DNA of 64,000 bases from Prauserella rugosa (lineage in GTDB: Bacteria > Actinomycetota > Actinomycetes > Mycobacteriales > Pseudonocardiaceae): NCBI RefSeq assembly GCF_000719975.1, contig NZ_JOIJ01000016.1:43462-107461 (forward strand), in the 5' to 3' direction. The notes under the pieces are model-generated. The model worked only from the letters and a program-made list of their open reading frames with translations. It ran no database searches and had not been told where the DNA came from. The position numbers and the translations under genes were made by a program. This document shows positions 1 to 64,000 of the stretch, one piece after another (position 1 is the first letter of the stretch; each line of letters begins with the position of its first letter).

Positions 1-609
1 CAGCGTCGATCCGCTCGACGTGGTGCGTTCGGCCGTGTCGGCGTCGGCGGAGCCGGCGGGCGCGCGGACATCGACGTCGGGCGGCGCGAGCACCGCGGTC
101 AGGGCCGAGCCTTCGACGCGGAACGACACCGAACTCGTTCCCTCGGGACAGAACCGCCCCGGCGAGGCCTCGTCAGCGCCGACCGGGAGCTCGCCAGCGA
201 GGGCGGTGGCGAGCTCCCGGTCGACCTCTTCGCACCCGTGGGTGCGATCCCGGCCGTCCTCGCCGCCCTGCTTCGGCTCGGCGTCCGGGAGTTCGTGTGC
301 CTGCGGTTGACGTTCGCGGGTTTCGGCCGGTTGCTCGCCGCGGGCCTCTATCCCCCTGTCGGCTGACGACCGCGATTCGGCGACATTCTGCGAGCCGCCC
401 GAATCGCCGTCGGACCCGCCGAGCACCGCGCCGGTGGCCAGACCGCCACCGACCAGCAGCACCACACCGGCCGCGACCCCACCCGCGGCCGCGCGCCTGC
501 GCACCGTGATGCGGCGGGACGCCGTGGCGACGTCGGCCTCGTCGAACGAAGCGGGAGGCGGGTCGCCGGGCACGGAACGGAACAACTCCGACAGTTCCCG
601 TTCATCCAT
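1..609 (-). CDS. Membrane-anchored partner of the adjacent ECF sigma factor (3' end outside window)
   Basis: 203 codons are visible from an ATG at 609 and the frame stays open to base 1, so the C-terminus is missing. The first 39 residues are cytoplasmic-like and end in the basic stretch RRITVRRR. One hydrophobic Gly/Ala/Val/Leu segment follows at about residues 40-64. The remaining 140 residues would lie outside the cell and include two cysteines (THGCEE and RFCPEG) that could form a disulfide. The start overlaps the end of the sigma gene by 8 nt, which suggests translational coupling. The position suits a sigma regulator, but I see no HxxxCxxC zinc motif of ZAS anti-sigma factors, so anti-sigma function is inference from context. 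Confidence 0.7.
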   Translation of the reverse strand, partial: MDERELSELFRSVPGDPPPASFDEADVATASRRITVRRRAAAGGVAAGVVLLVGGGLATGAVLGGSDGDSGGSQNVAESRSSADRGIEARGEQPAETRERQPQAHELPDAEPKQGGEDGRDRTHGCEEVDRELATALAGELPVGADEASPGRFCPEGTSSVSFRVEGSALTAVLAPPDVDVRAPAGSADADTAERTTSSGSTL

Positions 610-1126
610 GCGCGTCCACCTCCGTACCGAGCGCCTTCCGCAGCGCCGCCAGCCCGCGAGCGGTCTGGCTCTTGACGTTGCCCTCGCTGCAACCGAGGAC
701 GCCGGCCACTCCGCTGACGTCCAGACCATCGAAGTACCGCAGGACGAGCACGGCGCGTTGCCTCGGCGGCACCTGCCGTAGCCCGGCCAGCAGGTCCTCC
801 CGCGTGGCCACCCTGTCGCCGAGGGCGTCGGGCGGGCCCGACGCCGACGGTTCCGGCAGGTCCGAACCATCCTCGGTCTGCCGTTCCCTGCGCCACGGTC
901 GACGGGACTCGTCGATCGCCGCCCGCACCAGTGTCTTGCGGACGTACGCGTCGAGGGCCTCCCTGTCACGGATCTTGCGCCAGCGCCGATGCAGCGTGAC
1001 GAAAGCCGTCTGTGCCAGGTCGTCCGCCCGATGCCAGTCGCCGCAGAGCATGTACGCGGTTCTGCGCACGGAGTCTCGCTTCGCGGCGAAGTACGCCGCG
1101 AACTCCTGCTCGTCGCGGGGGTCCAC
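602..1126 (-). CDS. ECF RNA polymerase sigma factor, SigE-family (TIGR02983-like)
   Basis: 174 residues, the usual size of a two-domain ECF sigma factor. Region 2 lies at about residues 7-75 (TAYMLCGDWHRADDLAQTAF; the RADDLAQ stretch is the core-binding part). Region 4 lies at about 115-165, with QVPPRQRAVLVLRYFDGL followed by the helix-turn-helix GCSEGNVKSQTARGLAALR. The start is GTG at 1126, preceded by GGAGA eight bases upstream. It is followed at once by an overlapping membrane protein, the common pairing for this family. It should direct core polymerase to a small set of promoters; the signal is not evident from the sequence. Confidence 0.9.
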   Translation of the reverse strand: MDPRDEQEFAAYFAAKRDSVRRTAYMLCGDWHRADDLAQTAFVTLHRRWRKIRDREALDAYVRKTLVRAAIDESRRPWRRERQTEDGSDLPEPSASGPPDALGDRVATREDLLAGLRQVPPRQRAVLVLRYFDGLDVSGVAGVLGCSEGNVKSQTARGLAALRKALGTEVDAHG

Positions 1127-1270
1127 GCGGTAGGTCTCCGGTCGGTCTCAGTTGTTCGTGCCCTGGACGGCACCGGTCGCGTCTACGGTTGCACGTCCCC
1201 CGAAGATTTTCGCCCCCGGATCGGCGAGCCCTGCTGCAGCCGCCGGTCGGGCATGTGATGTGATCGAAAC

Positions 1271-2302
1271 GTGACCTCCGGATCCCCCACCCCGATCGAC
1301 TTCCGCTCCGACACGATCACCAGGCCGGACGACGCCATGCGCGTGGCGATGTCCGACGCCGAGGTCGGCGACAACGTCATCGACTCGGACCCGACGATCG
1401 TCGCACTCGAGGAGCGTGCCGCCGACCTGCTCGGCATGGAGGCGGCACTGTGGACCCCGAGCGGGGTCATGGCGAACCTCATCGCCCTGTCGCTGCACCT
1501 CTCGCGCGGCGACCGGTTCCTCGCGCCGCGTGGGGCGCACGTGCTGACCAACGAGCTCGGCTCCGCGGCGTGGCTGGCAGGCGGCATGCCCGATCCGCTC
1601 GAGCACGACGCGGGGCCCGGCAGGCCGTCCCCGGCTGCGGTGCGCGCGGCGGTCGGACCGGCCGACGGCCCGTACTACGCACTGCGCACCACCTTGCTGT
1701 CGCTGGAGAACACGCACAACGCGGCGGGCGGGGCGATCACTCCGCCCGACGAGCACGCCCAGCTGGTCGCCGCCGCGCGCGACCGTGGTCTGAACGTCCA
1801 CCTCGACGGCGCGCGGGTGTGGAACGCCGCCGCGGAACTCGGTCTGCCGCCGGCCGCGCTGACCGTAGGCGTCGACTCGGTGTCGGCGTGCCTGTCGAAG
1901 GGCCTCGGCGCGCCCGTCGGATCGGTCGTCGCGGGTACGGCGGAGTTCGTCGAGCGGGCCAGGCGCATGCGGCAGATGCTCGGCGGCGGCGTGCGCCAGG
2001 GCGGTGTGCTCGCCGCGGCCGGACTGGTGGCGCTCGACCGCATCGACCAACTCAAGGGCGACCACGAGAACGCCCGCACGCTCGCGGCTGGACTGCGTGA
2101 ACTGGGCTGGGACGTGGTCGATCCGCAGACGAACATCCTGCTCGCCTCGGTTCCGGACGTGTCGCTGACCCTCGAGCATCTGCGTGGCCTCGGCATCCGC
2201 GCGCTGCCGATGGCGGGGAAGGTGCGGTTCGTCCTGCACCGCGAGGTGACCGCCGACGACGTCGACGAGGCGCTGCGGCGCATCCGGGAGGACCGCCGAT
2301 GA
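1271..2302 (+). CDS. ltaE: Low-specificity L-threonine aldolase
   Basis: 343 residues, PLP fold type I, beta-eliminating-lyase family. The N-terminus DFRSDTITRP is the hallmark of threonine aldolases, and the PLP lysine is K210 in SACLSKGLGAPVGS. LDGARVWNAA holds the aspartate that contacts the PLP ring nitrogen. It cleaves L-threonine or L-allo-threonine to glycine and acetaldehyde in the cytosol, without strict stereospecificity at the beta carbon. The GTG start at 1271 places the family N-terminal motif at residue 10. Its stop overlaps the start of the HAD gene by four bases (ATGA), so the two are probably co-translated. Confidence 0.92.
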   Translation: MTSGSPTPIDFRSDTITRPDDAMRVAMSDAEVGDNVIDSDPTIVALEERAADLLGMEAALWTPSGVMANLIALSLHLSRGDRFLAPRGAHVLTNELGSAAWLAGGMPDPLEHDAGPGRPSPAAVRAAVGPADGPYYALRTTLLSLENTHNAAGGAITPPDEHAQLVAAARDRGLNVHLDGARVWNAAAELGLPPAALTVGVDSVSACLSKGLGAPVGSVVAGTAEFVERARRMRQMLGGGVRQGGVLAAAGLVALDRIDQLKGDHENARTLAAGLRELGWDVVDPQTNILLASVPDVSLTLEHLRGLGIRALPMAGKVRFVLHREVTADDVDEALRRIREDRR

Positions 2303-2880
2303 CCGACTGGGTGGTGTTCGACTACGGCGAGGTGCTGTGCAGGCGCACGACCGCGCTGCCGGAACTCGCCGGGAGACTCGACGTGCCCCCTGCGACGTTC
2401 GAACCCGCCTACTGGGCGCACCGCGATCCGTACGACCGCGGGGCCGCCGACGTCGCCTACTGGCAGGCCGTCGGCGACACCGTCGACGCCGACGTCGACC
2501 TGGCCACGGTCCGCGAACTGACGGAGATCGACGCGCGCGGCTGGTCGACGCTCGACCCGGCGGCCGAACGGCTCCTCGAATCGCTGGCCGGCGAAGGGCG
2601 GAACCTGGCGCTGCTGTCGAACGCGCCCGCGTCGTTCGCCCGGCACGCCGAACAGCAGCCGTGGACGCGGCACTTCCAGCACCTGGTCTTCTCCGGCGAC
2701 GTCGGCATGGCCAAGCCGGACGCCGACATCTACCGCCTGCTCGTCGAACGGCTGGGCTGCGCGCCCGGCGACTGTCTGTTCTTCGACGACCGCCAGGCGA
2801 ACGTCGACGCCGCCCGCGCCGCCGGCCTCCGCGCCGAACTCTGGCCGGGCGCCGACGCGGCCGTCTCCCTACTGCGCTGA
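2299..2880 (+). CDS. HAD-superfamily hydrolase (subfamily IA, epoxide-hydrolase-N-like)
   Basis: 193 residues. HAD motif I is VVFDYGEVL with nucleophile D8; the second aspartate of the usual DxD is replaced by Gly, as in many FDxGxVL members. Motif II is LLSNA (about residues 111-115), motif III the lysine in GMAKPDADIY, and motif IV FFDDRQANVDAARAAG. The cap is a short helical insert after motif I. The fold supports a small phosphatase or phosphonatase-type activity, but the substrate cannot be read from sequence. The missing second Asp weakens a plain phosphatase call. It overlaps ltaE by four bases and is probably in one operon with it. Confidence 0.85.
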   Translation: MTDWVVFDYGEVLCRRTTALPELAGRLDVPPATFEPAYWAHRDPYDRGAADVAYWQAVGDTVDADVDLATVRELTEIDARGWSTLDPAAERLLESLAGEGRNLALLSNAPASFARHAEQQPWTRHFQHLVFSGDVGMAKPDADIYRLLVERLGCAPGDCLFFDDRQANVDAARAAGLRAELWPGADAAVSLLR

Positions 2881-2955
2881 GGCTACGAGCCACCCCCGAC
2901 AGGCCGCGCCGCATGCGCTGGGCGGCAGCGCACGCGGCGGGTCAGCCGTGGGCCG

Positions 2956-3138
2956 TCACTGGCGGAGCTGCTTCTTGTCGCCGCCCTTCAGCGCGCCGTA
3001 GGCGGCCGCACCGAGGAAGCCGGCACCGGCGATGAGCGCGATCCAGAAGACGGCCTTGACGAGGAAGCCGACGACCGACCCGATCACCATGAACGCGACC
3101 CACGCCAGGAACAGGCCGCCGACGATCTTCCAGAACAT
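2956..3138 (-). CDS. Small two-helix membrane protein
   Basis: 60 residues with two hydrophobic segments, about residues 3-22 and 25-47, a short Gly/Ala-rich end and a charged tail GGDKKQLRQ. The ATG at 3138 is preceded by a strong GGAGGAAG ribosome site, which favours it over the longer upstream frame starting at 3216. No family is recognised. It lies alone between two convergent neighbours and has no obvious partner. A structural or stress-related small membrane protein is possible, but nothing in the sequence decides this. Confidence 0.65.
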   Translation of the reverse strand: MFWKIVGGLFLAWVAFMVIGSVVGFLVKAVFWIALIAGAGFLGAAAYGALKGGDKKQLRQ

Positions 3139-3274
3139 GTGCTTCCTCCAGGTCGCTGAGAATGTCTGATTCCAGGTTGGCACGGCCCACCCCCGGAAGT
3201 CCCGTCGAGCAGGCAACCTTCAGGGAAAACTCAGGGCGCCCCTGAGCGGGCTCCCCGGCACGCGCAAAGGCTGC

Positions 3275-4444
3275 CTACGCGTGCAGCCACGCGCCGATCC
3301 TGCGCACCGCCTCGCCGATGTCCTCCCGCGCGCCCGCGAACGACAGCCGTACGAACCTGCCCCCGTCGACCGGGTCGAAGTCGACACCCGGCGTGATCGC
3401 CACGCCGGTGTCGTCCAGCAGCTTCCGGCACCACGACAGCGAGTCGTCGGTGTGGGCCGACACGTCGACATAGGCGTAGAACGCGCCGTCGATCGGCGCG
3501 ATCCTCGTCAGTCCGATGTCCCTCAGGCCGTCGACCAGCAGGTCCCGGTTCACCCGATAGTGCTCGACGTGTCCGTCCAGCTCGGCGTACGACTGCTCGT
3601 CGAACGCGGCCACCAGCGCGTGCTGCGACAACGCGGGCGGGCAGATGTTGAAGTTGCCCGTCAGCACGTCGATGCTGCGGTGCAGCCTGCTCGGCGCCAG
3701 CATCCAGCCGAGCCGCCAGCCCGTCATCGCGAAGTACTTCGAGAACGAACCGAGCACCAGAGCCTCGTCGGAGGTCTGCCACGCACACGCGACGTCGCGC
3801 TCGTAGGAGATGCCGTGGTAGATCTCGTCGCTGATCAGCTGCACCCCACGGTCGGCGCACCACGTCGTCAGCGCGGCGAACTCGTCGGGCGAGACGATCG
3901 TCCCCGTCGGGTTGCTGGGACTGGCGACGACGAGGCCCTTGATGTCACCGAGCTCGTCGAGCAGGCCGGGCGTCGGCTGGAACCGGGTGGTCTCGTCGGT
4001 GCCGAACTCGACGACCTCGCAGCCCAACGCGCGCAACAGGTTGCGGTAGGCCGGATAGCCGGGCCTGGCCATGGCGACGCGATCGCCCGCTTCGAACGCC
4101 GACAGGAAAGCCAGCAGGAAACCGCCCGACGACCCGGTCGTGACGATGACGTCGCCCGGGTCGACGTCGAGGCCGTACGAGCGGTCGTAGTGCCTGGCGA
4201 TCGCCTCGCGCAGTTCCGGGATACCCAGCTGCGGCGTGTAGCCGAGGTCGCCGCCGCGCAGTGCCTGTTCGGCCGCCGCGATGACGGGCTTCGGCGCGCC
4301 CGCGGTGGGCTGACCGGCGCACAGGAAGACGACGTCACCGCGTTCGGCCTGCCGCGCCTTCGCCGCCGACAGCACGTCCATGACGTAGAACGGCGGGACG
4401 TCGGAACGCTGTGCGGGAGGGGGAAACGGGGTCGCGCTCGTCAT
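3275..4444 (-). CDS. Pyridoxal-phosphate-dependent aminotransferase (class I/II, AspC/ArAT-like)
   Basis: 389 residues, typical length for a fold-type I aminotransferase. Visible are the substrate loop LGYTPQLGIPELREAIA, the phosphate-binding turn TTGSSGGF, the ASPSNPTGT signature, the ISDEIYHGI strand with the PLP-ring aspartate, the lysine K236 in LGSFSKYFAMTGWRLGW, and the carboxylate arginine in RFVRLSFA. It should transfer an amino group between an amino acid and a 2-oxoacid; the specificity is not clear. I chose the ATG at 4444; an in-frame GTG at 4480 adds 12 unconserved-looking residues. It stands alone, so there is no pathway context. Confidence 0.88.
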   Translation of the reverse strand: MTSATPFPPPAQRSDVPPFYVMDVLSAAKARQAERGDVVFLCAGQPTAGAPKPVIAAAEQALRGGDLGYTPQLGIPELREAIARHYDRSYGLDVDPGDVIVTTGSSGGFLLAFLSAFEAGDRVAMARPGYPAYRNLLRALGCEVVEFGTDETTRFQPTPGLLDELGDIKGLVVASPSNPTGTIVSPDEFAALTTWCADRGVQLISDEIYHGISYERDVACAWQTSDEALVLGSFSKYFAMTGWRLGWMLAPSRLHRSIDVLTGNFNICPPALSQHALVAAFDEQSYAELDGHVEHYRVNRDLLVDGLRDIGLTRIAPIDGAFYAYVDVSAHTDDSLSWCRKLLDDTGVAITPGVDFDPVDGGRFVRLSFAGAREDIGEAVRRIGAWLHA

Positions 4445-4525
4445 GCCCAGCACTGTAGGCGGCGCTGTCGGAGGTGACACACACGCATGAGCGCAGGGCC
4501 ACGGTCCTCGCCCGGCCGGACCGCG

Positions 4526-5377
4526 TCAGGGTTTGCGGGCGATGCCGCCGATCATGAGCCGGCGTGCCGGGTCGAGGTCGTCGGGCGGCGGACCCTCCGG
4601 CCACCAGTAGGACAGCGTCGACAGGCCGGGCTCGACGAACTCGAGGCCCTCGAAGTACTCGGCGATCTCGTCCCTGGTGCGGAACCTGCCGGTACCCATG
4701 GGGCTGTGCAGGAACGCGTGCTCGAGCCGCTCGGCGACCTCGGCCGCCTCGGGGTCCTCGTCGCCGGGGTGGAAGAAGTGCGAGAGCACGACGTACGACC
4801 CCGAGGGAAGGGCCTCGACGTACTGCCGCATCAGCGCCGCGGGGTCGCCGTCGTCGGCGACGTGGTGCAAGGTGCCGACCTGGTACAGCGCCAACGGGGC
4901 CGACCAGTCGAGCGCGGACCGCACCTCCGCGTCCGCCAGCAGCTCGGAAGGCTGCGTGAGGTCGCCCTGCACGCAGTGGACCCGGTCGTGGTCCTCGACC
5001 AGCGCCCTGCCGTGGGCGATGACGATCGGGTCGATGTCGACGTAGACGACACTCGTGTCCCGGTTCATCCGCAGCGCCACGTCGTGCGTGTTCTCCGCCG
5101 TGGGCAGGCCGGAACCGATGTCGAGGATCTGGTTGATGCCGACCGTGCCGACGATGTAGCGCGTGGCGCGGATGAGGAAGTCCCGGTTGTCCCAGGCCAG
5201 GGTGGTGACCTCGGGAGTGACCTCACGCAGCTGTCTGGCGACTTCGCGGTCGACCTCGTAGTTGTCCTTGCCGCCGAGCGTCGCGTCGTACGCACGCGCG
5301 ATGCTCGGCACGTTCGGGTCGATGACCGTCGGCAGGACCGCTTCCCTCGAGCCGTCCCGCCCTGGTGTGGAAGTCAC
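4526..5377 (-). CDS. SAM-dependent methyltransferase, DUF574 (PF04672-like)
   Basis: 283 residues. The pattern PSIARAYDATLGGKDNYEVD near the N-terminus followed by QILDIGSGLPTAENTHDVA (SAM motif I) and VVYVDIDPIVIAHGRALV (motif II) is characteristic of the large actinobacterial DUF574 group. The start is the GTG at 5377, five bases after a clear GGAGG; the upstream frame to 5668 reads through the neighbouring intergenic DNA and looks non-coding. The family is very abundant in actinomycetes, usually with unknown small-molecule substrates. The gene is monocistronic here. Confidence 0.88.
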   Translation of the reverse strand: MTSTPGRDGSREAVLPTVIDPNVPSIARAYDATLGGKDNYEVDREVARQLREVTPEVTTLAWDNRDFLIRATRYIVGTVGINQILDIGSGLPTAENTHDVALRMNRDTSVVYVDIDPIVIAHGRALVEDHDRVHCVQGDLTQPSELLADAEVRSALDWSAPLALYQVGTLHHVADDGDPAALMRQYVEALPSGSYVVLSHFFHPGDEDPEAAEVAERLEHAFLHSPMGTGRFRTRDEIAEYFEGLEFVEPGLSTLSYWWPEGPPPDDLDPARRLMIGGIARKP

Positions 5378-5441
5378 CGTCGCCTCCAGGCTGCGCGCGG
5401 GGTCGATGTACCGCGCGCAGCCTATCGAAAACGATCTCGGC

Positions 5442-5903
5442 TCAAGAGCCGCACCGGAATCTTTCGATGTCCTGTTCTGTAATGTGCACGGGACCCTCCG
5501 CGAGCTGCGTGATGCGGATGTGGTTGCCGAACGGATCCCGCAGTGCGCAGTCGATGCCGTACGGCTGCTCGGTCGGCACCTCCGTGAATTCGACACCCTT
5601 GGCGCGGAGCGTTTCGTACGTTTTCTGACAATCGTCGGTGTTGAGCATGGCCGCGGCACCGAGCGCACCCTTCGTGACCAGGTCCCGGATCTGTGCCGCG
5701 ACCTCCTCGCTGTGCGCGGGCGGACCGGGCAGCTCGAGCAGCAACTGTCTGCCCGGGTCGGACGGCAACTCCACGGTGAGCCACCGCATGAAACCCATGT
5801 CGACGTCGTCGGCGACCTCGAAACCGAGCTTGCCGCAGTAGAAGTCGAGTGCTTCGTCCTGATCGAGGACCATGACCGAGGTGATTCCGATTCGTGTGAA
5901 CAT
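5442..5903 (-). CDS. VOC-superfamily protein (glyoxalase/bleomycin-resistance fold)
   Basis: 153 residues with the two beta-alpha-beta-beta-beta modules of the vicinal oxygen chelate fold. The first has MFTRIGITSVMVLDQDEALDFY, where the DQDEALDFY turn is typical; the second ends in ALRDPFGNHIRI, the usual closing DPxGN motif. Metal-ligand assignment is uncertain because the first-strand histidine or glutamate is not obvious. It follows the AraC gene by 51 nt on the same strand. AraC-VOC pairs are common in actinomycetes, so the regulator probably controls it. Function could be metalloenzyme, antibiotic binding, or none known. Confidence 0.85.
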   Translation of the reverse strand: MFTRIGITSVMVLDQDEALDFYCGKLGFEVADDVDMGFMRWLTVELPSDPGRQLLLELPGPPAHSEEVAAQIRDLVTKGALGAAAMLNTDDCQKTYETLRAKGVEFTEVPTEQPYGIDCALRDPFGNHIRITQLAEGPVHITEQDIERFRCGS

Positions 5904-5954
5904 GTCGGAAACGCTACGACCGGAGCGGCGGTTTCGGCTTATCCGAAACGACCG

Positions 5955-6341
5955 TCATGCCGGGCGGCGCCACGTCTTGACGAAACACGCCGGCACGTGA
6001 CTCGGTTTCTCGCGCGTGCGGTGCTCGGTCGGGGACATTCCGACGACCGCGCGGAACGTACGGCTGAACGTGCCGAGACTGTCGAATCCGACCTGCTCGG
6101 CGACCTTCGTGACGGTGGCCGACGGCGCGGTCAGCATCGCCATCGCGCGTTCGATCCGGCGCCGTTGCAGGTAGCGATGCGGCGTTTCACCGAACGTCGT
6201 GCGGAACGAGCGCGTGAAGTGACTCGGCGACATCAGCGCGATGCGGGCGAGCGCGGGCACGTCGAGCGGCTGCGCGTAGTCGCGGTCGATCGCGTCGCGG
6301 GCACGCAGCAACCTGCGGTTCTGGTCCTCACGCGGACTCAT
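5955..6341 (-). CDS. AraC-family transcriptional regulator (stand-alone DNA-binding domain)
   Basis: 128 residues from the ATG at 6341 (a GTG at 6350 would add three). The whole protein is the AraC C-terminal double helix-turn-helix: first HTH around LARIALMSPSHFTRSFRTTF, then the signature VTKVAEQVGFDSLGTFSRTF. There is no N-terminal ligand domain, so it is a minimal AraC-type protein. It sits upstream of the VOC gene on the same strand, its likely target. Confidence 0.88.
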   Translation of the reverse strand: MSPREDQNRRLLRARDAIDRDYAQPLDVPALARIALMSPSHFTRSFRTTFGETPHRYLQRRRIERAMAMLTAPSATVTKVAEQVGFDSLGTFSRTFRAVVGMSPTEHRTREKPSHVPACFVKTWRRPA

Positions 6342-6359
6342 CGGGCTCACCGGACGATT

Positions 6360-7112
6360 CTAGACTGAAGGCAGGGCGTAGCGGAGGGTGAAACGTCCGC
6401 CCGGCGAGCGCCGCAGGGACGCCGCTCGCGCGGCACCGGCCATCAGCAGCAGCACGCCGACGTTCTCCCCGAGTTCCTCCGCGTGGTAGGTCAGCACGTA
6501 CAGCGGGCCGCTCTCCTGTCCGGCGATGAGCAGTCCCTGCAACGCCTCCATCCCGAGTGCCGACCAGAGCAGCAGCGCTCCGCCCGCCACGACGAACCAC
6601 CGCGCACGTCCGCTCAGCCGCAGCGCCAGCACGAGCAGTCCCGCCGCCACGACCGCACCCGCCAGCAGGCCGGGAATCAGCCAGTAGAACGGAAAACCGC
6701 TGTCGAAGGTGGTCAGCCTGCGGCCGATGCGATCGAGCCGCTCGTGCAGCTGCGTGTGGTCGTCGAGCGACAACAGTCCGAGCAGGACGGTCGCACACCA
6801 CCAGCCCCACGCCGCGGACCGCGCACCGGCCGAGCGGGCCAGCCCGCCGAGCACGGCGAACAGCACCGCCGTGACGACGAGCAGGCCGACGCTCCACCAC
6901 GTCGGCAGATTCCCCTCCATGAACACGTCGAGATACATCCGGATCTCGCCGCGCTCGGTGGTGAGCGGATGGTCGATCAGCGCCGGAACCGCCATGCTGA
7001 CGACGTTGAGGACGACCGAGACGCCCAGCAGGATCCACCAGATTCGCTTCGTGCGCACCGGAGCGGACTGTCCACTATCGACCCTCTGGGCACCTTCGGC
7101 CGACATCGTCAT
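6360..7112 (-). CDS. Polytopic membrane protein with Asp/His/Glu-rich motifs, family not recognised
   Basis: 250 residues with about six hydrophobic segments, the first at residues 24-44 after a basic N-terminus. Two polar motifs sit next to membrane segments: LLSLDDHTQLHERLDRIG (about residues 112-129) and LTYHAEELGENVG (about 209-221). Such paired acidic/His motifs in membrane proteins recall CREST-type hydrolases or metal-binding membrane enzymes, but I cannot assign a family. The exported SPD-repeat protein lies 48 nt upstream on the same strand, and the two are probably one transcript. A hairpin (7120-7135) overlaps the ribosome site GAAGGAAAC. Confidence 0.75.
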   Translation of the reverse strand: MTMSAEGAQRVDSGQSAPVRTKRIWWILLGVSVVLNVVSMAVPALIDHPLTTERGEIRMYLDVFMEGNLPTWWSVGLLVVTAVLFAVLGGLARSAGARSAAWGWWCATVLLGLLSLDDHTQLHERLDRIGRRLTTFDSGFPFYWLIPGLLAGAVVAAGLLVLALRLSGRARWFVVAGGALLLWSALGMEALQGLLIAGQESGPLYVLTYHAEELGENVGVLLLMAGAARAASLRRSPGGRFTLRYALPSV

Positions 7113-7119
7113 GATGTTT

Positions 7120-7135
7120 CCTTCACCGTTGAAGG
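7120..7135 (-). promoter_or_regulatory. Hairpin overlapping the ribosome-binding site of the membrane-protein gene
   Basis: CCTTCA at 7120-7125 and TGAAGG at 7130-7135 are perfect 6-bp arms around a 4-nt loop. On the minus-strand transcript the arm nearer the gene is part of GAAGGAAAC, the ribosome site of the ATG at 7112. Folding would partly block initiation. The arms are short, so this is only a candidate. Confidence 0.3.
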
Positions 7136-7160
7136 GAATGCGGATCTCGCGAAACTACTC

Positions 7161-7628
7161 TCATTCGGGAGAATCGGGCGAATCGACACCCGGCGCGTCG
7201 TCATCGTCCGAGTCGCTGTCCGGAGAGTCCGGGGAATCGGCGGTGTTCGCGTCGTCGGCCTCGTCGGGCGAATCGGCCGTGTGGTCGTCGACGTCCTGCG
7301 GGGCGGGAGGCGGGGCCTGCTGCACGGATCCGTCCTTCGGCGGCACCGGTGCGGGTTCGTCGGGCGAGTCGGTCGTGTTGGTGTCCGGAGAGTTGGCGGT
7401 ATTCGCGGTGTTGGCGGTGCTGTTGTCGCGGTCGCTCGGCGAGTCGGCCGTGTTGGTCGTGTCGGTGGAGTCGGCACCGGACTGCTGGTCGGCGAGCTGG
7501 ACCTGGGCGGGCGCCTTGGCGTCGTTCACCTCACCGCCGGCCACGGCGGTGCCGCCGACGGCGATCGCACCGCCGATTCCCACCGCCGCGGCCGCGACGA
7601 CGAACCAGGGACGCTTGTTGCTTGCCAT
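7161..7628 (-). CDS. Exported acidic Ser-Pro-Asp repeat protein, unknown function
   Basis: 155 residues. The ATG at 7628 follows GAAAGGTGATC. Residues 7-30 form a hydrophobic signal or anchor (FVVAAAAVGIGGAIAVGG) after the basic MASNKRPW, with an AVAGG region that could be a cleavage site. The rest is low complexity, built of recurring (T/N)(A/T)(D/N)SPD units at about eight places with poly-Asp stretches, and a PAPVPPKD Pro-rich spacer in the middle. No cysteine, enzyme motif or LPxTG sorting signal is visible. It precedes the polytopic membrane protein on the same strand. Strong acidity suggests cation binding or a cell-wall spacer; that is inference. Confidence 0.8.
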   Translation of the reverse strand: MASNKRPWFVVAAAAVGIGGAIAVGGTAVAGGEVNDAKAPAQVQLADQQSGADSTDTTNTADSPSDRDNSTANTANTANSPDTNTTDSPDEPAPVPPKDGSVQQAPPPAPQDVDDHTADSPDEADDANTADSPDSPDSDSDDDDAPGVDSPDSPE

Positions 7629-7743
7629 GATGTGATCACCTTTCGTTGTGTGCCTTGCTTGTTCCGCCTGCGTACCGGGCATTCCGCGCGCAGGGTCTTT
7701 CCGGATTCGGGTTCGTGGAGCGAGGTTGCTGCCGTGGCGGTGT

Positions 7744-8928
7744 TCAGGCCGGGCCGCTTCGGGCGGCGTCGCGGCACCAGTGTTCGGCGAGTTCGAGTCG
7801 TTGTTCGAGCACGGAACGCCACCGCCTGCCGCCGGTGCGGTGCGCGCCGGGTGCGAGCGAGAGCACGACGGCCGCGGCCGAGATCCGCAGTGCAGCCGGA
7901 TCCCAGTGCTCGTCGAACTCGCGGCGGCAACGCTGGGCGAACCGGTCGATCACCGGCGCTCGCTCGGGTTTCACCTGTGCGAGCACCGAAAGGTGCCCGA
8001 GCAGACACGCCGGGTCGTCGTGCGGATCACCGGCCCCCGCGGTGTCGAGGTCGAGCAGGCCGACGAGCCGCCCTTCCGACACGAGCAGCTGGGTTTCGTA
8101 GAAGTCGCCGTGGACGGGAACGTCGGGCCACGTGGGCCGGGACTCGGCCGCGTCAGCGACGGCGTGCGCCCTGTCGCCGACATCGGGGTGCAGGCGCGCC
8201 ACGACGTCGGCGTAGTGGCGGGCCCGGTCGGCCCATCCGGGTCTGCGTCCCTGTTCGGTGAATGCGGCCGGCAGAGCGCGCAACGTGCCGACGATGTCGC
8301 CCGGATCGATACGTTCGAGTTCGATCGTGTTGCCACTCAACAGAAGCCGGCGCAGCGGCCTGCCTCCGACCCCGGCGAGCAGCAACAGGCCGTCGCCTGT
8401 CCATCCCAGACTCTCGGGAACGATGCCGCCCTCGGCCGCGCGGTGCATGTGGTGCAGTGCCTCGACCTTGTCGGGGCGGAGAGCCTTGACGAACACGCTC
8501 GCCGTCGACGTCCGTAGCTCGACGACGGCGCGGCGCAGCGGCCGGTAGGCGCGCACGTGGACGGTGAGCCCCTGCGCCGGCAGTCCGAACCGCGCGAGCA
8601 GGGCGCGCATCCGGTCGGGATCCACCGCCGCCGCGAGTCCGGGCAGCGCGGGATCGTGCGGGAACCGCCACACACCGAGTTCGCGGTGGCCGTCGGACAT
8701 CCGCATCGCGCCGCGGGCCCTGTCGGACGTGCTGGCGCAGAAGGTCTCGGCGCCGCGGCGTCCGTCGGCGCCGGTGACGTCGACCCGCGCGGCCACCGTC
8801 GTGCTCGAGCGCTGGACGTCGCGGTGCGTGATGCGGCTGCCGTGGACGAGACCGCCGTCGGCCTCCGCGACGGCGGCCCACAGGTCGGCCAGTTCCGCCT
8901 CCGCCGGCTGCCACTGCTCTTCGCTCAT
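7744..8928 (-). CDS. Aminoglycoside-phosphotransferase-fold (APH family) kinase
   Basis: 394 residues. The C-terminal half carries the APH catalytic loop VPVHGDFYETQLL (Brenner-type HxD, with Gln in place of the usual Asn) and the metal-binding motif GLLDLDTAGAGDPHDD. The N-terminal half has the kinase-lobe strands, with a lysine in ASVFVKALRPDKVEALHHM as the likely nucleotide contact. Members phosphorylate small hydroxyl compounds such as aminoglycosides, choline, homoserine or maltose. This is not close to any known resistance enzyme, so a metabolic role is as likely as resistance. Confidence 0.85.
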   Translation of the reverse strand: MSEEQWQPAEAELADLWAAVAEADGGLVHGSRITHRDVQRSSTTVAARVDVTGADGRRGAETFCASTSDRARGAMRMSDGHRELGVWRFPHDPALPGLAAAVDPDRMRALLARFGLPAQGLTVHVRAYRPLRRAVVELRTSTASVFVKALRPDKVEALHHMHRAAEGGIVPESLGWTGDGLLLLAGVGGRPLRRLLLSGNTIELERIDPGDIVGTLRALPAAFTEQGRRPGWADRARHYADVVARLHPDVGDRAHAVADAAESRPTWPDVPVHGDFYETQLLVSEGRLVGLLDLDTAGAGDPHDDPACLLGHLSVLAQVKPERAPVIDRFAQRCRREFDEHWDPAALRISAAAVVLSLAPGAHRTGGRRWRSVLEQRLELAEHWCRDAARSGPA

Positions 8929-8973
8929 GACGTCAACGATGCCGCCACACCGTGAACCTCGCCTGAGGCGACC

Positions 8974-8989
8974 ATGAAGGGCCCTTCAT
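8974..8989. repeat. 16-bp perfect palindrome ATGAAGGGCCCTTCAT
   Basis: A self-complementary 16-mer without spacer lies between the phosphotransferase start (8928) and the ESX terminator hairpin. Similar GAAGGGCCCTTC palindromes recur in actinomycete intergenic DNA. It may be a weak terminator stem or an operator; nothing here decides. Confidence 0.5.
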
Positions 8990-9005
8990 CTGCCCCGATG
9001 CAGTT

Positions 9006-9062
9006 GTGCCACCAAGGTGACTTCGGCGGCGCCGGGCGCGACCGAAGCCACCTTGGTGGCAC
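9006..9062 (-). terminator. Large hairpin terminator downstream of the ESX locus
   Basis: GTGCCACCAAGGTG (9006-9019) pairs perfectly with CACCTTGGTGGCAC (9049-9062). An inner CTTCGG/CCGAAG stem extends the helix after one mismatch. It begins 13 bases past the stop of the transglycosylase gene, where a terminator is expected. The outer stem is nearly identical to the hairpins at 25149 and 31862. Confidence 0.7.
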
Positions 9063-9074
9063 GAACGGGAGCTG

Positions 9075-10223
9075 TCAGTACGGCTGGTATCCGCCGCCGG
9101 AGGCGATGGAGGCCAGACCCGGGTGCTGGTCGAGGCTGCCGTAGCGGTCGAACGTGTACCGGACACCGGCGACGATGTTGTCCACCGGGTTCCAGATGTC
9201 GGTGTGCCCGGGCACCGCGTGCGCGTCGAACGTGGGGTCGATGCACTGCATCAGACCCTTCGACGGGGTGCCCTTGGCGGCGTTGGAGTCCCAATCGTTG
9301 ATCGCGCGCGGGTCGCCACCCGACTCGTGCTCGATGATCGTCCAGATCTGGTCGATGTTCTCCTCGGTGACCGGGATTCCGTTCTGCTGCAGGATCTTGA
9401 TGGCTTCCTTGATCCACTGCTCGACGTTGCCCGGAGGCGGCCCCGCCGGCGGGCCGCCACTCGAACCGAGACCGCCGCCGCCCGCCGCGGCCGCGACGTC
9501 GCCGCCGCCACCACCGCTCCCGCCGCTGCTGCCGCCGACGCTCGGTGCGCTGCCGCCGCCGCTGATCCCACCGGTCGAGGCCATCTGCGACTGCGCCCCA
9601 CCCGGCACCGGCACCTGCGAGTACCCTCCGCCGTCGATCTCCTGTTTCATCAACCGCTGGGCCTTCTTGATGGCCTGGTTGGCCTGGTTCATCAGACTCT
9701 TGATCCGCTCGGTCGCCTGGCTCGCGGTCTGCCTGTTGGCCTGCCGGGCCTGCTCGCGGATCGCCTCGGGATCACGCCCGCCGCCGGAACCGCCGTCCCC
9801 GTGCGCGGCCTGAACGGTGCGCTCGGCTTCCTGCGCCTCCTGCTCGGCCTTCTCGTTGCGCTCGTTGATCGTCTTCTCGGCCGACTTCTTGGTCTCGTTG
9901 ATCTTGTTCTTGATCTCGGAGAGCTGCTGCTGGAGCGAACTCAGCTCCTCGGCGGCCTCGTCGAGCTTCGACTTGACGCGCGCACCCGCTGCGGCGACCT
10001 TGCCGACGTAGTCGAAGAAGGCGTCGGCGGCGTCCCCGTTCCAGACCCCGCCCTCCTGCAACGGTGCGGCGGCGTTCTTCAGCGACGTCGAGTGGTCGCC
10101 GGTGTTCTCGGAGGCCTTGCGGAACTGCTGGGCCACCCCCTGGATCTGGCCGGGGTTGACCTTCTCGACCTTCGCGGCCTGGGCTTCGACGTCGCCCCAG
10201 TTGTCGGGCATTCCCAGCGACAT
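9075..10223 (-). CDS. Type VII secreted protein: WXG100-like domain, coiled coil and SLT transglycosylase domain
   Basis: 382 residues in three parts. Residues 1-100 are a WXG100-like helical hairpin with W61-N-G63 at the turn. Residues about 85-200 are highly charged coiled coil (Lys/Glu/Gln-rich). A Gly/Ser-rich linker covers about 205-265. Residues 267-382 are a lytic-transglycosylase/lysozyme-like domain: the catalytic glutamate is E300 in HESGGDPRAIND, with SKGLMQCIDPTF and NIVAGVRYTFDRYG following. No Sec signal is present, so export through an ESX channel is inferred. It would cut peptidoglycan outside the membrane, perhaps to let the secretion machine or substrates pass. One base separates it from the EspC-like gene upstream. 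Confidence 0.88.
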   Translation of the reverse strand: MSLGMPDNWGDVEAQAAKVEKVNPGQIQGVAQQFRKASENTGDHSTSLKNAAAPLQEGGVWNGDAADAFFDYVGKVAAAGARVKSKLDEAAEELSSLQQQLSEIKNKINETKKSAEKTINERNEKAEQEAQEAERTVQAAHGDGGSGGGRDPEAIREQARQANRQTASQATERIKSLMNQANQAIKKAQRLMKQEIDGGGYSQVPVPGGAQSQMASTGGISGGGSAPSVGGSSGGSGGGGGDVAAAAGGGGLGSSGGPPAGPPPGNVEQWIKEAIKILQQNGIPVTEENIDQIWTIIEHESGGDPRAINDWDSNAAKGTPSKGLMQCIDPTFDAHAVPGHTDIWNPVDNIVAGVRYTFDRYGSLDQHPGLASIASGGGYQPY

Positions 10224-10224
10224 G

Positions 10225-10539
10225 TCAGACCTCGCCCCGCATCGTCAGGTTGTCCGCGGCGGTGGCGTCCGCCTCGGACATCGCCTCGATGGCCTTGCGC
10301 AGGGTCGCGCTGGCCGCCTTCATGTGCTGCTGCGCAGCGTCGAACTCGGACTGCATGCCCGCGGTGAAGGAACCGAGCGTGCCGTCGACCCGGTCGGGAT
10401 CGTCCTCGTCCTCCACCTCGCCGAACGGGCTCTCGCCCTCGACCCCGCGGAGTTCGTCCTTGTCCTTGCTGATCCGGTCGGCGATCCCGTCGACCGTCCC
10501 GGCCGTGCTGCGCATCGAATCGGCGTCATAAACCGGCAC
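10225..10539 (-). CDS. EspC/WXG100-like type VII secretion target
   Basis: 104 residues, almost wholly helical, with no cysteine and no signal peptide. The N-terminal helix YDADSMRSTAGTVDGIADRI resembles the DUF2580/EspC group; the acidic loop SPFGEVEDEDDPDRVDG replaces the WxG turn. The second helix runs through FDAAQQHMKAASATLRKAIEAM. It is one base upstream of the WXG-transglycosylase gene and would pair with its N-terminal domain as a heterodimer, as ESX substrates do. That pairing is inference from size and position. Confidence 0.8.
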   Translation of the reverse strand: MPVYDADSMRSTAGTVDGIADRISKDKDELRGVEGESPFGEVEDEDDPDRVDGTLGSFTAGMQSEFDAAQQHMKAASATLRKAIEAMSEADATAADNLTMRGEV

Positions 10540-10660
10540 GGTGATCTTCCCCCTTCACCACACGATCTCGATCGTCGCCGGGTTGGACGCACACGGCACC
10601 ACCGGCGGTTCCGCCCAACTGTAACGGCGTGCGCGGGGATTTCGCGTTCCCACGGCCCGC

Positions 10661-11410
10661 CTACATCTCCTCAAGCAGCTCCCACACCCGCTGCGCCAGC
10701 AACGTGTTGTCCGCCGGCGCCACGGTCGCCCACTGGCGTCCGTCACCGCCCGGCGCCACCTGCAGCAGATACCGGCCTCGGTCGGTGTCGTAGAACGCGA
10801 TCACCCGCTGGGCACGGCGCACGGTGCCGTCACGGCCGTGCGTCTGCGCACCGAACTGGCCGCGGACGACCTGGCCCATCAGCATGGCGGCGAACTCCTG
10901 CGCCTCGCTCAGCACGATGCCCCGGTCGGTGAGCGCACCGACGAGGGCTCGCGCATCACCAGCTGCCTCGCGGTCGGCCTCCACGAGGATGTCGTGCGGC
11001 ACGCTGGCCGACCAGCCGACACCCGCGGGCGTCTCGCCCGCCACCGACACCGCCGACTCCGGCAACGACGAGTCCCGCGCCGGGATCAGCCACACCTCGT
11101 CCCCGTCGACGACCCCCATCAACGCCTGGGTGCCCGTGCTGACGGCCAGTCCGGAGATCTGCCGGTCGGTCCAGACCCACGTGTCGATGGCCACGGCGGG
11201 GCGCACGAACAGGTTCAGCATGTCCACCAGGTCGCTCGTGGCCTGATGTCCCTTCGCGAGCCTGCGCTGCGCGAGCGAGTCCCACGCCTGCTCGACGAGG
11301 TCGGCCCGCTCGCTGTGCGTGATCCCGGCGCTCGGCACGTCCAGTGCGGGATGCCGCCGGGGCAGCCGTTCCGCCTCCCAGAGCATGTCGAACTCGAGCG
11401 TGGACAACAC
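10661..11410 (-). CDS. EspG-family ESX secretion chaperone
   Basis: About 249 residues. The opening LSTLEFDMLWEAERLPRRHP and the later VWTDRQISGLAVSTGTQALM, followed by a REAAGDARAL helix and the C-terminal YDTDRGRYLLQVAPGG strand, match the EspG fold. EspG binds the tip of PPE-type substrates in the cytosol and keeps them soluble for the ESX ATPase. I placed the start at the GTG at 11410, six bases after GGCGGA; in-frame GTGs at 11413 and 11431 are alternatives. The gene follows the PPE-like gene within 30 nt, as expected for a dedicated chaperone. Confidence 0.85.
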   Translation of the reverse strand: MLSTLEFDMLWEAERLPRRHPALDVPSAGITHSERADLVEQAWDSLAQRRLAKGHQATSDLVDMLNLFVRPAVAIDTWVWTDRQISGLAVSTGTQALMGVVDGDEVWLIPARDSSLPESAVSVAGETPAGVGWSASVPHDILVEADREAAGDARALVGALTDRGIVLSEAQEFAAMLMGQVVRGQFGAQTHGRDGTVRRAQRVIAFYDTDRGRYLLQVAPGGDGRQWATVAPADNTLLAQRVWELLEEM

Positions 11411-11438
11411 CACGCTTCCGCCAGTGGTCACAGGTGGT

Positions 11439-13286
11439 TCACCGCTGTTCCGAATCCGGGTCGCCGATCGTGTCGGGGGCGACCATGCGCTGGTCGGAGA
11501 AGAGGTCGTTGTCGTCGACACCGAACCGCCGCACGTGCGTGGCGTCGTCGTCCCCCTCCTGCGGCGCGGCCTTCTGCAGAACACCACGCCGGTCCGTACC
11601 GGCCTTGTCCGCCCGGTTGCGCTCGGCCCGCGCCTGTTCCTCGGGCAGGTCGGCCATGTTCTGGTGGGGCGAACGCGGGGCGGCGCTGCGGCCACCTCCG
11701 CTGCGGTCGCGGTCACCGGCCAGCGCACCGGCGATGCCGCCGGCCGCGACGGCACCCGCGGCGCCACCGAGGTCGTTGGACGAGATCCCGCCCGCCTTCG
11801 GCATTCCCGCCGACGAGGCGTTCCCCGCGCCGGTCGTACCGCCGCCGGGCATGGGCGCGACACCGAACGACTTGCCCTTGGCCAACTGGTCCGACTCGGA
11901 CACCGGACCGCCTGCCTTGCCGCCCACCAGCGGCGCGGGCGCCACCGCGCCACCACCGCCGGGCGTGGCGGTACCCGGGGCCGCGGGCGTGCCTGCACCG
12001 GGCAGCGCGCCCGGCTTGCCGCCGACGGCACCGGGCTGCTTGCCGCCGGTCTGATTGCCGGGCGCCTGGTCCGTACCACCGGGAGTACCGGGGCCTGCCG
12101 GAGTTCCCTGGCCGACCGGAGCACCCGGGGTCTTGCCCACGGCCGCGCCACCACCGGCCCCGGTCTGCCCACCCGGAGTCGCGCCCGGACTCGCCTGGGT
12201 CCCCTGGAGTCCTTGCGTGCCCTGGAGTCCCTGAGTGCCCTGCGGGGTCTGGGTTCCCGGGGTGCCGGGAACGGCCTGCGTGCCCGACACCGGCCCCTGT
12301 GCCGAACCGCTCGAGGGGTTGTTGCCCGACACGGGTTGACGACCGCCAGGCCGTGCCACGTGCAGATACCCCGCGCCGGGAGCCGACTGGACGGGCGCCG
12401 AACTACTCGGAGCCGTCGACGAGGGCGCGGTGCCCGCGTGGGAACCGCCCGGCTGCACCGACCCGGTACCGACCGGCGGCGCCGCGTAGGGCGTTTCGTA
12501 CGTCGGCGTCGGCACGGGGGCCGCGGCGGGCGGCACCGGTGCCGATGCGGGCGGGACGACGGGAGCGGCCGCGGGCGGAGCCACACCGGACGTGTCGGTC
12601 GTGCTGTCCGGTGCGTCGGTCGCGGGCAGCTGCACGTCCGGGGTGTCCGAACCACCGTCGGTCGCAGGCGGACCGCCCGCGTCGACCTCCCTTGGCACGT
12701 CGGAGACGAAGGCGGCCATCATCTCGGGCTGCTCCATCTGCGGGAGCGAGGAGAGGTTGTCGCCGGAGGAACGGGCGTAACCGTTCAGCGCCTCCAGCGC
12801 CTGTGCCCGTGCCTCCTGGCCCTGCGCCACGCGCTTGGCGTTGTCGGTCTCGAAGCCGATGAGACTGCCGAGCGCGTCGGCGAACCCGTAACCGCCGGAG
12901 CCTTCGCGCAGCGCCTTCGCGTCGGGCAGCTGGTGCATCGTGCGGTTGAACGCCTCACCCTGCGCGAAGATCTGTTTCGCCGCCTCCTCGACCTGTGCGT
13001 GGGCGTCCCTGGAGTAGTCGGCCTGGCCCGTCAGCCACCGCTGCGCCTGCTCACCGGCGTCGCCGGTCCAGTCCACGCCGAGCTTGCCCAGCTCCGTGCG
13101 GAGGGTGTTCTCCGTTTCGTTCAGCGCCTTCGAGACGGCCTTGAGCGCGTTGACCGCCTCACCGATGCCGTTGGTGCCCGCACCGCCGCGGAACAGGTCG
13201 ATCTCGTTGGCCAGCATGTTGTCGGTGTAGCCGTCGAAGCGATGGTTGCGGATCTCCTCCGCACGCTGCGAAACGTCCATGACCAT
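11439..13286 (-). CDS. PPE-like ESX substrate with long Pro/Gly-rich C-terminal region
   Basis: 615 residues. The N-terminal 190 residues are helical, with a W73-T-G75 turn (GVDWTGDAGEQAQRW) between two long helices, as in PPE/WXG proteins. From residue 195 the sequence is low complexity: Pro/Ala-rich, then Gly/Thr/Gln/Pro-rich with collagen-like GLQGTQ units at about residues 350-375. A charged end follows (RSPHQNMADLPEEQARAERNRADKAG). The ATG at 13286 follows GAGGGG seven bases upstream. Its neighbours are a YxxxD-bearing PE-like protein upstream and EspG downstream, together a PE-PPE-EspG set. The tail may reach into or through the cell wall. No ESX core ATPase or channel gene is in the window. 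Confidence 0.82.
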   Translation of the reverse strand: MVMDVSQRAEEIRNHRFDGYTDNMLANEIDLFRGGAGTNGIGEAVNALKAVSKALNETENTLRTELGKLGVDWTGDAGEQAQRWLTGQADYSRDAHAQVEEAAKQIFAQGEAFNRTMHQLPDAKALREGSGGYGFADALGSLIGFETDNAKRVAQGQEARAQALEALNGYARSSGDNLSSLPQMEQPEMMAAFVSDVPREVDAGGPPATDGGSDTPDVQLPATDAPDSTTDTSGVAPPAAAPVVPPASAPVPPAAAPVPTPTYETPYAAPPVGTGSVQPGGSHAGTAPSSTAPSSSAPVQSAPGAGYLHVARPGGRQPVSGNNPSSGSAQGPVSGTQAVPGTPGTQTPQGTQGLQGTQGLQGTQASPGATPGGQTGAGGGAAVGKTPGAPVGQGTPAGPGTPGGTDQAPGNQTGGKQPGAVGGKPGALPGAGTPAAPGTATPGGGGAVAPAPLVGGKAGGPVSESDQLAKGKSFGVAPMPGGGTTGAGNASSAGMPKAGGISSNDLGGAAGAVAAGGIAGALAGDRDRSGGGRSAAPRSPHQNMADLPEEQARAERNRADKAGTDRRGVLQKAAPQEGDDDATHVRRFGVDDNDLFSDQRMVAPDTIGDPDSEQR

Positions 13287-13336
13287 GTCGCTACCCCTCA
13301 TTCCGCGTCATCTGCCGCCGGGTCGCCGAGCCGGGC

Positions 13337-13813
13337 CTACGCGGGGAAACCACGCCGATCCCCGAACGTGTCCGCCTTCTCCTGGTCCGAGCGCGTGTAC
13401 TCCTCGCCTGCGCGCCGCAGCTGGGACGCCAGCCCGCGCAGCTGCGTGACGTAGGAACGCGCGTGCGCCGCGTAGGAGTCCTCCGGCCCGCTGACGACGT
13501 CGTTCCACACGCCGACGGCGTGCTGCGACACCGTGTCCTCCGCGGGGGCGGGAATGCGCAGTGAGCCGAGGTGTTCGGAGAGTTTCCGGTCGAGCTGATC
13601 GGCCTGCTCGTCGATGATCCGCGCGACCTCGCCGACCTTGTCCGGCGCGACGTCGATGTCCTTCGCGGACGGCACAGCGGGGATCGGCGAACCGGCGACG
13701 GACGCGGGGAAACCCGTCGCGCCACTTCCGACAGCCTCGACGCCCTCGACAGCCGCGCCGCCTTCGACGATCGCGCCGCCTTCGCCGGCCTCCGAGCCTG
13801 ATTCTGACGCCAT
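13337..13813 (-). CDS. PE-like ESX substrate with YxxxD export motif
   Basis: 158 residues. The first 45 are a Gly/Glu/Ala-rich tail; then two helices, about 52-85 and 95-145, form a helical hairpin. The second helix is followed by Y139-T-R-S-D143, the YxxxD/E general type VII secretion signal. The turn contains a Trp in GVWNDVV rather than a true WxG. The ATG at 13813 sits five bases after an AGGGGG ribosome site. It is the first gene of the PE-PPE-EspG group and should form a heterodimer with the product of the next gene. Confidence 0.75.
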   Translation of the reverse strand: MASESGSEAGEGGAIVEGGAAVEGVEAVGSGATGFPASVAGSPIPAVPSAKDIDVAPDKVGEVARIIDEQADQLDRKLSEHLGSLRIPAPAEDTVSQHAVGVWNDVVSGPEDSYAAHARSYVTQLRGLASQLRRAGEEYTRSDQEKADTFGDRRGFPA

Positions 13814-13933
13814 GCGCACCCCCTGTTACGGCCGGTAGTCGTCCGGTATCACTGGCAGGTTACCAACTCGGATGTGACGGTGACCTGAACTTCGACGTTC
13901 CCGCCCGCGCCTCGGTTCCCTCCGATCGGAGGG

Positions 13934-13997
13934 TTTTCGGCGCTGATGGTTTTCCGGCGCTGAGGTTTCCGGCGCTGAGGGTTTTCCGGCGTCCTGA
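13934..13997. repeat. Four tandem 16-bp units (TTTTCCGGCGCTGA core)
   Basis: Units start at 13934, 13950, 13966 and 13982, a strict 16-bp period; the last is diverged. They lie in the 230-bp gap between the PE-like gene start (13813) and the purD end (14046). Nothing else is seen in this gap. Confidence 0.6.
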
Positions 13998-14045
13998 GGT
14001 GCCGAGGTGCCGAGGCGCGGGAGAGGCGAAGGTGCGGAGGCCGGC

Positions 14046-15311
14046 TCAGGAGGAGGCGGGAACGGCGATCTCCCCGCGGGTGGCGCGCAACGCGATGTCG
14101 GTCCGGTGGTGTGCACCGGCGAGGTTCACCGAGGCGACCCGCTCGTAGGCGTCGGCGCGGGCGGCGTCGAGGTCCGGACCGGTGCCGACCACCGACAGCA
14201 CGCGGCCACCGCTGGAGACCACGGCGCCGTCGTCGCGCCTGCGCGTGCCCGCGTGCAGCACGCCCTGGGCCTCACCACCGGTGATCACGTCGCCGGTACG
14301 CGGCTTGCCCGGGTAGCCGTCGGCCGCGAGCACCACGGTGACGGCCGCGCCGTCGGACCATTCCAGCGGCGGCTGGTCGGCGAGCGTGCCCGTCGCGGTG
14401 GCGTGCAGCAGCCCGGCCAGCGGAGTGCGCAGCAGCGCCAGCACCACCTGGGTCTCCGGGTCGCCGAAACGGCAGTTGAACTCGATCACCTGCGGACCGT
14501 CGCTGGTCAACGCCAGCCCCGCGTACAGCAGGCCGCTGAACGGGGCGTCGCGGTCGGCGAGTTCGTCGACCACCGGCTGCACGATGCGCTCCACGACGTC
14601 GTCCACGAGCTCGGCCGGCGCCCAGGCCAACGGCGCGTAGGCACCCATGCCACCGGTGTTCGGTCCCGAGTCGCCGTCGCCGACGCGTTTGAAGTCCTGG
14701 GCGGGCAGCAGCGGCACCACCGTGCGGCCGTCGACGAAACAGAACAGGGAGGCCTCGGGGCCGTCCAGGAACGACTCCAGCACCACCGGATGTCCGCCGT
14801 CGAGCAGCATCAGGGCGTGCTTGCGCGCCTGCTCCACGTCGCGCGTGACGACGACGCCCTTGCCTGCGGCGAGCCCGTCGTCCTTGACCACCCAGGTCGG
14901 ACCGAAACGGGAGAGTGCGGCGTCGAGGTGGGCCGGGTTGTCCACGACCTCGCTGCGCGCGGTTGGCACGCCCGCCGCCGTCATGACCTCCTTGGCGAAC
15001 GCCTTCGACCCCTCGATGCGGGCCGCGGACGCCGACGGTCCGAAGCAGGCGATGCCCTCCTTGCGCACCGCGTCGGCGGCGCCGGCCACCAGCGGCACCT
15101 CCGGGCCGATCACCACCAGGTCGGCACGCCACTCGGCGGCCAGCGCGGCGATGGCCGCGGGATCGGTGAGGTCGACGCCGAGCGGCTCGGCCAGCGCGGC
15201 GATCCCGGCATTGCCGGGCGCGCAGGCGATCGCCGTCACCGACGGGTCTTGGGAGGCGGCCAGGGCGATGGCGTGCTCGCGGGCTCCGGAGCCGATAACC
15301 AGGAAGCGCAC
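14046..15311 (-). CDS. purD: Phosphoribosylamine-glycine ligase (GAR synthetase)
   Basis: 421 residues, normal length. The N-terminus [16 protein letters not shown] is the PurD signature; the ATP-grasp core includes [16 protein letters not shown], the substrate motif [10 protein letters not shown], and [15 protein letters not shown] with the metal-binding Glu and Asn. It joins 5-phosphoribosylamine to glycine using ATP in de novo purine synthesis. The start is a GTG at 15311 without a clear ribosome site. It is transcribed away from the phosphodiesterase gene, and purA lies nearby on the same strand but not in the same operon. Confidence 0.97.
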
Positions 15312-15452
15312 GGGACATCAGCGTAGACACCCCGATAGCCGGGCGTTCACCCGCATGTGCCCCTGCGGCTGCCACGCTGTCGCCGGGTGGTCGCGCGCGG
15401 CCGCGAACGTAACGAGGTCCCCATCGGACCGAGAGAGGGCAGCGACGACAAC

Positions 15453-16607
15453 ATGGCAAACACGTCCCGAATCCGTAAACGTCTGACGGTGGCGGCGCTG
15501 AGCGCGCTCGCCGTGCTCGCGACCACCGGCATCGCCCCCGCGACGGCAGCAGGACCCACGTCCGGCGCCGCGGGCCACGCCGCCGAGCGCGGAGAGCAGG
15601 CCGACGACATCAAGGTCGTGGCGCACCGCGGCGCGTCCGGCTACCGCCCGGAGCACACGCTCGCCGCGTACGAGCTCGCGGCGCGCATGGGCGCCGACTA
15701 CATCGAGCCCGACCTCGTCACCACCAAGGACGGCGTGCTCGTCGCGCGGCACGAGCCGGAGATCGGCGGCACCACCGACGTCGCCGAGCACCCCGAGTTC
15801 GCCGACCGCAAGACCACCAAGCAGGTAGACGGCAAGCCGATGACGGGCTGGTTCGCCGAGGACTTCACGCTCGCCGAGCTCAAGACGCTGCGCGCCGTCG
15901 AGCGCATCCCGGAGACGCGGCCGCACAACACGATCTACGACGGGCGGTTCGAGATCGCCACGTTCCAGGAGATCATCGACCTGTCCGAGCGGCTGTCCCG
16001 CGAGCTCGGCCGCGACGTCGGCGTCTACCCCGAGCTCAAGCACCCGACGTACTTCCAGCAGCAGGACCGCGCACTCGAACCGCTCCTGGTGGACGCGCTG
16101 AACCGCAACGGCCTGAACAAGTCGAAGTCCAACGTGTACGTGCAGTCGTTCGAGGTGTCGAACCTCAAGGAGCTCAGCAAGCAGGTGCGGGTGCCGCTCG
16201 TGCAGCTCGTCGACGCCTCGGGCGCGCCGTACGACTTCGTGGAGTCCGGTGACCCGCGCACCTACGACGACCTGGTCACGCCCGAGGGGCTCAAGGAGAT
16301 CGCCTCGTACGCCTCCGCGGTCGGCCCGGAGAAGAGCCGCATCATCCCGACCGACGACGAGGGCAACCTGACCGAGCCGACGACACTGGTCGACGACGCC
16401 CACGACGAGGGCCTCATCGTGCACCCGTGGACGTTCCGCGCCGAGAACGAGTTCCTGCCGACGGACCTGCAGTCGTCGGACGACCCGGCCGACTACGGCG
16501 ACATCTTCGCCGAGTACGAGGCGTTCCTCGCCACCGGGATCGACGGCGTGTTCGCCGACCACTCCGACATCGCCGCGGAAGCGATCCGCACCTTCGAGAA
16601 CAAGTAG
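15453..16607 (+). CDS. Secreted glycerophosphodiester phosphodiesterase (GlpQ-like)
   Basis: 384 residues. Residues 1-33 form a Sec signal peptide (basic MANTSRIRKR, hydrophobic AALSALAVLATTGIA, then TAAGP). The GDPD TIM barrel starts with VVAHRGASGYRPEHTLAAY, which has the catalytic HR and the Glu of the PEHT motif; then IEPDLVTTKDGVLVARHEP has the metal-binding EPD and second catalytic His. GVYPELKHP and the C-terminal GIDGVFADHSD complete the family pattern. It releases glycerol-3-phosphate from deacylated phospholipids outside the membrane. The ATG at 15453 gives the signal peptide; no close ribosome site is seen. Confidence 0.93.
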   Translation: MANTSRIRKRLTVAALSALAVLATTGIAPATAAGPTSGAAGHAAERGEQADDIKVVAHRGASGYRPEHTLAAYELAARMGADYIEPDLVTTKDGVLVARHEPEIGGTTDVAEHPEFADRKTTKQVDGKPMTGWFAEDFTLAELKTLRAVERIPETRPHNTIYDGRFEIATFQEIIDLSERLSRELGRDVGVYPELKHPTYFQQQDRALEPLLVDALNRNGLNKSKSNVYVQSFEVSNLKELSKQVRVPLVQLVDASGAPYDFVESGDPRTYDDLVTPEGLKEIASYASAVGPEKSRIIPTDDEGNLTEPTTLVDDAHDEGLIVHPWTFRAENEFLPTDLQSSDDPADYGDIFAEYEAFLATGIDGVFADHSDIAAEAIRTFENK

Positions 16608-16615
16608 GTCTTAAA

Positions 16616-16668
16616 GCCCCCGAGGGCCCCATGGTTGCGTTGAACGCAACCATGGGGCCCTCGGGGGC
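16616..16668. terminator. Perfect 26-bp hairpin shared by two convergent genes
   Basis: The arms 16616-16641 and 16643-16668 are exact reverse complements around one central base. The stem starts GCCCCCGAGGGCCCC and ends ATGGTTGCGTT. It sits between the phosphodiesterase stop (16607) and the purA stop (16678), so it can stop transcription from both sides. No long T-run follows, as is common in actinomycetes. Confidence 0.8.
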
Positions 16669-16677
16669 ATGTGGCCC

Positions 16678-18758
<2,081 letters not shown>

Positions 18759-18852
18759 TTCCGCCCAGGGTTAACGATTCCGTTACCTGCCTTGGAGACA
18801 GTCGGAAAGTCCTTCACGTCACCGGATTCCCCCTTTGTCGAGAGGTGCTGTC

Positions 18853-19488
18853 GTGACTGTCTTCCGTACTCTCCGTAACTCCGCGGTCGCCCTGGGTGCG
18901 ACCGCCGCCCTCACGTTCGCCGGCGCGGGCACCGCGCTCGCCGAGCCGCCCGGCATCCCCACGCCGACCGAGGCCGAGACCCAGCTCGAGTCGCTGACGG
19001 TCGCCCCCGACGGCTCGCTCGACGGCTACGACCGCGACGAGTTCCCCCACTGGAGCAGCCACGAGGACAACTGCAACACCCGTGAGCTCGTGCTCGAGCG
19101 CGACGGCGACGACGTCGAGACCGGCACGGACTGCTACCCGACCTCCGGCAGCTGGTACAGCGGGTTCGACGGCGAGACGGTCAGCGACCCGTCGGACATC
19201 GACATCGACCACGTCGTGCCGCTCGCCAACGCCTGGCGGACGGATGCCTCGGAGTGGACCACCGACGAGCGCGAGGCCTACGCCAACGACCTCGAATCGC
19301 CGCAGCTGATCGCCGTCACGGCCGCGTCCAACCGGTCCAAGGGCGACTCCGACCCGTCCGAATGGCAGCCGATCGACTCCTACCACTGCACGTACGCCTC
19401 GATGTGGGTCGGCGTGAAGCACAAGTACGAGCTGACCGTCAACGAGGCGGAGAAGGCCTCACTGAAGGACATGCTCTCCACCTGCTGA
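18853..19488 (+). CDS. Secreted HNH-family nuclease (DUF1524/GmrSD-C-like)
   Basis: 211 residues. Residues 1-32 are a Sec signal ending ALAEP. The nuclease core is DIDIDHVVPLANAWRTDASEW (the DHxxPLxxA His-metal motif), followed by LIAVTAASNRSKGDSDPSEW, where the Asn and following residues close the beta-beta-alpha metal finger. Four cysteines (one before, one in TDCYP, YHCTY and the C-terminal STC) suggest disulfides, in keeping with export. The GTG at 18853 has GAGAGG seven bases upstream. It likely degrades extracellular DNA or RNA. No immunity gene is adjacent. Confidence 0.88.
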   Translation: MTVFRTLRNSAVALGATAALTFAGAGTALAEPPGIPTPTEAETQLESLTVAPDGSLDGYDRDEFPHWSSHEDNCNTRELVLERDGDDVETGTDCYPTSGSWYSGFDGETVSDPSDIDIDHVVPLANAWRTDASEWTTDEREAYANDLESPQLIAVTAASNRSKGDSDPSEWQPIDSYHCTYASMWVGVKHKYELTVNEAEKASLKDMLSTC

Positions 19489-19599
19489 CGGCCGGATCGG
19501 CCCGCGCTCGCCGCGGCGAGCGCGGGATCGGCTCCCGCGGCGTCCCGGTCGCCACCAGGGGCGCCGCGGAGCCGTCCGTACGGTTCCCTTTCCCGGAGG

Positions 19600-20325
19600 T
19601 CACCGCAGCCGGTCGATGACGTCGGGCGTGTGCCGCTGCAGGCGCAGGACACCGCCCACCGTGAACTCGGTCAGCAGGTCGATCAGCGCCTCCGGATCAG
19701 GCGCATCGGCATCTCCAGCGGAGGTCTCGGCCGTTGCGCGCCCGTCTGTTTCACCGGCTGGGTCGGCGGTCGAGCCGGCAGCGGCGGGCCACCTCATCGC
19801 CACGAGCGTCTCCGCCATCGCGAACCACATCGCCACCAGTGCGGTGTTGGCCCTGCCCGGCTCGACACCGTGCTCGGCCCACCGTCGCCTACTCGCCTCC
19901 GTGTAGACCTCGGCCAACCGCCCGCGCAACCGCGTCAACGCGCCGGTACCCGCCCGCTCGGCCTGCTGCAACACCGCGAGCACGTCGGGATGGTCGGAGG
20001 CGAGCGTGAACATGGCCGCGTAGTTCCGCCGCGCCCACGTGTGCAGATCCAGCTCCGCATCAGCCGCGCCGCGCTCGGCGATGGTGGCGTAGGCCAGTTC
20101 TTCGGCGTCGGCCACGACCTGGTCGAACAGCGTGCCGCGGTCCTCGAACAGTTCGTAGACGGTCTGCCTGCGCACGCCAGCCTCGCGCGCGATCTGCTCG
20201 ATCGTCGCTCCCGACCGCCCACGCTCGGCGAACACCGCACGCGCCGCCGTCAGCACCCGACTGCGTTGTTCCTGGACGGGCCGTGTGCGCGGACGTCCCG
20301 GCCCACGCTTACGGGGGCTTGACAT
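19600..20325 (-). CDS. TetR-family transcriptional regulator
   Basis: 241 residues. The N-terminal domain has a basic lead (SSPRKRGPGRPRTRP) and the TetR HTH ATIEQIAREAGVRRQTVYELFEDRGTLFDQV. The all-helical C-terminal domain is of the usual size, with an Asp/Thr/Glu-rich insert (residues about 185-210). The ATG at 20325 follows GAGGAGG. It is divergent from a secreted lipase gene, with a 91-bp gap that holds an inverted repeat (20348-20371), so it probably controls itself and the lipase. Confidence 0.92.
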   Translation of the reverse strand: MSSPRKRGPGRPRTRPVQEQRSRVLTAARAVFAERGRSGATIEQIAREAGVRRQTVYELFEDRGTLFDQVVADAEELAYATIAERGAADAELDLHTWARRNYAAMFTLASDHPDVLAVLQQAERAGTGALTRLRGRLAEVYTEASRRRWAEHGVEPGRANTALVAMWFAMAETLVAMRWPAAAGSTADPAGETDGRATAETSAGDADAPDPEALIDLLTEFTVGGVLRLQRHTPDVIDRLR

Positions 20326-20347
20326 CGAGCCCTCCTCACCTCGAACC

Positions 20348-20371
20348 TTTTTCGGACAGCAGTGTCGAAAA
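20348..20371. promoter_or_regulatory. Candidate TetR operator between regulator and lipase genes
   Basis: TTTTCGGACA (20349-20358) is followed after GCAG by TGTCGAAAA (20363-20371). This is an inverted repeat with one base missing in the right arm; GGACA/TGTCC cores are typical of TetR sites. It lies in the divergent promoter region. Confidence 0.5.
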
Positions 20372-20416
20372 CCGCACGTCGACAACCACACAACGCCACG
20401 CTCAACGGAGAGCTAC

Positions 20417-21691
20417 ATGCGATCAGTTCGCCGCGGAAGGACCACCGCGTCCGTCAGCGCACTCGCCGTCATCGCCGCATCCGCCACCGCCGCGTCCGTG
20501 CTCACCGCCGCCCCCGCCGCCGCGGAGCCGATGTCGCCCGCCCCCGTGGCCCCGGCGAGCGAGGAGTTCTACCAACCACCGTCCCCGCTTCCCGACGGGG
20601 ACGACGGAGACATCATCCGGCACGAGGAGACCACGTTCTTCCTCGATCCGCTGAAACTGACGCGTGCACCGGCCGACGCGCAGCGGGTCATGTACCTCAG
20701 CAACGACACGCACGGCGAACCGAACGCCGTGACCGGCACGGTCCTCACCCCGCACAAGGAGTGGGACGGTCCGGGCGAGCGGCCCATCGTCGGCTACGCC
20801 GCGGGTACCCAGGGCATGGCCGACCGGTGCGCACCGTCGAGGGCCATGGAGTCCGGCACCGAGTACGAGGGCATCTTCATCAAGGGCATGCTCGCCCGCG
20901 GGTATGCCGTCGCGCTCACCGACTACGAGGGACTCGGCACCCCTGGCGTGCACACCTACGTGAACCGGAAGGCCTCCGCCCATGCGGTGCTCGACATGGT
21001 GCGGGCCGCGCAGCGGCTCCCCGAGGCCGACCTGCCCTCCGACGGCCCGGTGCTGACGGCCGGCTACTCGCAGGGTGGCGGGGCATCGGCCGCTGCCGCC
21101 GAACTCCAGCCGGAGTACGCCCCGGACCTGGACCTGCGCGGCTCCTTCGCAGGCGCGCCGCCCGCCGACCTGGCGGCGGTGGCCGAGCAGCTCGACGGGC
21201 ACTACGCGGCGGCGTTCCTGCTGTTCGCCGTCGCGGGCATGCACGAGGCATACCCGAACCTGGGCATCGACGAGATGCTGAACGACAAGGGCCGCGAGGT
21301 CCGGACGAAGATCGAGAACAGCTGTACGGGCGACGGGCTGATCGGCAACCTGCTGCGCCGCACGTCCGAGTTGACCGCGGACGGCAGGCCGATCGGCGCC
21401 TACCTCGACGAGGAGCCGTTCCGCAGCGCCGTCGAGGAGCAGCGCATCGGCACGGTGCCGCCGCAGGCGCCGGTGTATGTGGCGCACAGCAGGCTCGACG
21501 ACATCGTGCCGTACGAGCAGGGGCGCGACATGGCCCGGTCGTGGTGCGGAGGCGGCGCGACCGTCCAGTTCGACACCGTGGCGATCCCGACGCACGTCGG
21601 CGGCTACGTGGCCGCCTACCCGAAGGCCTACCGGTGGCTCGACCAGCGTGTGAAGGGTGAGCAGCCGCCGACCAACTGCGGCGAGTTCTGA
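20417..21691 (+). CDS. Secreted lipase, LIP family (PF03583-like)
   Basis: 424 residues. Residues 1-36 form a signal peptide ending AAPAAAEP. The alpha/beta-hydrolase triad is legible: nucleophile elbow TAGYSQGGGASAAAAEL, aspartate in HSRLDDIVPYEQG, and histidine in IPTHVGGYVA near the C-terminus. The upstream AAGTQGMADRCAPS forms the oxyanion region. The ATG at 20417 follows CGGAG. LIP-family enzymes hydrolyse triacylglycerols or esters outside the cell. It is divergent from a TetR gene, its likely regulator. The downstream hairpin at 21747 ends the unit. Confidence 0.9.
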   Translation: MRSVRRGRTTASVSALAVIAASATAASVLTAAPAAAEPMSPAPVAPASEEFYQPPSPLPDGDDGDIIRHEETTFFLDPLKLTRAPADAQRVMYLSNDTHGEPNAVTGTVLTPHKEWDGPGERPIVGYAAGTQGMADRCAPSRAMESGTEYEGIFIKGMLARGYAVALTDYEGLGTPGVHTYVNRKASAHAVLDMVRAAQRLPEADLPSDGPVLTAGYSQGGGASAAAAELQPEYAPDLDLRGSFAGAPPADLAAVAEQLDGHYAAAFLLFAVAGMHEAYPNLGIDEMLNDKGREVRTKIENSCTGDGLIGNLLRRTSELTADGRPIGAYLDEEPFRSAVEEQRIGTVPPQAPVYVAHSRLDDIVPYEQGRDMARSWCGGGATVQFDTVAIPTHVGGYVAAYPKAYRWLDQRVKGEQPPTNCGEF

Positions 21692-21746
21692 GACCGGCCG
21701 CATCGAAGCACAACGAAGCGCAGCGAAGGGGCCGCGCGGACACGGA

Positions 21747-21781
21747 AAGGCCGCCGGGGTGCAGAGCATCCCGGCGGCCTT
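21747..21781. terminator. Bidirectional hairpin terminator
   Basis: AAGGCCGCCGGG (21747-21758) pairs with CCCGGCGGCCTT (21770-21781) around an 11-nt loop. It lies between the stop codons of the convergent lipase and DUF3151 genes. Confidence 0.8.
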
Positions 21782-21794
21782 GTCGTGTGGCGGT

Positions 21795-22205
21795 TCAGGC
21801 CAGGCCCGTGGCCTCGGCCGAAGCGGGATCGGAGTCGAGCAGCAACTGCTTGCAGCGTTCGTACTCGTCGGTCTCCCCGATGCGGCTCGCTGCCTTGGCC
21901 AGCGCGGCGACGCTGCGGAGGAAGCCCTGGTTCGGACGGTGCGCCCACGGAACGGGGCCGAACCCCTTCCAGCCCGCGCGGCGCAGCTGGTCGAGGCCCC
22001 GGTGATAACCGGTGCGGGCGTAGGCGTAGGCGTCGACGACCTCGTTCTCGCCGAGCGCGCGTTCGGCGAGTGCCGCCCACGCCTCACTGAAATCGGGGTG
22101 CTCGGCGGCGACTTCACTCGGCTCGGTGCCCGCGTCGAGTGCGGCTTCGGCGTCGGGACGCTCCGGGAGCGTGGTGGGGTCCGGTTCGAGCAGGTTGTGC
22201 GTCAT
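21795..22205 (-). CDS. DUF3151 family protein
   Basis: 136 residues from the ATG at 22205. The family pattern is clear: N-terminal NLLEPDPTTLPERPDAEAAL, then EHPDFSEAWAALAERAL, the conserved YAYARTGYHRGLDQLRRAGWKG and GPVPWAHRPNQGFLRSV. DUF3151 proteins are small, helical, cytosolic and uncharacterised, and are commonly found beside class II fba in actinobacteria, as here. No catalytic residues are obvious. Confidence 0.9.
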   Translation of the reverse strand: MTHNLLEPDPTTLPERPDAEAALDAGTEPSEVAAEHPDFSEAWAALAERALGENEVVDAYAYARTGYHRGLDQLRRAGWKGFGPVPWAHRPNQGFLRSVAALAKAASRIGETDEYERCKQLLLDSDPASAEATGLA

Positions 22206-22236
22206 GCCGCCATTCAACCACCGGCCGCTCCCGCGG

Positions 22237-22320
22237 TCAGAGCAGCACGGCCAACGACGACGCGACACCCATCAGCAGCAGACACCCGACGAGCACGATC
22301 GCGACAAGACGTTTCGACAT
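22237..22320 (-). CDS. Possible 27-residue single-span membrane peptide
   Basis: An ATG at 22320 opens 27 codons: the basic start MSKRL is followed by a continuous hydrophobic stretch (VAIVLVGCLLLMGVASSLAV) to the stop at 22237. GGGCGGTG lies just upstream as a weak ribosome site. It sits in the fba-DUF3151 gap on the same strand. Amphipathic layout (basic start then one span) and in-frame stop favour a real peptide, but length is too short to be sure. Confidence 0.4.
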   Translation of the reverse strand: MSKRLVAIVLVGCLLLMGVASSLAVLL

Positions 22321-22382
22321 CACACCGCCCACTGTGCCTGACGACGGACCGTGGGCGAGGCGTCCCCCGAACGGGGATCGGA

Positions 22383-22429
22383 GAGCCCGAGGTCCGGTCG
22401 CCGGTGTACGGCGAACGGACCTCGGGCTC
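22383..22429 (-). terminator. Terminator hairpin of fba
   Basis: GAGCCCGAGGTCCG (22383-22396) and CGGACCTCGGGCTC (22416-22429) are exact complements, with an inner CGCCG/CGGCG stem. It lies 38 bases beyond the fba stop on the minus strand. Confidence 0.8.
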
Positions 22430-22466
22430 GGCGGAACGTGCGCTGCGGGGCAGACCCGCCACCGCG

Positions 22467-23495
22467 TCAGAGCTTCTTGCCTGCCGACTTCAGGTGCTCG
22501 GCAGCCTCGACGACGCGCGCGGCCATGCCGCCCTCGGCAGCCTTGAGGTAGCTGCGCGGGTCGTAGGTCTTCTTGTTGCCGACCTCGCCGTCGACCTTGA
22601 GCACGCCGTCGTAGTTCTTGAAGAAGTGGTCGGCGATCGGCCGCGAGAAGGCGTACTGGGTGTCGGTGTCGACGTTCATCTTCACCACGCCGTAGCTGAC
22701 GGCCTCGTGGATCTCCTCGAGCAACGAGCCCGAACCACCGTGGAAGACGAGCTCGAACGGCTTCGAACCGGCGGAAAGACCCAGTTTCTCGGCCGCGACC
22801 TCCTGGCCGCGCTTGAGCACGTCCGGACGCAGCTTGACCGCGCCAGGCTTGTAGGCGCCGTGCACGTTGCCGAACGTCGCCGCCAGCAGGTAGCGACCCT
22901 TCTCGCCGGCACCGAGCGCGTCGACGGTCTTCAGGAAGTCGCCCTCAGCGGTGTAGAGCTTCTCGTTGATCTCGTTGGAGACGCCGTCCTCCTCGCCGCC
23001 GACGACACCGATCTCGACCTCGAGGATGATCTTCGCGGCGGCCGCCTTGTCGAGCAGCTCCGAGGCGATCGAGAGGTTCTCGTCGAGGTCGATCGCCGAG
23101 CCGTCCCACATGTGCGACTGGAACAGCGGGTTCTTGCCCGCGTTGACGCGTTCCTGCGAGATCTCGATCAGCGGGCGGACGAAGCCGTCGAGCTTGTCCT
23201 TGGGGCAGTGGTCGGTGTGCAGGGCGACGTTGACGTCGTACTTCTCGGCGACCACGTGCGCGAACTCGGCCAGCGCCTGCGCACCGGTGACCATGTCCTT
23301 GACCTTCTGACCCGACGCGAACTCGGCGCCACCGGTCGAGAACTGGATGATGCCGTCGCTCTCGGCCTCGGCGAACCCGCGGATCGCCGCGTTGACGGTC
23401 TCCGACGAGGTCACGTTGATCGCCGGGTACGCGAACTCACCCTGCTTCGCGCGGTCCAGCATCTCCGCGTAGACCTCAGGTGTGGCGATGGGCAT
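22467..23495 (-). CDS. fba: Class II fructose-bisphosphate aldolase
   Basis: 342 residues, class IIA length. Motifs: ALHTDHCPKDKLDGF (catalytic Asp and first zinc His), ILEVEIGVVGGEEDGV, FGNVHGAYKPG (zinc His), FHGGSGS (phosphate loop) and MNVDTDTQYAF. The ATG at 23495 is preceded by GAGGAGG. It interconverts fructose-1,6-bisphosphate with glyceraldehyde-3-phosphate and dihydroxyacetone phosphate in glycolysis and gluconeogenesis. Only one aldolase is seen in the window. Confidence 0.97.
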   Translation of the reverse strand: MPIATPEVYAEMLDRAKQGEFAYPAINVTSSETVNAAIRGFAEAESDGIIQFSTGGAEFASGQKVKDMVTGAQALAEFAHVVAEKYDVNVALHTDHCPKDKLDGFVRPLIEISQERVNAGKNPLFQSHMWDGSAIDLDENLSIASELLDKAAAAKIILEVEIGVVGGEEDGVSNEINEKLYTAEGDFLKTVDALGAGEKGRYLLAATFGNVHGAYKPGAVKLRPDVLKRGQEVAAEKLGLSAGSKPFELVFHGGSGSLLEEIHEAVSYGVVKMNVDTDTQYAFSRPIADHFFKNYDGVLKVDGEVGNKKTYDPRSYLKAAEGGMAARVVEAAEHLKSAGKKL

Positions 23496-23861
23496 CGTTG
23501 TCCTCCTCGGGCTCATGACTGACGGGCCTGACTGCTCGCACCCAGCCGTGTTCCCCGTCGTAGGTGCGATTGATTCGTCCTGCGAATACGGCGCCGGGAC
23601 ACGTCCGGCGCCGGGGGTTCCTGCGCCGGATCCTACGAGCCACAGCCTGGCATCACCCGATGACACGGTGAAGGCCCCGAAGCGCTGACGTGGCCTTTTT
23701 CGCAACATCGATTCAGTGTTCGATTCAGTAGGCCGCGGCTCGGGTAATGCCCGCTCGGCGACGAGGTGTTCCTGCGCCGCGTTCGCTTCTCGCAGTGTGG
23801 ACTGTGCCCGTGGTCCTGGTGGTCGCTGTCATAGGCCGATCAACCCTGCGCCCCATTAAGA
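23496..23861. other. Intergenic region upstream of fba: hairpins and a short direct repeat
   Basis: No gene is supported here. It holds a perfect GGCGCCGG/CCGGCGCC inverted repeat (23590-23612), which on the minus strand would lie in the fba leader or promoter. AAGGCC (23672-23677) pairs with GGCCTT just before a T-run, ending near 23700, a terminator-like shape on the plus strand. CGATTCAGT occurs twice between 23707 and 23729. Confidence 0.45.
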
Positions 23862-23874
23862 TTGCTTACGGCAA
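23862..23874. promoter_or_regulatory. Candidate operator TTGCTTACGGCAA upstream of the MFS gene
   Basis: TTGC and GCAA are inverted around five bases, inside the wider ATTG...CAAT (23861-23879). It ends 20 bases before the ATG at 23895, overlapping the probable transcription start region. TTGC-n-GCAA is the usual MarR-type half-site arrangement. No regulator gene is adjacent. Confidence 0.4.
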
Positions 23875-23894
23875 ACAATCAGGGAGAGCTGGTC

Positions 23895-25145
23895 ATGACG
23901 GCACGGGCCGACGCACAGGACACGACGGCCACCCCCTCCACCGCACCCCGCCCCCGCATCTGGTCCCGCGACCTCGCCCTCGTCTGGGTGGTCAACTTCT
24001 GCCTCGCCCTGACGTTCTACGGACTCGTCACGGTCATGGCCGTGTACGCCGTGACCCGGTTCGCCGTGTCCGACTCGACGGGCGGTCTGGCGGCCAGCAT
24101 CTTCGTGGTCGGCGCGACCGTGGCGAGGTTGTTCGCGGGCGGACTCGTCGACCGAATCGGACGACGGCGCGTCCTGTGGGTCGGACTGCTCGCCTGCACC
24201 GCCGTCGCCGCGCTGTACCTCGTGGCGAGTTCGCTGCCCGCACTGCTCGTCGTGCGGGCACTGCATGGCGTGCTGTTCGCGGGGACGAGCACGGCCGCGA
24301 TGACGTTGGCACAGGCCCGCATCCCGGCGTCGCGGCGCAGCGAGGGCACCGGCTACTTCGCACTCAGCATCACGCTCTCGACCGCGGTCGGGCCGTTCCT
24401 GAGCCTGGAGATCGTGGAGGGCAGCGGTTACGACCCGCTGTTCTGGGCGCTGTTGGTGGTCCACGTCGTGGCCTGCGGACTGGCGCTGCTCGTGTCGACG
24501 AAGGGCGAACCCGCCGGGCACCGCACGCGCCGTACCCGGCCCGGCTTCCGCGGTGTCCTGCGCACGATGGTGCATCCGGCCGTGCTGCCGATCGGGCTGT
24601 TCATCCTGGTGATCGGCTCGGTGTACTCGAGCATCGTGACGTACCTGAACTCCTACACCGCGCAGGAAGGGCTCGAACGCGGCGCGAGCCTGTTCTTCGT
24701 GGCGTACGCGCTGGTGATGTTCGTGAGCCGGTTCGTCATGGGCAGACTGCAGGACCGGCGCGGGGACAACGTCGTCGTCTACTCGGCCGTGGTCGTGTTC
24801 GCCGGTGCGCTCGCGCTGCTCGGCACGGCCTCCGCCGACTGGATGATCGTGGCCACCGGCGCGCTCACCGGGTTCGGCTTCGGCACCATCAATCCGGCCT
24901 GCCAGGCCGCGGCCGTGGCGAGGGTGTCGCAGGACGAGTTCGGCGTCGCGATCTCGACGTTCTTCCTGATGCTCGACGGAGGCGTCGGCCTGGGACCGGT
25001 CGTTCTCGGCCTGCTGGCCGAGCGGACGGGCTACGCGACGATGTTCCTCGTTCTCGCCGCGGTCATGGTGGCGAGCGCGGGGCTGTACGCAGCGGTCCAC
25101 GGCCGGCGCCCGGAAGCTCGCCGAGGCCGGGCAGTAGTCACGTGA
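23895..25145 (+). CDS. Major facilitator superfamily transporter
   Basis: 416 residues with about 12 hydrophobic segments. The MFS loop 2-3 motif is GGLVDRIGRRRVLWVGLLAC (GxxxDRxGRR). A basic cytoplasmic loop in the middle (RTRRTRPGFRGVLRTM) joins the two halves. The ATG at 23895 follows GGGAG; an in-frame TTG at 23862 would add 11 residues and overlap the palindrome. Substrate is not evident; general drug or metabolite efflux is the usual guess for this size. It converges on the LLM gene with a shared hairpin between. Confidence 0.88.
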   Translation: MTARADAQDTTATPSTAPRPRIWSRDLALVWVVNFCLALTFYGLVTVMAVYAVTRFAVSDSTGGLAASIFVVGATVARLFAGGLVDRIGRRRVLWVGLLACTAVAALYLVASSLPALLVVRALHGVLFAGTSTAAMTLAQARIPASRRSEGTGYFALSITLSTAVGPFLSLEIVEGSGYDPLFWALLVVHVVACGLALLVSTKGEPAGHRTRRTRPGFRGVLRTMVHPAVLPIGLFILVIGSVYSSIVTYLNSYTAQEGLERGASLFFVAYALVMFVSRFVMGRLQDRRGDNVVVYSAVVVFAGALALLGTASADWMIVATGALTGFGFGTINPACQAAAVARVSQDEFGVAISTFFLMLDGGVGLGPVVLGLLAERTGYATMFLVLAAVMVASAGLYAAVHGRRPEARRGRAVVT

Positions 25146-25148
25146 GGT

Positions 25149-25201
25149 GCCGCCGAGGTGCCGTTGGCTGCGCTCGGTGCGCCCAACGGCACCTCGGTGG
25201 C
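25149..25201. terminator. Convergent hairpin terminator, shared-stem family
   Basis: Nineteen bases starting GCCGCCGAGGTG (25149-25167) pair with 25183-25201 with one mismatch around a 15-nt loop. It lies between the stops of the MFS (25145) and LLM (25211) genes. Its outer stem matches the hairpins at 9006 and 31862. Confidence 0.8.
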
Positions 25202-25210
25202 GTTGGCCGC

Positions 25211-26041
25211 CTACTTCAGGAGCTCGGCCAGGGCTCGGTAGGTGGGCAGGGGGTCGTCCTGCATGGGCAGTGCCTGGATGCACACGTGGTCGGCGCCGGC
25301 CTCGATGTGCTTCTTGACGCCCGCGGCCACGGTCTCGGCGTCGCCGTGCAGACCGAGCTTGTCGATCAGCGCGTCGCTGCCGCCGTTGTCGAGGTCCGAT
25401 TCGGACCATCCGAGGCGCAGCAGGTTGTTCCGGTAGTTCGTCAGGCCGAGGTACGGCTGGTTGATCGGCCCGCGCGCGGTCTCGCGTGCCCGCGCGTCGT
25501 CGGTGTCGAGGACGACCTTCTGCTCGGGCGCCAGCAGCACGCCCTTGCCGAGCAGCTCGCGCGCCTGTGCCGTGTGTTCGGGGGTGGTCAGGTACGGATG
25601 CGCCCCGAGCGCGCGCTGCGCCGACAGCTTCAGCACCTTCGGTCCGAGCGCGGCGAGCGCCCTGCCCTCGACGGGGACGCCCGCCTCGTCCAGCTGGTCC
25701 AAGTAGGACACGATCTTGTCGTACGGCTTCTCGTACTCCTGCTGGGCCTCACGGTGTCCGACGCCGACACCGAGCAGGAACCGGTCCGGATGCTTGGCCG
25801 CGAGGCGCCGGTACGAGGCACCGACCGTCGCGGCGTCGTCCGTCCACATGTTGACGATGCCGGTCGCCACCGTGATCGACGACGTCGCGTCGAGCAGCGC
25901 CTCGACGTGCTCGAAGTCGCCGGGCGGATTGCCGCCGAGCCAGATCGTGCCGTAGCCGAGCTTCTCGATCTCGGCGGCCAGTTCCGTGTCGACGCCGTTC
26001 CACCAGCGCCAGATTCCGTACTTCCCAAGATTCACTGCCAT
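25211..26041 (-). CDS. LLM-class, probably F420-dependent, oxidoreductase (TIGR03620-like)
   Basis: 276 residues of TIM-barrel luciferase-like type. Features: N-terminal MAVNLGKYGIWRWWNG, the strand GYGTIWLGGNPPGDF, TVATGIVNMWTDDAATV, and FLLGVGVGHREAQQEY, which is the LG(V/I)GxGH pattern of the F420 group. It should use reduced F420 for hydride transfer to an unknown substrate in the cytosol. The ATG at 26041 gives the common compact N-terminus. A 161-bp region divides it from the divergent SDR gene. Confidence 0.88.
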   Translation of the reverse strand: MAVNLGKYGIWRWWNGVDTELAAEIEKLGYGTIWLGGNPPGDFEHVEALLDATSSITVATGIVNMWTDDAATVGASYRRLAAKHPDRFLLGVGVGHREAQQEYEKPYDKIVSYLDQLDEAGVPVEGRALAALGPKVLKLSAQRALGAHPYLTTPEHTAQARELLGKGVLLAPEQKVVLDTDDARARETARGPINQPYLGLTNYRNNLLRLGWSESDLDNGGSDALIDKLGLHGDAETVAAGVKKHIEAGADHVCIQALPMQDDPLPTYRALAELLK

Positions 26042-26141
26042 GTCCGTGGCAACGTCACGCGGCGGCTCGGATGTTCCGCGCCGGGCGGCGAGCCGGAGAC
26101 GATCATCGGGACCCCGAAGGGACGATCAGCGCGTCTACCGA

Positions 26142-26156
26142 GCAGTAGCCTACTGC
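26142..26156. promoter_or_regulatory. Perfect palindrome GCAGTAGCCTACTGC in a divergent promoter
   Basis: Seven-base arms around one central base. It is 46 bases upstream of the SDR start (26203) and 100 bases from the LLM start (26041), so it is well placed as an operator. The binding protein is unknown. Confidence 0.5.
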
Positions 26157-26202
26157 GAGTAAGTTGGGGTACGGTCCCGGTGAGAGCACCGAGGAGGCAA
26201 CA

Positions 26203-27126
26203 GTGACGTTCCTGTCCGGCGGCAAGAGCGACAGCCAGAAGAACCTGAAGAACGTGCGCGGCAAGGTCGTGCTGATCACCGGGGCGGCGCGCGGCATCGG
26301 CGCGGGGCTGGCCGAACGCCTGGCCGCCGACGGCGCCAAGGTCGCACTCGTGGGCCTCGAAGCCGACGAGCAGGCCAAGGTCGCCGAGCGCATCGGCCCG
26401 AACGCCCGCTCGTGGGAGGCCGACGTCACCAGCTGGGACGCCCTCGAGAAGGCGACCGAAGGAGTCGTGTCGCACTTCGGCGGCATCGACATCGTGATCG
26501 CCAACGCGGGCATCGCCACGACCGGCTTCGCCCGCTCGGTCGACCGCGACGCCTACGAGAAGGTGTTCGAGGTCGACCTGCTCGGCGTGTGGCGCACGTT
26601 CCGCGTCACGATGCCCCACGTCATCGACCGCAAGGGCTACCTGCTGGCGATCTCGTCGTTCGCGGCGATCGCCCACGCGCCCGGACTGTCCAACTACGCG
26701 GCAGCCAAGGCCGGTGTCGAGGCGTTCTGCAACAGCCTGCGCGCCGAGCTGCAGCACCTGGGCGTGAAGGTGGGCGTGGCCCATCCGACGTGGATCAAGA
26801 CCGACCTGGTCGACAGCGCCGACTCCCACCCGGTGTTCGGCAAGCTCCGCACCGGCATGCCCGGCCTCATGGGCAAGACCTACCCGCTCGACCTGGCTCT
26901 GGATCAGCTCACCGAGGGCATCCGCAAGCGCGCCCGCGTCATCCACGTGCCGAAGTGGGTCGGCGTGATGAAGCTGATCAGGGCCGTACTGCCGCCCGTC
27001 ATCGAGTTCGGATCGCGCTTCCAGGGCGTGGCCAAGGCCGACGAGGCCGCGATCGAGGACATCGCCAAGCGCGGCGCTCGCGAATCGGCGCTCAACGGCC
27101 ACGGTGGACGCGCCGCCATCAAGTGA
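26203..27126 (+). CDS. Short-chain dehydrogenase/reductase
   Basis: 307 residues. The Rossmann cofactor motif is VLITGAARGIGAGLAERLA; NAG occurs in IVIANAGIATTGF; the active site is LAISSFAAIAHAPGLSNYAA with YAAAK. The C-terminal 55 residues (KRARVIHVPKWVGVMKLI) are longer than in classical SDRs and may touch a membrane or oligomer partner. The GTG at 26203 follows GAGGAGG. Substrate unknown; NADP use is suggested by the small residues after the Gly motif but not certain. Confidence 0.92.
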   Translation: MTFLSGGKSDSQKNLKNVRGKVVLITGAARGIGAGLAERLAADGAKVALVGLEADEQAKVAERIGPNARSWEADVTSWDALEKATEGVVSHFGGIDIVIANAGIATTGFARSVDRDAYEKVFEVDLLGVWRTFRVTMPHVIDRKGYLLAISSFAAIAHAPGLSNYAAAKAGVEAFCNSLRAELQHLGVKVGVAHPTWIKTDLVDSADSHPVFGKLRTGMPGLMGKTYPLDLALDQLTEGIRKRARVIHVPKWVGVMKLIRAVLPPVIEFGSRFQGVAKADEAAIEDIAKRGARESALNGHGGRAAIK

Positions 27127-27303
27127 CCGCAGCACCGGCGGGCGCGGCGCCACCCAACGAGACACCACGGAGGTGACGCCAGATCGGCCGGCGCGCACGA
27201 GATCACCCGGCTCGGCAGGCCACGCTCGGAGGGCGGGAGGCTTCCTTCCGCCCTCCGGCGCTGGCACGATGATCGACATCGCCCGCTACGAGGGAGGACA
27301 CGG

Positions 27304-27786
27304 TTGTCCCGCCGCGACCAGATCCGCATGAGCGACGACGAGGTGCGCGCGTACTTCGCACAGCAGCGAGTCATCAACGTCGCCACGATGAACCCCAACG
27401 GCAGGCCACACCTGGCACCGCTGTGGTACTTCCCGCAGGAGTCCCGCGCCCCCGTGCCTGCGCTCGCGACGTGGACGTACCGGAAGTCGCAGAAGATCGC
27501 CAACCTCATGCGGCTGCCGCAGGCCACGGTGCTCATCGAGTCGGGGGAGTCGTACGAGCAGCTGCGCGGCGTCTCGATGGAGTGCGACGTCGCGTTCGTC
27601 GAGGACACCGAGTCCGTCGCCGACATCGGCACGACCCTCGCGATGCGCTACGCCGGACTCGAGGGTGAGGCGCCCGACGAGCTCAAGGCAGGCATCGCCC
27701 ACCAGGCACCGAAACGCATCGGACTCGTGCTCACCCCCACAAAGATCGTCAGCTGGGACCACACGAAACTCGGCGGAGGTTACTGA
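27304..27786 (+). CDS. PPOX-fold (pyridoxamine-oxidase-like) flavin/F420-binding protein
   Basis: 160 residues, split beta-barrel fold. N-terminal RMSDDEVRAYFAQQRVINVATMNPNGRPHLAPLWYF is the usual FMN/F420-binding opening, and TYRKSQKIANLMRLPQATVLIES holds the phosphate-binding Arg-Lys. It starts with TTG at 27304 after GGGAGG. Family members reduce or oxidise varied substrates using F420 or FMN, and some bind biliverdin or haem. It follows the SDR gene after a 177-bp gap and is probably separately transcribed. Confidence 0.88.
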   Translation: MSRRDQIRMSDDEVRAYFAQQRVINVATMNPNGRPHLAPLWYFPQESRAPVPALATWTYRKSQKIANLMRLPQATVLIESGESYEQLRGVSMECDVAFVEDTESVADIGTTLAMRYAGLEGEAPDELKAGIAHQAPKRIGLVLTPTKIVSWDHTKLGGGY

Positions 27787-27904
27787 CCGGCGCATCCGCC
27801 GGTGCGGGAGGTCGGCGCGGTGGCGCGATCTCCGGGCGCCGGTTTCGCGGTGATCACCTACGCTTCCCTTTCGTCAACGGTGACGACAAGGAAAGCGGGA
27901 CCTC

Positions 27905-28861
27905 GTGGGTGCACCACTGCGGCGGCTCGGCGCTCTCGGCGCCGCGATCGGCATCGTCTTGGGCCTCGGAGTTCTGGGCATCGGACTCGGCGCACCGGCG
28001 CAGGCAGCCGAGGTCCCCGAGCAGGAGCCGACCGGACCGCCGCAGCCCAACATCGTCACCGCACTGACGTACTCGGGCGCCCGGCCCACCGTCATGCCAC
28101 CGCACACCAACGACTGGGGTTGCGAGCCGAGTCCCGAACATCCCAACCCCGTCCTGCTGTCCAACGGCACGCTGGTCAACTCGTACGCGGACTGGGCGGG
28201 CCTGTCGGGCACGCTGGCCGACGCCGGGTACTGCGTGTTCAGCGTGAACCTCGGTGGGGCGAAGGGCAGCCCGGTCCAGACGGTCGGCCCCGTCGCGGAC
28301 ACGGCCACGCAGCTGGCGGAGTTCGGCGACCGCGTGCTCGCCGCGACCGGCGCGGACCGGCTCGACGTCGTCGGCCACTCCCAAGGCGGCATGAATCCGC
28401 GCTACTGGATCAAGCACCTCGGCGGCGAGCAGAAGATCGACCGGCTGATCGGACTGGCCCCTTCGAACTACGGCACCGACCTGTTCGGCCTGCTCAGCCT
28501 CGTCCAGCGCGTGCCACCGCTGCGCGATCTGATCGGCATCCCGTTCCCCGCCTTCAACGACCAGGAGAAGAACTCCGCGTTCCTCGCCGAGTTGAACGCG
28601 GGCGGCGACACCGTCCCGGGCGTGGACTACACGGTGATCCAGACGAAGTACGACGAGGTGGTCACCCCCTACACCAACGCCTTCCTCGCCCCCGCGCCGA
28701 ACGTCGAGAACATCCTGCTCCAGGACGTGTGCCCGGCCGACAAGACCGACCACCTCGGCATCACCTACGACCCCATCGCCGCGCAACTGGTGCTGAACGC
28801 CCTCGACCCGTCGAGCGCCGAGCCGCCACGCTGCCGGTTCGTCCCGCCCCTGCTCTCCTGA
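27905..28861 (+). CDS. Secreted lipase/esterase (alpha/beta hydrolase, LipA/EstA-like)
   Basis: 318 residues. Signal peptide at residues 1-35 (LGAAIGIVLGLGVLGIGLG then APAQAAE). The fold is marked by HPNPVLLSNGTLVN (oxyanion region; usual HG turn replaced by SNG), LDVVGHSQGGMNPRYWI (Ser elbow), an Asp in TKYDEVVTPYTNAF and a His in KTDHLGITYDPIA. Cysteines in WGCEPS, YCVFS, DVCPAD and RCRFV suggest two disulfides. The GTG start at 27905 is preceded by a weak AAGGAAAG. It should hydrolyse lipid esters outside the cell. Confidence 0.9.
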   Translation: MGAPLRRLGALGAAIGIVLGLGVLGIGLGAPAQAAEVPEQEPTGPPQPNIVTALTYSGARPTVMPPHTNDWGCEPSPEHPNPVLLSNGTLVNSYADWAGLSGTLADAGYCVFSVNLGGAKGSPVQTVGPVADTATQLAEFGDRVLAATGADRLDVVGHSQGGMNPRYWIKHLGGEQKIDRLIGLAPSNYGTDLFGLLSLVQRVPPLRDLIGIPFPAFNDQEKNSAFLAELNAGGDTVPGVDYTVIQTKYDEVVTPYTNAFLAPAPNVENILLQDVCPADKTDHLGITYDPIAAQLVLNALDPSSAEPPRCRFVPPLLS

Positions 28862-28968
28862 AGGCCGGCGGCGGTGCGGCCCGCGGGCCTTGACCCGTTC
28901 GCGGGGCTGCATCGGCGAGCTGCGAACTGCGATGATGAGCACCGGACCCACTCAGCGAGGAGTGCCCG

Positions 28969-30612
28969 GTGACGCTACGAGCCGAGATCGCCCAGTCCTG
29001 GCGGCGCGCCGAACTGTCGGGCCTGAAGCCCAGCAGCCCCGCCGATCGGCTGGCGCGCGACGACTTCACCGACATCGACATCCGTAGCCGCCTCCTGCGT
29101 GCCGCAGACCCGGTACTCGACCAGGTCTCCCGGCATCTGCGGGACACGCGGCTGTCGGTGCTGCTGGCCGACCGCGACTGCCGCATCGTCGCCCGCCGCT
29201 ACGGCGATCGCGCGCTCGAACGGGCCCTCGACGACGTCAGTGCCGTGCCCGGATGCCGGTTCACCGAGGAGACCAGCGGCACGAACTCCCTGGCCACGCC
29301 GTACGAACTGCGCCGCGGCATCGCCGTCCACGGCGAGGAGCACTTCCTCGACGCGCTCAAGCGGTTCACCTGCTACGGACATCCGATCACCAACCCGGCG
29401 ACCGGCAGGCTCGAAGGCGTCCTCGACATCACCGGCCTCGTCGAGGACGCCAATCCGCTGCTCGCACCGTTCCTCCTGCAGGCGGTGGCCGACATCGAAC
29501 ACCGCCTGCTCGACGGCTCGAACCAGGCCCAGCAACGTCTGCTGGCCGCGTTCCAGGCCGCGCGGCACCGGTCGTCGGCGGTACTGGCGCTCGGCGAGGA
29601 CGTGGTGCTGGCCAACAGTGCGGCCGTCGACCTGGTCGACCCGGCCGACCATCCGATGCTGCGGGAGCTGTCGCGCACCCGCCGCGGGGTGCAGCGGATG
29701 CGGTTGTCGTCCGGCACCGAGGTCGAGGTGCGGATGGAGGCGGTGTCGGTCAACGCGGGCATGCTGTTCGAACTGGCACCGCTGCGGCCCGCCTACCGCG
29801 GCGCGACCCGCAGGCGCGCGGCGGGCGGCGTGCTCCCCGGCGACGTCGAGGACCGCCTGGTGCGCAGCGCCCAGGCCCGCCGCCGGGTGCTGGTCATCGG
29901 TGAACCGGGCAGCGGCCGCGGAGCGGCGACCGCCGTGCTGGCCGGATCGCTGCCGCTGGTCCGGGTCGACGGCGGCGACGTCGCGGCTCTCGGCGAGGGC
30001 GAATGGTGCACGCGACTGGAACGGCTCGCCACGCACCATCCCGGACTGGTGGTCGTGCGGGACGTCCAGTTGCTGCCGCCCCTGTCGGCGACCAGGACGG
30101 CGCGGCTGCTCGACGAGACACCGGCGTGGTTCGCGTTCACCGCAGGCACCCGCGACTCCGGCACCGGTGCGGATGTGCACGCCGAACTGCTGGCCCGCGT
30201 GCACCGCCGGGTCGAACTGCCACCCCTGCGCGCCCGCCGCGCCGACATCCCGGCGCTGGCCAAGACGATCCTGGCAGGCATCCGTCCCGAGTCGACCCCG
30301 CGGCTGACCGCGGGCGCACTCGAACTGCTGGCCGCCCAACCGTGGCCGGGCAACCTGCGGGAACTCGAGACCGTGCTGTCCGACGTCGCAGAACAGCGCT
30401 CGACCGGCGACATCACCGCACGCGACCTGGCACCGCTGTGCCCGGTGACGACCACCGCGCCGAACCTGTCGGGATGGCAGCAGGCCGAGTACGAGGCGAT
30501 CACGCGCGCGCTCGCGGCCGTCGGCGGCAACAAGGTGCGCGCGGCACGCGAACTCGGGATCAGCCGTTCGACGCTGTACAACCGCATCCGCACGCTGCAC
30601 ATCACGACCTGA
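28969..30612 (+). CDS. AcoR/bEBP-like activator with GAF domain, degenerate AAA+ and FIS-type HTH
   Basis: 547 residues. The N-terminal GAF-type sensor covers about 50-185, with CRFTEETSGTNSLATP, the typical AcoR segment. A reduced AAA+ region follows (about 285-430): its P-loop GEPGSGRGAATAVL has Arg in place of the catalytic Lys, and the sigma-54-contacting GAFTGA loop is absent. The C-terminal FIS helix-turn-helix is GNKVRAARELGISRSTLYNRI. Such proteins in actinomycetes act with ordinary sigma factors. It precedes the NDMA-dependent dehydrogenase gene by 128 bp, where a palindrome lies, and probably controls it. Confidence 0.88.
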   Translation: MTLRAEIAQSWRRAELSGLKPSSPADRLARDDFTDIDIRSRLLRAADPVLDQVSRHLRDTRLSVLLADRDCRIVARRYGDRALERALDDVSAVPGCRFTEETSGTNSLATPYELRRGIAVHGEEHFLDALKRFTCYGHPITNPATGRLEGVLDITGLVEDANPLLAPFLLQAVADIEHRLLDGSNQAQQRLLAAFQAARHRSSAVLALGEDVVLANSAAVDLVDPADHPMLRELSRTRRGVQRMRLSSGTEVEVRMEAVSVNAGMLFELAPLRPAYRGATRRRAAGGVLPGDVEDRLVRSAQARRRVLVIGEPGSGRGAATAVLAGSLPLVRVDGGDVAALGEGEWCTRLERLATHHPGLVVVRDVQLLPPLSATRTARLLDETPAWFAFTAGTRDSGTGADVHAELLARVHRRVELPPLRARRADIPALAKTILAGIRPESTPRLTAGALELLAAQPWPGNLRELETVLSDVAEQRSTGDITARDLAPLCPVTTTAPNLSGWQQAEYEAITRALAAVGGNKVRAARELGISRSTLYNRIRTLHITT

Positions 30613-30647
30613 CGGCGTGGGGCGCCTGCGTTCGCGCCGAACCCCGT

Positions 30648-30666
30648 GTGTGCAAAAGCTGCACAC
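30648..30666. promoter_or_regulatory. Candidate activator site GTGTGCA-N5-TGCACAC
   Basis: Perfect 7-bp arms at 30648-30654 and 30660-30666. It lies 36 bases after the activator gene stop and 75 bases before the dehydrogenase ATG, a good distance for an activator site. TGTGCA-type arms fit a FIS-HTH dimer. Confidence 0.55.
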
Positions 30667-30740
30667 CCTCAGCACGGCGAACGCTCCGACAATCTCGAGT
30701 GCACGCATTGCAATGACGCAATACGGACGAGGGAGTCACC

Positions 30741-31853
30741 GTGAAGACGAAGGCAGCGGTTCTGTTCGACGCGGGTAAGCCGTTCGAGATCATGGAGGTC
30801 GATCTGGACGGGCCCGGGCCCGGCGAAGTCCTGATCAAGTACACGGCCGCGGGGCTGTGCCACTCCGACCTGCACCTCATCGACAACGACCTGGTGCCGC
30901 GGTTCCCCATCATCGGCGGGCACGAGGGCGCCGGCGTCATCGAGGACGTCGGTCCCGGCGTGACGAAGGTGGCGCCCGGCGACCACGTGGTGTGCAGCTT
31001 CATCCCCAACTGCGGGACGTGCCGCTACTGCGCCACCGGCAGGTCGAACCTGTGCGACATGGGCGCCACGATCCTCGACGGCCACATGCCGGACGGCAGC
31101 TTCCGCTTCCACGGCGGCGGCAGCGACATCGGAGCCATGTGCATGCTGGGCACGTTCTCCGAGCGCGCGACGATCTCGCAGCACTCCGTGGTGAAGGTCG
31201 ACGACTGGCTGCCGTTGGAGACCGCCGTGCTCGTGGGCTGCGGTGTCCCGAGCGGATGGGGCACCGCCAACTACGCGGGCGGGGTGCGCGCGGGCGACAC
31301 CGCCGTCGTCTTCGGTATCGGCGGGCTCGGCATCAATGCGGTGCAGGGCGCCGCGAGCGCGGGTGCGAAGTACGTCGTGGCCGTCGACCCCGTGGAGTTC
31401 AAACGCGAGACGGCCCTCAAGTTCGGCGCGACGCACGCGTTCGCGACCGCGGAGGAGGCCACCGCGAAGATCGCCGAACTCACCTGGGGCCAGATGGCGG
31501 ACCAGGCGCTCATCCTGGTCGGAACCGTCGACGAGCAGGTCGTCGGCGAGGCGTTCGACGCCGTCGGCAAGGGCGGCACCGTGGTCATCACCGGGCTGGC
31601 GAACCCGGAGAAGCTCACCGTGCACGTCTCGGGCGGGGTGATGACGCTGTTCGAGAAGACGATCAAGGGCACGCTGTTCGGCTCGTCGAACCCGCAGTAC
31701 GACATCGTCAAGCTGCTGCGCCTCTACGACGCGGGCCAGCTGAAGCTCGACGAGCTCGTCACCACGAAGTACACCCTCGACCAGGTCAACGAGGGATACC
31801 AGGACCTGCGCGACGGCAAGAACATCCGCGGCGTGATCGTCCACGACAGCTGA
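30741..31853 (+). CDS. NDMA-dependent zinc alcohol dehydrogenase (medium-chain)
   Basis: 370 residues. Catalytic zinc ligands are C40 in AAGLCHSDLHL, His in GGHEGAGV and Cys in LVGCGVPSG; the structural zinc site is CGTCRYCATGRSNLC. The NAD fold is FGIGGLGINAVQGAASAG. The pattern fits the actinomycete group with tightly bound nicotinamide that is assayed with p-nitroso-dimethylaniline and linked to mycofactocin-type electron transfer. It oxidises primary alcohols. The AcoR-like gene upstream is its likely activator. No mycofactocin genes are in the window. Confidence 0.92.
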   Translation: MKTKAAVLFDAGKPFEIMEVDLDGPGPGEVLIKYTAAGLCHSDLHLIDNDLVPRFPIIGGHEGAGVIEDVGPGVTKVAPGDHVVCSFIPNCGTCRYCATGRSNLCDMGATILDGHMPDGSFRFHGGGSDIGAMCMLGTFSERATISQHSVVKVDDWLPLETAVLVGCGVPSGWGTANYAGGVRAGDTAVVFGIGGLGINAVQGAASAGAKYVVAVDPVEFKRETALKFGATHAFATAEEATAKIAELTWGQMADQALILVGTVDEQVVGEAFDAVGKGGTVVITGLANPEKLTVHVSGGVMTLFEKTIKGTLFGSSNPQYDIVKLLRLYDAGQLKLDELVTTKYTLDQVNEGYQDLRDGKNIRGVIVHDS

Positions 31854-31861
31854 TCACCGCT

Positions 31862-31920
31862 GTGCCGCCGAGGTGACTGTGGCCTGCGCCGCACGCAGGC
31901 CACAGTCACCTTCGTGGCAC
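31862..31920. terminator. Convergent hairpin terminator, shared-stem family
   Basis: 27 bases from 31862 (starting GTGCCGCCGAGGTGACTG) pair with 31894-31920 with three mismatches around a 5-nt loop. It lies between the dehydrogenase stop (31853) and the YciI gene stop (31933). The outer stem matches the hairpins at 9006 and 25149. Confidence 0.8.
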
Positions 31921-31932
31921 GGGAATCAACCG

Positions 31933-32217
31933 TCAGTCGGACGAGGGCAGCCACGCTCCGATGACCGGTTTCCACTCGCGCACGGTTCGTTCGGCGAGTG
32001 CTCCCTCGAGGTGATACGGATCGGCGTCGAGCAGCCGCTCGAGCTCGTCCCTGCTCTCGGCCTGCATGATCACCATGCCGCCCACGTTGTCCTCGAGCGG
32101 ACCGGCGACGGCCACCACACCGCGCTCGGCCAGCTCCGCGAGGTAATCCCGGTGGCGCGGCCGCACGTCCACGTACTTGTCACCGTCGTACCGCGTCTGA
32201 ACCACGTACCAAGTCAT
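31933..32217 (-). CDS. YciI-family protein
   Basis: 94 residues from the ATG at 32217. The YCII fold is marked by MTWYVVQTRYDGDKYVDVRP, RHRDYLAELAERG with its conserved His, and GGMVIMQAESRDELERLLDADPY, in which DPY is characteristic. The ferredoxin-like small domain may be a dehydrochlorinase-type enzyme or a sensor; the active His/Asp pair is present. It stands alone and converges with the dehydrogenase gene. Confidence 0.85.
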   Translation of the reverse strand: MTWYVVQTRYDGDKYVDVRPRHRDYLAELAERGVVAVAGPLEDNVGGMVIMQAESRDELERLLDADPYHLEGALAERTVREWKPVIGAWLPSSD

Positions 32218-32274
32218 GCCGCGAACGTACGCCCGCACGCGGCGCAGGCCTCACCCGCCCACACACCCGCCCAC

Positions 32275-32306
32275 ACCGCCATCCGACCGCACCGCCATCC
32301 GACCGC
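32275..32306. repeat. Tandem pair of 16-bp ACCGCCATCCGACCGC
   Basis: Two exact adjacent copies at 32275-32290 and 32291-32306, flanked by CACCCGCCCA-like short repeats from 32250. They fill much of the 234-bp gap between the YciI start and the sigma factor gene. Confidence 0.65.
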
Positions 32307-32451
32307 ACCGTCACCCGCCGGATCGCCGGCCGCCCCAATACCCCACCGGCCTGGCCGGACCGCTTGCCGGGAAACCTGGGTCGGCGGGGAGGGGAACCGA
32401 TACGCTGAGCATGCGCGGGCGGAGAGATCCCCAGCACGAAGGACGGGTTGA

Positions 32452-33069
32452 ATGAGCAGTGCCGAGAGCGGCGCGGCCGGCGGCAGCGCCGACGGCAATG
32501 CCACGAACGCGGTCGAACAGACGCTTCGGCACCTTCGCACGCTCGACGCCCCCGCCCAGGAGCAGGCTCCGCCGCGCGAGGGACCGCTGACCCTCGAGGA
32601 TCTGTACCGCCAGCACCGCATGCGCCTGGTCCGGTTGGCGATCCTGCTCGTGGACGAACCGGCGACCGCAGAGGACGTCGTCCAGGAGGCCTTCACCGGT
32701 CTGCACCGCAACTGGGGCAAGCTGCGCGACGCCGCCGCCGCGGTCGGCTACCTGCGTGCCGCGGTCGTGAACGGGTCGCGCAGCGTGCTGCGGCGCCGGA
32801 AGACGGCTCGCGAGTACGTGCCGCCGCACGCGGTCAACGCCAGGTCGGCCGAGAGCCTCGCGATGCTGTCGACCGAACACCAGGCCGTGGTGAAAGCGCT
32901 GTCGAAACTGCCGCCGCGCCAACGCGAAGTGCTCGTACTGCGCTACTACGGCGGCCTGTCCGAGGCGGAGATCGCCGAGGCGACGGGCATCTCGAAGGGC
33001 ACGGTCAAGTCCACAGCCAGCAGGGCACTCGAAGCCTTGCAGCGCACCATGCCCGATTCGAAGCAGTAG
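32452..33069 (+). CDS. ECF RNA polymerase sigma factor (SigE-family-like)
   Basis: 205 residues. A 45-residue acidic, Gly/Ala-rich extension precedes region 2 (LEDLYRQHRMRLVRLAILLV, then ATAEDVVQEAFTGLHRNW). Region 4 is LSKLPPRQREVLVLRYYGGL followed by the HTH AEATGISKGTVKSTASRALEAL. The ATG at 32452 has AAGGA eight bases upstream. No anti-sigma gene follows; the next gene is nagA, 112 bp on. Regulation may be through the N-terminal extension or transcription. Confidence 0.9.
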   Translation: MSSAESGAAGGSADGNATNAVEQTLRHLRTLDAPAQEQAPPREGPLTLEDLYRQHRMRLVRLAILLVDEPATAEDVVQEAFTGLHRNWGKLRDAAAAVGYLRAAVVNGSRSVLRRRKTAREYVPPHAVNARSAESLAMLSTEHQAVVKALSKLPPRQREVLVLRYYGGLSEAEIAEATGISKGTVKSTASRALEALQRTMPDSKQ

Positions 33070-33181
33070 TCCTTTCCGCGCCCTGAAGGGCGATTCCGGT
33101 TCGGATCCCGGCACGCGGGAACTCTCACATCGCAAGGTTTTCTCGTAGCCGCACGCTGGTCTGGACCAATAGGATGGCGCC

Positions 33182-34348
33182 GTGAGCAGTCCCCACGACA
33201 CCGCAACCCCGCCCCCGGACCTCGTTCTCGCCGGGGGACGCATCGCCCTGCCGTCGGGAGTGGTGGACGACGGGTGGATCGCGGTGTCGGGGGACACGAT
33301 CGTCGCGACGGGCACCTCCGCCCCACCCACCGGGCCGCGAGTCGAGCTCGGCGGCGATCTCGTCGTGCCGGGTTTCGTCGACATGCACTGCCACGGGGGC
33401 GGTGGTGCGTCGTTCTCCACCACCGACCCCGCCGAAGCCGCCCGTGCGGTGCTGGCCCACCGCCGGCACGGCACCACCACGATGCTGGCCAGCCTGGTCA
33501 GCGAACCGATCGCGACCCTGACCGACCAGATCGCGGCACTGAGCGAGCTGGTCACCGACGGTCTGCTGACCGGCATCCACCTCGAGGGTCCGTTCCTGGC
33601 CGAGTCCCGCTGCGGCGCACACGATCCGGCGGTGCTCAGGGCACCCGACGGCGACGCCGTGTCGACCCTCCTCGACGCCGGCCCGGTCAGCATGGTCACG
33701 CTCGCACCGGAGCTGCCCGGCGGAGTGAAGGCGGTGCGCCAGGTGTCCGAGGCCGGCGTCCTCGCGGCGGTCGGGCACACCGACGCGCGTCGCGACGAAC
33801 TGCGCGCCGCCGTGAACGCGGGCGCCACCGTCGCCACACACCTGTTCAACGCCATGCGCCCGCTGCACCACCGCGAGCCCGGCGCGGTCGGCGTCCTGCT
33901 CGACGACGAGCGCGTGACCGTCGAGCTGATCAGCGACCTGATCCACGTGCACCCCGACGTCCTGCACCTCGCGGCCACGCACGCCGGCCGCGGGCGGACG
34001 ACGTTGATCACCGACGCGATGTCCGCCGCGGGTGCCCCCGACGGTCGCTACACCCTCGGCGCACTCGACGTCGAGGTCCGCGACGGGGTCGCCACGCTGC
34101 CGGACTCCGGTGCCCTCGCGGGCAGCACGCTCACCATGGACGCCGCGTTCCGCAACGTCGTCCACGACGTCGGCCTGGACATCGCAGACGCCGTCCACGC
34201 GACGTCCCTCCGGCCTGCCGAGCTGCTCGGCATCTCCGACCTGGTGGGCCAGATCGCCGACGGCCTGCGCGCCGACCTGGTCGTACTCGACGACAACCTG
34301 CGAACACGGCGCGTGATGCATGCTGGACGCTGGGTCACCGGCGAGTGA
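33182..34348 (+). CDS. nagA: N-acetylglucosamine-6-phosphate deacetylase
   Basis: 388 residues, amidohydrolase fold. DMHCHGGGG is the N-terminal metal HxH; GIHLEGPFL has the metal-binding Glu; AVGHTDA and THLFNAM give further His ligands and substrate contacts; LITDAMSAAG has the catalytic Asp. It removes acetate from GlcNAc-6-P, giving GlcN-6-P, for chitin and wall-sugar use. The GTG at 33182 follows AGGA. No nagB or PTS gene is adjacent. Confidence 0.96.
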   Translation: MSSPHDTATPPPDLVLAGGRIALPSGVVDDGWIAVSGDTIVATGTSAPPTGPRVELGGDLVVPGFVDMHCHGGGGASFSTTDPAEAARAVLAHRRHGTTTMLASLVSEPIATLTDQIAALSELVTDGLLTGIHLEGPFLAESRCGAHDPAVLRAPDGDAVSTLLDAGPVSMVTLAPELPGGVKAVRQVSEAGVLAAVGHTDARRDELRAAVNAGATVATHLFNAMRPLHHREPGAVGVLLDDERVTVELISDLIHVHPDVLHLAATHAGRGRTTLITDAMSAAGAPDGRYTLGALDVEVRDGVATLPDSGALAGSTLTMDAAFRNVVHDVGLDIADAVHATSLRPAELLGISDLVGQIADGLRADLVVLDDNLRTRRVMHAGRWVTGE

Positions 34349-34402
34349 CACGGCAGCCCGACCGGCTGACCCGCCCCGAGTACCGCACTACGCTGGGCTC
34401 TG

Positions 34403-34789
34403 ATGAGCGACGACCCCGAGCGCCTGTTGGCCGAGGCGTTGCGGGCGCAGGCTCGCAACGCGCCGCCCACGGAAGGGCCGGCACCGCGGCACGCCGCCCC
34501 CGCGCCCGTGGACGCCCCTGCCCCCGCACCACCCGTCGTGGAGACGCCCGGCGGGTACGGACTGCTGTCCGGCGCGGGCGAAGGCTCCCTCGAACGGGAA
34601 CGGGCGGCGCTCGACGCTCAGCAGACCGCCGTGCGCGAACCGGCGGACAGCCCGCACGCCACCGGCACCCACGCGGTCGACCGGATGCTCGACCGCGACC
34701 GGCCCGTGACCCTGCCGTGGGTCCTGCTGCTCGCAACGGCGCTCGGGCTCGCGTGCGGATGCGTCATCGGCCTGCTCACCGTGACGTGA
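34403..34789 (+). CDS. Small protein with Ala/Pro-rich middle and one C-terminal membrane span
   Basis: 128 residues. It starts with a short charged helix (SDDPERLLAEALRAQARN), has a Pro/Ala-rich linker (about 22-48) and ends with a hydrophobic helix LPWVLLLATALGLACGCVIGLL at about 103-125. This is a tail-anchored layout with most of the protein in the cytosol. No family recognised. It lies 54 bp after nagA on the same strand, so co-transcription is possible. Confidence 0.7.
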   Translation: MSDDPERLLAEALRAQARNAPPTEGPAPRHAAPAPVDAPAPAPPVVETPGGYGLLSGAGEGSLERERAALDAQQTAVREPADSPHATGTHAVDRMLDRDRPVTLPWVLLLATALGLACGCVIGLLTVT

Positions 34790-34798
34790 GTGCGGGGG

Positions 34799-36202
34799 TC
34801 AGGCGAACATCGACCCCGGGTTGAAGACGCCGTCCGGGTCGAGCGCTCTGCGGATGTCGCGATGCACGCGGAGGCCGACGGGGCCGAGTTCGTGCGCCAG
34901 CCAGTCCTGCTTGAACTTTCCGATGCCGTGCTCGCCGCTGACGGTGCCACCGAGGCCGAGACCGAGTTCGCAGATCGCGTCGAACGCCGACCTGGCACGG
35001 TCGAACTCGTCGTCACCGCCGTAGATCACGGTGGGGTGCATGTTGCCGTCGCCCGCGTGGCCGTTGACGACGATACGCAGCCCCACGTCGGCGGAGATCC
35101 GGGCGCAGCCGTCGATGAGATCGGCGATGCGGGTGCGCGGCACGCACACGTCGTCGGTCATGTGCGCGCCCATCGACTCGATCGCCGGATGCACGGCCCT
35201 GCGCGCCTGCATGAGCATCGCCCCCTCGGCGGGGTCCGAGGTCGAGTGCACGAGAGCCGCACCTGCCTCCGCACACACCCGCTCCAGCACCTCGAGCTCA
35301 CGCACCGCGGCCTCACCACCGGCGTCGGACTGGCACAGCAGCAGCGTGCCGCCGCCCGAGTCGCCCGCTCCGAGGTCGGTTCCGAGGTGCTGTTCGACGG
35401 CGGCCACCGTCGCGGCGTCCATGATCTCCATCAGCGAGGGCACGAGCCCCTCGCCGACGATGCGGGTCACGGCCGCGCCCGCGTCCGCGGTCCGGCCGAA
35501 CACCGCCACGAGCGTGCCCGGCGCCTGCGGTCGCGGGCGCAGCGACAGGGTCGCCTGCGTGATCACGCCGAGCGTGCCCTCGCTGCCGACGAACAGTTTG
35601 GTCAGGTCGTACCCGGCGACGCCCTTCACGGTGCGCCTGCCCGTGCGCAGCACCGAGCCGTCGGCCAGCACCACCTCGAGTCCCAGGACCGAGTCGGTGG
35701 TGACGCCGTACTTGACGCAGCACAGGCCGCCGGCGTTGGTGGCCAGGTTCCCGCCGAGGGTGCAGAAGTCGTAGCTGGCCGGGTCGGGCGGATAGAACAG
35801 GTCGTGCTCGGCGACGGCCGCGCGCAGGTCGGCGTTGATCACGCCCGGTTCGACCACCGCGAGCCGGTTCGCCGGGTCGACCTCGACGATGCGGTTCATC
35901 CGTGTCGACACGAGCACGACACAGCCTTCGAGTGCGTTGGCGCCGCCGCACAGCCCGCTGCCGGCACCACGGGGAACGACCGGGATCCCGGCGTCGGCAC
36001 ACGAGCGCACCACGGCCTGCACGTCCTCGGTGGTGGACGGGAACACGACGGCCAGCGGCGTCCCGGACGGGGCCAGGGGCAGGCGGTCCCTGGCGTAGGT
36101 CATCGTGACGTCGGGGTCGGTGAGCACCCCGGCGGAGCCGAGCCGGGCGGTCAACGTGGCGACGAGATCGGCGGCGGTGCCGATCGTGGGACTACCGGTC
36201 AT
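34799..36202 (-). CDS. FAD-linked 2-hydroxyacid oxidase/dehydrogenase (GlcD-like)
   Basis: 467 residues from the ATG at 36202. The PCMH FAD domain has VVPRGAGSGLCGGANAL and TLGGNLATNAGGLCCVKYGVT; the C-terminal lid has VVNGHAGDGNMHPTVIY and GTVSGEHGIGKFKQDWL, both diagnostic for the GlcD/D-lactate dehydrogenase group. It oxidises a 2-hydroxyacid such as glycolate or D-lactate, passing electrons to quinone or O2. GlcE/GlcF partners are absent, so it may act alone like D-2-hydroxyglutarate or D-lactate dehydrogenases. Confidence 0.93.
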   Translation of the reverse strand: MTGSPTIGTAADLVATLTARLGSAGVLTDPDVTMTYARDRLPLAPSGTPLAVVFPSTTEDVQAVVRSCADAGIPVVPRGAGSGLCGGANALEGCVVLVSTRMNRIVEVDPANRLAVVEPGVINADLRAAVAEHDLFYPPDPASYDFCTLGGNLATNAGGLCCVKYGVTTDSVLGLEVVLADGSVLRTGRRTVKGVAGYDLTKLFVGSEGTLGVITQATLSLRPRPQAPGTLVAVFGRTADAGAAVTRIVGEGLVPSLMEIMDAATVAAVEQHLGTDLGAGDSGGGTLLLCQSDAGGEAAVRELEVLERVCAEAGAALVHSTSDPAEGAMLMQARRAVHPAIESMGAHMTDDVCVPRTRIADLIDGCARISADVGLRIVVNGHAGDGNMHPTVIYGGDDEFDRARSAFDAICELGLGLGGTVSGEHGIGKFKQDWLAHELGPVGLRVHRDIRRALDPDGVFNPGSMFA

Positions 36203-36393
36203 GGCGTGCACGGTAGTGCGCGAACCGGCCGGCACGAGCGGACGTGCGCACCTTCACTCCTCGGCGGCTTGCATCGGCGGGACGTCGGCGACATGCTCGC
36301 GTAAGCTGAAACTAGTTGCACATAACAAACAATCCGGTGCATGCCGGGTCGACGACCGCGCCGGCCGACGAAGCAGCGGTGAAAGACGTACCC

Positions 36394-36948
36394 ATGCCAG
36401 ACCCCTCCCAGGACGACCTCGACCTCGCCGACGAACTCGGCACGCAACTCGTGCGGTTCTTCCGAGCGATGGCCAAGACGAAGTCGTACATGTCCAAGAT
36501 CGGGCCGGACGGTATCGAGCGCGCCGCCTACGCGATCCTGTTCTACCTCGTCAACAACGGACCGCAGCGCACGTCCGCACTGGCCGACGCGATGCACTCC
36601 GACATCTCCACGGTCAGCAGGCAGAGCACGATGCTGGTGCAGCACGGGCTGGTGGAGCGCACCGCCGACCCCGAGGACGGGCGCGCGACGTTGCTCGCCC
36701 CGACCGCGGAGGGCCAGCGCGTGTTCGAGGAGAACCGCAAGCTCAGGGCCAAGTCGATCGCCTCGATGCTGCAGGAGTGGGAGCGCGACGACCGCGTGGC
36801 GGTCACCCACCTGCTCGGCAGGCTCAACGACGAGTTCGAGAACTTCCAGCAGCAGAACCCACCGACGTCGCCGGACACGGATCCGGCAGACACGGCGGCC
36901 CCAGCGAACACGGCGGAGCCGGCGAACACGGCGGTGGAGCGAGCATGA
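36394..36948 (+). CDS. MarR-family transcriptional regulator
   Basis: 184 residues from the ATG at 36394. The winged helix is clear: AAYAILFYLVNNGPQRTSALADAMHSDISTVSRQSTMLV (recognition helix) and the wing GLVERTADPEDGRATLL. The C-terminal tail has four degenerate PANTA/PADTA units. Its stop overlaps the start of the next gene (ATGA), so it heads a three-gene operon. AT-rich GTTGCACATAAC near 36316 is a possible own operator. A TTG at 36316 would lengthen the protein by 26 residues. Confidence 0.9.
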   Translation: MPDPSQDDLDLADELGTQLVRFFRAMAKTKSYMSKIGPDGIERAAYAILFYLVNNGPQRTSALADAMHSDISTVSRQSTMLVQHGLVERTADPEDGRATLLAPTAEGQRVFEENRKLRAKSIASMLQEWERDDRVAVTHLLGRLNDEFENFQQQNPPTSPDTDPADTAAPANTAEPANTAVERA

Positions 36949-37766
36949 CCGCGCAGCTCGACGACCGGGCCGAGTGCGAGATCGCGGGCGATCTCGCCGA
37001 TCCGGACGGCACACCGATCACCGGCGCGACGGTGACGCTGATCGACGCCATTGCGGGGGAGCAGATCGCACGCACCACCTCGTCGGGTGAAGGCGGCTTC
37101 CGCTTCGACACGCTGGGTGCGGGCACCTACGTGCTGATCGTGTCGGCGGCGGGCCACCGGCCACTGGCGGTCAACGTACCCGCTACCGCCGGCGAAACCG
37201 CACCGTTGCACCTGGTCATGCACGGTTCGGCGCAGGTGATGGGCGTGGTCCGCACCGAGGGCAGGCACGGCACCCCGATCGAGGGCGCAACCGTGACGAT
37301 GGCGGACTCCCGCGGTGAAGTGATCGGCGCTAGCATCACACGATCGGATGGCGGCTACCTACTCACCGAGATCGACGCGGGCACGTACACGATCGTCGCC
37401 AGCGGCGAAGGGCTGCGGCCGACCGCGATGACGCTGACCGTGCCCGACGGCGAGGTCGTCCGTCAGGACCTCGAGCTCGGCGGAGCCGTACGGCTGACCG
37501 GGATCGCGCGCACCGAGGAAGGACGCGTGGTGCCGGACGCGCGGATCACCGTCCTCGACCAGGGCGGGCAGGTGGTCGCGGTGACACGGACCGACGCCGA
37601 CGGCCGCTACACGGTCGCCGACCTGCCCGGCGGCGACTACACGGTCGTGGCGAGCGGTTATCCGCCCGTGGCGAGCCAGGTCAGCGCCACCGAAGGCGAA
37701 GCAACCCACGACGTCCGCCTGGGATACGAACAAGTGCTGCACGAGCTGAAGGGAACACACCGCTGA
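36945..37766 (+). CDS. Three-repeat carboxypeptidase-regulatory/Cna-B-like beta-sandwich protein, no signal peptide
   Basis: 273 residues made of three similar beta-sandwich domains, about 8-95, 96-180 and 181-265. Each has the same frame: a start strand, GxPIxGATVTL or like, DGxYxxxxLxxGxYTxVxSAxGxxP and a closing strand. No signal peptide, anchor, Cys pair or sortase motif is visible, which is unusual since such domains normally lie outside the cell. It overlaps MarR by four bases and the YceI gene by one base. Function unknown; a scaffold or adaptor partner of the YceI protein is inferred from the operon. Confidence 0.8.
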   Translation: MTAQLDDRAECEIAGDLADPDGTPITGATVTLIDAIAGEQIARTTSSGEGGFRFDTLGAGTYVLIVSAAGHRPLAVNVPATAGETAPLHLVMHGSAQVMGVVRTEGRHGTPIEGATVTMADSRGEVIGASITRSDGGYLLTEIDAGTYTIVASGEGLRPTAMTLTVPDGEVVRQDLELGGAVRLTGIARTEEGRVVPDARITVLDQGGQVVAVTRTDADGRYTVADLPGGDYTVVASGYPPVASQVSATEGEATHDVRLGYEQVLHELKGTHR

Positions 37767-38587
37767 TGCCGGGACTGTCCGCCACCGTCCGCACGACCGA
37801 CGGGTGGGGAATCGAGCACGCCGTTCTCACCGTCACCGATCTGAGCGGACGCCAGGCGGCGCACGCGACGGCCAACGCCCAGGGCACGGTCGGCACCGGC
37901 GACCTCGCTCCAGGGGTTTACACCGCGGTGGTGACCGCAGCCGGCTATCTGCCCGTCGCCCGCACCGCGCAGATCGGCGGAGTGGGCGGGGCCGAACTCG
38001 GCGAGATCGTCCTGGAGCCGGAGGAGGGCGCCATCGAGCTCCCGCCGACCGGCCCGTGGGTGATCGACCCGATGCACTCGACGGTCCAGTTCGCCGCACG
38101 GCACCTGGGCATCTCGAGCATCAAGGGGCGTTTCGGCGAGGTGCAGGGCAGGCTCGACATCGCGCGTCCCGTCGAACAGTCGACCGTGCACGCACAGATC
38201 AGCGCGGGGACCATCGACACGGGCATCAAGATGCGCGACGACCACCTGCGCTCGGCCGAGTTCCTCGACGTCGACAACCACCCGACGATCGACTTCGTCA
38301 GCACGGGTCTGGTCCAGCGCGGGTCGGCCGAATGGACCCTCGACGGCGAACTGACGCTGCACGGCCAGCGCAAGCCCGTCTCGCTGGAGATGACCTACGG
38401 CGGTTACGGACCCGACCCGTGGGGTGGCACGCGCGCCGCCTTCCACGCCGAGACCCAGTTGCGCCGCGACGACTTCGCGATCAACTACAACGCGATGGTG
38501 CGGGCGGGTGTGGCCGCGGTCGGCACCACCGTGAAGGTGGAGATCGACCTCCAGGTCGTGCAGGGGGACCGGCTCCCCGAGATGTGA
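37766..38587 (+). CDS. YceI-family protein with N-terminal beta-sandwich domain
   Basis: 273 residues. Residues 1-90 form another carboxypeptidase-regulatory-like domain (SATVRTTDGWGIEHAVLTVT through AGYLPVARTAQI). Residues 95-273 are the YceI lipocalin-like barrel: GPWVIDPMHSTVQFAARHLG, IKGRFGEVQGRLDI, IKMRDDHLRSAEFLDVDNHP, and ELTLHGQRKPVSLEM. YceI barrels bind isoprenoid quinone-type lipids. No signal peptide is present. Start and upstream stop share one base (TGATG). The extra domain is of the same kind as in the upstream protein. Confidence 0.9.
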   Translation: MPGLSATVRTTDGWGIEHAVLTVTDLSGRQAAHATANAQGTVGTGDLAPGVYTAVVTAAGYLPVARTAQIGGVGGAELGEIVLEPEEGAIELPPTGPWVIDPMHSTVQFAARHLGISSIKGRFGEVQGRLDIARPVEQSTVHAQISAGTIDTGIKMRDDHLRSAEFLDVDNHPTIDFVSTGLVQRGSAEWTLDGELTLHGQRKPVSLEMTYGGYGPDPWGGTRAAFHAETQLRRDDFAINYNAMVRAGVAAVGTTVKVEIDLQVVQGDRLPEM

Positions 38588-38657
38588 TCGCCCCCCGGGC
38601 CCGCTTTCGCGTGCTCACCTGGGCGTGGGCGACGTGCGACGACGTACGCTGCCCGAT

Positions 38658-39317
38658 GTGAGTTCTGTGTTTGCCGAGGGTTCCGGGGTCGGACTGGACT
38701 GGCTCGCGACGGCCGGTCCGGTGCTGGTCTGGATCGTCGTGCTCGCGTTCGTGTTCATCGAATGCGCCGTGATCATCGGACTGTTCCTGCCCGGCGACTC
38801 GCTGTTGTTCGGTGCGGGCATCATCCTCGCCCAACACGGCTCGCCCGACCTGGAAGCCTGGGCGCTGTCGCTGGCCGCGCTGATCACCGCGGTGGCGGGC
38901 AACCAGGTCGGCTACCGCATCGGCAGGCACACGGGCACCCGGTTCGTCGCCCGCCGCGGTGGCAAGGTGCTGAACCAGGACAACCTCGATCGCGCGCGCG
39001 ACTTCCTCAATCGCAAGGGTTTCCTCGCCATCGTCCTGGCGCGGTGGATCCCGTGGATCCGCACGCTGGCCCCACTGATCGCCGGCGCGGCGAGGATGGA
39101 CGCCCGCAGGTTCATGCTCGCCACCACGGCGGGTGCCCTGCTCTGGGTGCCGACGCTGGTGCTGGTCGGGTTCTACGGCGCGGGCCTGCTCGAAAGCATG
39201 CCGTGGCTGAAGACGACGCTGGTCTGGGCCAGCATCGCCTTCTTCGTCGGCGGCACGGTGTACGGCATCTACCGCTACCGGCAGGAGATGCGCAAACCCA
39301 TGGAGGAACCCGCCTGA
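38658..39317 (+). CDS. DedA-family membrane protein
   Basis: 219 residues with about five membrane segments. The family signatures are FVFIECAVIIGLFLPGDSLLFGAG (E and PGD) and the ARWIPWIRTLAPLIAGAARMDARRFM segment with conserved Arg and Pro. DedA proteins move or flip lipids, such as phosphatidylethanolamine or undecaprenyl phosphate, across the membrane. The GTG at 38658 was chosen; a GTG at 38625 is also in frame. It follows the YceI gene by 70 bp and could share its promoter. Confidence 0.92.
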   Translation: MSSVFAEGSGVGLDWLATAGPVLVWIVVLAFVFIECAVIIGLFLPGDSLLFGAGIILAQHGSPDLEAWALSLAALITAVAGNQVGYRIGRHTGTRFVARRGGKVLNQDNLDRARDFLNRKGFLAIVLARWIPWIRTLAPLIAGAARMDARRFMLATTAGALLWVPTLVLVGFYGAGLLESMPWLKTTLVWASIAFFVGGTVYGIYRYRQEMRKPMEEPA

Positions 39318-39351
39318 GCGTGCACCGCCGAGACGGCTGGCGGCGTTGCGG

Positions 39352-41040
39352 TCACTGCGTGGTGAGCAGGCCGTGACGCAGGGACAGGTGGCGAGTCGGG
39401 TTCAGCGCGGACAGGAATTCGGCGTCGTGGCTGACCACCACCATCGCTCCCTCGTACGCGCGCAGCGCGCTCTCCAGTTGGCCCACACTGACCAGGTCGA
39501 GGTTGTTGGTGGGCTCGTCGAGCAGGAGCAGCTGCGGCGCGGGCTCGGCGAACAGCGTGCACACGAGCGTCGCCCGCAACAGCTCCCCGCCCGACAACGC
39601 GCCCACCCGGCGATGCGCCCCGTCGCCGCGGAACAGGAAGCGGGCCAACAGGTTCATCCGGTCCACCGGTGTCATCGACGGTGCGAACGCGGCGAGGTTC
39701 TCCGCCACCGACCGGTCCGCATCCAGTACGTCCAGCCGCTGCGACAGGTAGGCGACGCGCCCCTCGGCTCGTCGCACACTGCCCGCGTCCGGTTCGACGG
39801 TCCCGGCGATGACCTTCAGCAGCGTCGACTTTCCGGCACCGTTCGGTCCCGTCAACGCGATCCGCTCCGGTCCGCGAATGGCCAGGTCGATCCCCTCGAC
39901 GGCGGTCTCGACGACCTCGCCTTCGGCGTCGACCGTGTCGATCCGCCCCTCGAACAGGTCACGCACCCGGATTCCTTCACCCTGGAACACGGTCCGTCCC
40001 GCGGGCACGCGGGTCTGCGGCAGGTCGACCACGATGGCGTCGTCGTCCCGCAGCGACCGCTCCGCCTCGTCGAGGCGCTGCCTGGCCTGGGACAGGCGTT
40101 CCGAGTGCACGTCGTCCGCCTTCGCCGCCGACACCTGCGCCTTGCGCTTGAGTTCCCCCGCGACGATCTTCGGCAGTCCCGCGTCGGCGACCTTGCGCGC
40201 AGCCGTACCGCTGCGACGCGCGGCACGCTCCCTGGCCTCCTGCATTTCCCGCTTCTCGCGTTTGACCTGCTGCTTGGCGGTGCGGATGCGTTGTTCGGCC
40301 GCGTCCCGTTCGGCCTCGACCGCCTCGGCGTAGGCGGTGAACCCGCCACCGAAGAACCGGATCTCGCCGCCCGGTCGGCTGCTGTCGAGTTCGGCGATGC
40401 GGTCCATCCGGTCGAGCAGCGTGCGGTCGTGACTGACGACGAGCAGACAGCCCGACCATCCGTCGAGCACGTCGTAGAGCGCCTGCCTGGCGTCGGCGTC
40501 GAGGTTGTTGGTGGGTTCGTCGAGCAGCAGCACGTCGGGCTCGGCGAGCAGCTCCGCGACCAGTCCCAGCTGCACGATCTGGCCGCCGGAGAGCGTGTCC
40601 AGGCGGCGGCCCAGTTCGATGCCTCGCAGGCCGAGCCGGTCGAGCAGGGCACGAGAGGTCTCCTCGATGTCCCACGCGTTGCCGACGACCGAAAAGTGGC
40701 GTTCGTCGACGTCCCCGGCCTCGATCGCGGCGATCGAGGCAAGCACCTCGGAGACGCCGAGAACGTCGCCGACCGTGGATTCGGCGCGGTAGGGCAGGGT
40801 CTGCGGCAGGTAGCCGAGCACGCCGCCCACGGTCACCGTTCCCGCGGTCGGCCGATGGACGCCCGCGATGAGCGCGAGCAGCGTGCTCTTGCCCGCGCCG
40901 TTGGGCGCGACGAGCCCCGTGCGGCCGCGGCCGACGGTGAAGGACAGGTCGTCGAAGACGGGGGTGTCGTCGGGCCAGGCGAACGACAGGTGGGAGCAGA
41001 CGATCGAAGCGGGAGTGACGGCGGCGGACACGTCGGACAC
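39352..41040 (-). CDS. ABC-F family ATPase (ribosome-associated type)
   Basis: 562 residues with two ABC domains and no membrane part. First domain: Walker A APNGAGKSTLLALI, signature DTLSGGQIVQLGL, Walker B VLLLDEPTNNLD. A charged linker (about 255-345, Arg/Lys/Glu-rich) follows. Second domain: TGPNGAGKSTLLKVI, ALSGGELLRATLVC, LLLLDEPTNNLD. ABC-F proteins bind the ribosome E site; some protect it from antibiotics. The GTG at 41040 follows GAGG; the longer frame to 41178 lacks a ribosome site. Whether it is housekeeping or resistance is not decided. Confidence 0.9.
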   Translation of the reverse strand: MSDVSAAVTPASIVCSHLSFAWPDDTPVFDDLSFTVGRGRTGLVAPNGAGKSTLLALIAGVHRPTAGTVTVGGVLGYLPQTLPYRAESTVGDVLGVSEVLASIAAIEAGDVDERHFSVVGNAWDIEETSRALLDRLGLRGIELGRRLDTLSGGQIVQLGLVAELLAEPDVLLLDEPTNNLDADARQALYDVLDGWSGCLLVVSHDRTLLDRMDRIAELDSSRPGGEIRFFGGGFTAYAEAVEAERDAAEQRIRTAKQQVKREKREMQEARERAARRSGTAARKVADAGLPKIVAGELKRKAQVSAAKADDVHSERLSQARQRLDEAERSLRDDDAIVVDLPQTRVPAGRTVFQGEGIRVRDLFEGRIDTVDAEGEVVETAVEGIDLAIRGPERIALTGPNGAGKSTLLKVIAGTVEPDAGSVRRAEGRVAYLSQRLDVLDADRSVAENLAAFAPSMTPVDRMNLLARFLFRGDGAHRRVGALSGGELLRATLVCTLFAEPAPQLLLLDEPTNNLDLVSVGQLESALRAYEGAMVVVSHDAEFLSALNPTRHLSLRHGLLTTQ

Positions 41041-41082
41041 GGCTGATTCCTCGGGAGATCGGGCGGACCACGACACTCGACA

Positions 41083-41173
41083 CCACCGGCACGCGCCGGT
41101 GGCTGCTCCGCGGATCAGCGATCGCACCCTGACGAGCCGAGATACGGGCTCTGCCGGGTACGGGCTCTGCCGG
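41083..41173 (-). promoter_or_regulatory. Leader of the ABC-F gene: hairpin and 15-bp direct repeats
   Basis: CCACCGGC (41083-41090) pairs with GCCGGTGG (41095-41102), ending 42 bases before the GTG. TACGGGCTCTGCCGG occurs twice, at 41143-41157 and 41159-41173. ABC-F genes are often controlled by transcription attenuation; this leader could serve that, but no clear leader peptide with its own stop was found. Confidence 0.45.
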
Positions 41174-41326
41174 ACCATGCCGAACGAGTCGGCTCGGGCT
41201 CGGCGATCAACGCGGAGCGGTCAGTGGTCACCCATTTCGTGTTCTCCCAAGAACGGCAACAGGCCGCGTTCGAGGTTACCGGAAGGCAGTGGACCTCGTC
41301 GCGGCATTTTTCCGCGTGCAGTGTGC

Positions 41327-41383
41327 ATATCCACGTGTGGACAAGCCTGTGGACAACTCCGGGTTATCCACAGGCCGTCCACA
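41327..41383. other. Cluster of DnaA boxes
   Basis: Five 9-mers lie in 57 bp: ATATCCACG (41327-41335, weak), TGTGGACAA (41336-41344), TGTGGACAA (41348-41356), TTATCCACA (41364-41372) and CCGTCCACA (41375-41383). The second and third are reversed perfect TTGTCCACA, the fourth is the perfect E. coli box, and the fifth fits the relaxed actinomycete consensus. No dnaA, dnaN, recF or long AT-rich DNA is near, so this is not the normal origin. It occupies the gap between the ABC-F and kinase genes (41041-41480). Confidence 0.75.
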
Positions 41384-41480
41384 AGTGCGGCCGGACATCC
41401 CCAGCCGGCCCTCGCCGAGGCAGGCGCGGCAGCACCGCCGGGCCACGACTGGCTCGGCGGGCTCGACGGGCTCGACGGGC

Positions 41481-42116
41481 TCACACGGCGAAGTTCGGCA
41501 GCTCCATGTCGGTCACGACGAGGTCCGCACGCGCCGCACTGGGCGCCACGAGGTCGGCGTTGCGCTGGTCGGATCCCCACGCGCGCTGCTGTGCCTCCAC
41601 CAGGGAACGCCCGTACTTACGGTGGCGGGTGACCAGCCGTTCGATCCGGACGTCCTCCTCGGGCTGCAGGAACCACGCCTCGGCCAGCAGCGGACGCAAC
41701 TGGGCCCACGGCTCGGTGTCGAGCAGCAGGTAGTTGCCTTCGGTGATCACGAGCGGCACGTCCTCGGGCACGGCCACGGCACCCGCGATCGGCTCCTCGA
41801 TCTCCCTGCGGAACTCCGGCGCGTACACGCGCTCGTCACCGGCGGCGAGCCTGCGCACCAGGTGCGCGTAGCCGACACCGTCGAACGTGTCGGGAGCACC
41901 CTTGCGGTCGGCGTTGCCGAGGCGGGCGAGCTCCACCTGCGCGAGGTGGAAGCCGTCCATTCCCACCACCTTGGCGCGGTTGCCGAGTGCACCGGCCAAT
42001 CGCCAGGCCAACGTCGTCTTGCCCGAGGCCGGGGCGCCCGCGATGCCGAGCACCTTTCGCTCACCGGATGCGGCGAGCGCCTCAGCGCGTGCCAGCAGAT
42101 CGTCGAAAGTCGTCAT
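41481..42116 (-). CDS. P-loop nucleoside/sugar kinase (PanK/uridine-kinase-like)
   Basis: 211 residues from the ATG at 42116 after GGGAG. The Walker A is GIAGAPASGKTTLAWRLA, the acceptor-site motif VVGMDGFHLAQVEL (DGFH is typical of the PRK/pantothenate/uridine kinase superfamily), and the lid ends in RHRKYGRSLVEAQQ. The family includes the FrcK/YggC group linked to sugar transport loci. The gene is divergent from a LacI regulator with LacI-type operators between, so it probably phosphorylates a sugar or nucleoside whose use that repressor controls. Confidence 0.85.
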   Translation of the reverse strand: MTTFDDLLARAEALAASGERKVLGIAGAPASGKTTLAWRLAGALGNRAKVVGMDGFHLAQVELARLGNADRKGAPDTFDGVGYAHLVRRLAAGDERVYAPEFRREIEEPIAGAVAVPEDVPLVITEGNYLLLDTEPWAQLRPLLAEAWFLQPEEDVRIERLVTRHRKYGRSLVEAQQRAWGSDQRNADLVAPSAARADLVVTDMELPNFAV

Positions 42117-42229
42117 CTCGCTCCCATCATCGCCCGTGCCCCACGATGCCGCTGTCCTACCCCACCCCGTGCGGCCGCGGCAGGCCGGGCCGTGATCGAG
42201 ACTGACGGTAGGCAGCGGTATCGTGCCGC

Positions 42230-42253
42230 GCAATCGCCTGCGCAAACGCTTGC
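42230..42253. promoter_or_regulatory. Tandem LacI-type operators
   Basis: GCAAACGCTTGC (42242-42253) has the LacI-family form GCAAnCGnTTGC with central CG. It directly follows a weaker copy GCAATCGCCTGC (42230-42241). They lie between the divergent kinase and LacI genes, 47 bases before the GTG at 42301, suited to control both. Confidence 0.65.
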
Positions 42254-42300
42254 CCGCCCGTTTGCCCGTCCGTCGACACCGGAAGGAGTCCCGCGCACCC

Positions 42301-43368
42301 GTGCCCACGCAGAGGCCTCACCGCCGGCCGACCCAGCGCGACATCGCCGAGCTGGCCGGGGTGTCGATCACCACCGTGTCACACGTCGTGAACGGCACGA
42401 GAGCCGTGGCACCGGCCACGAAGGAGGCCGTGCTCGCGGCGATCGAACAGACCGGCTACACCGGCGACGTCATCGCCCGCTCGCTGGTCACGGGAGGCAG
42501 CAGGACGATCGGGCTCGCGGTCTCACTCAGCGGCAGCCCCCACGTGGCCACCCTCGTCCAGGCGATCGAGCGCGAGGCCGCCGCCGCAGGCTACACGGTG
42601 CTGCTGTCCGACACCCACGACGACGTCGAGACGCAGCGGTCGGTGGTTCGCGCCCTGCGTGCGCACCGCGTCGAGGGACTGCTGCTGGTCTCCGCGCCGG
42701 GAGACAAGGAGGTCGTCGACGAGCTCCTCGCGGCCGAAGTGCCGACCGTGCTGCTCGACCGGCTGACCACGCGCAGCGACGTCGACCAGGTCGGCCCCGA
42801 GAACATCCAGGCCATGTCGGCGCTCACCGAACACGTCGTGGCGCAGGGACACCGGCGGGTCGGGTTCGTCAGCGGACCGGAGGGGCAGGTCACGAGCGAC
42901 GAGCGGGTGCTGGGCCACCGGCTCGGCCTCGGCCGCGCGGGCGTGCCGTGGAACGCCGAACTCGTCGCGGCGGGCGATTTCTCCCGCGAGGGTGGTGCGG
43001 CCGCTCTCGCTCAGTTGCTCACCCTGGCTGAACCGCCCACCGCGGTGCTGGCCGCTGACGACGCGATGTCGGCCGGAGTGCTGCTCGAGGCGCGCAGGCG
43101 CGGCCTGCGGATCGGCACGGACCTCGCGCTCGCCGGGTTCGACGACCCCGAGTGGGCCGATCTCGTCGAGCCGCCGCTGACCACGATGGCCCAACCCGTC
43201 GCCGACATCGGCAGGGAGGCGATGCGCCTGCTGCTGCGACGTTTCGCCGACCCGGAGTGCGACGCGGAGACCGTGCGGCTCAGCCCGCAACTGCGCGTCC
43301 GCGCCTCCTGCGGCGCCGTGTCGTCAAGCCCCCGCGAAACCGCACTGGCGGGAAACCCAACGAAGTAA
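42301..43368 (+). CDS. LacI-family transcriptional repressor
   Basis: 355 residues. HTH: TQRDIAELAGVSITTVSHVVNGTRAVAPATKEAV, with the hinge helix ARSLVTGGSRTIGL. The periplasmic-binding-protein-like ligand domain follows, with GLLLVSAPGDKEVVDELL, the TVLLDRL segment and FVSGPEGQVTSDERVLG. C-terminal LALAGFDDPEWADLVEPPLTTMAQP is the standard LacI end. The GTG at 42301 gives the usual short lead; GGAAGGAG lies 14 bases upstream. The kinase gene is divergent. The effector is probably a sugar or nucleoside. Confidence 0.93.
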   Translation: MPTQRPHRRPTQRDIAELAGVSITTVSHVVNGTRAVAPATKEAVLAAIEQTGYTGDVIARSLVTGGSRTIGLAVSLSGSPHVATLVQAIEREAAAAGYTVLLSDTHDDVETQRSVVRALRAHRVEGLLLVSAPGDKEVVDELLAAEVPTVLLDRLTTRSDVDQVGPENIQAMSALTEHVVAQGHRRVGFVSGPEGQVTSDERVLGHRLGLGRAGVPWNAELVAAGDFSREGGAAALAQLLTLAEPPTAVLAADDAMSAGVLLEARRRGLRIGTDLALAGFDDPEWADLVEPPLTTMAQPVADIGREAMRLLLRRFADPECDAETVRLSPQLRVRASCGAVSSSPRETALAGNPTK

Positions 43369-43382
43369 CGCCCCCAGGGCCG

Positions 43383-43466
43383 CGTGTTGCGCCCTCGGGA
43401 AGCCGTGTTGCGCCTTCAGGGCCGCGTGTTGCGCCTTCGGGGTCTCGTGTTGCGCCCTCGGGGTGC
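43383..43466. repeat. Four tandem 21-bp units (CGTGTTGCGCC core)
   Basis: Units start at 43383, 43404, 43425 and 43446, exactly 21 bp apart, with the shared core CGTGTTGCGCCyTCrGG. A partial unit precedes. They lie between the LacI stop (43368) and the TrmH stop (43539). There are no spacers, so it is not a CRISPR. Confidence 0.8.
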
Positions 43467-43538
43467 GCTCGCCCGTTCGGCCGGAGAAGACAACTCCGCC
43501 TCGAGGCGCGTTCCGGCACGGCGAGCCGGAACGGCGGA

Positions 43539-44207
43539 TCACCAGGCGTTCGCGACGTCGGCGTGCTGACGGACCCAGGTGTGCATGACGATGCCGGCGG
43601 CGACACCGGCGTTGATGGACCGCGTGGTGCCGAACTGGGCTATCGACACGACCAACTCGGCCGCCTCCTGTGCCTCCACCGACAGCCCGGGGCCTTCCTG
43701 GCCGAACAACAGCACGCACTCGCGGGGCAGCTCGGCGGTCTCGAGCGGCTCCGCGCCCGTGGTGTTGTCGACGGCCACCAGCGGCAGCGCCCGCGCCCGT
43801 GCGAACTCGACGAGGCCGTCGACCGTCGGATGGTGGTGGAGGTGCTGGTAGCGGTCGGTCACCATCGCACCGCGCCGGTTCCACCGGCGCTTGCCGACGA
43901 TGTGGACGGCGGCCGCGGCGAACGCGTTGGCCGTGCGCACCACCGTGCCGATGTTGTGGTCGTGCTGCCAGTTCTCGATGGCCACGTGGAACGGATGCCT
44001 GCGCGTGTCCATGTCGGCCACGATCGCCTCGCGCCGCCAGTACCGGTAGGCGTCGACGACGTTGCGGCGGTCGCCTTCGGCGAGGAGCTCGGGGTCGTAC
44101 CGTTCGTCGTTCGGCCAAGGTCCTTCCCACGGCCCCACACCGACCTCGGGACGGCCGCCCCACTCGCTGGGCCCCGCCACGTTCGCATCAGACGTCACGC
44201 AGTCCAT
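43539..44207 (-). CDS. TrmH/SpoU-family RNA 2'-O-methyltransferase
   Basis: 222 residues. The SPOUT knot is seen in HNIGTVVRTANAFAAAAVHI (motif 1, NIGxxxR), VLLFGQEGPGLS (motif 2) and TTRSINAGVAAGIVMHTWV (motif 3). It uses SAM to methylate a ribose in tRNA or rRNA. The N-terminal 75 residues are not a typical RNA-binding L30e domain. The ATG at 44207 was kept; a GTG at 44198 is possible. Target base unknown. Confidence 0.9.
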   Translation of the reverse strand: MDCVTSDANVAGPSEWGGRPEVGVGPWEGPWPNDERYDPELLAEGDRRNVVDAYRYWRREAIVADMDTRRHPFHVAIENWQHDHNIGTVVRTANAFAAAAVHIVGKRRWNRRGAMVTDRYQHLHHHPTVDGLVEFARARALPLVAVDNTTGAEPLETAELPRECVLLFGQEGPGLSVEAQEAAELVVSIAQFGTTRSINAGVAAGIVMHTWVRQHADVANAW

Positions 44208-44228
44208 TCTCGCGCGCGGCGCGGAGGC

Positions 44229-44618
44229 TCAGCCGAGGCGGATCGAATGCCGGGCGCTCGGATCGGCGTCCCGGTGCCGGTGGAGCACGTAGGCACCGAC
44301 GTACGAGCCCGCCACGAGCAGTAGCGCCGCCACCGCGACGAACGGCAGCATCGACTCGGGCACGAGCGTGCCGTAGATGTAGTAGTCGTTGAACCCGCCC
44401 GGCAGGGGGCCGAGACCGCGTTGCTCACGCAGGAAGTCCTCGACGACGGTCAGCGGGCACGCGAGCGGAAAGACGTTGACCGCGATTCCCCAGAACGCGA
44501 AAACGCCGTGCACGAAGATTGATCGAGGCCAAATCCAGGCCAGAAATCCGCCGAGTCCGATGTAGGCGAGCGCGATGAAGTGCACGACGGTGACCAACGT
44601 CGTCAGCAGCCACAACAT
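44229..44618 (-). CDS. DUF2784 membrane protein
   Basis: 129 residues with three or four membrane segments. The family pattern is VHFIALAYIGLGGFLAWIWPR, then FWGIAVNVFPLACPLTVVEDFLRE and PGGFNDYYIYGTLVPE. Function unknown across the family. The ATG at 44618 follows GGTGGGG. A palindrome at 44707-44718 lies 89 bases upstream. Confidence 0.88.
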   Translation of the reverse strand: MLWLLTTLVTVVHFIALAYIGLGGFLAWIWPRSIFVHGVFAFWGIAVNVFPLACPLTVVEDFLREQRGLGPLPGGFNDYYIYGTLVPESMLPFVAVAALLLVAGSYVGAYVLHRHRDADPSARHSIRLG

Positions 44619-44706
44619 CGAACCCCACCTGCCTCGATGACCGGCGACCATCCCCCTTTACTCGAATCAACATAGCGGGCCGGGCAGGTATTCCGCTTCC
44701 GAGAAT

Positions 44707-44718
44707 TCCCCTAGGGGA
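44707..44718. promoter_or_regulatory. Palindrome TCCCCTAGGGGA upstream of DUF2784
   Basis: A perfect 12-bp palindrome with near-matching flanks (TTCCCCTAGGGGAGAA). It lies in the gap 44619-44819 upstream of the DUF2784 start. Some NarL/LuxR-type regulators bind CCCCTA-type half sites, but the binder is unknown. Confidence 0.4.
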
Positions 44719-44819
44719 GAAACCGGACTCAGCCGTTACGGTTCCGATATCGCCGCTAGCCTGTGTGGGTGCTTTTTCGCCGCCACCGGCCGGCACTCGC
44801 CTTCACCGGCCGGACGCGG

Positions 44820-46421
44820 TCAGCGGGCGGCGACGCGTTCGTGCAGCGCCGACACGACGTACCGTGCGGAGTCCATCGCCCCGGCCTGCCATGCGGTCTG
44901 GTGGCTGAGCCAGTCACCGGCGAAGTAGACGTTGCCCGCGGGCCGATTCAGCAGGTCGTACTCCGGCCCGTACGACGACCACATGGCCCAGCCGCCCTCG
45001 AGGTGCGGAGTGCGGTCCCACGCCACCGAGAACGAGGCCCGCACGCCGCGTCGGTACTTCTCGCCGTGGATCTTCGCCCCCTCGGCCAGGGCTCGGCGTT
45101 TCCGCTCGGCAGGCGACAATGCGCCGTAGGCCTCCGCCATCGGGCCCTCGTTGTAGTAGCCGACGAGGATTCCGTGGTCGCGGGCGAAGCCGTGGGAGGG
45201 ATACCACATGCTGAGCAGGTCGAGGTCGGTGTAGGTGATCCCGCCGTAGATGCGCTCGTCGAGCTCCCACCAGCGCCGGTCGTATTCAAGACCGAGTTTG
45301 CCCGCGGCCCAGATCTCCGGGGTGCGCAGAGCCGTGGCGATCGCCGGGTCGAGGTTCGTCGGCAGCTCGGCCATGAGGTGCGTCGGCAGCGTCGCGATGC
45401 AGAAATCGCCGCGCAGCACGGACTTCTCACCCCCGGACCGGTACGTCACCTCGACGCCGCCGTCGGTGTTGCGCAGTTCGGTGGCCCGGGCGCCGGTGAC
45501 GACCCGGGCGCCACCCCGCCGTGCGGCGGCGAGGAGGGCATCGACGATGGCGTCCATGCCGCCGACCGGTTGCAGCATCGTCATCGCCTGGTCGTAGCCG
45601 AGTTCGAGCTGCAGGTACCGGCCGAGCCCGCTCGAGAGCGTCTCCGACAGCGACGGGGTCGGGCCGCGCACGACGCCTTCCTGGTCGGCGGCACCCGGCT
45701 CGACCGAGTAGCCCCGCCTGCTGCTGCCGGTGTAGGCGAATCCGTCGGCCTTCTCGCCGATGTCACCGAAGCCGGAGAGGAACGTCAGCAGCGCCTCCTT
45801 GTCGTCCGCGGTCAGCTCGGCGTCGAGGGCTCCTGCGTCGACGGCCTTGGACAGCAGTTCGGCCACGTACCCGTGGTGGTCGGCCTTCACCGTGCGGTGC
45901 ATGTGCGGATCGTCGCCGTCGCGGTGGAGGAACGCGTTGGCGTTCGAACTGAGCAGCGGTTCGAGCCGCACGCCGAGTTCGTGGCAGTAGTCCACGGTGA
46001 TGTGGGACTGCGGGATGCGGCCGGGGCCGGCGTTGAAATACGTGTCGTCGTCGCGGGTGAACCGCGCCGTCTGGGTGTTCCCGTCGAGGTCGGTGTCGGT
46101 CGTGCCGGCGCGCACGGTCCAGTTGCGCCCGCCGACGCGCTCGGCGGCTTCGAGGACGACGCAGCGGTACCCGGCCTTGCCGAGCTCGTAGGCAGCCGTG
46201 AGCCCGGCGATCCCCGCCCCGAGCACGACGACCGTCGCGCCGCGGGCGTCCGAAGGGAGGTCACCGGCGCGCGGTTCGCGGAAATCCGGTGCCGCCAGTG
46301 CTTGCGGCGGCGCGAGGAGCCCGAGCGTGCGCATCGACTCGAACATGACGCCCGCCCCGCCGGCGGCACCAATGGAACGCAGCAACATCCGGCGGGTCAG
46401 TCCCGTGCCGTCGGCAGACAA
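44820..46421 (-). CDS. Flavin amine oxidase, Tat-exported
   Basis: 533 residues. The N-terminus has R10-R11 in TGLTRRMLLRSIGAAGGAG, a twin-arginine signal. FAD binding: VVVLGAGIAGLTAAYELGKAG and VLEAAERVGGRNWTVRAG. The C-terminal FAD contact is GNVYFAGDWLSHQTAWQAGA. The overall form matches L-amino-acid or monoamine oxidases, which deaminate amines or amino acids with O2, giving H2O2 and ammonia. Tat export of a folded flavoprotein fits. It stands before pyrE on the same strand as seen along the window but faces no operon partner. Confidence 0.93.
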   Translation of the reverse strand: MSADGTGLTRRMLLRSIGAAGGAGVMFESMRTLGLLAPPQALAAPDFREPRAGDLPSDARGATVVVLGAGIAGLTAAYELGKAGYRCVVLEAAERVGGRNWTVRAGTTDTDLDGNTQTARFTRDDDTYFNAGPGRIPQSHITVDYCHELGVRLEPLLSSNANAFLHRDGDDPHMHRTVKADHHGYVAELLSKAVDAGALDAELTADDKEALLTFLSGFGDIGEKADGFAYTGSSRRGYSVEPGAADQEGVVRGPTPSLSETLSSGLGRYLQLELGYDQAMTMLQPVGGMDAIVDALLAAARRGGARVVTGARATELRNTDGGVEVTYRSGGEKSVLRGDFCIATLPTHLMAELPTNLDPAIATALRTPEIWAAGKLGLEYDRRWWELDERIYGGITYTDLDLLSMWYPSHGFARDHGILVGYYNEGPMAEAYGALSPAERKRRALAEGAKIHGEKYRRGVRASFSVAWDRTPHLEGGWAMWSSYGPEYDLLNRPAGNVYFAGDWLSHQTAWQAGAMDSARYVVSALHERVAAR

Positions 46422-46516
46422 CGTCGGCTCCCTTCGTCGCGGAAGGGAGAAGTCTGCCTCTCATGGCCGCCCCGATGGCCCACGAGGAGCCATCAATTGC
46501 AGCTGCAAACGGATCG

Positions 46517-47086
46517 TCAGCTCGACGTCAGGCCCAGGTCGTCGAGGTCGAGGAGGTAGCGGTACTCCAGCCCGGCGGCTTCGATGGCCTCGCGTGCGCC
46601 CGTGGCACGGTCGACGACCGTGGCCACGCCGACGACCGTCGCGCCCGCCTCGTTCAACGCCTCGACCGCGGTGAGCACACTGCCGCCGGTCGTGGACGTG
46701 TCCTCGACGGCGAGGACGCGCTGACCGGCGACCTCCATGCCCTCGATCCGGCGTTGCATGCCGTGTTCCTTGAGGTTCTTCCGCACCACGAAGGCGTCGA
46801 GCACCATGCCGTCCGAGGCCGCGGAGTGCAGCATCGACGTCGCCACCGGGTCGGCCCCGAGGGTCAGCCCGCCGACGGAGACGTAGCTCCAGTCCGCCGT
46901 GAGCTGCCTGAGCAGGGTGCCGATGAGTGGGGCCGCCGCGTGGTGCAGCGTCGCCCGGCGCAGGTCGATGTAGTAGTCGGCCTCGGCGCCCGATGCGAGC
47001 GTCACCTTGCCGTGCACGACGCACAGCTCGGTGACGAGTCTGGCCAGTTCGCTCTTCGCCGCTTGATCCAACGAGGGTGTCGCCAC
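46517..47086 (-). CDS. pyrE: Orotate phosphoribosyltransferase
   Basis: 189 residues from the GTG at 47086. SGAEADYYIDLRRATLHHAA is the orotate-binding start; VVRKNLKEHGMQRRIEG the catalytic Lys loop; RVLAVEDTSTTGGSVLTAV the PRPP-binding loop. It makes orotidine 5'-phosphate from orotate and PRPP. The other pyr genes are not nearby. It is 26 bp downstream of the SDR gene and may share its transcript. Confidence 0.95.
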   Translation of the reverse strand: MATPSLDQAAKSELARLVTELCVVHGKVTLASGAEADYYIDLRRATLHHAAAPLIGTLLRQLTADWSYVSVGGLTLGADPVATSMLHSAASDGMVLDAFVVRKNLKEHGMQRRIEGMEVAGQRVLAVEDTSTTGGSVLTAVEALNEAGATVVGVATVVDRATGAREAIEAAGLEYRYLLDLDDLGLTSS

Positions 47087-47112
47087 GGTTCGCAGTCTGG
47101 CACGTGGCCCGA

Positions 47113-47877
47113 TCAGGTCCGGTCGCGCCCCGCGAACAACCCGCCGAGCCTGCGGATCAGCCCGCGTGGCAACAGCTTTCCGACGGCGACGGCGAACTTG
47201 TACTGCTTGCCCGGCACCGACACGGCCTTCCCGCGGCGCAGGTCCGACAGCGCCTCCCTGACCACGACGTCGGCGTCCAGCCAGATCCCCTTCGGACCCG
47301 ACTTCTCCAGACCCGCCCGGTCGTGGAACTCGGTGTGCGTGAATCCGGGGCACAGCGCCATGACGCGCACGCCGGACCCGTGCAGGGCGGAGGCGAGTCC
47401 GTCCGAGAAGGACGTCACCCACGCCTTGCTGGCGGTGTAGGTCGATCCGCGGCCGGAGAAGAACCCGGCCACGCTCGAGACGTTGATGATCTCGCCCGTG
47501 CCCGCCTCGCGCATGGCGGGCACGGCGGCGCGCGTCAGCTGGAGGACCGCGGTCACGTTCACGTCCAGCTGGTGTTGCAGGTCCTCCGGTGAGGCGGTCC
47601 AGAACTCGCCGGACAGGCCGAGGCCCGCGTTGTTGACCAACAGCTCGACCCCGGAGGCGACCCGCTGCTCGACGAGGGCACGCCCCTCGGCGGTGCCCAG
47701 GTCGGCGGGCAGCACGTCGACGGTGACGCCGTAGCTCTCGGCGAGCGCGTCGGCGCGCGTGCGCAGGCGCGTCTCGTCCCTGGCGACCAGCACCAGGTCG
47801 TAGTGCCGGCCCGCCAGTTCGCGTGCGAACGCGGCGCCGATGCCCGACGTGGCTCCGGTGATCAGCGCGGTCGCCAT
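47113..47877 (-). CDS. Short-chain dehydrogenase/reductase
   Basis: 254 residues. [20 protein letters not shown] is the cofactor motif with an Arg soon after ([11 protein letters not shown]) that favours NADPH. NNAGLG and the active site [20 protein letters not shown] with YTASK follow. [13 protein letters not shown] is the usual loop. The C-terminus has a Leu/Arg-rich end. It overlaps the upstream membrane gene by one base (TGATG), which suggests translational coupling. Substrate unknown; the sequence resembles DltE/ketoacyl-reductase-like SDRs. Confidence 0.92.
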
Positions 47878-48647
47878 CAGCGGTTGGCGCCTTCCTCGGT
47901 GCTGCCCTGTTCAGAAGCAGGCGACGCCGGTGTGGACTGCGACGGCTGTGCGGACTGGGACGGCACCGGGCCCGCCGCGGACTGCGGCGGCACGTACCGC
48001 TCCTCCATGGCCTCGGCCGACGGGTCGATGATGTCGGCGATCTCGCCGAGGTCGCGCAGCAGACGTTCCAGGCGCGAGGGACCGACGTTGGGCGCGACGC
48101 TGGCCAGCACCCACTCCTCCTCGATCCACGCGACGCCCACGTCGCCGCCCAGCGCGTCGGCGGCCTCGACGAGTTCCTGTGTGACGAGCGCGCGGCCCGC
48201 GTTCACCTCGTCGGCGAACGCGTAGCGCTGCCCGACCGGGCCGAGCAGCTCCGGCATCTCGGCACGCTGGAACGGCACGGAGGCCAGCCACAGCTCGAGC
48301 AGCACGGGCTGCACCCGGTTGCAGCGCACAGCGACCACCACCGACGGGATGACGCCGTCGGCGACGATGTCGAACACGAACACCGGACGACGGCCGTCGG
48401 AGGTGAACGTCGACCCGGCGACCACGTTGACCGCGGCCTCCGCGCCGAAGTAGCCGATGGCGCCGCCGGACCATTCTCGCGGCAGCTCCTCGTCCTCCTC
48501 GACGTACTGCCAGCCGCGCAGCTCGGCCCAGCGCGCTCGCTCCCGGTTCCGGGAGCTCTCTCGCGCGCGATCGGTCATCAGCAGTGCGAGGCCCGCCACC
48601 GCGGCGACGGCCGCGACGACGAACCAGATCCACGCCGGAATACCCAC
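47877..48647 (-). CDS. Membrane-anchored protein of unknown function
   Basis: 256 residues from the GTG at 48647. Residues 3-23 are one membrane helix ([21 protein letters not shown]), followed by a basic turn and a soluble domain with the pattern [38 protein letters not shown] and [20 protein letters not shown]. The last 35 residues are Ser/Gln/Pro-rich. No known family is recognised. No ribosome site is seen, so it may be leaderless. It is coupled to the SDR gene. Confidence 0.75.
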
Positions 48648-48708
48648 GCGAGCAGGGTATCCCGCCCGGCCCGCTACGTAGAGGAGGCAGGCCGGGCGGA
48701 TCGCGTGA

Positions 48709-51318
48709 TTACGAACCGCGAGTGACCACGAGCGTGTCGGAGGCCCCTGCGGCGTCGAATCCCGGCACGTCGACGTGCACCGTGTCGCCGTCGCGGATCT
48801 CGCCCGCGAGCAGCTGTTTGGCCAGCTGGTCGCCGATGGCCGACTGGACCAGCCTGCGCAGCGGCCGCGCACCGTAGACCGGGTCGTACCCGTTGATCGC
48901 CAGCCATTCGCGCGCCGCGGGCGAGACGTCGAGGGACAGCCTGCGCTGGGCGAGCCGCCTGCCGAGGCGCTGGACCTGGATGTCGACGATCTCGCCGAGC
49001 TGCTCGGTGCCGAGGGCGTGGAACACCACGATGTCGTCGAGGCGGTTCAGGAACTCCGGTTTGAAGTGCGCCTGCACCACCGACATGACCGCATCGCGCC
49101 GCTGCGTCTCCTCCAGCGCACCGTCGGCGATCGCCTGCGAGCCGAGGTTCGAGGTTAGCACCAGGATCGTGTTGCGGAAGTCGACGGTGCGGCCCTGGCC
49201 GTCGGTCAGCCTGCCGTCGTCGAGGACCTGCAACAGCACGTCGAACACGTCCGGGTGCGCCTTCTCGACCTCGTCGAGCAGCACCACCGAGTACGGCCGC
49301 CTGCGGACGGTCTCGGTCAGCTGCCCGCCCTGGTCGTACCCGACGTAGCCCGGGGGAGCGCCGACGAGCCTGGCGACGCTGTGCTTCTCCGAGTACTCGC
49401 TCATGTCGATGCGCAACATGGCGCGCTCGTCGTCGAACAGGAACTCGGCCAGCGCCTTGGCCAGCTCCGTCTTGCCGACACCGGTGGGCCCGAGGAACAG
49501 GAACGAACCGGTGGGCCGGTCCGGATCGGCCACGCCCGCGCGCGCCCTGCGCACCGCGTCGGAGACGACCTTGACCGCGTCGGACTGTCCGACGACCCGG
49601 CCGGTGAGCTCGTCCTCCATCCGCAGCAGCTTGCCGGTCTCGCCCTCGAGCAACCTGCCAGCCGGGATGCCGGTCCATGCGCTGACGACGTCGGCGACGT
49701 CGTCAGCCCCGACCTCTTCCTTGAGCATGACCTCGGCGTCGGCCGCCGCGGAGTTCTCCGCGGCCTGCTCCAGCTCCTTCTCGAGCGCGGGGATGCGGCC
49801 GTACCGCAGCTCGGCGGCCCTGCCGAGGTCGGCGTCGCGTTCGGCGCGGTCGGCCTCGCCGCGAAGCTGCTCGAGCTGTTCCTTCAGCTCGCGGACCCGT
49901 TCGATCGAGCCCTTCTCGTTCTGCCACCGGGCGGTGAGGGCGCCCAGTGCCTCGCGCTTCTCGGCCAGTTCGGACCGCAAGGTCGCCAGCCGGTCCTTCG
50001 AGGCGGCGTCGTCCTCCTTGGACAGTGCCATCTCCTCGATCTCCAGCCTGCGCACGGCACGCTCGACCTCGTCGATCTCGACGGGCCGCGAGTCGATCTC
50101 CATGCGCAGCCGCGAGGCGGCCTCGTCCACCAGGTCGATGGCCTTGTCCGGCAGGAACCGCGCGGTGATGTACCGATCGGACAGTGTCGCGGCCGCGACG
50201 AGGGCGCCGTCGGTGATGCGCACACCGTGGTGCACCTCGTAACGCTCCTTGAGTCCACGCAGGATGCCGATGGCGTCCTCGACCGACGGTTCGCCGACGA
50301 GCACCTGCTGGAAACGACGTTCCAGCGCGGCGTCGGCCTCGATGTACTTGCGGTACTCCTCGAGCGTCGTGGCACCGACCATGCGCAGTTCACCGCGGGC
50401 GAGCATCGGCTTGATCATGTTGCCCGCGTCCATGCTGCCGCCCTCACCGGACGCGCCGGCGCCGACGATGGTGTGCAGCTCGTCGATGAACGTCACGACC
50501 TGCCCCTCGGAGTCCTTGATCTCCTTGAGTACGGCCTTGAGTCGCTCCTCGAACTCACCGCGGTACTTCGACCCGGCGACCATCGAACCGAGGTCGAGGG
50601 AGACGACGCGCTTACCGCGCAGCGATTCGGGCACGTCACCGGCGACGATGCGCTGCGCGAGACCCTCGACGATCGCGGTCTTGCCGACGCCCGGCTCACC
50701 GATCAGCACCGGGTTGTTCTTCGTACGCCGCGACAGCACCTGCACCACGCGGCGGATCTCGGTGTCCCTGCCGATGACCGGGTCGAGATCGCCCGCCCTG
50801 GCCCGCTCGGTCAGGTCGACGCCGTACTTCTCGAGCGCCTGGTAGGTGCCCTCGGGGTCGGGGTTGGTGACCCGCGCCGAACCACGCACCTGGGTGAACG
50901 CCTCGCGCAGGGCGTCGGGGGTCGCTCCGTGACGGGTCAGCAGCTGCGACACCGGACCGCCCTCCGCGGCCAGGCCCACCAGCACGTGCTCGGTGGAGAC
51001 GTACTCGTCGCCGAGCTCGGTGGCCAGCTTCTGGGCGTGCGTCAGCGACTTGACGGCGTGCCCGTCGAAGTTCGGGGACGACACGGTGGAACCCGTCGCC
51101 GCGGGGAGCTTCGCGACCACGGACTCGAGCTCGGCGTGCACCGCGTCGGGATCGGCACCGACCGCCGTGAGCAGCGGTCCGGCGATCCCGTCGGACTGCG
51201 CCAGGAGCGCGCCGAGCAGGTGGCCGGGCGAGATCTCCGGGTTGCCCGCCATCGTCGCGGCCTGCGCCGCCGACGAGATCGCCTGCTGGGTCTTCGTGGT
51301 CGGGTTGAAAGCGTCCAT
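48709..51318 (-). CDS. clpB: ATP-dependent disaggregase ClpB
   Basis: 869 residues. The N-terminal Clp repeat domain starts [23 protein letters not shown]1 has Walker [17 protein letters not shown] and Walker [16 protein letters not shown]. The ClpB-specific coiled-coil middle domain is about 410-535 ([20 protein letters not shown]...). NBD2 has [17 protein letters not shown] and [14 protein letters not shown]. There is no ClpP-binding IGF loop. It extracts proteins from aggregates with DnaK. A HAIR operator lies 77 bases upstream, so HspR control is expected. Confidence 0.98.
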
Positions 51319-51394
51319 CCCCTCACCTCTGTGTCGCCTGTGTCGTCGACAGCCTTCCAGTCACGCTGCCGTCACGTGGTTCAACGTCAGAAAA

Positions 51395-51415
51395 CTTGAG
51401 TCTGTTCCGCTCAAC
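51395..51415 (-). promoter_or_regulatory. HAIR element (HspR operator) of clpB
   Basis: CTTGAGT (51395-51401), seven spacer bases, then GCTCAAC (51409-51415). The consensus is CTTGAGT-N7-ACTCAAG; the left arm is perfect and the right matches 5 of 7, with exact spacing. It lies 77 bases upstream of the clpB ATG. Confidence 0.8.
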
Positions 51416-51463
51416 CTGAAACTGGACTAGACGGCCTATGCCACGAATCGACACCCGGTGTTG

Positions 51464-51483
51464 TAACAACTCGGCGTAACAAA
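51464..51483 (+). promoter_or_regulatory. Paired TAACA motif before the first AGCS gene
   Basis: TAACA at 51464 and CGTAACAAA at 51475-51483. The motif ends exactly 50 bases before the ATG, as does the same motif before the second gene (53434-53442). Confidence 0.45.
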
Positions 51484-51533
51484 CCGGCCGAAAGGCTTGT
51501 TTGAGCCAGCCCGTCCGGGTCAATGTGTAGTCC

Positions 51534-53135
51534 ATGCCTGTACCGAGCGCAGTGTTAACGAGCCCGCCGCCGTCGTCGGGAAACACCCACGTCCTCGCGG
51601 CTGACAGCGGAGTCCTGGCCTCCATCGAGAACTGGGTGAACGAGGTGTTCACCCCCATCTCCGATGGCTTCTCGGCCTTCGTGTTCGCCGAGATCACCGT
51701 CTTCGGGATCAGCTTCCCGTGGATCGTGGCGTGGCTGATCCTGGCCGCGGCGATCTTCACCGGGTACTTCGGCTTCATCCAGTTCCGCCGGTTCAAGCTC
51801 GCCACGCAGATCGTGCGCGGCAAGTACACCGACAAGAGCGAGCCCGGCGAGATCAACCACTTCCAGGCCCTCTCCTCGGCACTATCCGGCACCGTCGGAC
51901 TCGGCAACATCGCCGGCGTCGGTGTCGCCGTGACGATCGGTGGTGCCGGTGCGACGTTCTGGATGATCTGCGCCGGCCTGCTGGGCATGTGTACGAAGTT
52001 CGTCGAGTGCACCCTCGGCGTGAAGTACCGCGAGGAACATGCCGACGGCACCGTCTCCGGCGGCCCGATGCACTACCTGCGCAAGGGGCTTGCCGAACGC
52101 TTCCCCAACGCGTTCGGGGTCGGCCTCGGCAAGGTGCTCGCTGTTCTGACCGCCATCGGCATCCTGTTCTTCGGCATCGCCGGCGGCAGCATGTTCCAGG
52201 CCAACCAGACATTCTCCCAGGTCAAGAGCGTGACCGGTGGCGAGGACGGGCTGTTCGGCAGCGACGGTTCCGCGCTGATCTTCGGCATCGTCCTGGCCGC
52301 GCTCGTCGGGCTTGTGATCATCGGCGGCATCAAGTCGGTCGGCGCCGTGACCAGCCGGCTCGTACCTGCCATGGCGGTCATCTACGTCACCGCCTGCCTG
52401 CTGGTCATCGTCGTCAACATCGGCCACGTGCCGGATGCGGTCATGCAGATTTTCGAGGGCGCGTTCACCGGTGAAGGCGTTGTCGGCGGTGCGATCGGTG
52501 CGCTCATCGTCGGTTTCCAGCGCTCGGCGTTCTCCAACGAAGCGGGTCTCGGCTCCGCCCCGATCGCCCACTCCGCGGTGAAGACCAAGAACCCCGCCAC
52601 CGAGGGCCTTGTGGCCCTGCTCGAGCCGTTCATCGACACGGTCGTCATCTGCACCATGACGGCGCTGACGATCGTCATCGCCAGCCCGCAGATGTGGCTC
52701 GACACCAAGGCGACTGTGTTCGCCGGCGGCGAGGCACCGGACAACGAGCAGGGCGTGACGATCACGTCCGAGGCGTTCGCCACCGTGCTCCCGTGGTTCC
52801 CGTACGTCCTGACGGTCGCGGTGGCACTGTTCGCCATCTCGACGATGATCACGTGGGGCTACTACGGACAGAAGGCGTGGACGTTCCTGTTCGGACGTTC
52901 GAAGATCGGCGTGCGCATCTACCAGGTGCTGTTCTGCCTGACGGGTGTCGCGGGCTGTGTGCTGACGCTCGGCAGCGTGCTGTCGTTCGCCGACGCCGTG
53001 GTCTTCTCTCTGGCCCTGTTCAACATCATCGGTCTGTACCTGCTCGTGCCGGTGGTGAAGAAGGAGGTCCGCGGCTTCCTCGGCAAGATCAAATCCGGCG
53101 AGATCCAGAGAACCGACAAGAAGACGAAGGCGTAG
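51534..53135 (+). CDS. Alanine/glycine:cation symporter (AGCS family), copy 1
   Basis: 533 residues with about ten membrane segments. AGCS features: PGEINHFQALSSALSGTVGL, GNIAGVGVAVTIGGAGATFW, KYREEHADGTVSGGPMHYL, SAFSNEAGLGSAPIAHSAVK and TPSVTAL-like C-terminal loops. It moves alanine, glycine or related amino acids in with Na+ or H+. It is about as long as its neighbour and very similar to it, so the two arose by duplication. A terminator (53156) separates them, and each has its own promoter region. Confidence 0.93.
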   Translation: MPVPSAVLTSPPPSSGNTHVLAADSGVLASIENWVNEVFTPISDGFSAFVFAEITVFGISFPWIVAWLILAAAIFTGYFGFIQFRRFKLATQIVRGKYTDKSEPGEINHFQALSSALSGTVGLGNIAGVGVAVTIGGAGATFWMICAGLLGMCTKFVECTLGVKYREEHADGTVSGGPMHYLRKGLAERFPNAFGVGLGKVLAVLTAIGILFFGIAGGSMFQANQTFSQVKSVTGGEDGLFGSDGSALIFGIVLAALVGLVIIGGIKSVGAVTSRLVPAMAVIYVTACLLVIVVNIGHVPDAVMQIFEGAFTGEGVVGGAIGALIVGFQRSAFSNEAGLGSAPIAHSAVKTKNPATEGLVALLEPFIDTVVICTMTALTIVIASPQMWLDTKATVFAGGEAPDNEQGVTITSEAFATVLPWFPYVLTVAVALFAISTMITWGYYGQKAWTFLFGRSKIGVRIYQVLFCLTGVAGCVLTLGSVLSFADAVVFSLALFNIIGLYLLVPVVKKEVRGFLGKIKSGEIQRTDKKTKA

Positions 53136-53155
53136 TCCGCGCGCCTGCTACCCGC

Positions 53156-53194
53156 AAAGGCCCCGAGGCCGGCTTCGGCCGGACCTCGGGGCTT
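53156..53194 (+). terminator. Terminator of first AGCS gene
   Basis: AAAGGCCCCGAGG (53156-53168) pairs with CCTCGGGGCTTT with an inner CCGGC/GGCCGG stem around TTC. It starts 21 bases after the stop and ends in CTTTC. Confidence 0.85.
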
Positions 53195-53425
53195 TCTCCT
53201 TCGGTACAACGCCCGGCGTGGCAGCGACGCGGCGAGGTCAGACCCGGAGAGTTCGGACTCACCCATCGGGACGTATCCGGCACAGTACGTGATCACCCAG
53301 ACTGCTCAAACGAGCAGAATCGCCCCATTCGATGAGCACCGGACCTTTCTCGCGGAACTGCCCCATTTGCCGCTCTGACCTGGGCCAAGTGACCCACGAA
53401 CACCGACGACAGTCGTTGCTTGCGA

Positions 53426-53442
53426 TAACAGGCCGTAACAAA
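53426..53442 (+). promoter_or_regulatory. Paired TAACA motif before the second AGCS gene
   Basis: TAACA at 53426 and CGTAACAAA at 53434-53442, again ending 50 bases before the ATG. The rest of the 357-bp gap (53136-53492) holds the terminator and no supported gene. Confidence 0.45.
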
Positions 53443-53492
53443 AATGGCGATTCACTTGCTCTACACCATTCGTTCAGGTCCACTACCTGACC

Positions 53493-55091
53493 ATGTATCT
53501 GCACAGCACAGTCGGGGCGGCCGGATCGCCGCCCGACTCCACCCAGCTTCTGGCGCAGGCTGACGACGGGGGAATCTTCGCCGGCGTCGAGAGGTGGATC
53601 GAGGGGACGTTCACCCCGTTCTCGGAGTCCGTGTCCGGCTTCGTCTTCGGCGAGGTCACCATCGGTTCCATCTCGTTCCCCTGGATCGTCGCCTGGCTGA
53701 TCCTCGGCGCGATCGTCTTCACGCTCTACTTCGGTTTCATCCAGTTCCGCAAACTGAAGCTCGCCACCGACATCGTGCGTGGCAAGTACACCGACAAGAG
53801 CGAACCCGGCGAGATCAACCACTTCCAGGCCCTCGCCTCGGCACTATCCGGCACCGTCGGACTCGGCAACATCGCGGGCGTCGGTGCCGCAGTCACCATC
53901 GGTGGTGCCGGTGCGACGTTCTGGATGATCTGCGCCGGCTTCCTCGCCATGGCCACGAAGTTCGTGGAATGCACCCTCGGCGTGAAATACCGCGAGGAAC
54001 ACGCGGACGGCACGGTCTCCGGCGGCCCGATGTACTACCTGAGCAAGGGTGTCGCCGACCGCTTCAAGAACGGATTCGGCGTCGGACTCGGCAAGGTCCT
54101 CGCCGTCCTGACCGCCATCGGCATCCTGTTCTTCGGGATCGTCGGCGGCAACATGTTCCAGTCGAACCAGGCGTTCGCGCAGATCAAGACCGTCACCGGC
54201 GGCGAGGACGGCCTGCTCGGCAGCGACGGCGCCGCCCTGGTGTTCGGCATCGTCCTGGCGATCGTCATCGGTGTGGTCATCATCGGCGGCATCAAGTCGA
54301 TCGCCAAGGTCACCGAGAAGCTGGTGCCGGCGATGGCGGTCATCTACATCGCGGCCTGCCTCGTGGTCATCCTCGCCAACGTCGTCCACGTGCCGGACGC
54401 GTTCATGCAGATCATCGAGGGCGCGTTCACCGGCGAGGGCATCGCCGGTGGTGTGATCGGCGCCCTGATCGTCGGTATCCAGCGCTCGGCGTTCTCCAAC
54501 GAGGCCGGTGTCGGTTCGGCGCCGATCGCCCACTCCGCGGTGAAGACCAAGAACCCCGCCACCGAGGGTTTCGTGGCTCTGCTCGAGCCGTTCATCGACA
54601 CGGTGATCATCTGCACCATGACGGCGCTGACGATCGTCATCGCCAGCCCGGCAAGTTGGACGGAGGGCATCTTCGCCGTCAACCAGCTCGGCGAGGACGC
54701 TCCGGACGGCGTCACCGTCACCTCCGACGCATTCGCGACGGTGCTGCCCTGGTTCCCATATCTGCTGACGGTGGCGGTGGTGCTGTTCGCACTGTCGACC
54801 CTGATCACGTGGGGCTACTACGGCGAGAAGGCCTGGGGCTATCTGTTCGGCAAGAGCACGCCGTCGCTGCGCATCTACCAGGTGATCTTCTGCGTGATGT
54901 CGGCCGCGGGCGCGGTGCTCACGCTCCAGTCGGTCATCGACTTCGCCGACGCCGTGCTGTTCACGCTGGCGCTGTTCAACATCACCGGCCTGTATCTGCT
55001 GCTGCCGGTGGTCAAGCGCGAGGTGAACAACTTCCTCGGCAAGATCGACAGCGGCGAGATCCAGCGGAAGGACAAGAAGGCGGGCGTCTGA
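53493..55091 (+). CDS. Alanine/glycine:cation symporter (AGCS family), copy 2
   Basis: 532 residues, same layout as copy 1: PGEINHFQALASALSGTVGL, GNIAGVGAAVTIGGAGATFW, KYREEHADGTVSGGPMYYL, SAFSNEAGVGSAPIAHSAVK. Many DNA stretches are identical to copy 1 (for example around 51885/53844 and 52558/54526), pointing to recent duplication or gene conversion. The extracellular loop at residues about 385-405 differs most between copies (SPASWTEGIFAVNQLGED against SPQMWLDTKATVFAGGEAP), so substrate range may differ. Confidence 0.93.
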   Translation: MYLHSTVGAAGSPPDSTQLLAQADDGGIFAGVERWIEGTFTPFSESVSGFVFGEVTIGSISFPWIVAWLILGAIVFTLYFGFIQFRKLKLATDIVRGKYTDKSEPGEINHFQALASALSGTVGLGNIAGVGAAVTIGGAGATFWMICAGFLAMATKFVECTLGVKYREEHADGTVSGGPMYYLSKGVADRFKNGFGVGLGKVLAVLTAIGILFFGIVGGNMFQSNQAFAQIKTVTGGEDGLLGSDGAALVFGIVLAIVIGVVIIGGIKSIAKVTEKLVPAMAVIYIAACLVVILANVVHVPDAFMQIIEGAFTGEGIAGGVIGALIVGIQRSAFSNEAGVGSAPIAHSAVKTKNPATEGFVALLEPFIDTVIICTMTALTIVIASPASWTEGIFAVNQLGEDAPDGVTVTSDAFATVLPWFPYLLTVAVVLFALSTLITWGYYGEKAWGYLFGKSTPSLRIYQVIFCVMSAAGAVLTLQSVIDFADAVLFTLALFNITGLYLLLPVVKREVNNFLGKIDSGEIQRKDKKAGV

Positions 55092-55132
55092 CCCCGTCCC
55101 ACCCCGTCCGACCCCGCGGTACGCGGCTTCGG

Positions 55133-55164
55133 CGGCCCGGCATCCAACTTTGGGTGCCGGGCCG
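55133..55164 (+). terminator. Terminator of second AGCS gene
   Basis: CGGCCCGGCA (55133-55142) pairs with TGCCGGGCCG (55155-55164), followed by TCGTCGTTTTC. It starts 41 bases after the stop. Confidence 0.8.
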
Positions 55165-55538
55165 TCGTCGTTTTCAGCCCATGTCCAACCCCTTCGAGTG
55201 GTCACAAGGACTACACAACGTGATTAACGGTACGTCGCCGCCTGATCACGTATTGTCTGTGTCCGGAGTGACATCGGCCGCAAAACGGACGGTCCGACCA
55301 CCCGTCCGGAGCAACAACAGGACGAGCTGAGGCGTTCGCCCTACCGTGCAGCTGCACATGAATCTAGGGTTGGGCCGTGCGTACGCACCGAAAGGTGGAT
55401 TGGACAGTGTGCTTGCAAGTGAGCTCCGCGCCGCGGCCCCGGCGCCGCGCTGACCGTGGTTCGACCCCCGCCGGCGTTTCCGCGCAGACCGCCGGGTCAC
55501 CCACGCGCGCCTAGCTCCGAAAGGCCCTGACGATCACA

Positions 55539-55586
55539 GTGCGTATCAACCACGAGTCCTTCGGCGAGTACGGCGGCAGGACATGA
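55539..55586 (+). CDS. Possible 15-codon upstream ORF coupled to the globin gene
   Basis: GTG at 55539 opens MRINHESFGEYGGRT, and its TGA (55584-55586) overlaps the globin ATG (55583) as ATGA. The globin gene has only AGG two bases before its ATG, too close to serve well, so coupled re-initiation is likely. The rest of the 491-bp gap shows the terminator at 55133 and an ACGTGAT/ATCACGT inverted repeat (55218-55251), no further gene. Confidence 0.45.
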   Translation: MRINHESFGEYGGRT

Positions 55587-56758
55587 CAGCCGAGCCGATC
55601 AACCCCATCCCGAAGGTCGCCGACAACCGCGAGACGCCGGAAGCGGTCACGACCATGGTGCGCCACGTCCGCGAGACGTGGCAGGAGGTCGAGCCCTACA
55701 CGCCCGAGGTGGCGCAGTTCTTCTACGGAATGCTGTTCACCCTCGCCCCCGAGGCGCGCGACTTCTTCCCGATCCACATGGACGTGCGCAGCGGCAAGCT
55801 CGTGCGGGCGATCGTAAACATCCTGCAGTCGGTCGACCGGCCCGACGACGTCGCTCCCTACCTGGTGCAGCTCGGCCGCGACCACCGCAAGTTCGGGGTG
55901 CAGCCGCACCACTACGAGGCGATCGGCACGGCGCTGCTGGCCGCCGTGAAACGACAGCTGCAGGAGGCGTGGACGCCTGAGGTCGAGCGCGCGTGGGCCG
56001 AGGCGTTCACGATCGTCGCCCGGTCCATGCAGGATGCGGCCGAGGCCGACGAGTACCCGCCTTCGTGGACCGGCACGGTCGCCGAGCACCGCAGGTTGAG
56101 CTGGGACCTCGCGCTCGTGCGCATCGAACCGGACCGGCACATCCCGTTCCGTCCCGGCCAGTACCTGAGCGTCGAGGTGCCACAACGTCCGCGTCTGTGG
56201 CGCTACCTGTCCCCGGCGAACGCGCCGCGCACGGACGGCTCCCTCGAGTTCCACGTGCGCGCGATCGACGGCGGCTGGGTCTCCCGCGGCATCGTCGGGC
56301 ACACCCAGCCCGGCGACGTGTGGCGGTTCGGCGCCCCGATGGGCAGGCTCCACGTCGACCGCGACGCGGGCCGCGACGTGGTGATGATCGCCGGCGGCAC
56401 GGGTGTCGCCCCGCTGCAGTCGATCCTCGACGACCTCGGCCGGTTCGGGAAGAACCCGAACGTGACGATCTTCTACGGCGGTCAGAAGCGCGAGGACCTC
56501 TACGCGCTCGAATCGTTGCGCTCGCTCGCTTCGGTCAACCCGTGGCTGACCGTGCGGCCCGTCGTCGAGCAGGACGAGGGACTGTCCGGATTCGAGGTCG
56601 GCACGCTCCCCGACGCGGTCACCGCCCACGGCGCCTGGCACGACCACGACGTGCTCGTGTCGGGCTCGCCCGCGATGATCCGGGCGACAGTCAGCCGCAT
56701 GCTCGTCGCGGGCACGGCCCTCGACCAGATCCGCTACGACCCCTTCACGATCGAATAG
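55583..56758 (+). CDS. Globin-FAD/NAD reductase fusion (flavohemoglobin-like)
   Basis: 391 residues. Residues 1-145 are a globin with proximal histidine H101 in LGRDHRKFGV and FFPIHMDVRSGKLVRAIVNIL in the distal half. Residues 155-255 form the FAD domain (HIPFRPGQYLSVEVP, WRYLSPANAP as the RxYS-like motif). Residues 260-390 bind NAD(P)H (VVMIAGGTGVAPLQSIL, VLVSGSPAMI). It could dioxygenate nitric oxide to nitrate or act as an oxygen/redox sensor. The distal CD-corner Tyr is not clear, so NO-dioxygenase activity is inferred from architecture. Confidence 0.92.
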   Translation: MTAEPINPIPKVADNRETPEAVTTMVRHVRETWQEVEPYTPEVAQFFYGMLFTLAPEARDFFPIHMDVRSGKLVRAIVNILQSVDRPDDVAPYLVQLGRDHRKFGVQPHHYEAIGTALLAAVKRQLQEAWTPEVERAWAEAFTIVARSMQDAAEADEYPPSWTGTVAEHRRLSWDLALVRIEPDRHIPFRPGQYLSVEVPQRPRLWRYLSPANAPRTDGSLEFHVRAIDGGWVSRGIVGHTQPGDVWRFGAPMGRLHVDRDAGRDVVMIAGGTGVAPLQSILDDLGRFGKNPNVTIFYGGQKREDLYALESLRSLASVNPWLTVRPVVEQDEGLSGFEVGTLPDAVTAHGAWHDHDVLVSGSPAMIRATVSRMLVAGTALDQIRYDPFTIE

Positions 56759-56850
56759 CCGCGGGTTTCCCGCCCAGGCCACGAGATCCGCCCAACATCA
56801 CGCGATCCGCACCGCAAGATCCGCCCAGCCGCACCGACCCGTGCGCGATG

Positions 56851-57000
56851 CGCACCGACGCCCGCGGGGTTCACACCGACGCTTGTTGGGTTCGCGGCGA
56901 CGCCCACGGGGTTCGCACCCGGCATCGCCGCACGATGCACGCCGACGCCCGCGGGGTTCACACCCACCACCGCGCAATCCACACCGGCGCCCGCGAGGTT
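56851..57000. repeat. Seven-unit 21-bp minisatellite
   Basis: Units start at 56851, 56872, 56893, 56914 (24 bp, diverged), 56938, 56959 and 56980. The best form is CACGCCGACGCCCGCGGGGTT. GATCCGC-type short repeats precede from 56785. They fill part of the 604-bp gap 56759-57362. The rest of that gap is unusually AT-rich (57065-57185) and probably holds the promoter of the next gene. Confidence 0.8.
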
Positions 57001-57362
57001 CGCCTCCCGCCCCTACGACGTTTGCATCCGGCCGTCCTCGCGTGGGTTCCCCTCGCCCGCGCGGATGAGAACACGGCATTAATAACGCCGGAAAACAATT
57101 TATCCGCACGTCGCGTAAAACGACCACCGTCGAAGAAGTTCCCACATTTTGGGTTCTGGATTCTTTTTCTTGACCCTCGTTCTTCGCCGTGCCTACCGTG
57201 AGTCCCACGGGCCGCGCCGATGCGCGGTCCGTCCATACCACCGCTGCAACCAGCGGAAACGGGTCAACGACGACCCTCGCGTGCAGCACCCTGTGCCCTG
57301 ACACGGTTCTCGCCGTTTTCAGGGTTTCAGCATTTCCAGTGTTCTTATCGGGAGGGAAAACC

Positions 57363-58553
57363 ATGTCCGAAGCGACCGTGGAAAAGACGTCGGAATCGCG
57401 CCTTCGCCGCACCGTGACCGACAACCGGCTCGATGCCGGCGCGAAGCACACCCGTGGGCGCACCGGCGCGGGACACGAGATCCTGACCGATGACGTGCTG
57501 CACACCCTGCACGCCAGGGCGGCGGGCGACGAGCCCGACGACCGCCTTCTCGCCGAGGACATCGACGACCTCGCCGCATCCGGATTCCTCACTGCGGCCG
57601 TACCGGTTGAACTCGGCGGACTCGGGGCGACCGTCGACGAGGTGAACCGTGAGCAGCGCAGGCTGGCGTACTGGTCACCCGCGACCGCGCGCGCCGCCGC
57701 CGGACATCTGTCCTGGATCGGCGCAGCGGCGGACCTGCACCGCGCAGGCGATCACCGGCTCACGTGGCTGCTCGACGAAGCGGTGGCCGGGCGGGTCGTC
57801 GCCACCGTCCACGGGGCGACCAGCGACGCCTCCCGGCCCGACAAGGCGAGCAAAGCCGTTCCGGTGGACGGTGGATATCTGTTCTCCGGCACCGTGAACG
57901 TCACCGCACACGCACCGGGCTGGCACTGGCTCGGCCTGCACGCCACGAACGACACCGATCCGCAGGGGCCAACCGTCGTGCACGCCTTCGTCGACCGCAC
58001 CGCGCCAGGCGTGCACGCGCGCAACGGCGGCGTGCATCTGAAGAACGTGTTCGTACCCAAGGACAAGGTGATCGAGACCGTCGCTCTTGGACACCGGCCG
58101 GGCGCGACCGCCCGCATCCTGCCGTGGTTGCTGACCCTGCGGGCCAACATCTCGCTCGGGATCGGAGAACGCGCCCTCGACACTGCAGCCGACAGTGCTC
58201 GCCGCAACAGCGCCGCACGCCTCGACGTGCACGCCGTGCCACGCACCTCCTCCGTGCAGCATCGATCCGCGGAAGCTCGGCTGCTGCTGGAGAACACGAC
58301 GGCCCAGCTCGACAACCTGACGGGTGCGCTCGCGCACGGATACGTTCCGGGCGAGCTGCTTGCCACGGTGTCCGCAGCGGAACACAACGCCGAACAGACG
58401 GCACAACAGGTCGTCGACCTCTCACTGGACATCGCCGACCCGAGCTCGGTCCACACGAGAAGCGAACTCCACCGGCTTCGTGGCGACGTCCGCGCCGACA
58501 CCGTCGGGGCGCCGAATTCCCCGGCACACCACGACGTCGCCGCGGTCTCGTGA
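57363..58553 (+). CDS. Acyl-CoA-dehydrogenase-like flavoprotein (divergent)
   Basis: 396 residues from the ATG at 57363 after GGGAGGG. ACAD features: helical N-domain with DDLAASGFLTAAVPVELGGLGATVDEV, middle beta-domain GGYLFSGTVNVTAHAPGWHW and FVDRTAPGVHARNGGVHLKNVFVPKDKV, and a C-terminal helical domain with ARLLLENTTAQLDNLTGAL. The middle domain lacks the usual TEPxxGSD-like flavin contact and no catalytic Glu is obvious. It may be one of the acyl-CoA-independent relatives, such as a flavin-dependent monooxygenase. It stands alone after a long, AT-rich leader region. Confidence 0.8.
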   Translation: MSEATVEKTSESRLRRTVTDNRLDAGAKHTRGRTGAGHEILTDDVLHTLHARAAGDEPDDRLLAEDIDDLAASGFLTAAVPVELGGLGATVDEVNREQRRLAYWSPATARAAAGHLSWIGAAADLHRAGDHRLTWLLDEAVAGRVVATVHGATSDASRPDKASKAVPVDGGYLFSGTVNVTAHAPGWHWLGLHATNDTDPQGPTVVHAFVDRTAPGVHARNGGVHLKNVFVPKDKVIETVALGHRPGATARILPWLLTLRANISLGIGERALDTAADSARRNSAARLDVHAVPRTSSVQHRSAEARLLLENTTAQLDNLTGALAHGYVPGELLATVSAAEHNAEQTAQQVVDLSLDIADPSSVHTRSELHRLRGDVRADTVGAPNSPAHHDVAAVS

Positions 58554-58566
58554 CCGAAGCCCCGGC

Positions 58567-59265
58567 TCAGCCGACGCTGCCGTCGAGCAACCGGCTGTAA
58601 CGCAGACGCGTTGCCCGCTCGACACTGGCCGCCGCCGCGATGGCGGTGAGTGCGACGTTCAGCCACGCCGGAAGGTGCACCGGCGCGCCGAACACTCCGA
58701 TGTGCTCGGCGACGAACGGTACCTTTGTCAGCTGTGCGGCGATCTGACTGAGCACGACGAACAGGGAGCAGACGAGCACCACCACCGACAGGGCACCGAC
58801 GACCCGGCTCGCCGTCGGATGCGCGATGTCGAACCGCATCCGACGGCCCTCTGCCGTCGCCGGGTCGGGTGAGAGTTGATACTCGCCGCCTTCGCCGTCC
58901 CCGCCGTACTCGCCACCTTCGCCGTGCTCGGTTCCCGGCACGAAGTGACAGCGCTTGAGTCCGAAGGCGCTCACCTGAACGTCGATGATCCCACCGGGTA
59001 CCGGAAACCGAGCGGGAAGCTCCGCTTCGGCATGGTGCAGACCGTCCAGATACAGATCGGCCTTGACCCGGCCGGAATCCTGCTGTTTCCCGTGCCGGAC
59101 GTCGACGGTGTACACCACCTGCCGACCGTCCACGTTCAGGTACAGGTGCAACATCGCCCGGCTGAGGAACTGCCACCAACGGAACCGTTTCAACGGGCGC
59201 CCGTCGCCCGGCTGGACACGGCGTACCGCACGGTCCTGCCGCCATCGCCGGAACTTGCCCATCAT
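58567..59265 (-). CDS. Membrane protein with N-terminal beta-rich domain, unknown function
   Basis: 232 residues. The first 110 are basic and beta-rich (WWQFLSRAMLHLYLNVDGRQVVYTVDVRHGKQQ, then VQVSAFGLKRCHFVPG). A Gly/Glu-rich loop follows (about 112-130). Two membrane helices are at about 158-180 (VVGALSVVVLVCSLFVVLSQ) and 198-218. The last residues are basic. No family recognised. It overlaps the peptidase gene upstream by four bases (ATGA), so it is co-translated with it, perhaps as a membrane partner. Confidence 0.75.
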   Translation of the reverse strand: MMGKFRRWRQDRAVRRVQPGDGRPLKRFRWWQFLSRAMLHLYLNVDGRQVVYTVDVRHGKQQDSGRVKADLYLDGLHHAEAELPARFPVPGGIIDVQVSAFGLKRCHFVPGTEHGEGGEYGGDGEGGEYQLSPDPATAEGRRMRFDIAHPTASRVVGALSVVVLVCSLFVVLSQIAAQLTKVPFVAEHIGVFGAPVHLPAWLNVALTAIAAAASVERATRLRYSRLLDGSVG

Positions 59266-60770
59266 CGCGACTGTTCCCGTGTTTCCGCCGCACAGGCCAG
59301 ATCATGGGCGGGTCGCTGCCCGGTGGTCAGGAACTCCGTCACCGCATCGACGGCACATGTGTTCGCACTGAAGGGATACACGCCGTGCCCGCCCTGGTCG
59401 GCCGTCACCATGGTCGCCCGGTTCCCGAATGCCGAACGCAGTTTCAGCGCACCGGCCAACGGCGTACCGGGATCACGCTCGTTCTGCACCATGAGCACGT
59501 TCGACGGACCGCGATCACCGATCTGCACCGGCGCTTCCGGTCGTTCGTCGGGCCAGAAGGCGCACGGGCCGATGTTGGCCGTCGACCCGCCCAACATCGG
59601 ATACAGCGTGCGGTCGACGGCAACGGCCCGCTGGTAGTCCCGCACCTTGTCCGGCCAACGGGAGTCGCCGCAGGTGACCACCAGCCGCGCGGCCTGGAGG
59701 TTTTCCATGTCCGACGACGGCGGCGCCGGGAACTCCGGCAGCGGCGATCCCGTGTCGACGGCCTGCCACACCTCGGCCAAATGCGAGAACTGCGCGTCGG
59801 CGTAGGTGTAGGTGAAGGTCATCCCGCGCAACGCCAGCCCGTCGATTCCGTGCACCGGTTTCTCGTCCAGTCGATCCACGAGCTCGTAGAACTTCGCCGT
59901 CACCGCCGCCTCGGTCGTGCCAAGGCCGTACTCCGGGCGGGCTGCGGCGAACTCGGCAAAATCGGGGAAGCGGTCCTGCAAGCCGCGCGCGAATCCACGC
60001 ATCGCGGTCACGTCGTACCCACCGGGTCCGAGGTTGCTGTCGAGCACGATTCGGTCGCTGCGCTGCGGAAACATCGTCGTGTAGACGGCACCGAGATAGG
60101 TGCCGTACGACGCTCCGAGGTAGGAGACGTCCGACTCACCAAGGGCCTCACGGATCCGGTCCATGTCCCGTGCGGTGTTGGCCGTCGTGATGTGCTGATG
60201 CAGTCCGGCCGTCGGCGACGAGGCGCACTGCTCGGCGATCGTCCGTGCGTACCGCGCTGCCTTCGGCACATCGGCACGGCTCTCGGCATAGGCAGGGAAC
60301 GCGCCGCGAGTCAGTTGCGCTTCTGTCAGCTCACACGTCACGGGCGTGCTCTCACCGACACCGCGCGGGTCGAACCCGATCACGTCGTAGGACTCGAGTA
60401 CCTGCGGTGGCAGTCCGGCCGCCAATTGCGCCGGGTACTCGAGGCCCGGGCCTCCCGGGCCACCGGGGTTCGTCAGCAGCACACCCCGGCGTTTCGACGG
60501 ATCCGCGCTCGGCAACCGGGAGACCGCGATGTCGATCTGCGTGCCGTCCGGTTGGCGATAGTCCAATGGGACGCGCAGAGTGGAGCATTCCAGTTTCGGA
60601 GCGTCCATGTCGCCGGGGCACGGTCCCCACGCCAGCCGATCCACGGCCGTGTGCCCGTCAGAACTCGGTGTGGTCGCCGCCGCGGGCATCACCGTCGTCA
60701 GCCCGCTGACGACGACCGTGGCCACACCGGCGATCACGGCGCCGGTCAACGATGATGCTGTTCTGCGCAT
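59262..60770 (-). CDS. Secreted alpha/beta-hydrolase peptidase (TAP-like, SlpD/SlpE type)
   Basis: 502 residues from the ATG at 60770. Signal peptide about 1-33 (SSLTGAVIAGVATVVVSGLT ... AAAT). Hydrolase marks: LLTNPGGPGGPGLEYPAQLA (oxyanion loop), YDVIGFDPRGVGESTP, the nucleophile Ser in YLGASYGTYLGAVYTTMF, NERDPGTPLAGA (Asp) and TADQGGHGVYPFSANTCAVD (His). This is the tripeptidyl-aminopeptidase family of actinomycetes, which trims N-terminal tripeptides outside the cell. It is divergent from a two-component system, which may control it. Confidence 0.93.
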   Translation of the reverse strand: MRRTASSLTGAVIAGVATVVVSGLTTVMPAAATTPSSDGHTAVDRLAWGPCPGDMDAPKLECSTLRVPLDYRQPDGTQIDIAVSRLPSADPSKRRGVLLTNPGGPGGPGLEYPAQLAAGLPPQVLESYDVIGFDPRGVGESTPVTCELTEAQLTRGAFPAYAESRADVPKAARYARTIAEQCASSPTAGLHQHITTANTARDMDRIREALGESDVSYLGASYGTYLGAVYTTMFPQRSDRIVLDSNLGPGGYDVTAMRGFARGLQDRFPDFAEFAAARPEYGLGTTEAAVTAKFYELVDRLDEKPVHGIDGLALRGMTFTYTYADAQFSHLAEVWQAVDTGSPLPEFPAPPSSDMENLQAARLVVTCGDSRWPDKVRDYQRAVAVDRTLYPMLGGSTANIGPCAFWPDERPEAPVQIGDRGPSNVLMVQNERDPGTPLAGALKLRSAFGNRATMVTADQGGHGVYPFSANTCAVDAVTEFLTTGQRPAHDLACAAETREQSR

Positions 60771-60802
60771 GATGCTCCGACCTGTCGCCTGCCTTGTCCG
60801 GA

Positions 60803-60820
60803 CCGATTCTTCGGAATCGG
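60803..60820. promoter_or_regulatory. UUCG-type hairpin in the peptidase/kinase divergent region
   Basis: CCGATTC (60803-60809), loop TTCG, GAATCGG (60814-60820). A perfect stem with a very stable tetraloop, or equally a dyad for a dimeric regulator. It lies 33 bases upstream of the peptidase start and 109 bases from the kinase start. Confidence 0.5.
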
Positions 60821-60929
60821 CACCACGAGCACATCGGACCGGCGGCCAGAAGGATCCCCGACCGAGGTCTACCTCCGCCTTCGACCCAGGGCGGGTGCGG
60901 ACGGCCCTCTGCTCGGCGATACTGACCGC

Positions 60930-62108
60930 GTGACCACCGACGCTGCGCCACCGCTCTCGCCGGCCCAGCAGTCGTGGCGCCTGCTCGCCGCGAGCGCGAT
61001 CGGCCTCTTCCTGTGGTTCACCAACGGGGTCGTCGCGAGCAGAGCGGGGTACGTTCCGGACTGGTTCGTCGTCGGAGATCCGCTGGTGGGCGCAGGCTGT
61101 CTGGCCGTGGTGCTGTGGCGCAGGCGGTTCCCCGTCGCGGTCACCCTGGCGACGGCGGCCGGGACTGCGGCCTCCGTCGTCGCAGCCGGGCCGGCGATGC
61201 TGGCGTTGTGCTCGCTCGCCACCCGGCGCCGCCCCCTCGAGATCGCCGGGATGATGGTGGCCATGGTGGGACTGTCCCAGATATACGTCGAGCACGGCCT
61301 GGGCGCGCCCGTCGACGGGCCGCTGTGGGTCGAGCTCGGCACCGGGACACTCACCACGGGCATCGTGGCCGCCGTCGGCGCGGCCATCGGCGCCCGCCGG
61401 GTCGAGGTCCAGTCCCTGCGGCAACGGGCCGAGATCGCCGAACGCGAGCAGCACGCCCGCGCGGGTCACGCCCGCGTCCAGGAACGCAACCGGATCGCGC
61501 GCGAGATGCACGACGTCCTCGCACACCGGATCTCGCTGGTGTCGATGCAGGCCGGAGTTCTCGACCACCGCCGGGATTTACCCGACGAGGAACGTCATGT
61601 CCTGGTCCGCAGTATCGCCGAGAGCTCCCACCAGGCATTGGACGAACTCCGGCAGGTTCTCGGCGTGCTCCGTGCCGAATCGGAGACCCGCGAACCGCCG
61701 CAACCCTCGTTCGAGGATGTGCCGAATCTGGTCGACGAAGCACGGTCGGCCGGGCTCGACGTCGAGATCGAGGCCCCCGTGTCGTCCGCTCCCTCGAAGA
61801 CCGTCGGGCGAACCTGTTACCGAATCGTCCAAGAAGGACTGACCAACGCCACCAAGCACGCGCCGGGCGCGGCGGTACGCGTCAGGATCGAACCCATCGA
61901 CGATCAGCAGTTGCGCATCTGCATCCACAACACGTCGGCCACCGGCCCGGCGCCGGCACCGCCGAGCTCGGGATTCGGCCTACTCGGCCTCGCCGAGCGG
62001 GTGAACCTCGCAGGCGGCACACTCGATCACCGTCCGACCTCCGACGGCGGCTACGTCCTCACCGCATGTTTACCGTGGACGTGCCCCGAAAGCGACGAAG
62101 GTTCCTGA
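60930..62108 (+). CDS. Sensor histidine kinase, NarL-partner type (HisKA_3)
   Basis: 392 residues. Four or five membrane segments fill about 20-160. The dimerisation helix follows: NRIAREMHDVLAHRISLVSM, with H194 as phospho-acceptor. The ATPase domain has LTNATKHAPG (N box) and SGFGLLGLAERVNLAGG (G box). There is no large extracellular sensor, so it probably senses a membrane or wall condition. The GTG at 60930 has no clear ribosome site. It directly abuts the response-regulator gene. Confidence 0.95.
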   Translation: MTTDAAPPLSPAQQSWRLLAASAIGLFLWFTNGVVASRAGYVPDWFVVGDPLVGAGCLAVVLWRRRFPVAVTLATAAGTAASVVAAGPAMLALCSLATRRRPLEIAGMMVAMVGLSQIYVEHGLGAPVDGPLWVELGTGTLTTGIVAAVGAAIGARRVEVQSLRQRAEIAEREQHARAGHARVQERNRIAREMHDVLAHRISLVSMQAGVLDHRRDLPDEERHVLVRSIAESSHQALDELRQVLGVLRAESETREPPQPSFEDVPNLVDEARSAGLDVEIEAPVSSAPSKTVGRTCYRIVQEGLTNATKHAPGAAVRVRIEPIDDQQLRICIHNTSATGPAPAPPSSGFGLLGLAERVNLAGGTLDHRPTSDGGYVLTACLPWTCPESDEGS

Positions 62109-62786
62109 GTGGATACTCGATCCGATCCGGTACGCGTGCTGATCGTCGACGACGACCAGCTGGTGCGCATGGCGCTACGGCTGGTTCTCGACGGGGAAGC
62201 CGACCTGACTGTCGTCGGGGAGGCCGCCGACGGAGACGCCGCCGTCGACGCGATCGCACAGCACCGGCCCGACGTCGTGCTCATGGACATCCGCATGCCG
62301 GGCCGGGACGGTATCAGTACGACCAGCGAGGTGCTCCGGAACGCCGACCCGCCGCGCATCCTCATGCTGACGACATTCGACTCCGACGACATGGTTCTGG
62401 GCGCGCTGCGCGCCGGCGCACTCGGATTCGTCCTCAAGGACACGCCACCCGCGCAGATCATCGACGCCGTACGCACGGTCGCCGCAGGCGATCCCACGCT
62501 GTCACCCGCGGCAACGGCGCGGGTGATCGCCGCCGCGACCGCGTCGACACCGTCCGACGCGCGCCGGTCCGCGCGTGAGGCCGCACTGGCGAAACTGGCC
62601 GCGTTGACCGAACGCGAGCTGGACACCGCGCGTGCCATTGCGGAAGGCCTGGCGAACTCGGAGATCGCCGAACGACTGCACATCAGCGTCGCCACGGTGA
62701 AGGCGCACACCGGCAGCCTGCTCGCAAAGCTGGCCGTCGACAACCGGGTGCAGATCGCACTCGTGGTACGTGACGCCGACGACTAG
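62109..62786 (+). CDS. NarL/LuxR-family response regulator
   Basis: 225 residues. Receiver: VLIVDDDQLVRMALRLVL (acid pocket), D60 in VVLMDIRMPGRDG, LTTFDSDDMVLGAL and FVLKDTPP (Lys switch). DNA-binding: LTERELDTARAIAEGLANSE, HISVATVKAHTGSLLAKL. The GTG at 62109 follows the kinase TGA without any gap, and GAAGG is seven bases upstream. Targets probably include the divergent peptidase operon. Confidence 0.95.
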   Translation: MDTRSDPVRVLIVDDDQLVRMALRLVLDGEADLTVVGEAADGDAAVDAIAQHRPDVVLMDIRMPGRDGISTTSEVLRNADPPRILMLTTFDSDDMVLGALRAGALGFVLKDTPPAQIIDAVRTVAAGDPTLSPAATARVIAAATASTPSDARRSAREAALAKLAALTERELDTARAIAEGLANSEIAERLHISVATVKAHTGSLLAKLAVDNRVQIALVVRDADD

Positions 62787-62803
62787 GTGTGACGACTAGG
62801 TGT
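62778..62803. repeat. Tandem 13-bp repeat GACGACTAGGTGT spanning the regulator stop
   Basis: Two exact adjacent copies, 62778-62790 and 62791-62803. The first contains the stop codon TAG of the response regulator gene. It may be a trace of the nearby insertion sequence or simple slippage. Confidence 0.7.
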
Positions 62804-62857
62804 ACTGCCTGGGGAGGTTGTGAACGGGACACGAGGTCGGATGATCTTGGAATGAGT

Positions 62858-62916
62858 GAGGACCTCCGGGTTCGGTGTGGATCACCACAATCTGCACCGG
62901 TTACCAGGAGGTCCTC
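62858..62916 (+). promoter_or_regulatory. Inverted repeat that can mask the transposase ribosome site
   Basis: GAGGACCTCC (62858-62867) pairs perfectly with GGAGGTCCTC (62907-62916), the latter containing the AGGAGG site of the transposase GTG at 62917. Read-through RNA from outside would fold and block translation; a start inside the 39-base loop would not. Such protection is known for other insertion sequences. Confidence 0.6.
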
Positions 62917-63909
62917 GTGTGTCACCGTAACGCCCCGCTGACCGAGACCGGCAGGCTGCGCCGTGCCCGGTGCGTCGTGGAGGACCGGTGGCCGTTGCGG
63001 CGGGCGGCCGAGCGTTTCCAGGTCTCGGTGGGCTGCGCGAAGCGGTGGGCGGATCGCTACCGGTGTCACGGCGAAGCAGGCATGGTCGATCGCTCCAGTC
63101 GACCGCATCACAGCCCACGCCGGGTCCCCACCCGCACCGAACGGCGGATCATCAAAGTACGGGTGCTGCGCCGGTGGGGACCGGCCCGCATCGCCGGGCT
63201 ACTCGGACTCAACCCCTCGACCGTCCATCAGGTGCTGGTGCGCTACCGGATCAACCGGTTGGCGCACATGGACCGGGCCACCGGGCGCGTGATCCGCCGT
63301 TACGAATACAACGAGCCAGGTGGCCTGGTGCACGTGGACATCAAGAAGCTGGGCAACATCCCCGACGGAGGTGGCCACAAGATTCACGGGCGCGCCACGG
63401 GCAGTCGGCACAGCACCCGCAGCCAGCCGATCGCCAACAACAGCACCAGCTCGCGGGCGAAGCTGGGGTATGCCTACCTGCACACGGCCCTGGATGATCA
63501 CAGCAGGTTGGCCTACACCGAGATCCTGCCCGGCGAAACGAAAACCATCGCCACAGCATTCTGGAAACGAGCACAAGCATGGTTCGCCGCAGCGGGCATC
63601 GAGATCCAGCGAGTCCTGACCGACAACGGTGCCTGCTACCGCTCCCGTCCCTGGAAAGAAGCGCTGAACAAGGCCGGTATCAGCCACAAGCGGACCCGCC
63701 CCTACCGGCCCCAAACCAACGGCAAAGTCGAGCGTTTCCACCGCACCCTGCTCGATGAATGGGCCTACGCCCAGCCCTACAGCAGCGAGACACAACGGCG
63801 CGCCGCCTTGCCCAGCTGGCTACACGACTACAACCATCACCGCCACCACACCAGCATCGGCGGCCCACCCGCCAGCCGCGTATCCAACCTCTCAGGTCAA
63901 TACAACTAG
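62917..63909 (+). CDS. IS481-family transposase
   Basis: 330 residues from the GTG at 62917. N-terminal HTH: PLRRAAERFQVSVGCAKRWADRY, then SSRPHHSPRRVP. A second HTH is RIAGLLGLNPSTVHQVLVRY. The DDE integrase core has GLVHVDIKKLGNIP (first D), RVLTDNGACYRSRPW (second D) and TNGKVERFHRTLLDEWAY (E). The typical C-terminus NHHRHHTSIGGPPASRVSNLSG is intact, so it may be active. The stop codon G may be the first base of the next element. Confidence 0.93.
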   Translation: MCHRNAPLTETGRLRRARCVVEDRWPLRRAAERFQVSVGCAKRWADRYRCHGEAGMVDRSSRPHHSPRRVPTRTERRIIKVRVLRRWGPARIAGLLGLNPSTVHQVLVRYRINRLAHMDRATGRVIRRYEYNEPGGLVHVDIKKLGNIPDGGGHKIHGRATGSRHSTRSQPIANNSTSSRAKLGYAYLHTALDDHSRLAYTEILPGETKTIATAFWKRAQAWFAAAGIEIQRVLTDNGACYRSRPWKEALNKAGISHKRTRPYRPQTNGKVERFHRTLLDEWAYAQPYSSETQRRAALPSWLHDYNHHRHHTSIGGPPASRVSNLSGQYN

Positions 63910-63920
63910 GGAGTGTCTCC

Positions 63921-64000
63921 TTATTGCCGAAGCCAGAGGGTGATCGCGCGGAGGACGATGCCTCCTCGGTAGACGGCGGCGAGCTTGTCGTAGCGGGTGG
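63921..64000 (-). CDS. IS5-family transposase, C-terminal end only (runs off the window)
   Basis: Only the last 25 residues are in view: TRYDKLAAVYRGGIVLRAIT followed by LWLRQ and stop TAA at 63921-63923. The RYDKLAAxY...L..ITLWLR ending is that of IS5/IS427-type transposases. GGGAGTGTCTCC at 63909-63920 probably is its terminal inverted repeat, directly against the IS481 gene. Confidence 0.75.
   Translation of the reverse strand, partial: TRYDKLAAVYRGGIVLRAITLWLRQ

What the first reader, a model, noticed from the sequence alone, without database searches (positions are those of the whole stretch)
41327..41383. DnaA-box cluster far from any replication gene
Four good and one weak DnaA box lie within 57 bp: two TTGTCCACA (reverse), one TTATCCACA, one CCGTCCACA and one ATATCCACG. 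Chance occurrence of so many in a high-GC genome is very low. No dnaA, dnaN, gyr or parA gene is near and there is no long AT-rich unwinding region, so it is not a normal oriC. Clusters outside oriC that titrate DnaA are known in E. coli (datA) and Streptomyces. This may be such a site or a DnaA-controlled promoter for the ABC-F or kinase gene.
Basis: partly seen in the sequence, partly recalled or inferred. Interest (0 to 1): 0.72.

Follow-up and report, generated by a model that had tools for sequence, protein, structure and literature searches.

The report
Conserved DnaA-binding cluster near replication origin
A short stretch between two ordinary genes carries a tight group of landing sites for the protein that starts DNA replication; close relatives keep it at the same place, and it most likely acts as a sponge that helps time when the chromosome is copied.

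Summary
Three exact DnaA boxes (TTRTCCACA) and one weak one lie in 48 bp (41336-41383); the fifth (41327) is poor. In the 5.2-Mb draft genome it is the only place with three exact boxes within 60 bp; the presumed oriC between dnaA and dnaN has none. All 7 congeneric genomes held, and several sister genera, keep the cluster directly 3' of the same kinase gene, box 2 and box 3 inverted and 16 bp apart; most of the family lacks it. Sister genera have no ABC-F gene beside it, so it did not arise as the ABC-F promoter. Where dnaA shares its contig (7 genomes) it lies 168-241 kb away. A second trio of the same layout lies about 11 kb from dnaA. Exact boxes are enriched near dnaA in three relatives. 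Best reading: an extra-oriC DnaA-box cluster that titrates DnaA, as proposed in Streptomyces and Bacillus. DnaA binding is untested; a terminator hairpin is the main rival. New member of a known kind.

The parts
41364..41372 (+). DnaA box 2, TTATCCACA (exact); inverted relative to box 3, 16 bp start to start
41348..41356 (-). DnaA box 3, TTGTCCACA (exact); an exact box in all 15 orthologues compared
41336..41344 (-). DnaA box 4, TTGTCCACA (exact); 12 bp from box 3 in all 7 congeners (exact in 5, CTGTCCACA in 2), not at this spacing in the 8 other orthologues
41375..41383 (+). degenerate box 1, CCGTCCACA (2 mismatches); in 13 of 15 orthologues a box with 0-1 mismatch faces box 2 here
41327..41335 (+). 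fifth 'box' ATATCCACG (2 mismatches); kept as GTGGA sequence in congeners but not as a good box
41332..41387 (.). nested near-palindrome formed by the boxes; stem-loop potential in RNA
41481..42116 (-). nucleoside/nucleotide kinase family protein (PRK09270.1-2; start codon inferred); the cluster lies just 3' of it
39352..41040 (-). ABC-F ATPase gene downstream (start codon inferred); at this place found only in the window's genus

Best explanation
The cluster is an extra-oriC DnaA-box cluster. DnaA binds the strong boxes, probably cooperatively, at a locus copied soon after initiation. Its duplication then takes up free DnaA and so damps re-initiation at oriC, whose own boxes all differ from the consensus here. 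Shown: the boxes, their fixed geometry, conservation at one locus within a clade, position near dnaA in relatives, and enrichment of exact boxes around dnaA. Inferred: DnaA binding, titration, and any effect on initiation timing.
For: TTGTCCACA is listed as the high-affinity DnaA box of Streptomyces coelicolor and Mycobacterium tuberculosis (table in PMC4285127, passages seen). Kinase homology alone, without using the boxes, recovered the cluster in 9 of 30 loci examined (the 30 best of 50 matches in 47 of 60 genomes): all 7 of the genus plus G020 and G026. In these 10 genomes box 2 to box 3 is always 16 bp and inverted; box 3 to box 4 is 12 bp in 7 of 7 congeners. A pattern search on the dyad hit 21 of 297 family genomes, reversed control 0; in 14 of the 21 it lies 3' of this kinase. 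Of 12 genomes searched for dnaA, 9 have the cluster and 7 of these have it on the dnaA contig: G073 168 kb and G020 189 kb (assuming closed circles), G070 202, G112 205, G002 213, G026 215, G004 241 kb. All four listed places with three exact boxes within 60 bp in G073, G020 and G009 lie within 190 kb of dnaA. Box sites within 200 kb of dnaA (boxes within 400 bp merged): G073 14 of 69, expected 4.6, P 1.7e-4; G020 12 of 73, expected 4.3, P 1e-3; G009 8 of 47, expected 3.4, P 0.017 (6 of its 56 boxes unlisted); windows of 100 and 500 kb gave P 0.0003-0.017. A second trio of the same layout lies about 11 kb from dnaA (G000, G020 and G073); in G000 it sits between two convergent genes. The presumed oriC has 7 one-mismatch boxes and no exact one.
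Against: No DnaA binding data. The cluster is confined to one clade: 21 of the 30 loci and 76 of the 80 loci lack it, among them all 16 labelled Amycolatopsis and 3 labelled Saccharomonospora. Two of the 21 (G007, G025) have a box pair of another layout within 300 bp of the kinase. The genome has 48 other exact boxes, two of them flanking the oriC region outside dnaN and dnaA (C1:366536, C1:373239), so one cluster can hold only part of the DnaA. In the window's own genome box 1 is degenerate and the contig is not joined to that of dnaA, so its distance to oriC is inferred from relatives. The inverted boxes make strong hairpins, with arms that in four orthologues extend beyond the boxes. [quoted passage not shown] subtilis (PMC5295017, passage).
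Confidence: 0.6

Rival explanations
1. The palindrome works as RNA: a stem-loop that ends or protects the kinase transcript; the DnaA-box look is a by-product.
For: Strong stem-loop just 3' of the kinase. In G005, G020, G026 and G073 the box 1/box 2 arms extend beyond the boxes with different but complementary letters.
Against: No T run: 0 terminator-like sites found in 41000-41600. The pairing partners change between relatives (boxes 2:3 plus 1:4 in G000, 1:2 in G005), and box 2:box 3 mismatches fall at positions where DnaA boxes vary. The same boxes recur elsewhere as direct repeats, which do not pair with each other. It does not explain nearness to dnaA.
Confidence: 0.17
2. DnaA bound here regulates transcription: as a road-block to read-through from the kinase, or as an upstream site for the next promoter.
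For: In 13 of 15 orthologues my ORF filter found a gene or ORF on the kinase strand downstream of the boxes (none passed it in G020 and G105). In G070, G073 and G105 the last box stands 37-39 bp before a TAGGCT or TACGCT element.
Against: The downstream gene differs (ABC-F in the genus; a glyoxalase/VOC-type ORF elsewhere, confirmed by family search in P. cavernicola only) while the boxes stay. The distance to the promoter-like sequence differs between congeners. In G000 the second trio lies between convergent genes.
Confidence: 0.15
3. The boxes are recognised by another protein, or descend from a dispersed repeat that carries TTRTCCACA pairs.
For: Direct pairs 18-19 bp apart and a longer module with one box are dispersed in up to about 100 copies in some relatives.
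Against: At this locus the cluster is fixed in place and of different geometry; the dyad occurs once per congeneric genome; exact boxes are enriched around dnaA.
Confidence: 0.08

Closest known systems
Streptomyces coelicolor DnaA-box cluster (Smulczyk-Krawczyszyn et al. 2006; paper not held; known here from a passage of PMC5742627, and from recall)
   Same: Outside oriC, in an actinobacterium, strong TTGTCCACA-type box; recalled to lie near oriC and to bind DnaA better than oriC
   Different: No binding or deletion data here; homology of the loci not tested
Bacillus subtilis DnaA-box clusters (Okumura et al. 2012, not held; via passages of PMC5295017)
   Same: Several clusters per genome outside oriC, oriC-proximal by the paper's title
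   Different: Clade-specific here; function not shown; the review itself doubts a significant role in B. subtilis
E. coli datA
   Same: Near-oriC DnaA-box cluster with conserved location
   Different: datA needs an IHF site (PMC10380432, passages); none was looked for here
E. coli DARS2 core
   Same: 13 of 15 orthologues have a head-to-head box pair, 5 at the 14-bp spacing read in the DARS2 region
   Different: The third box points the other way and is 16 bp off; the window's own copy has no good box 1

Membership tests
extra-oriC DnaA-box cluster (titration type) | three or more strong DnaA boxes in a short stretch outside oriC | tested here: met
extra-oriC DnaA-box cluster (titration type) | location near oriC | tested here: met
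   168-241 kb from dnaA in 7 relatives; not measurable in the window's own draft
extra-oriC DnaA-box cluster (titration type) | conserved position and box spacing | tested here: met
   within the clade only; absent from most of the family
extra-oriC DnaA-box cluster (titration type) | binds DnaA; removal causes early or extra initiation | not testable with these tools
   needs experiments
oriC | next to dnaA/dnaN with an AT-rich unwinding region | tested here: not met
   dnaA and dnaN are on contig C1, the cluster on C16; 60% GC
datA | IHF site placed between essential boxes | not tested
   no IHF consensus for this clade was used
DARS | three boxes as > < <, head-to-head pair I/II | tested here: not met
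   window: box 1 degenerate, third box inverted
intrinsic terminator | GC-rich stem followed by a T run | tested here: not met
   stem present, no T run, 0 sites in scan

The most novel reading that the evidence does not exclude
The trio > 12-16 < 16-18 >, repeated at two dnaA-proximal loci in this clade, is an actinobacterial DnaA switch: a head-to-head pair plus a third box that forces DnaA-DnaA contact and changes its nucleotide state (as DARS or datA do in E. coli), rather than a passive sponge. The window's own copy, with box 1 decayed and box 4 gained, would be a modified form.
Probability: 0.1. Interest if true: 0.8.

Novelty: new member of a known kind. Interest (0 to 1): 0.5.

Why it matters
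How actinobacteria limit initiation is less well known than in E. coli (general knowledge). A clade-conserved cluster of perfect boxes beside an oriC made only of imperfect boxes, with a second trio of the same layout close to dnaA, gives a defined pair of deletions to test titration against an active DnaA switch. My searches of the held library for DnaA box with Amycolatopsis and for DnaA boxes with 'outside oriC' and Mycobacterium returned two papers each; from titles and abstract starts none is about such a site in this clade. Subscription papers are mostly not held.

Tried and rejected
Rfam on 40800-42400: no match at E <= 1. Promoter and terminator consensus scan of 41000-41600: 0 found. 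tRNA genes beside box sites: none in 14 loci. oriC reading: rejected. ABC-F promoter as the original role: rejected, because the cluster is present where no ABC-F was found. DARS membership: rejected on geometry; a scan of the uvrB-ybhK region for the DARS1 boxes showed none at up to one mismatch, so only DARS2 served for comparison. G267 was left out of the oriC-distance test because only 100 of its 272 boxes were listed; the boxes of G002, G004 and G006 were counted but not listed there; G073 and G020 were listed in full. For G009 the length was entered as 5.6 Mb, rounded; the contig has 5,551,297 bases. The pattern fixes box 2 and box 3, so conservation of those letters in the loci found only by it (G070, G073, G105, G112, G286) is not independent evidence; only the kinase-led set (7 congeners, G020, G026, P. 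cavernicola) is. Downstream regions of 30 of 50 kinase matches were examined. One of the 4 dyad places of G086 was fetched. The 7 dyad loci away from the kinase were not studied further.

Full report
What is there. The window lies in a 5.2-Mb draft genome of 98 contigs. Contig lengths and places tie congener G002 to Prauserella isguenensis CECT 8577 and G001 to Saccharomonospora sp. CUA-673, so the host is a Prauserella-type actinobacterium (inference). Between a nucleoside/nucleotide kinase family gene (ending at 41481, minus strand) and an ABC-F gene (minus strand, start near 41040) there are three exact DnaA boxes and one weak one in 48 bp. They form a nested near-palindrome, 41332-41387.

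Chance. The genome holds 51 exact TTRTCCACA against 19 for the reversed pattern, and this is the only place in the list with three within 60 bp. At the observed box rate such a place has a probability of about 9e-6 in the whole genome. The presumed oriC, between dnaA and dnaN on contig C1 (both confirmed by family search), has seven one-mismatch boxes and no exact one. Two exact boxes flank that region outside the two genes.

Conservation. A protein search with the kinase found it in 47 of 60 genomes, own included. Of the 30 loci fetched, 9 carry the cluster directly after the kinase: all 7 of the genus, G020 and G026. In named genomes 4 of 80 kinase loci carry it; three of them are G001, G002 and G026 again, so P. 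cavernicola is the one addition. In these ten genomes box 2 and box 3 are always inverted and 16 bp apart. Box 4 follows at 12 bp in all 7 congeners. Counting also five loci found by pattern, box 1 stands 12-16 bp before box 2, facing it, in 13 of 15; it is degenerate in the window's genome and in G001. Searching the family for the dyad alone hit 21 of 297 genomes, control 0, and in 14 of these it lies after the same kinase. In the other seven genomes it lies elsewhere. Against this, none of the 16 named Amycolatopsis loci has the cluster, so it is a clade feature. In the eight orthologues outside the genus no ABC-F gene was found next to it: seven have DedA within about 1.7 kb, and six of the eight have a VOC-type ORF (family confirmed in P. 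cavernicola). The boxes are therefore older than the ABC-F neighbour or independent of it.

Place on the chromosome. In the 7 genomes where dnaA and the cluster share a contig they are 168-241 kb apart (the two shortest figures assume circular closure); in G005 and G006 they are on different contigs. In G073 (82 exact boxes), G020 (95 on C1) and G009 (50 of 56 listed) box sites are enriched within 200 kb of dnaA, and all four listed triple-box places lie within 190 kb of it. One of them, in G073, has the same > < > layout about 11 kb from dnaA. Matching sites with one one-mismatch box lie about as far from dnaA in G020 and in the window's genome (C1:382575); in the latter it sits between a GNAT gene and an amidase gene that converge. 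Similar sequences appear in all 7 congeners.

RNA or DNA? The boxes make a strong hairpin in RNA, but its pairing partners differ between relatives, and box 2/box 3 mismatches fall at degenerate positions of the DnaA box. In four orthologues the arms extend beyond the boxes, so a transcript-end role alongside DnaA binding is not excluded.

Mechanism. TTGTCCACA is the listed high-affinity box of S. coelicolor and M. tuberculosis (PMC4285127, passages). [quoted passage not shown] subtilis (PMC5295017, passages). Strong boxes that should be replicated early, beside an oriC of imperfect boxes, fit titration. Binding and effect are inferred, not shown.

DARS comparison. In E. coli K-12 the rppH-mutH region reads > 14 < 12 <; that this is the DARS2 core is recalled. 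The review says the head-to-head pair is essential in DARS (PMC10380432, passages). Five of the 15 orthologues share the > 14 < pair, but the third box is placed differently and the window's copy lacks a good box 1. It is not a DARS by this test; a DARS-like action in relatives remains open and is the most novel reading.

Noticed in passing
G000 C1:406285, C4:66291, C5:83332, C7:133767 (18 bp); C17:61456, C19:64686 (19 bp); relatives: Exact DnaA boxes often come as direct pairs 18 or 19 bp apart, with 0 in the reversed control of 17 genomes; four in this genome share a spacer like NCGNCCCRG, and congeners carry near-identical ones. G007 has 107 pairs within the gap range searched. G020 has 11 neighbours at 18 bp, at least one of them inverted.
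   Followed up: partly
L012 2619-2690 (C1:191618), L172-L187, L188-L217: A dispersed module: TTRTCCACA, then 37-40 bp in the listed matches (30-45 allowed), then TAGGCTG or TACGCTG and a C6/G-rich hairpin-like sequence. In 17 of 120 family genomes, control 0; 102 copies in G007, 69 in G076, 64 in G035. In 4 of 8 loci looked at it does not point at a gene start. No Rfam match at the module in the loci scanned. It also follows the kinase-locus cluster in G070, G073 and G105.
   Followed up: partly
window 41221-41235 and 41273-41311, minus strand: The ABC-F leader holds a tiny reading frame (ATGGGTGACCACTGA after GGGAG), a TAACCT element and an upstream AAAAATGC; L024, L025 and L027 show similar sequence. 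It may be an antibiotic-responsive leader of the WhiB7/attenuator kind (recalled, not tested).
   Followed up: no
L010 4522-4567 (G000 C32): A long inverted repeat, CGCCTCAGTTGTCCACA facing TGTGGACAACTGAGGCG, between two divergent ORFs, perhaps an operator.
   Followed up: no
G000 C1:50010-50070 (L001 3011-3071): A second dense site with TTATCCACA, TTGTCCACG, TTGTCCACA and TTGACCACA beside a DUF445 gene; the same sequence type appears in all 7 congeners.
   Followed up: no
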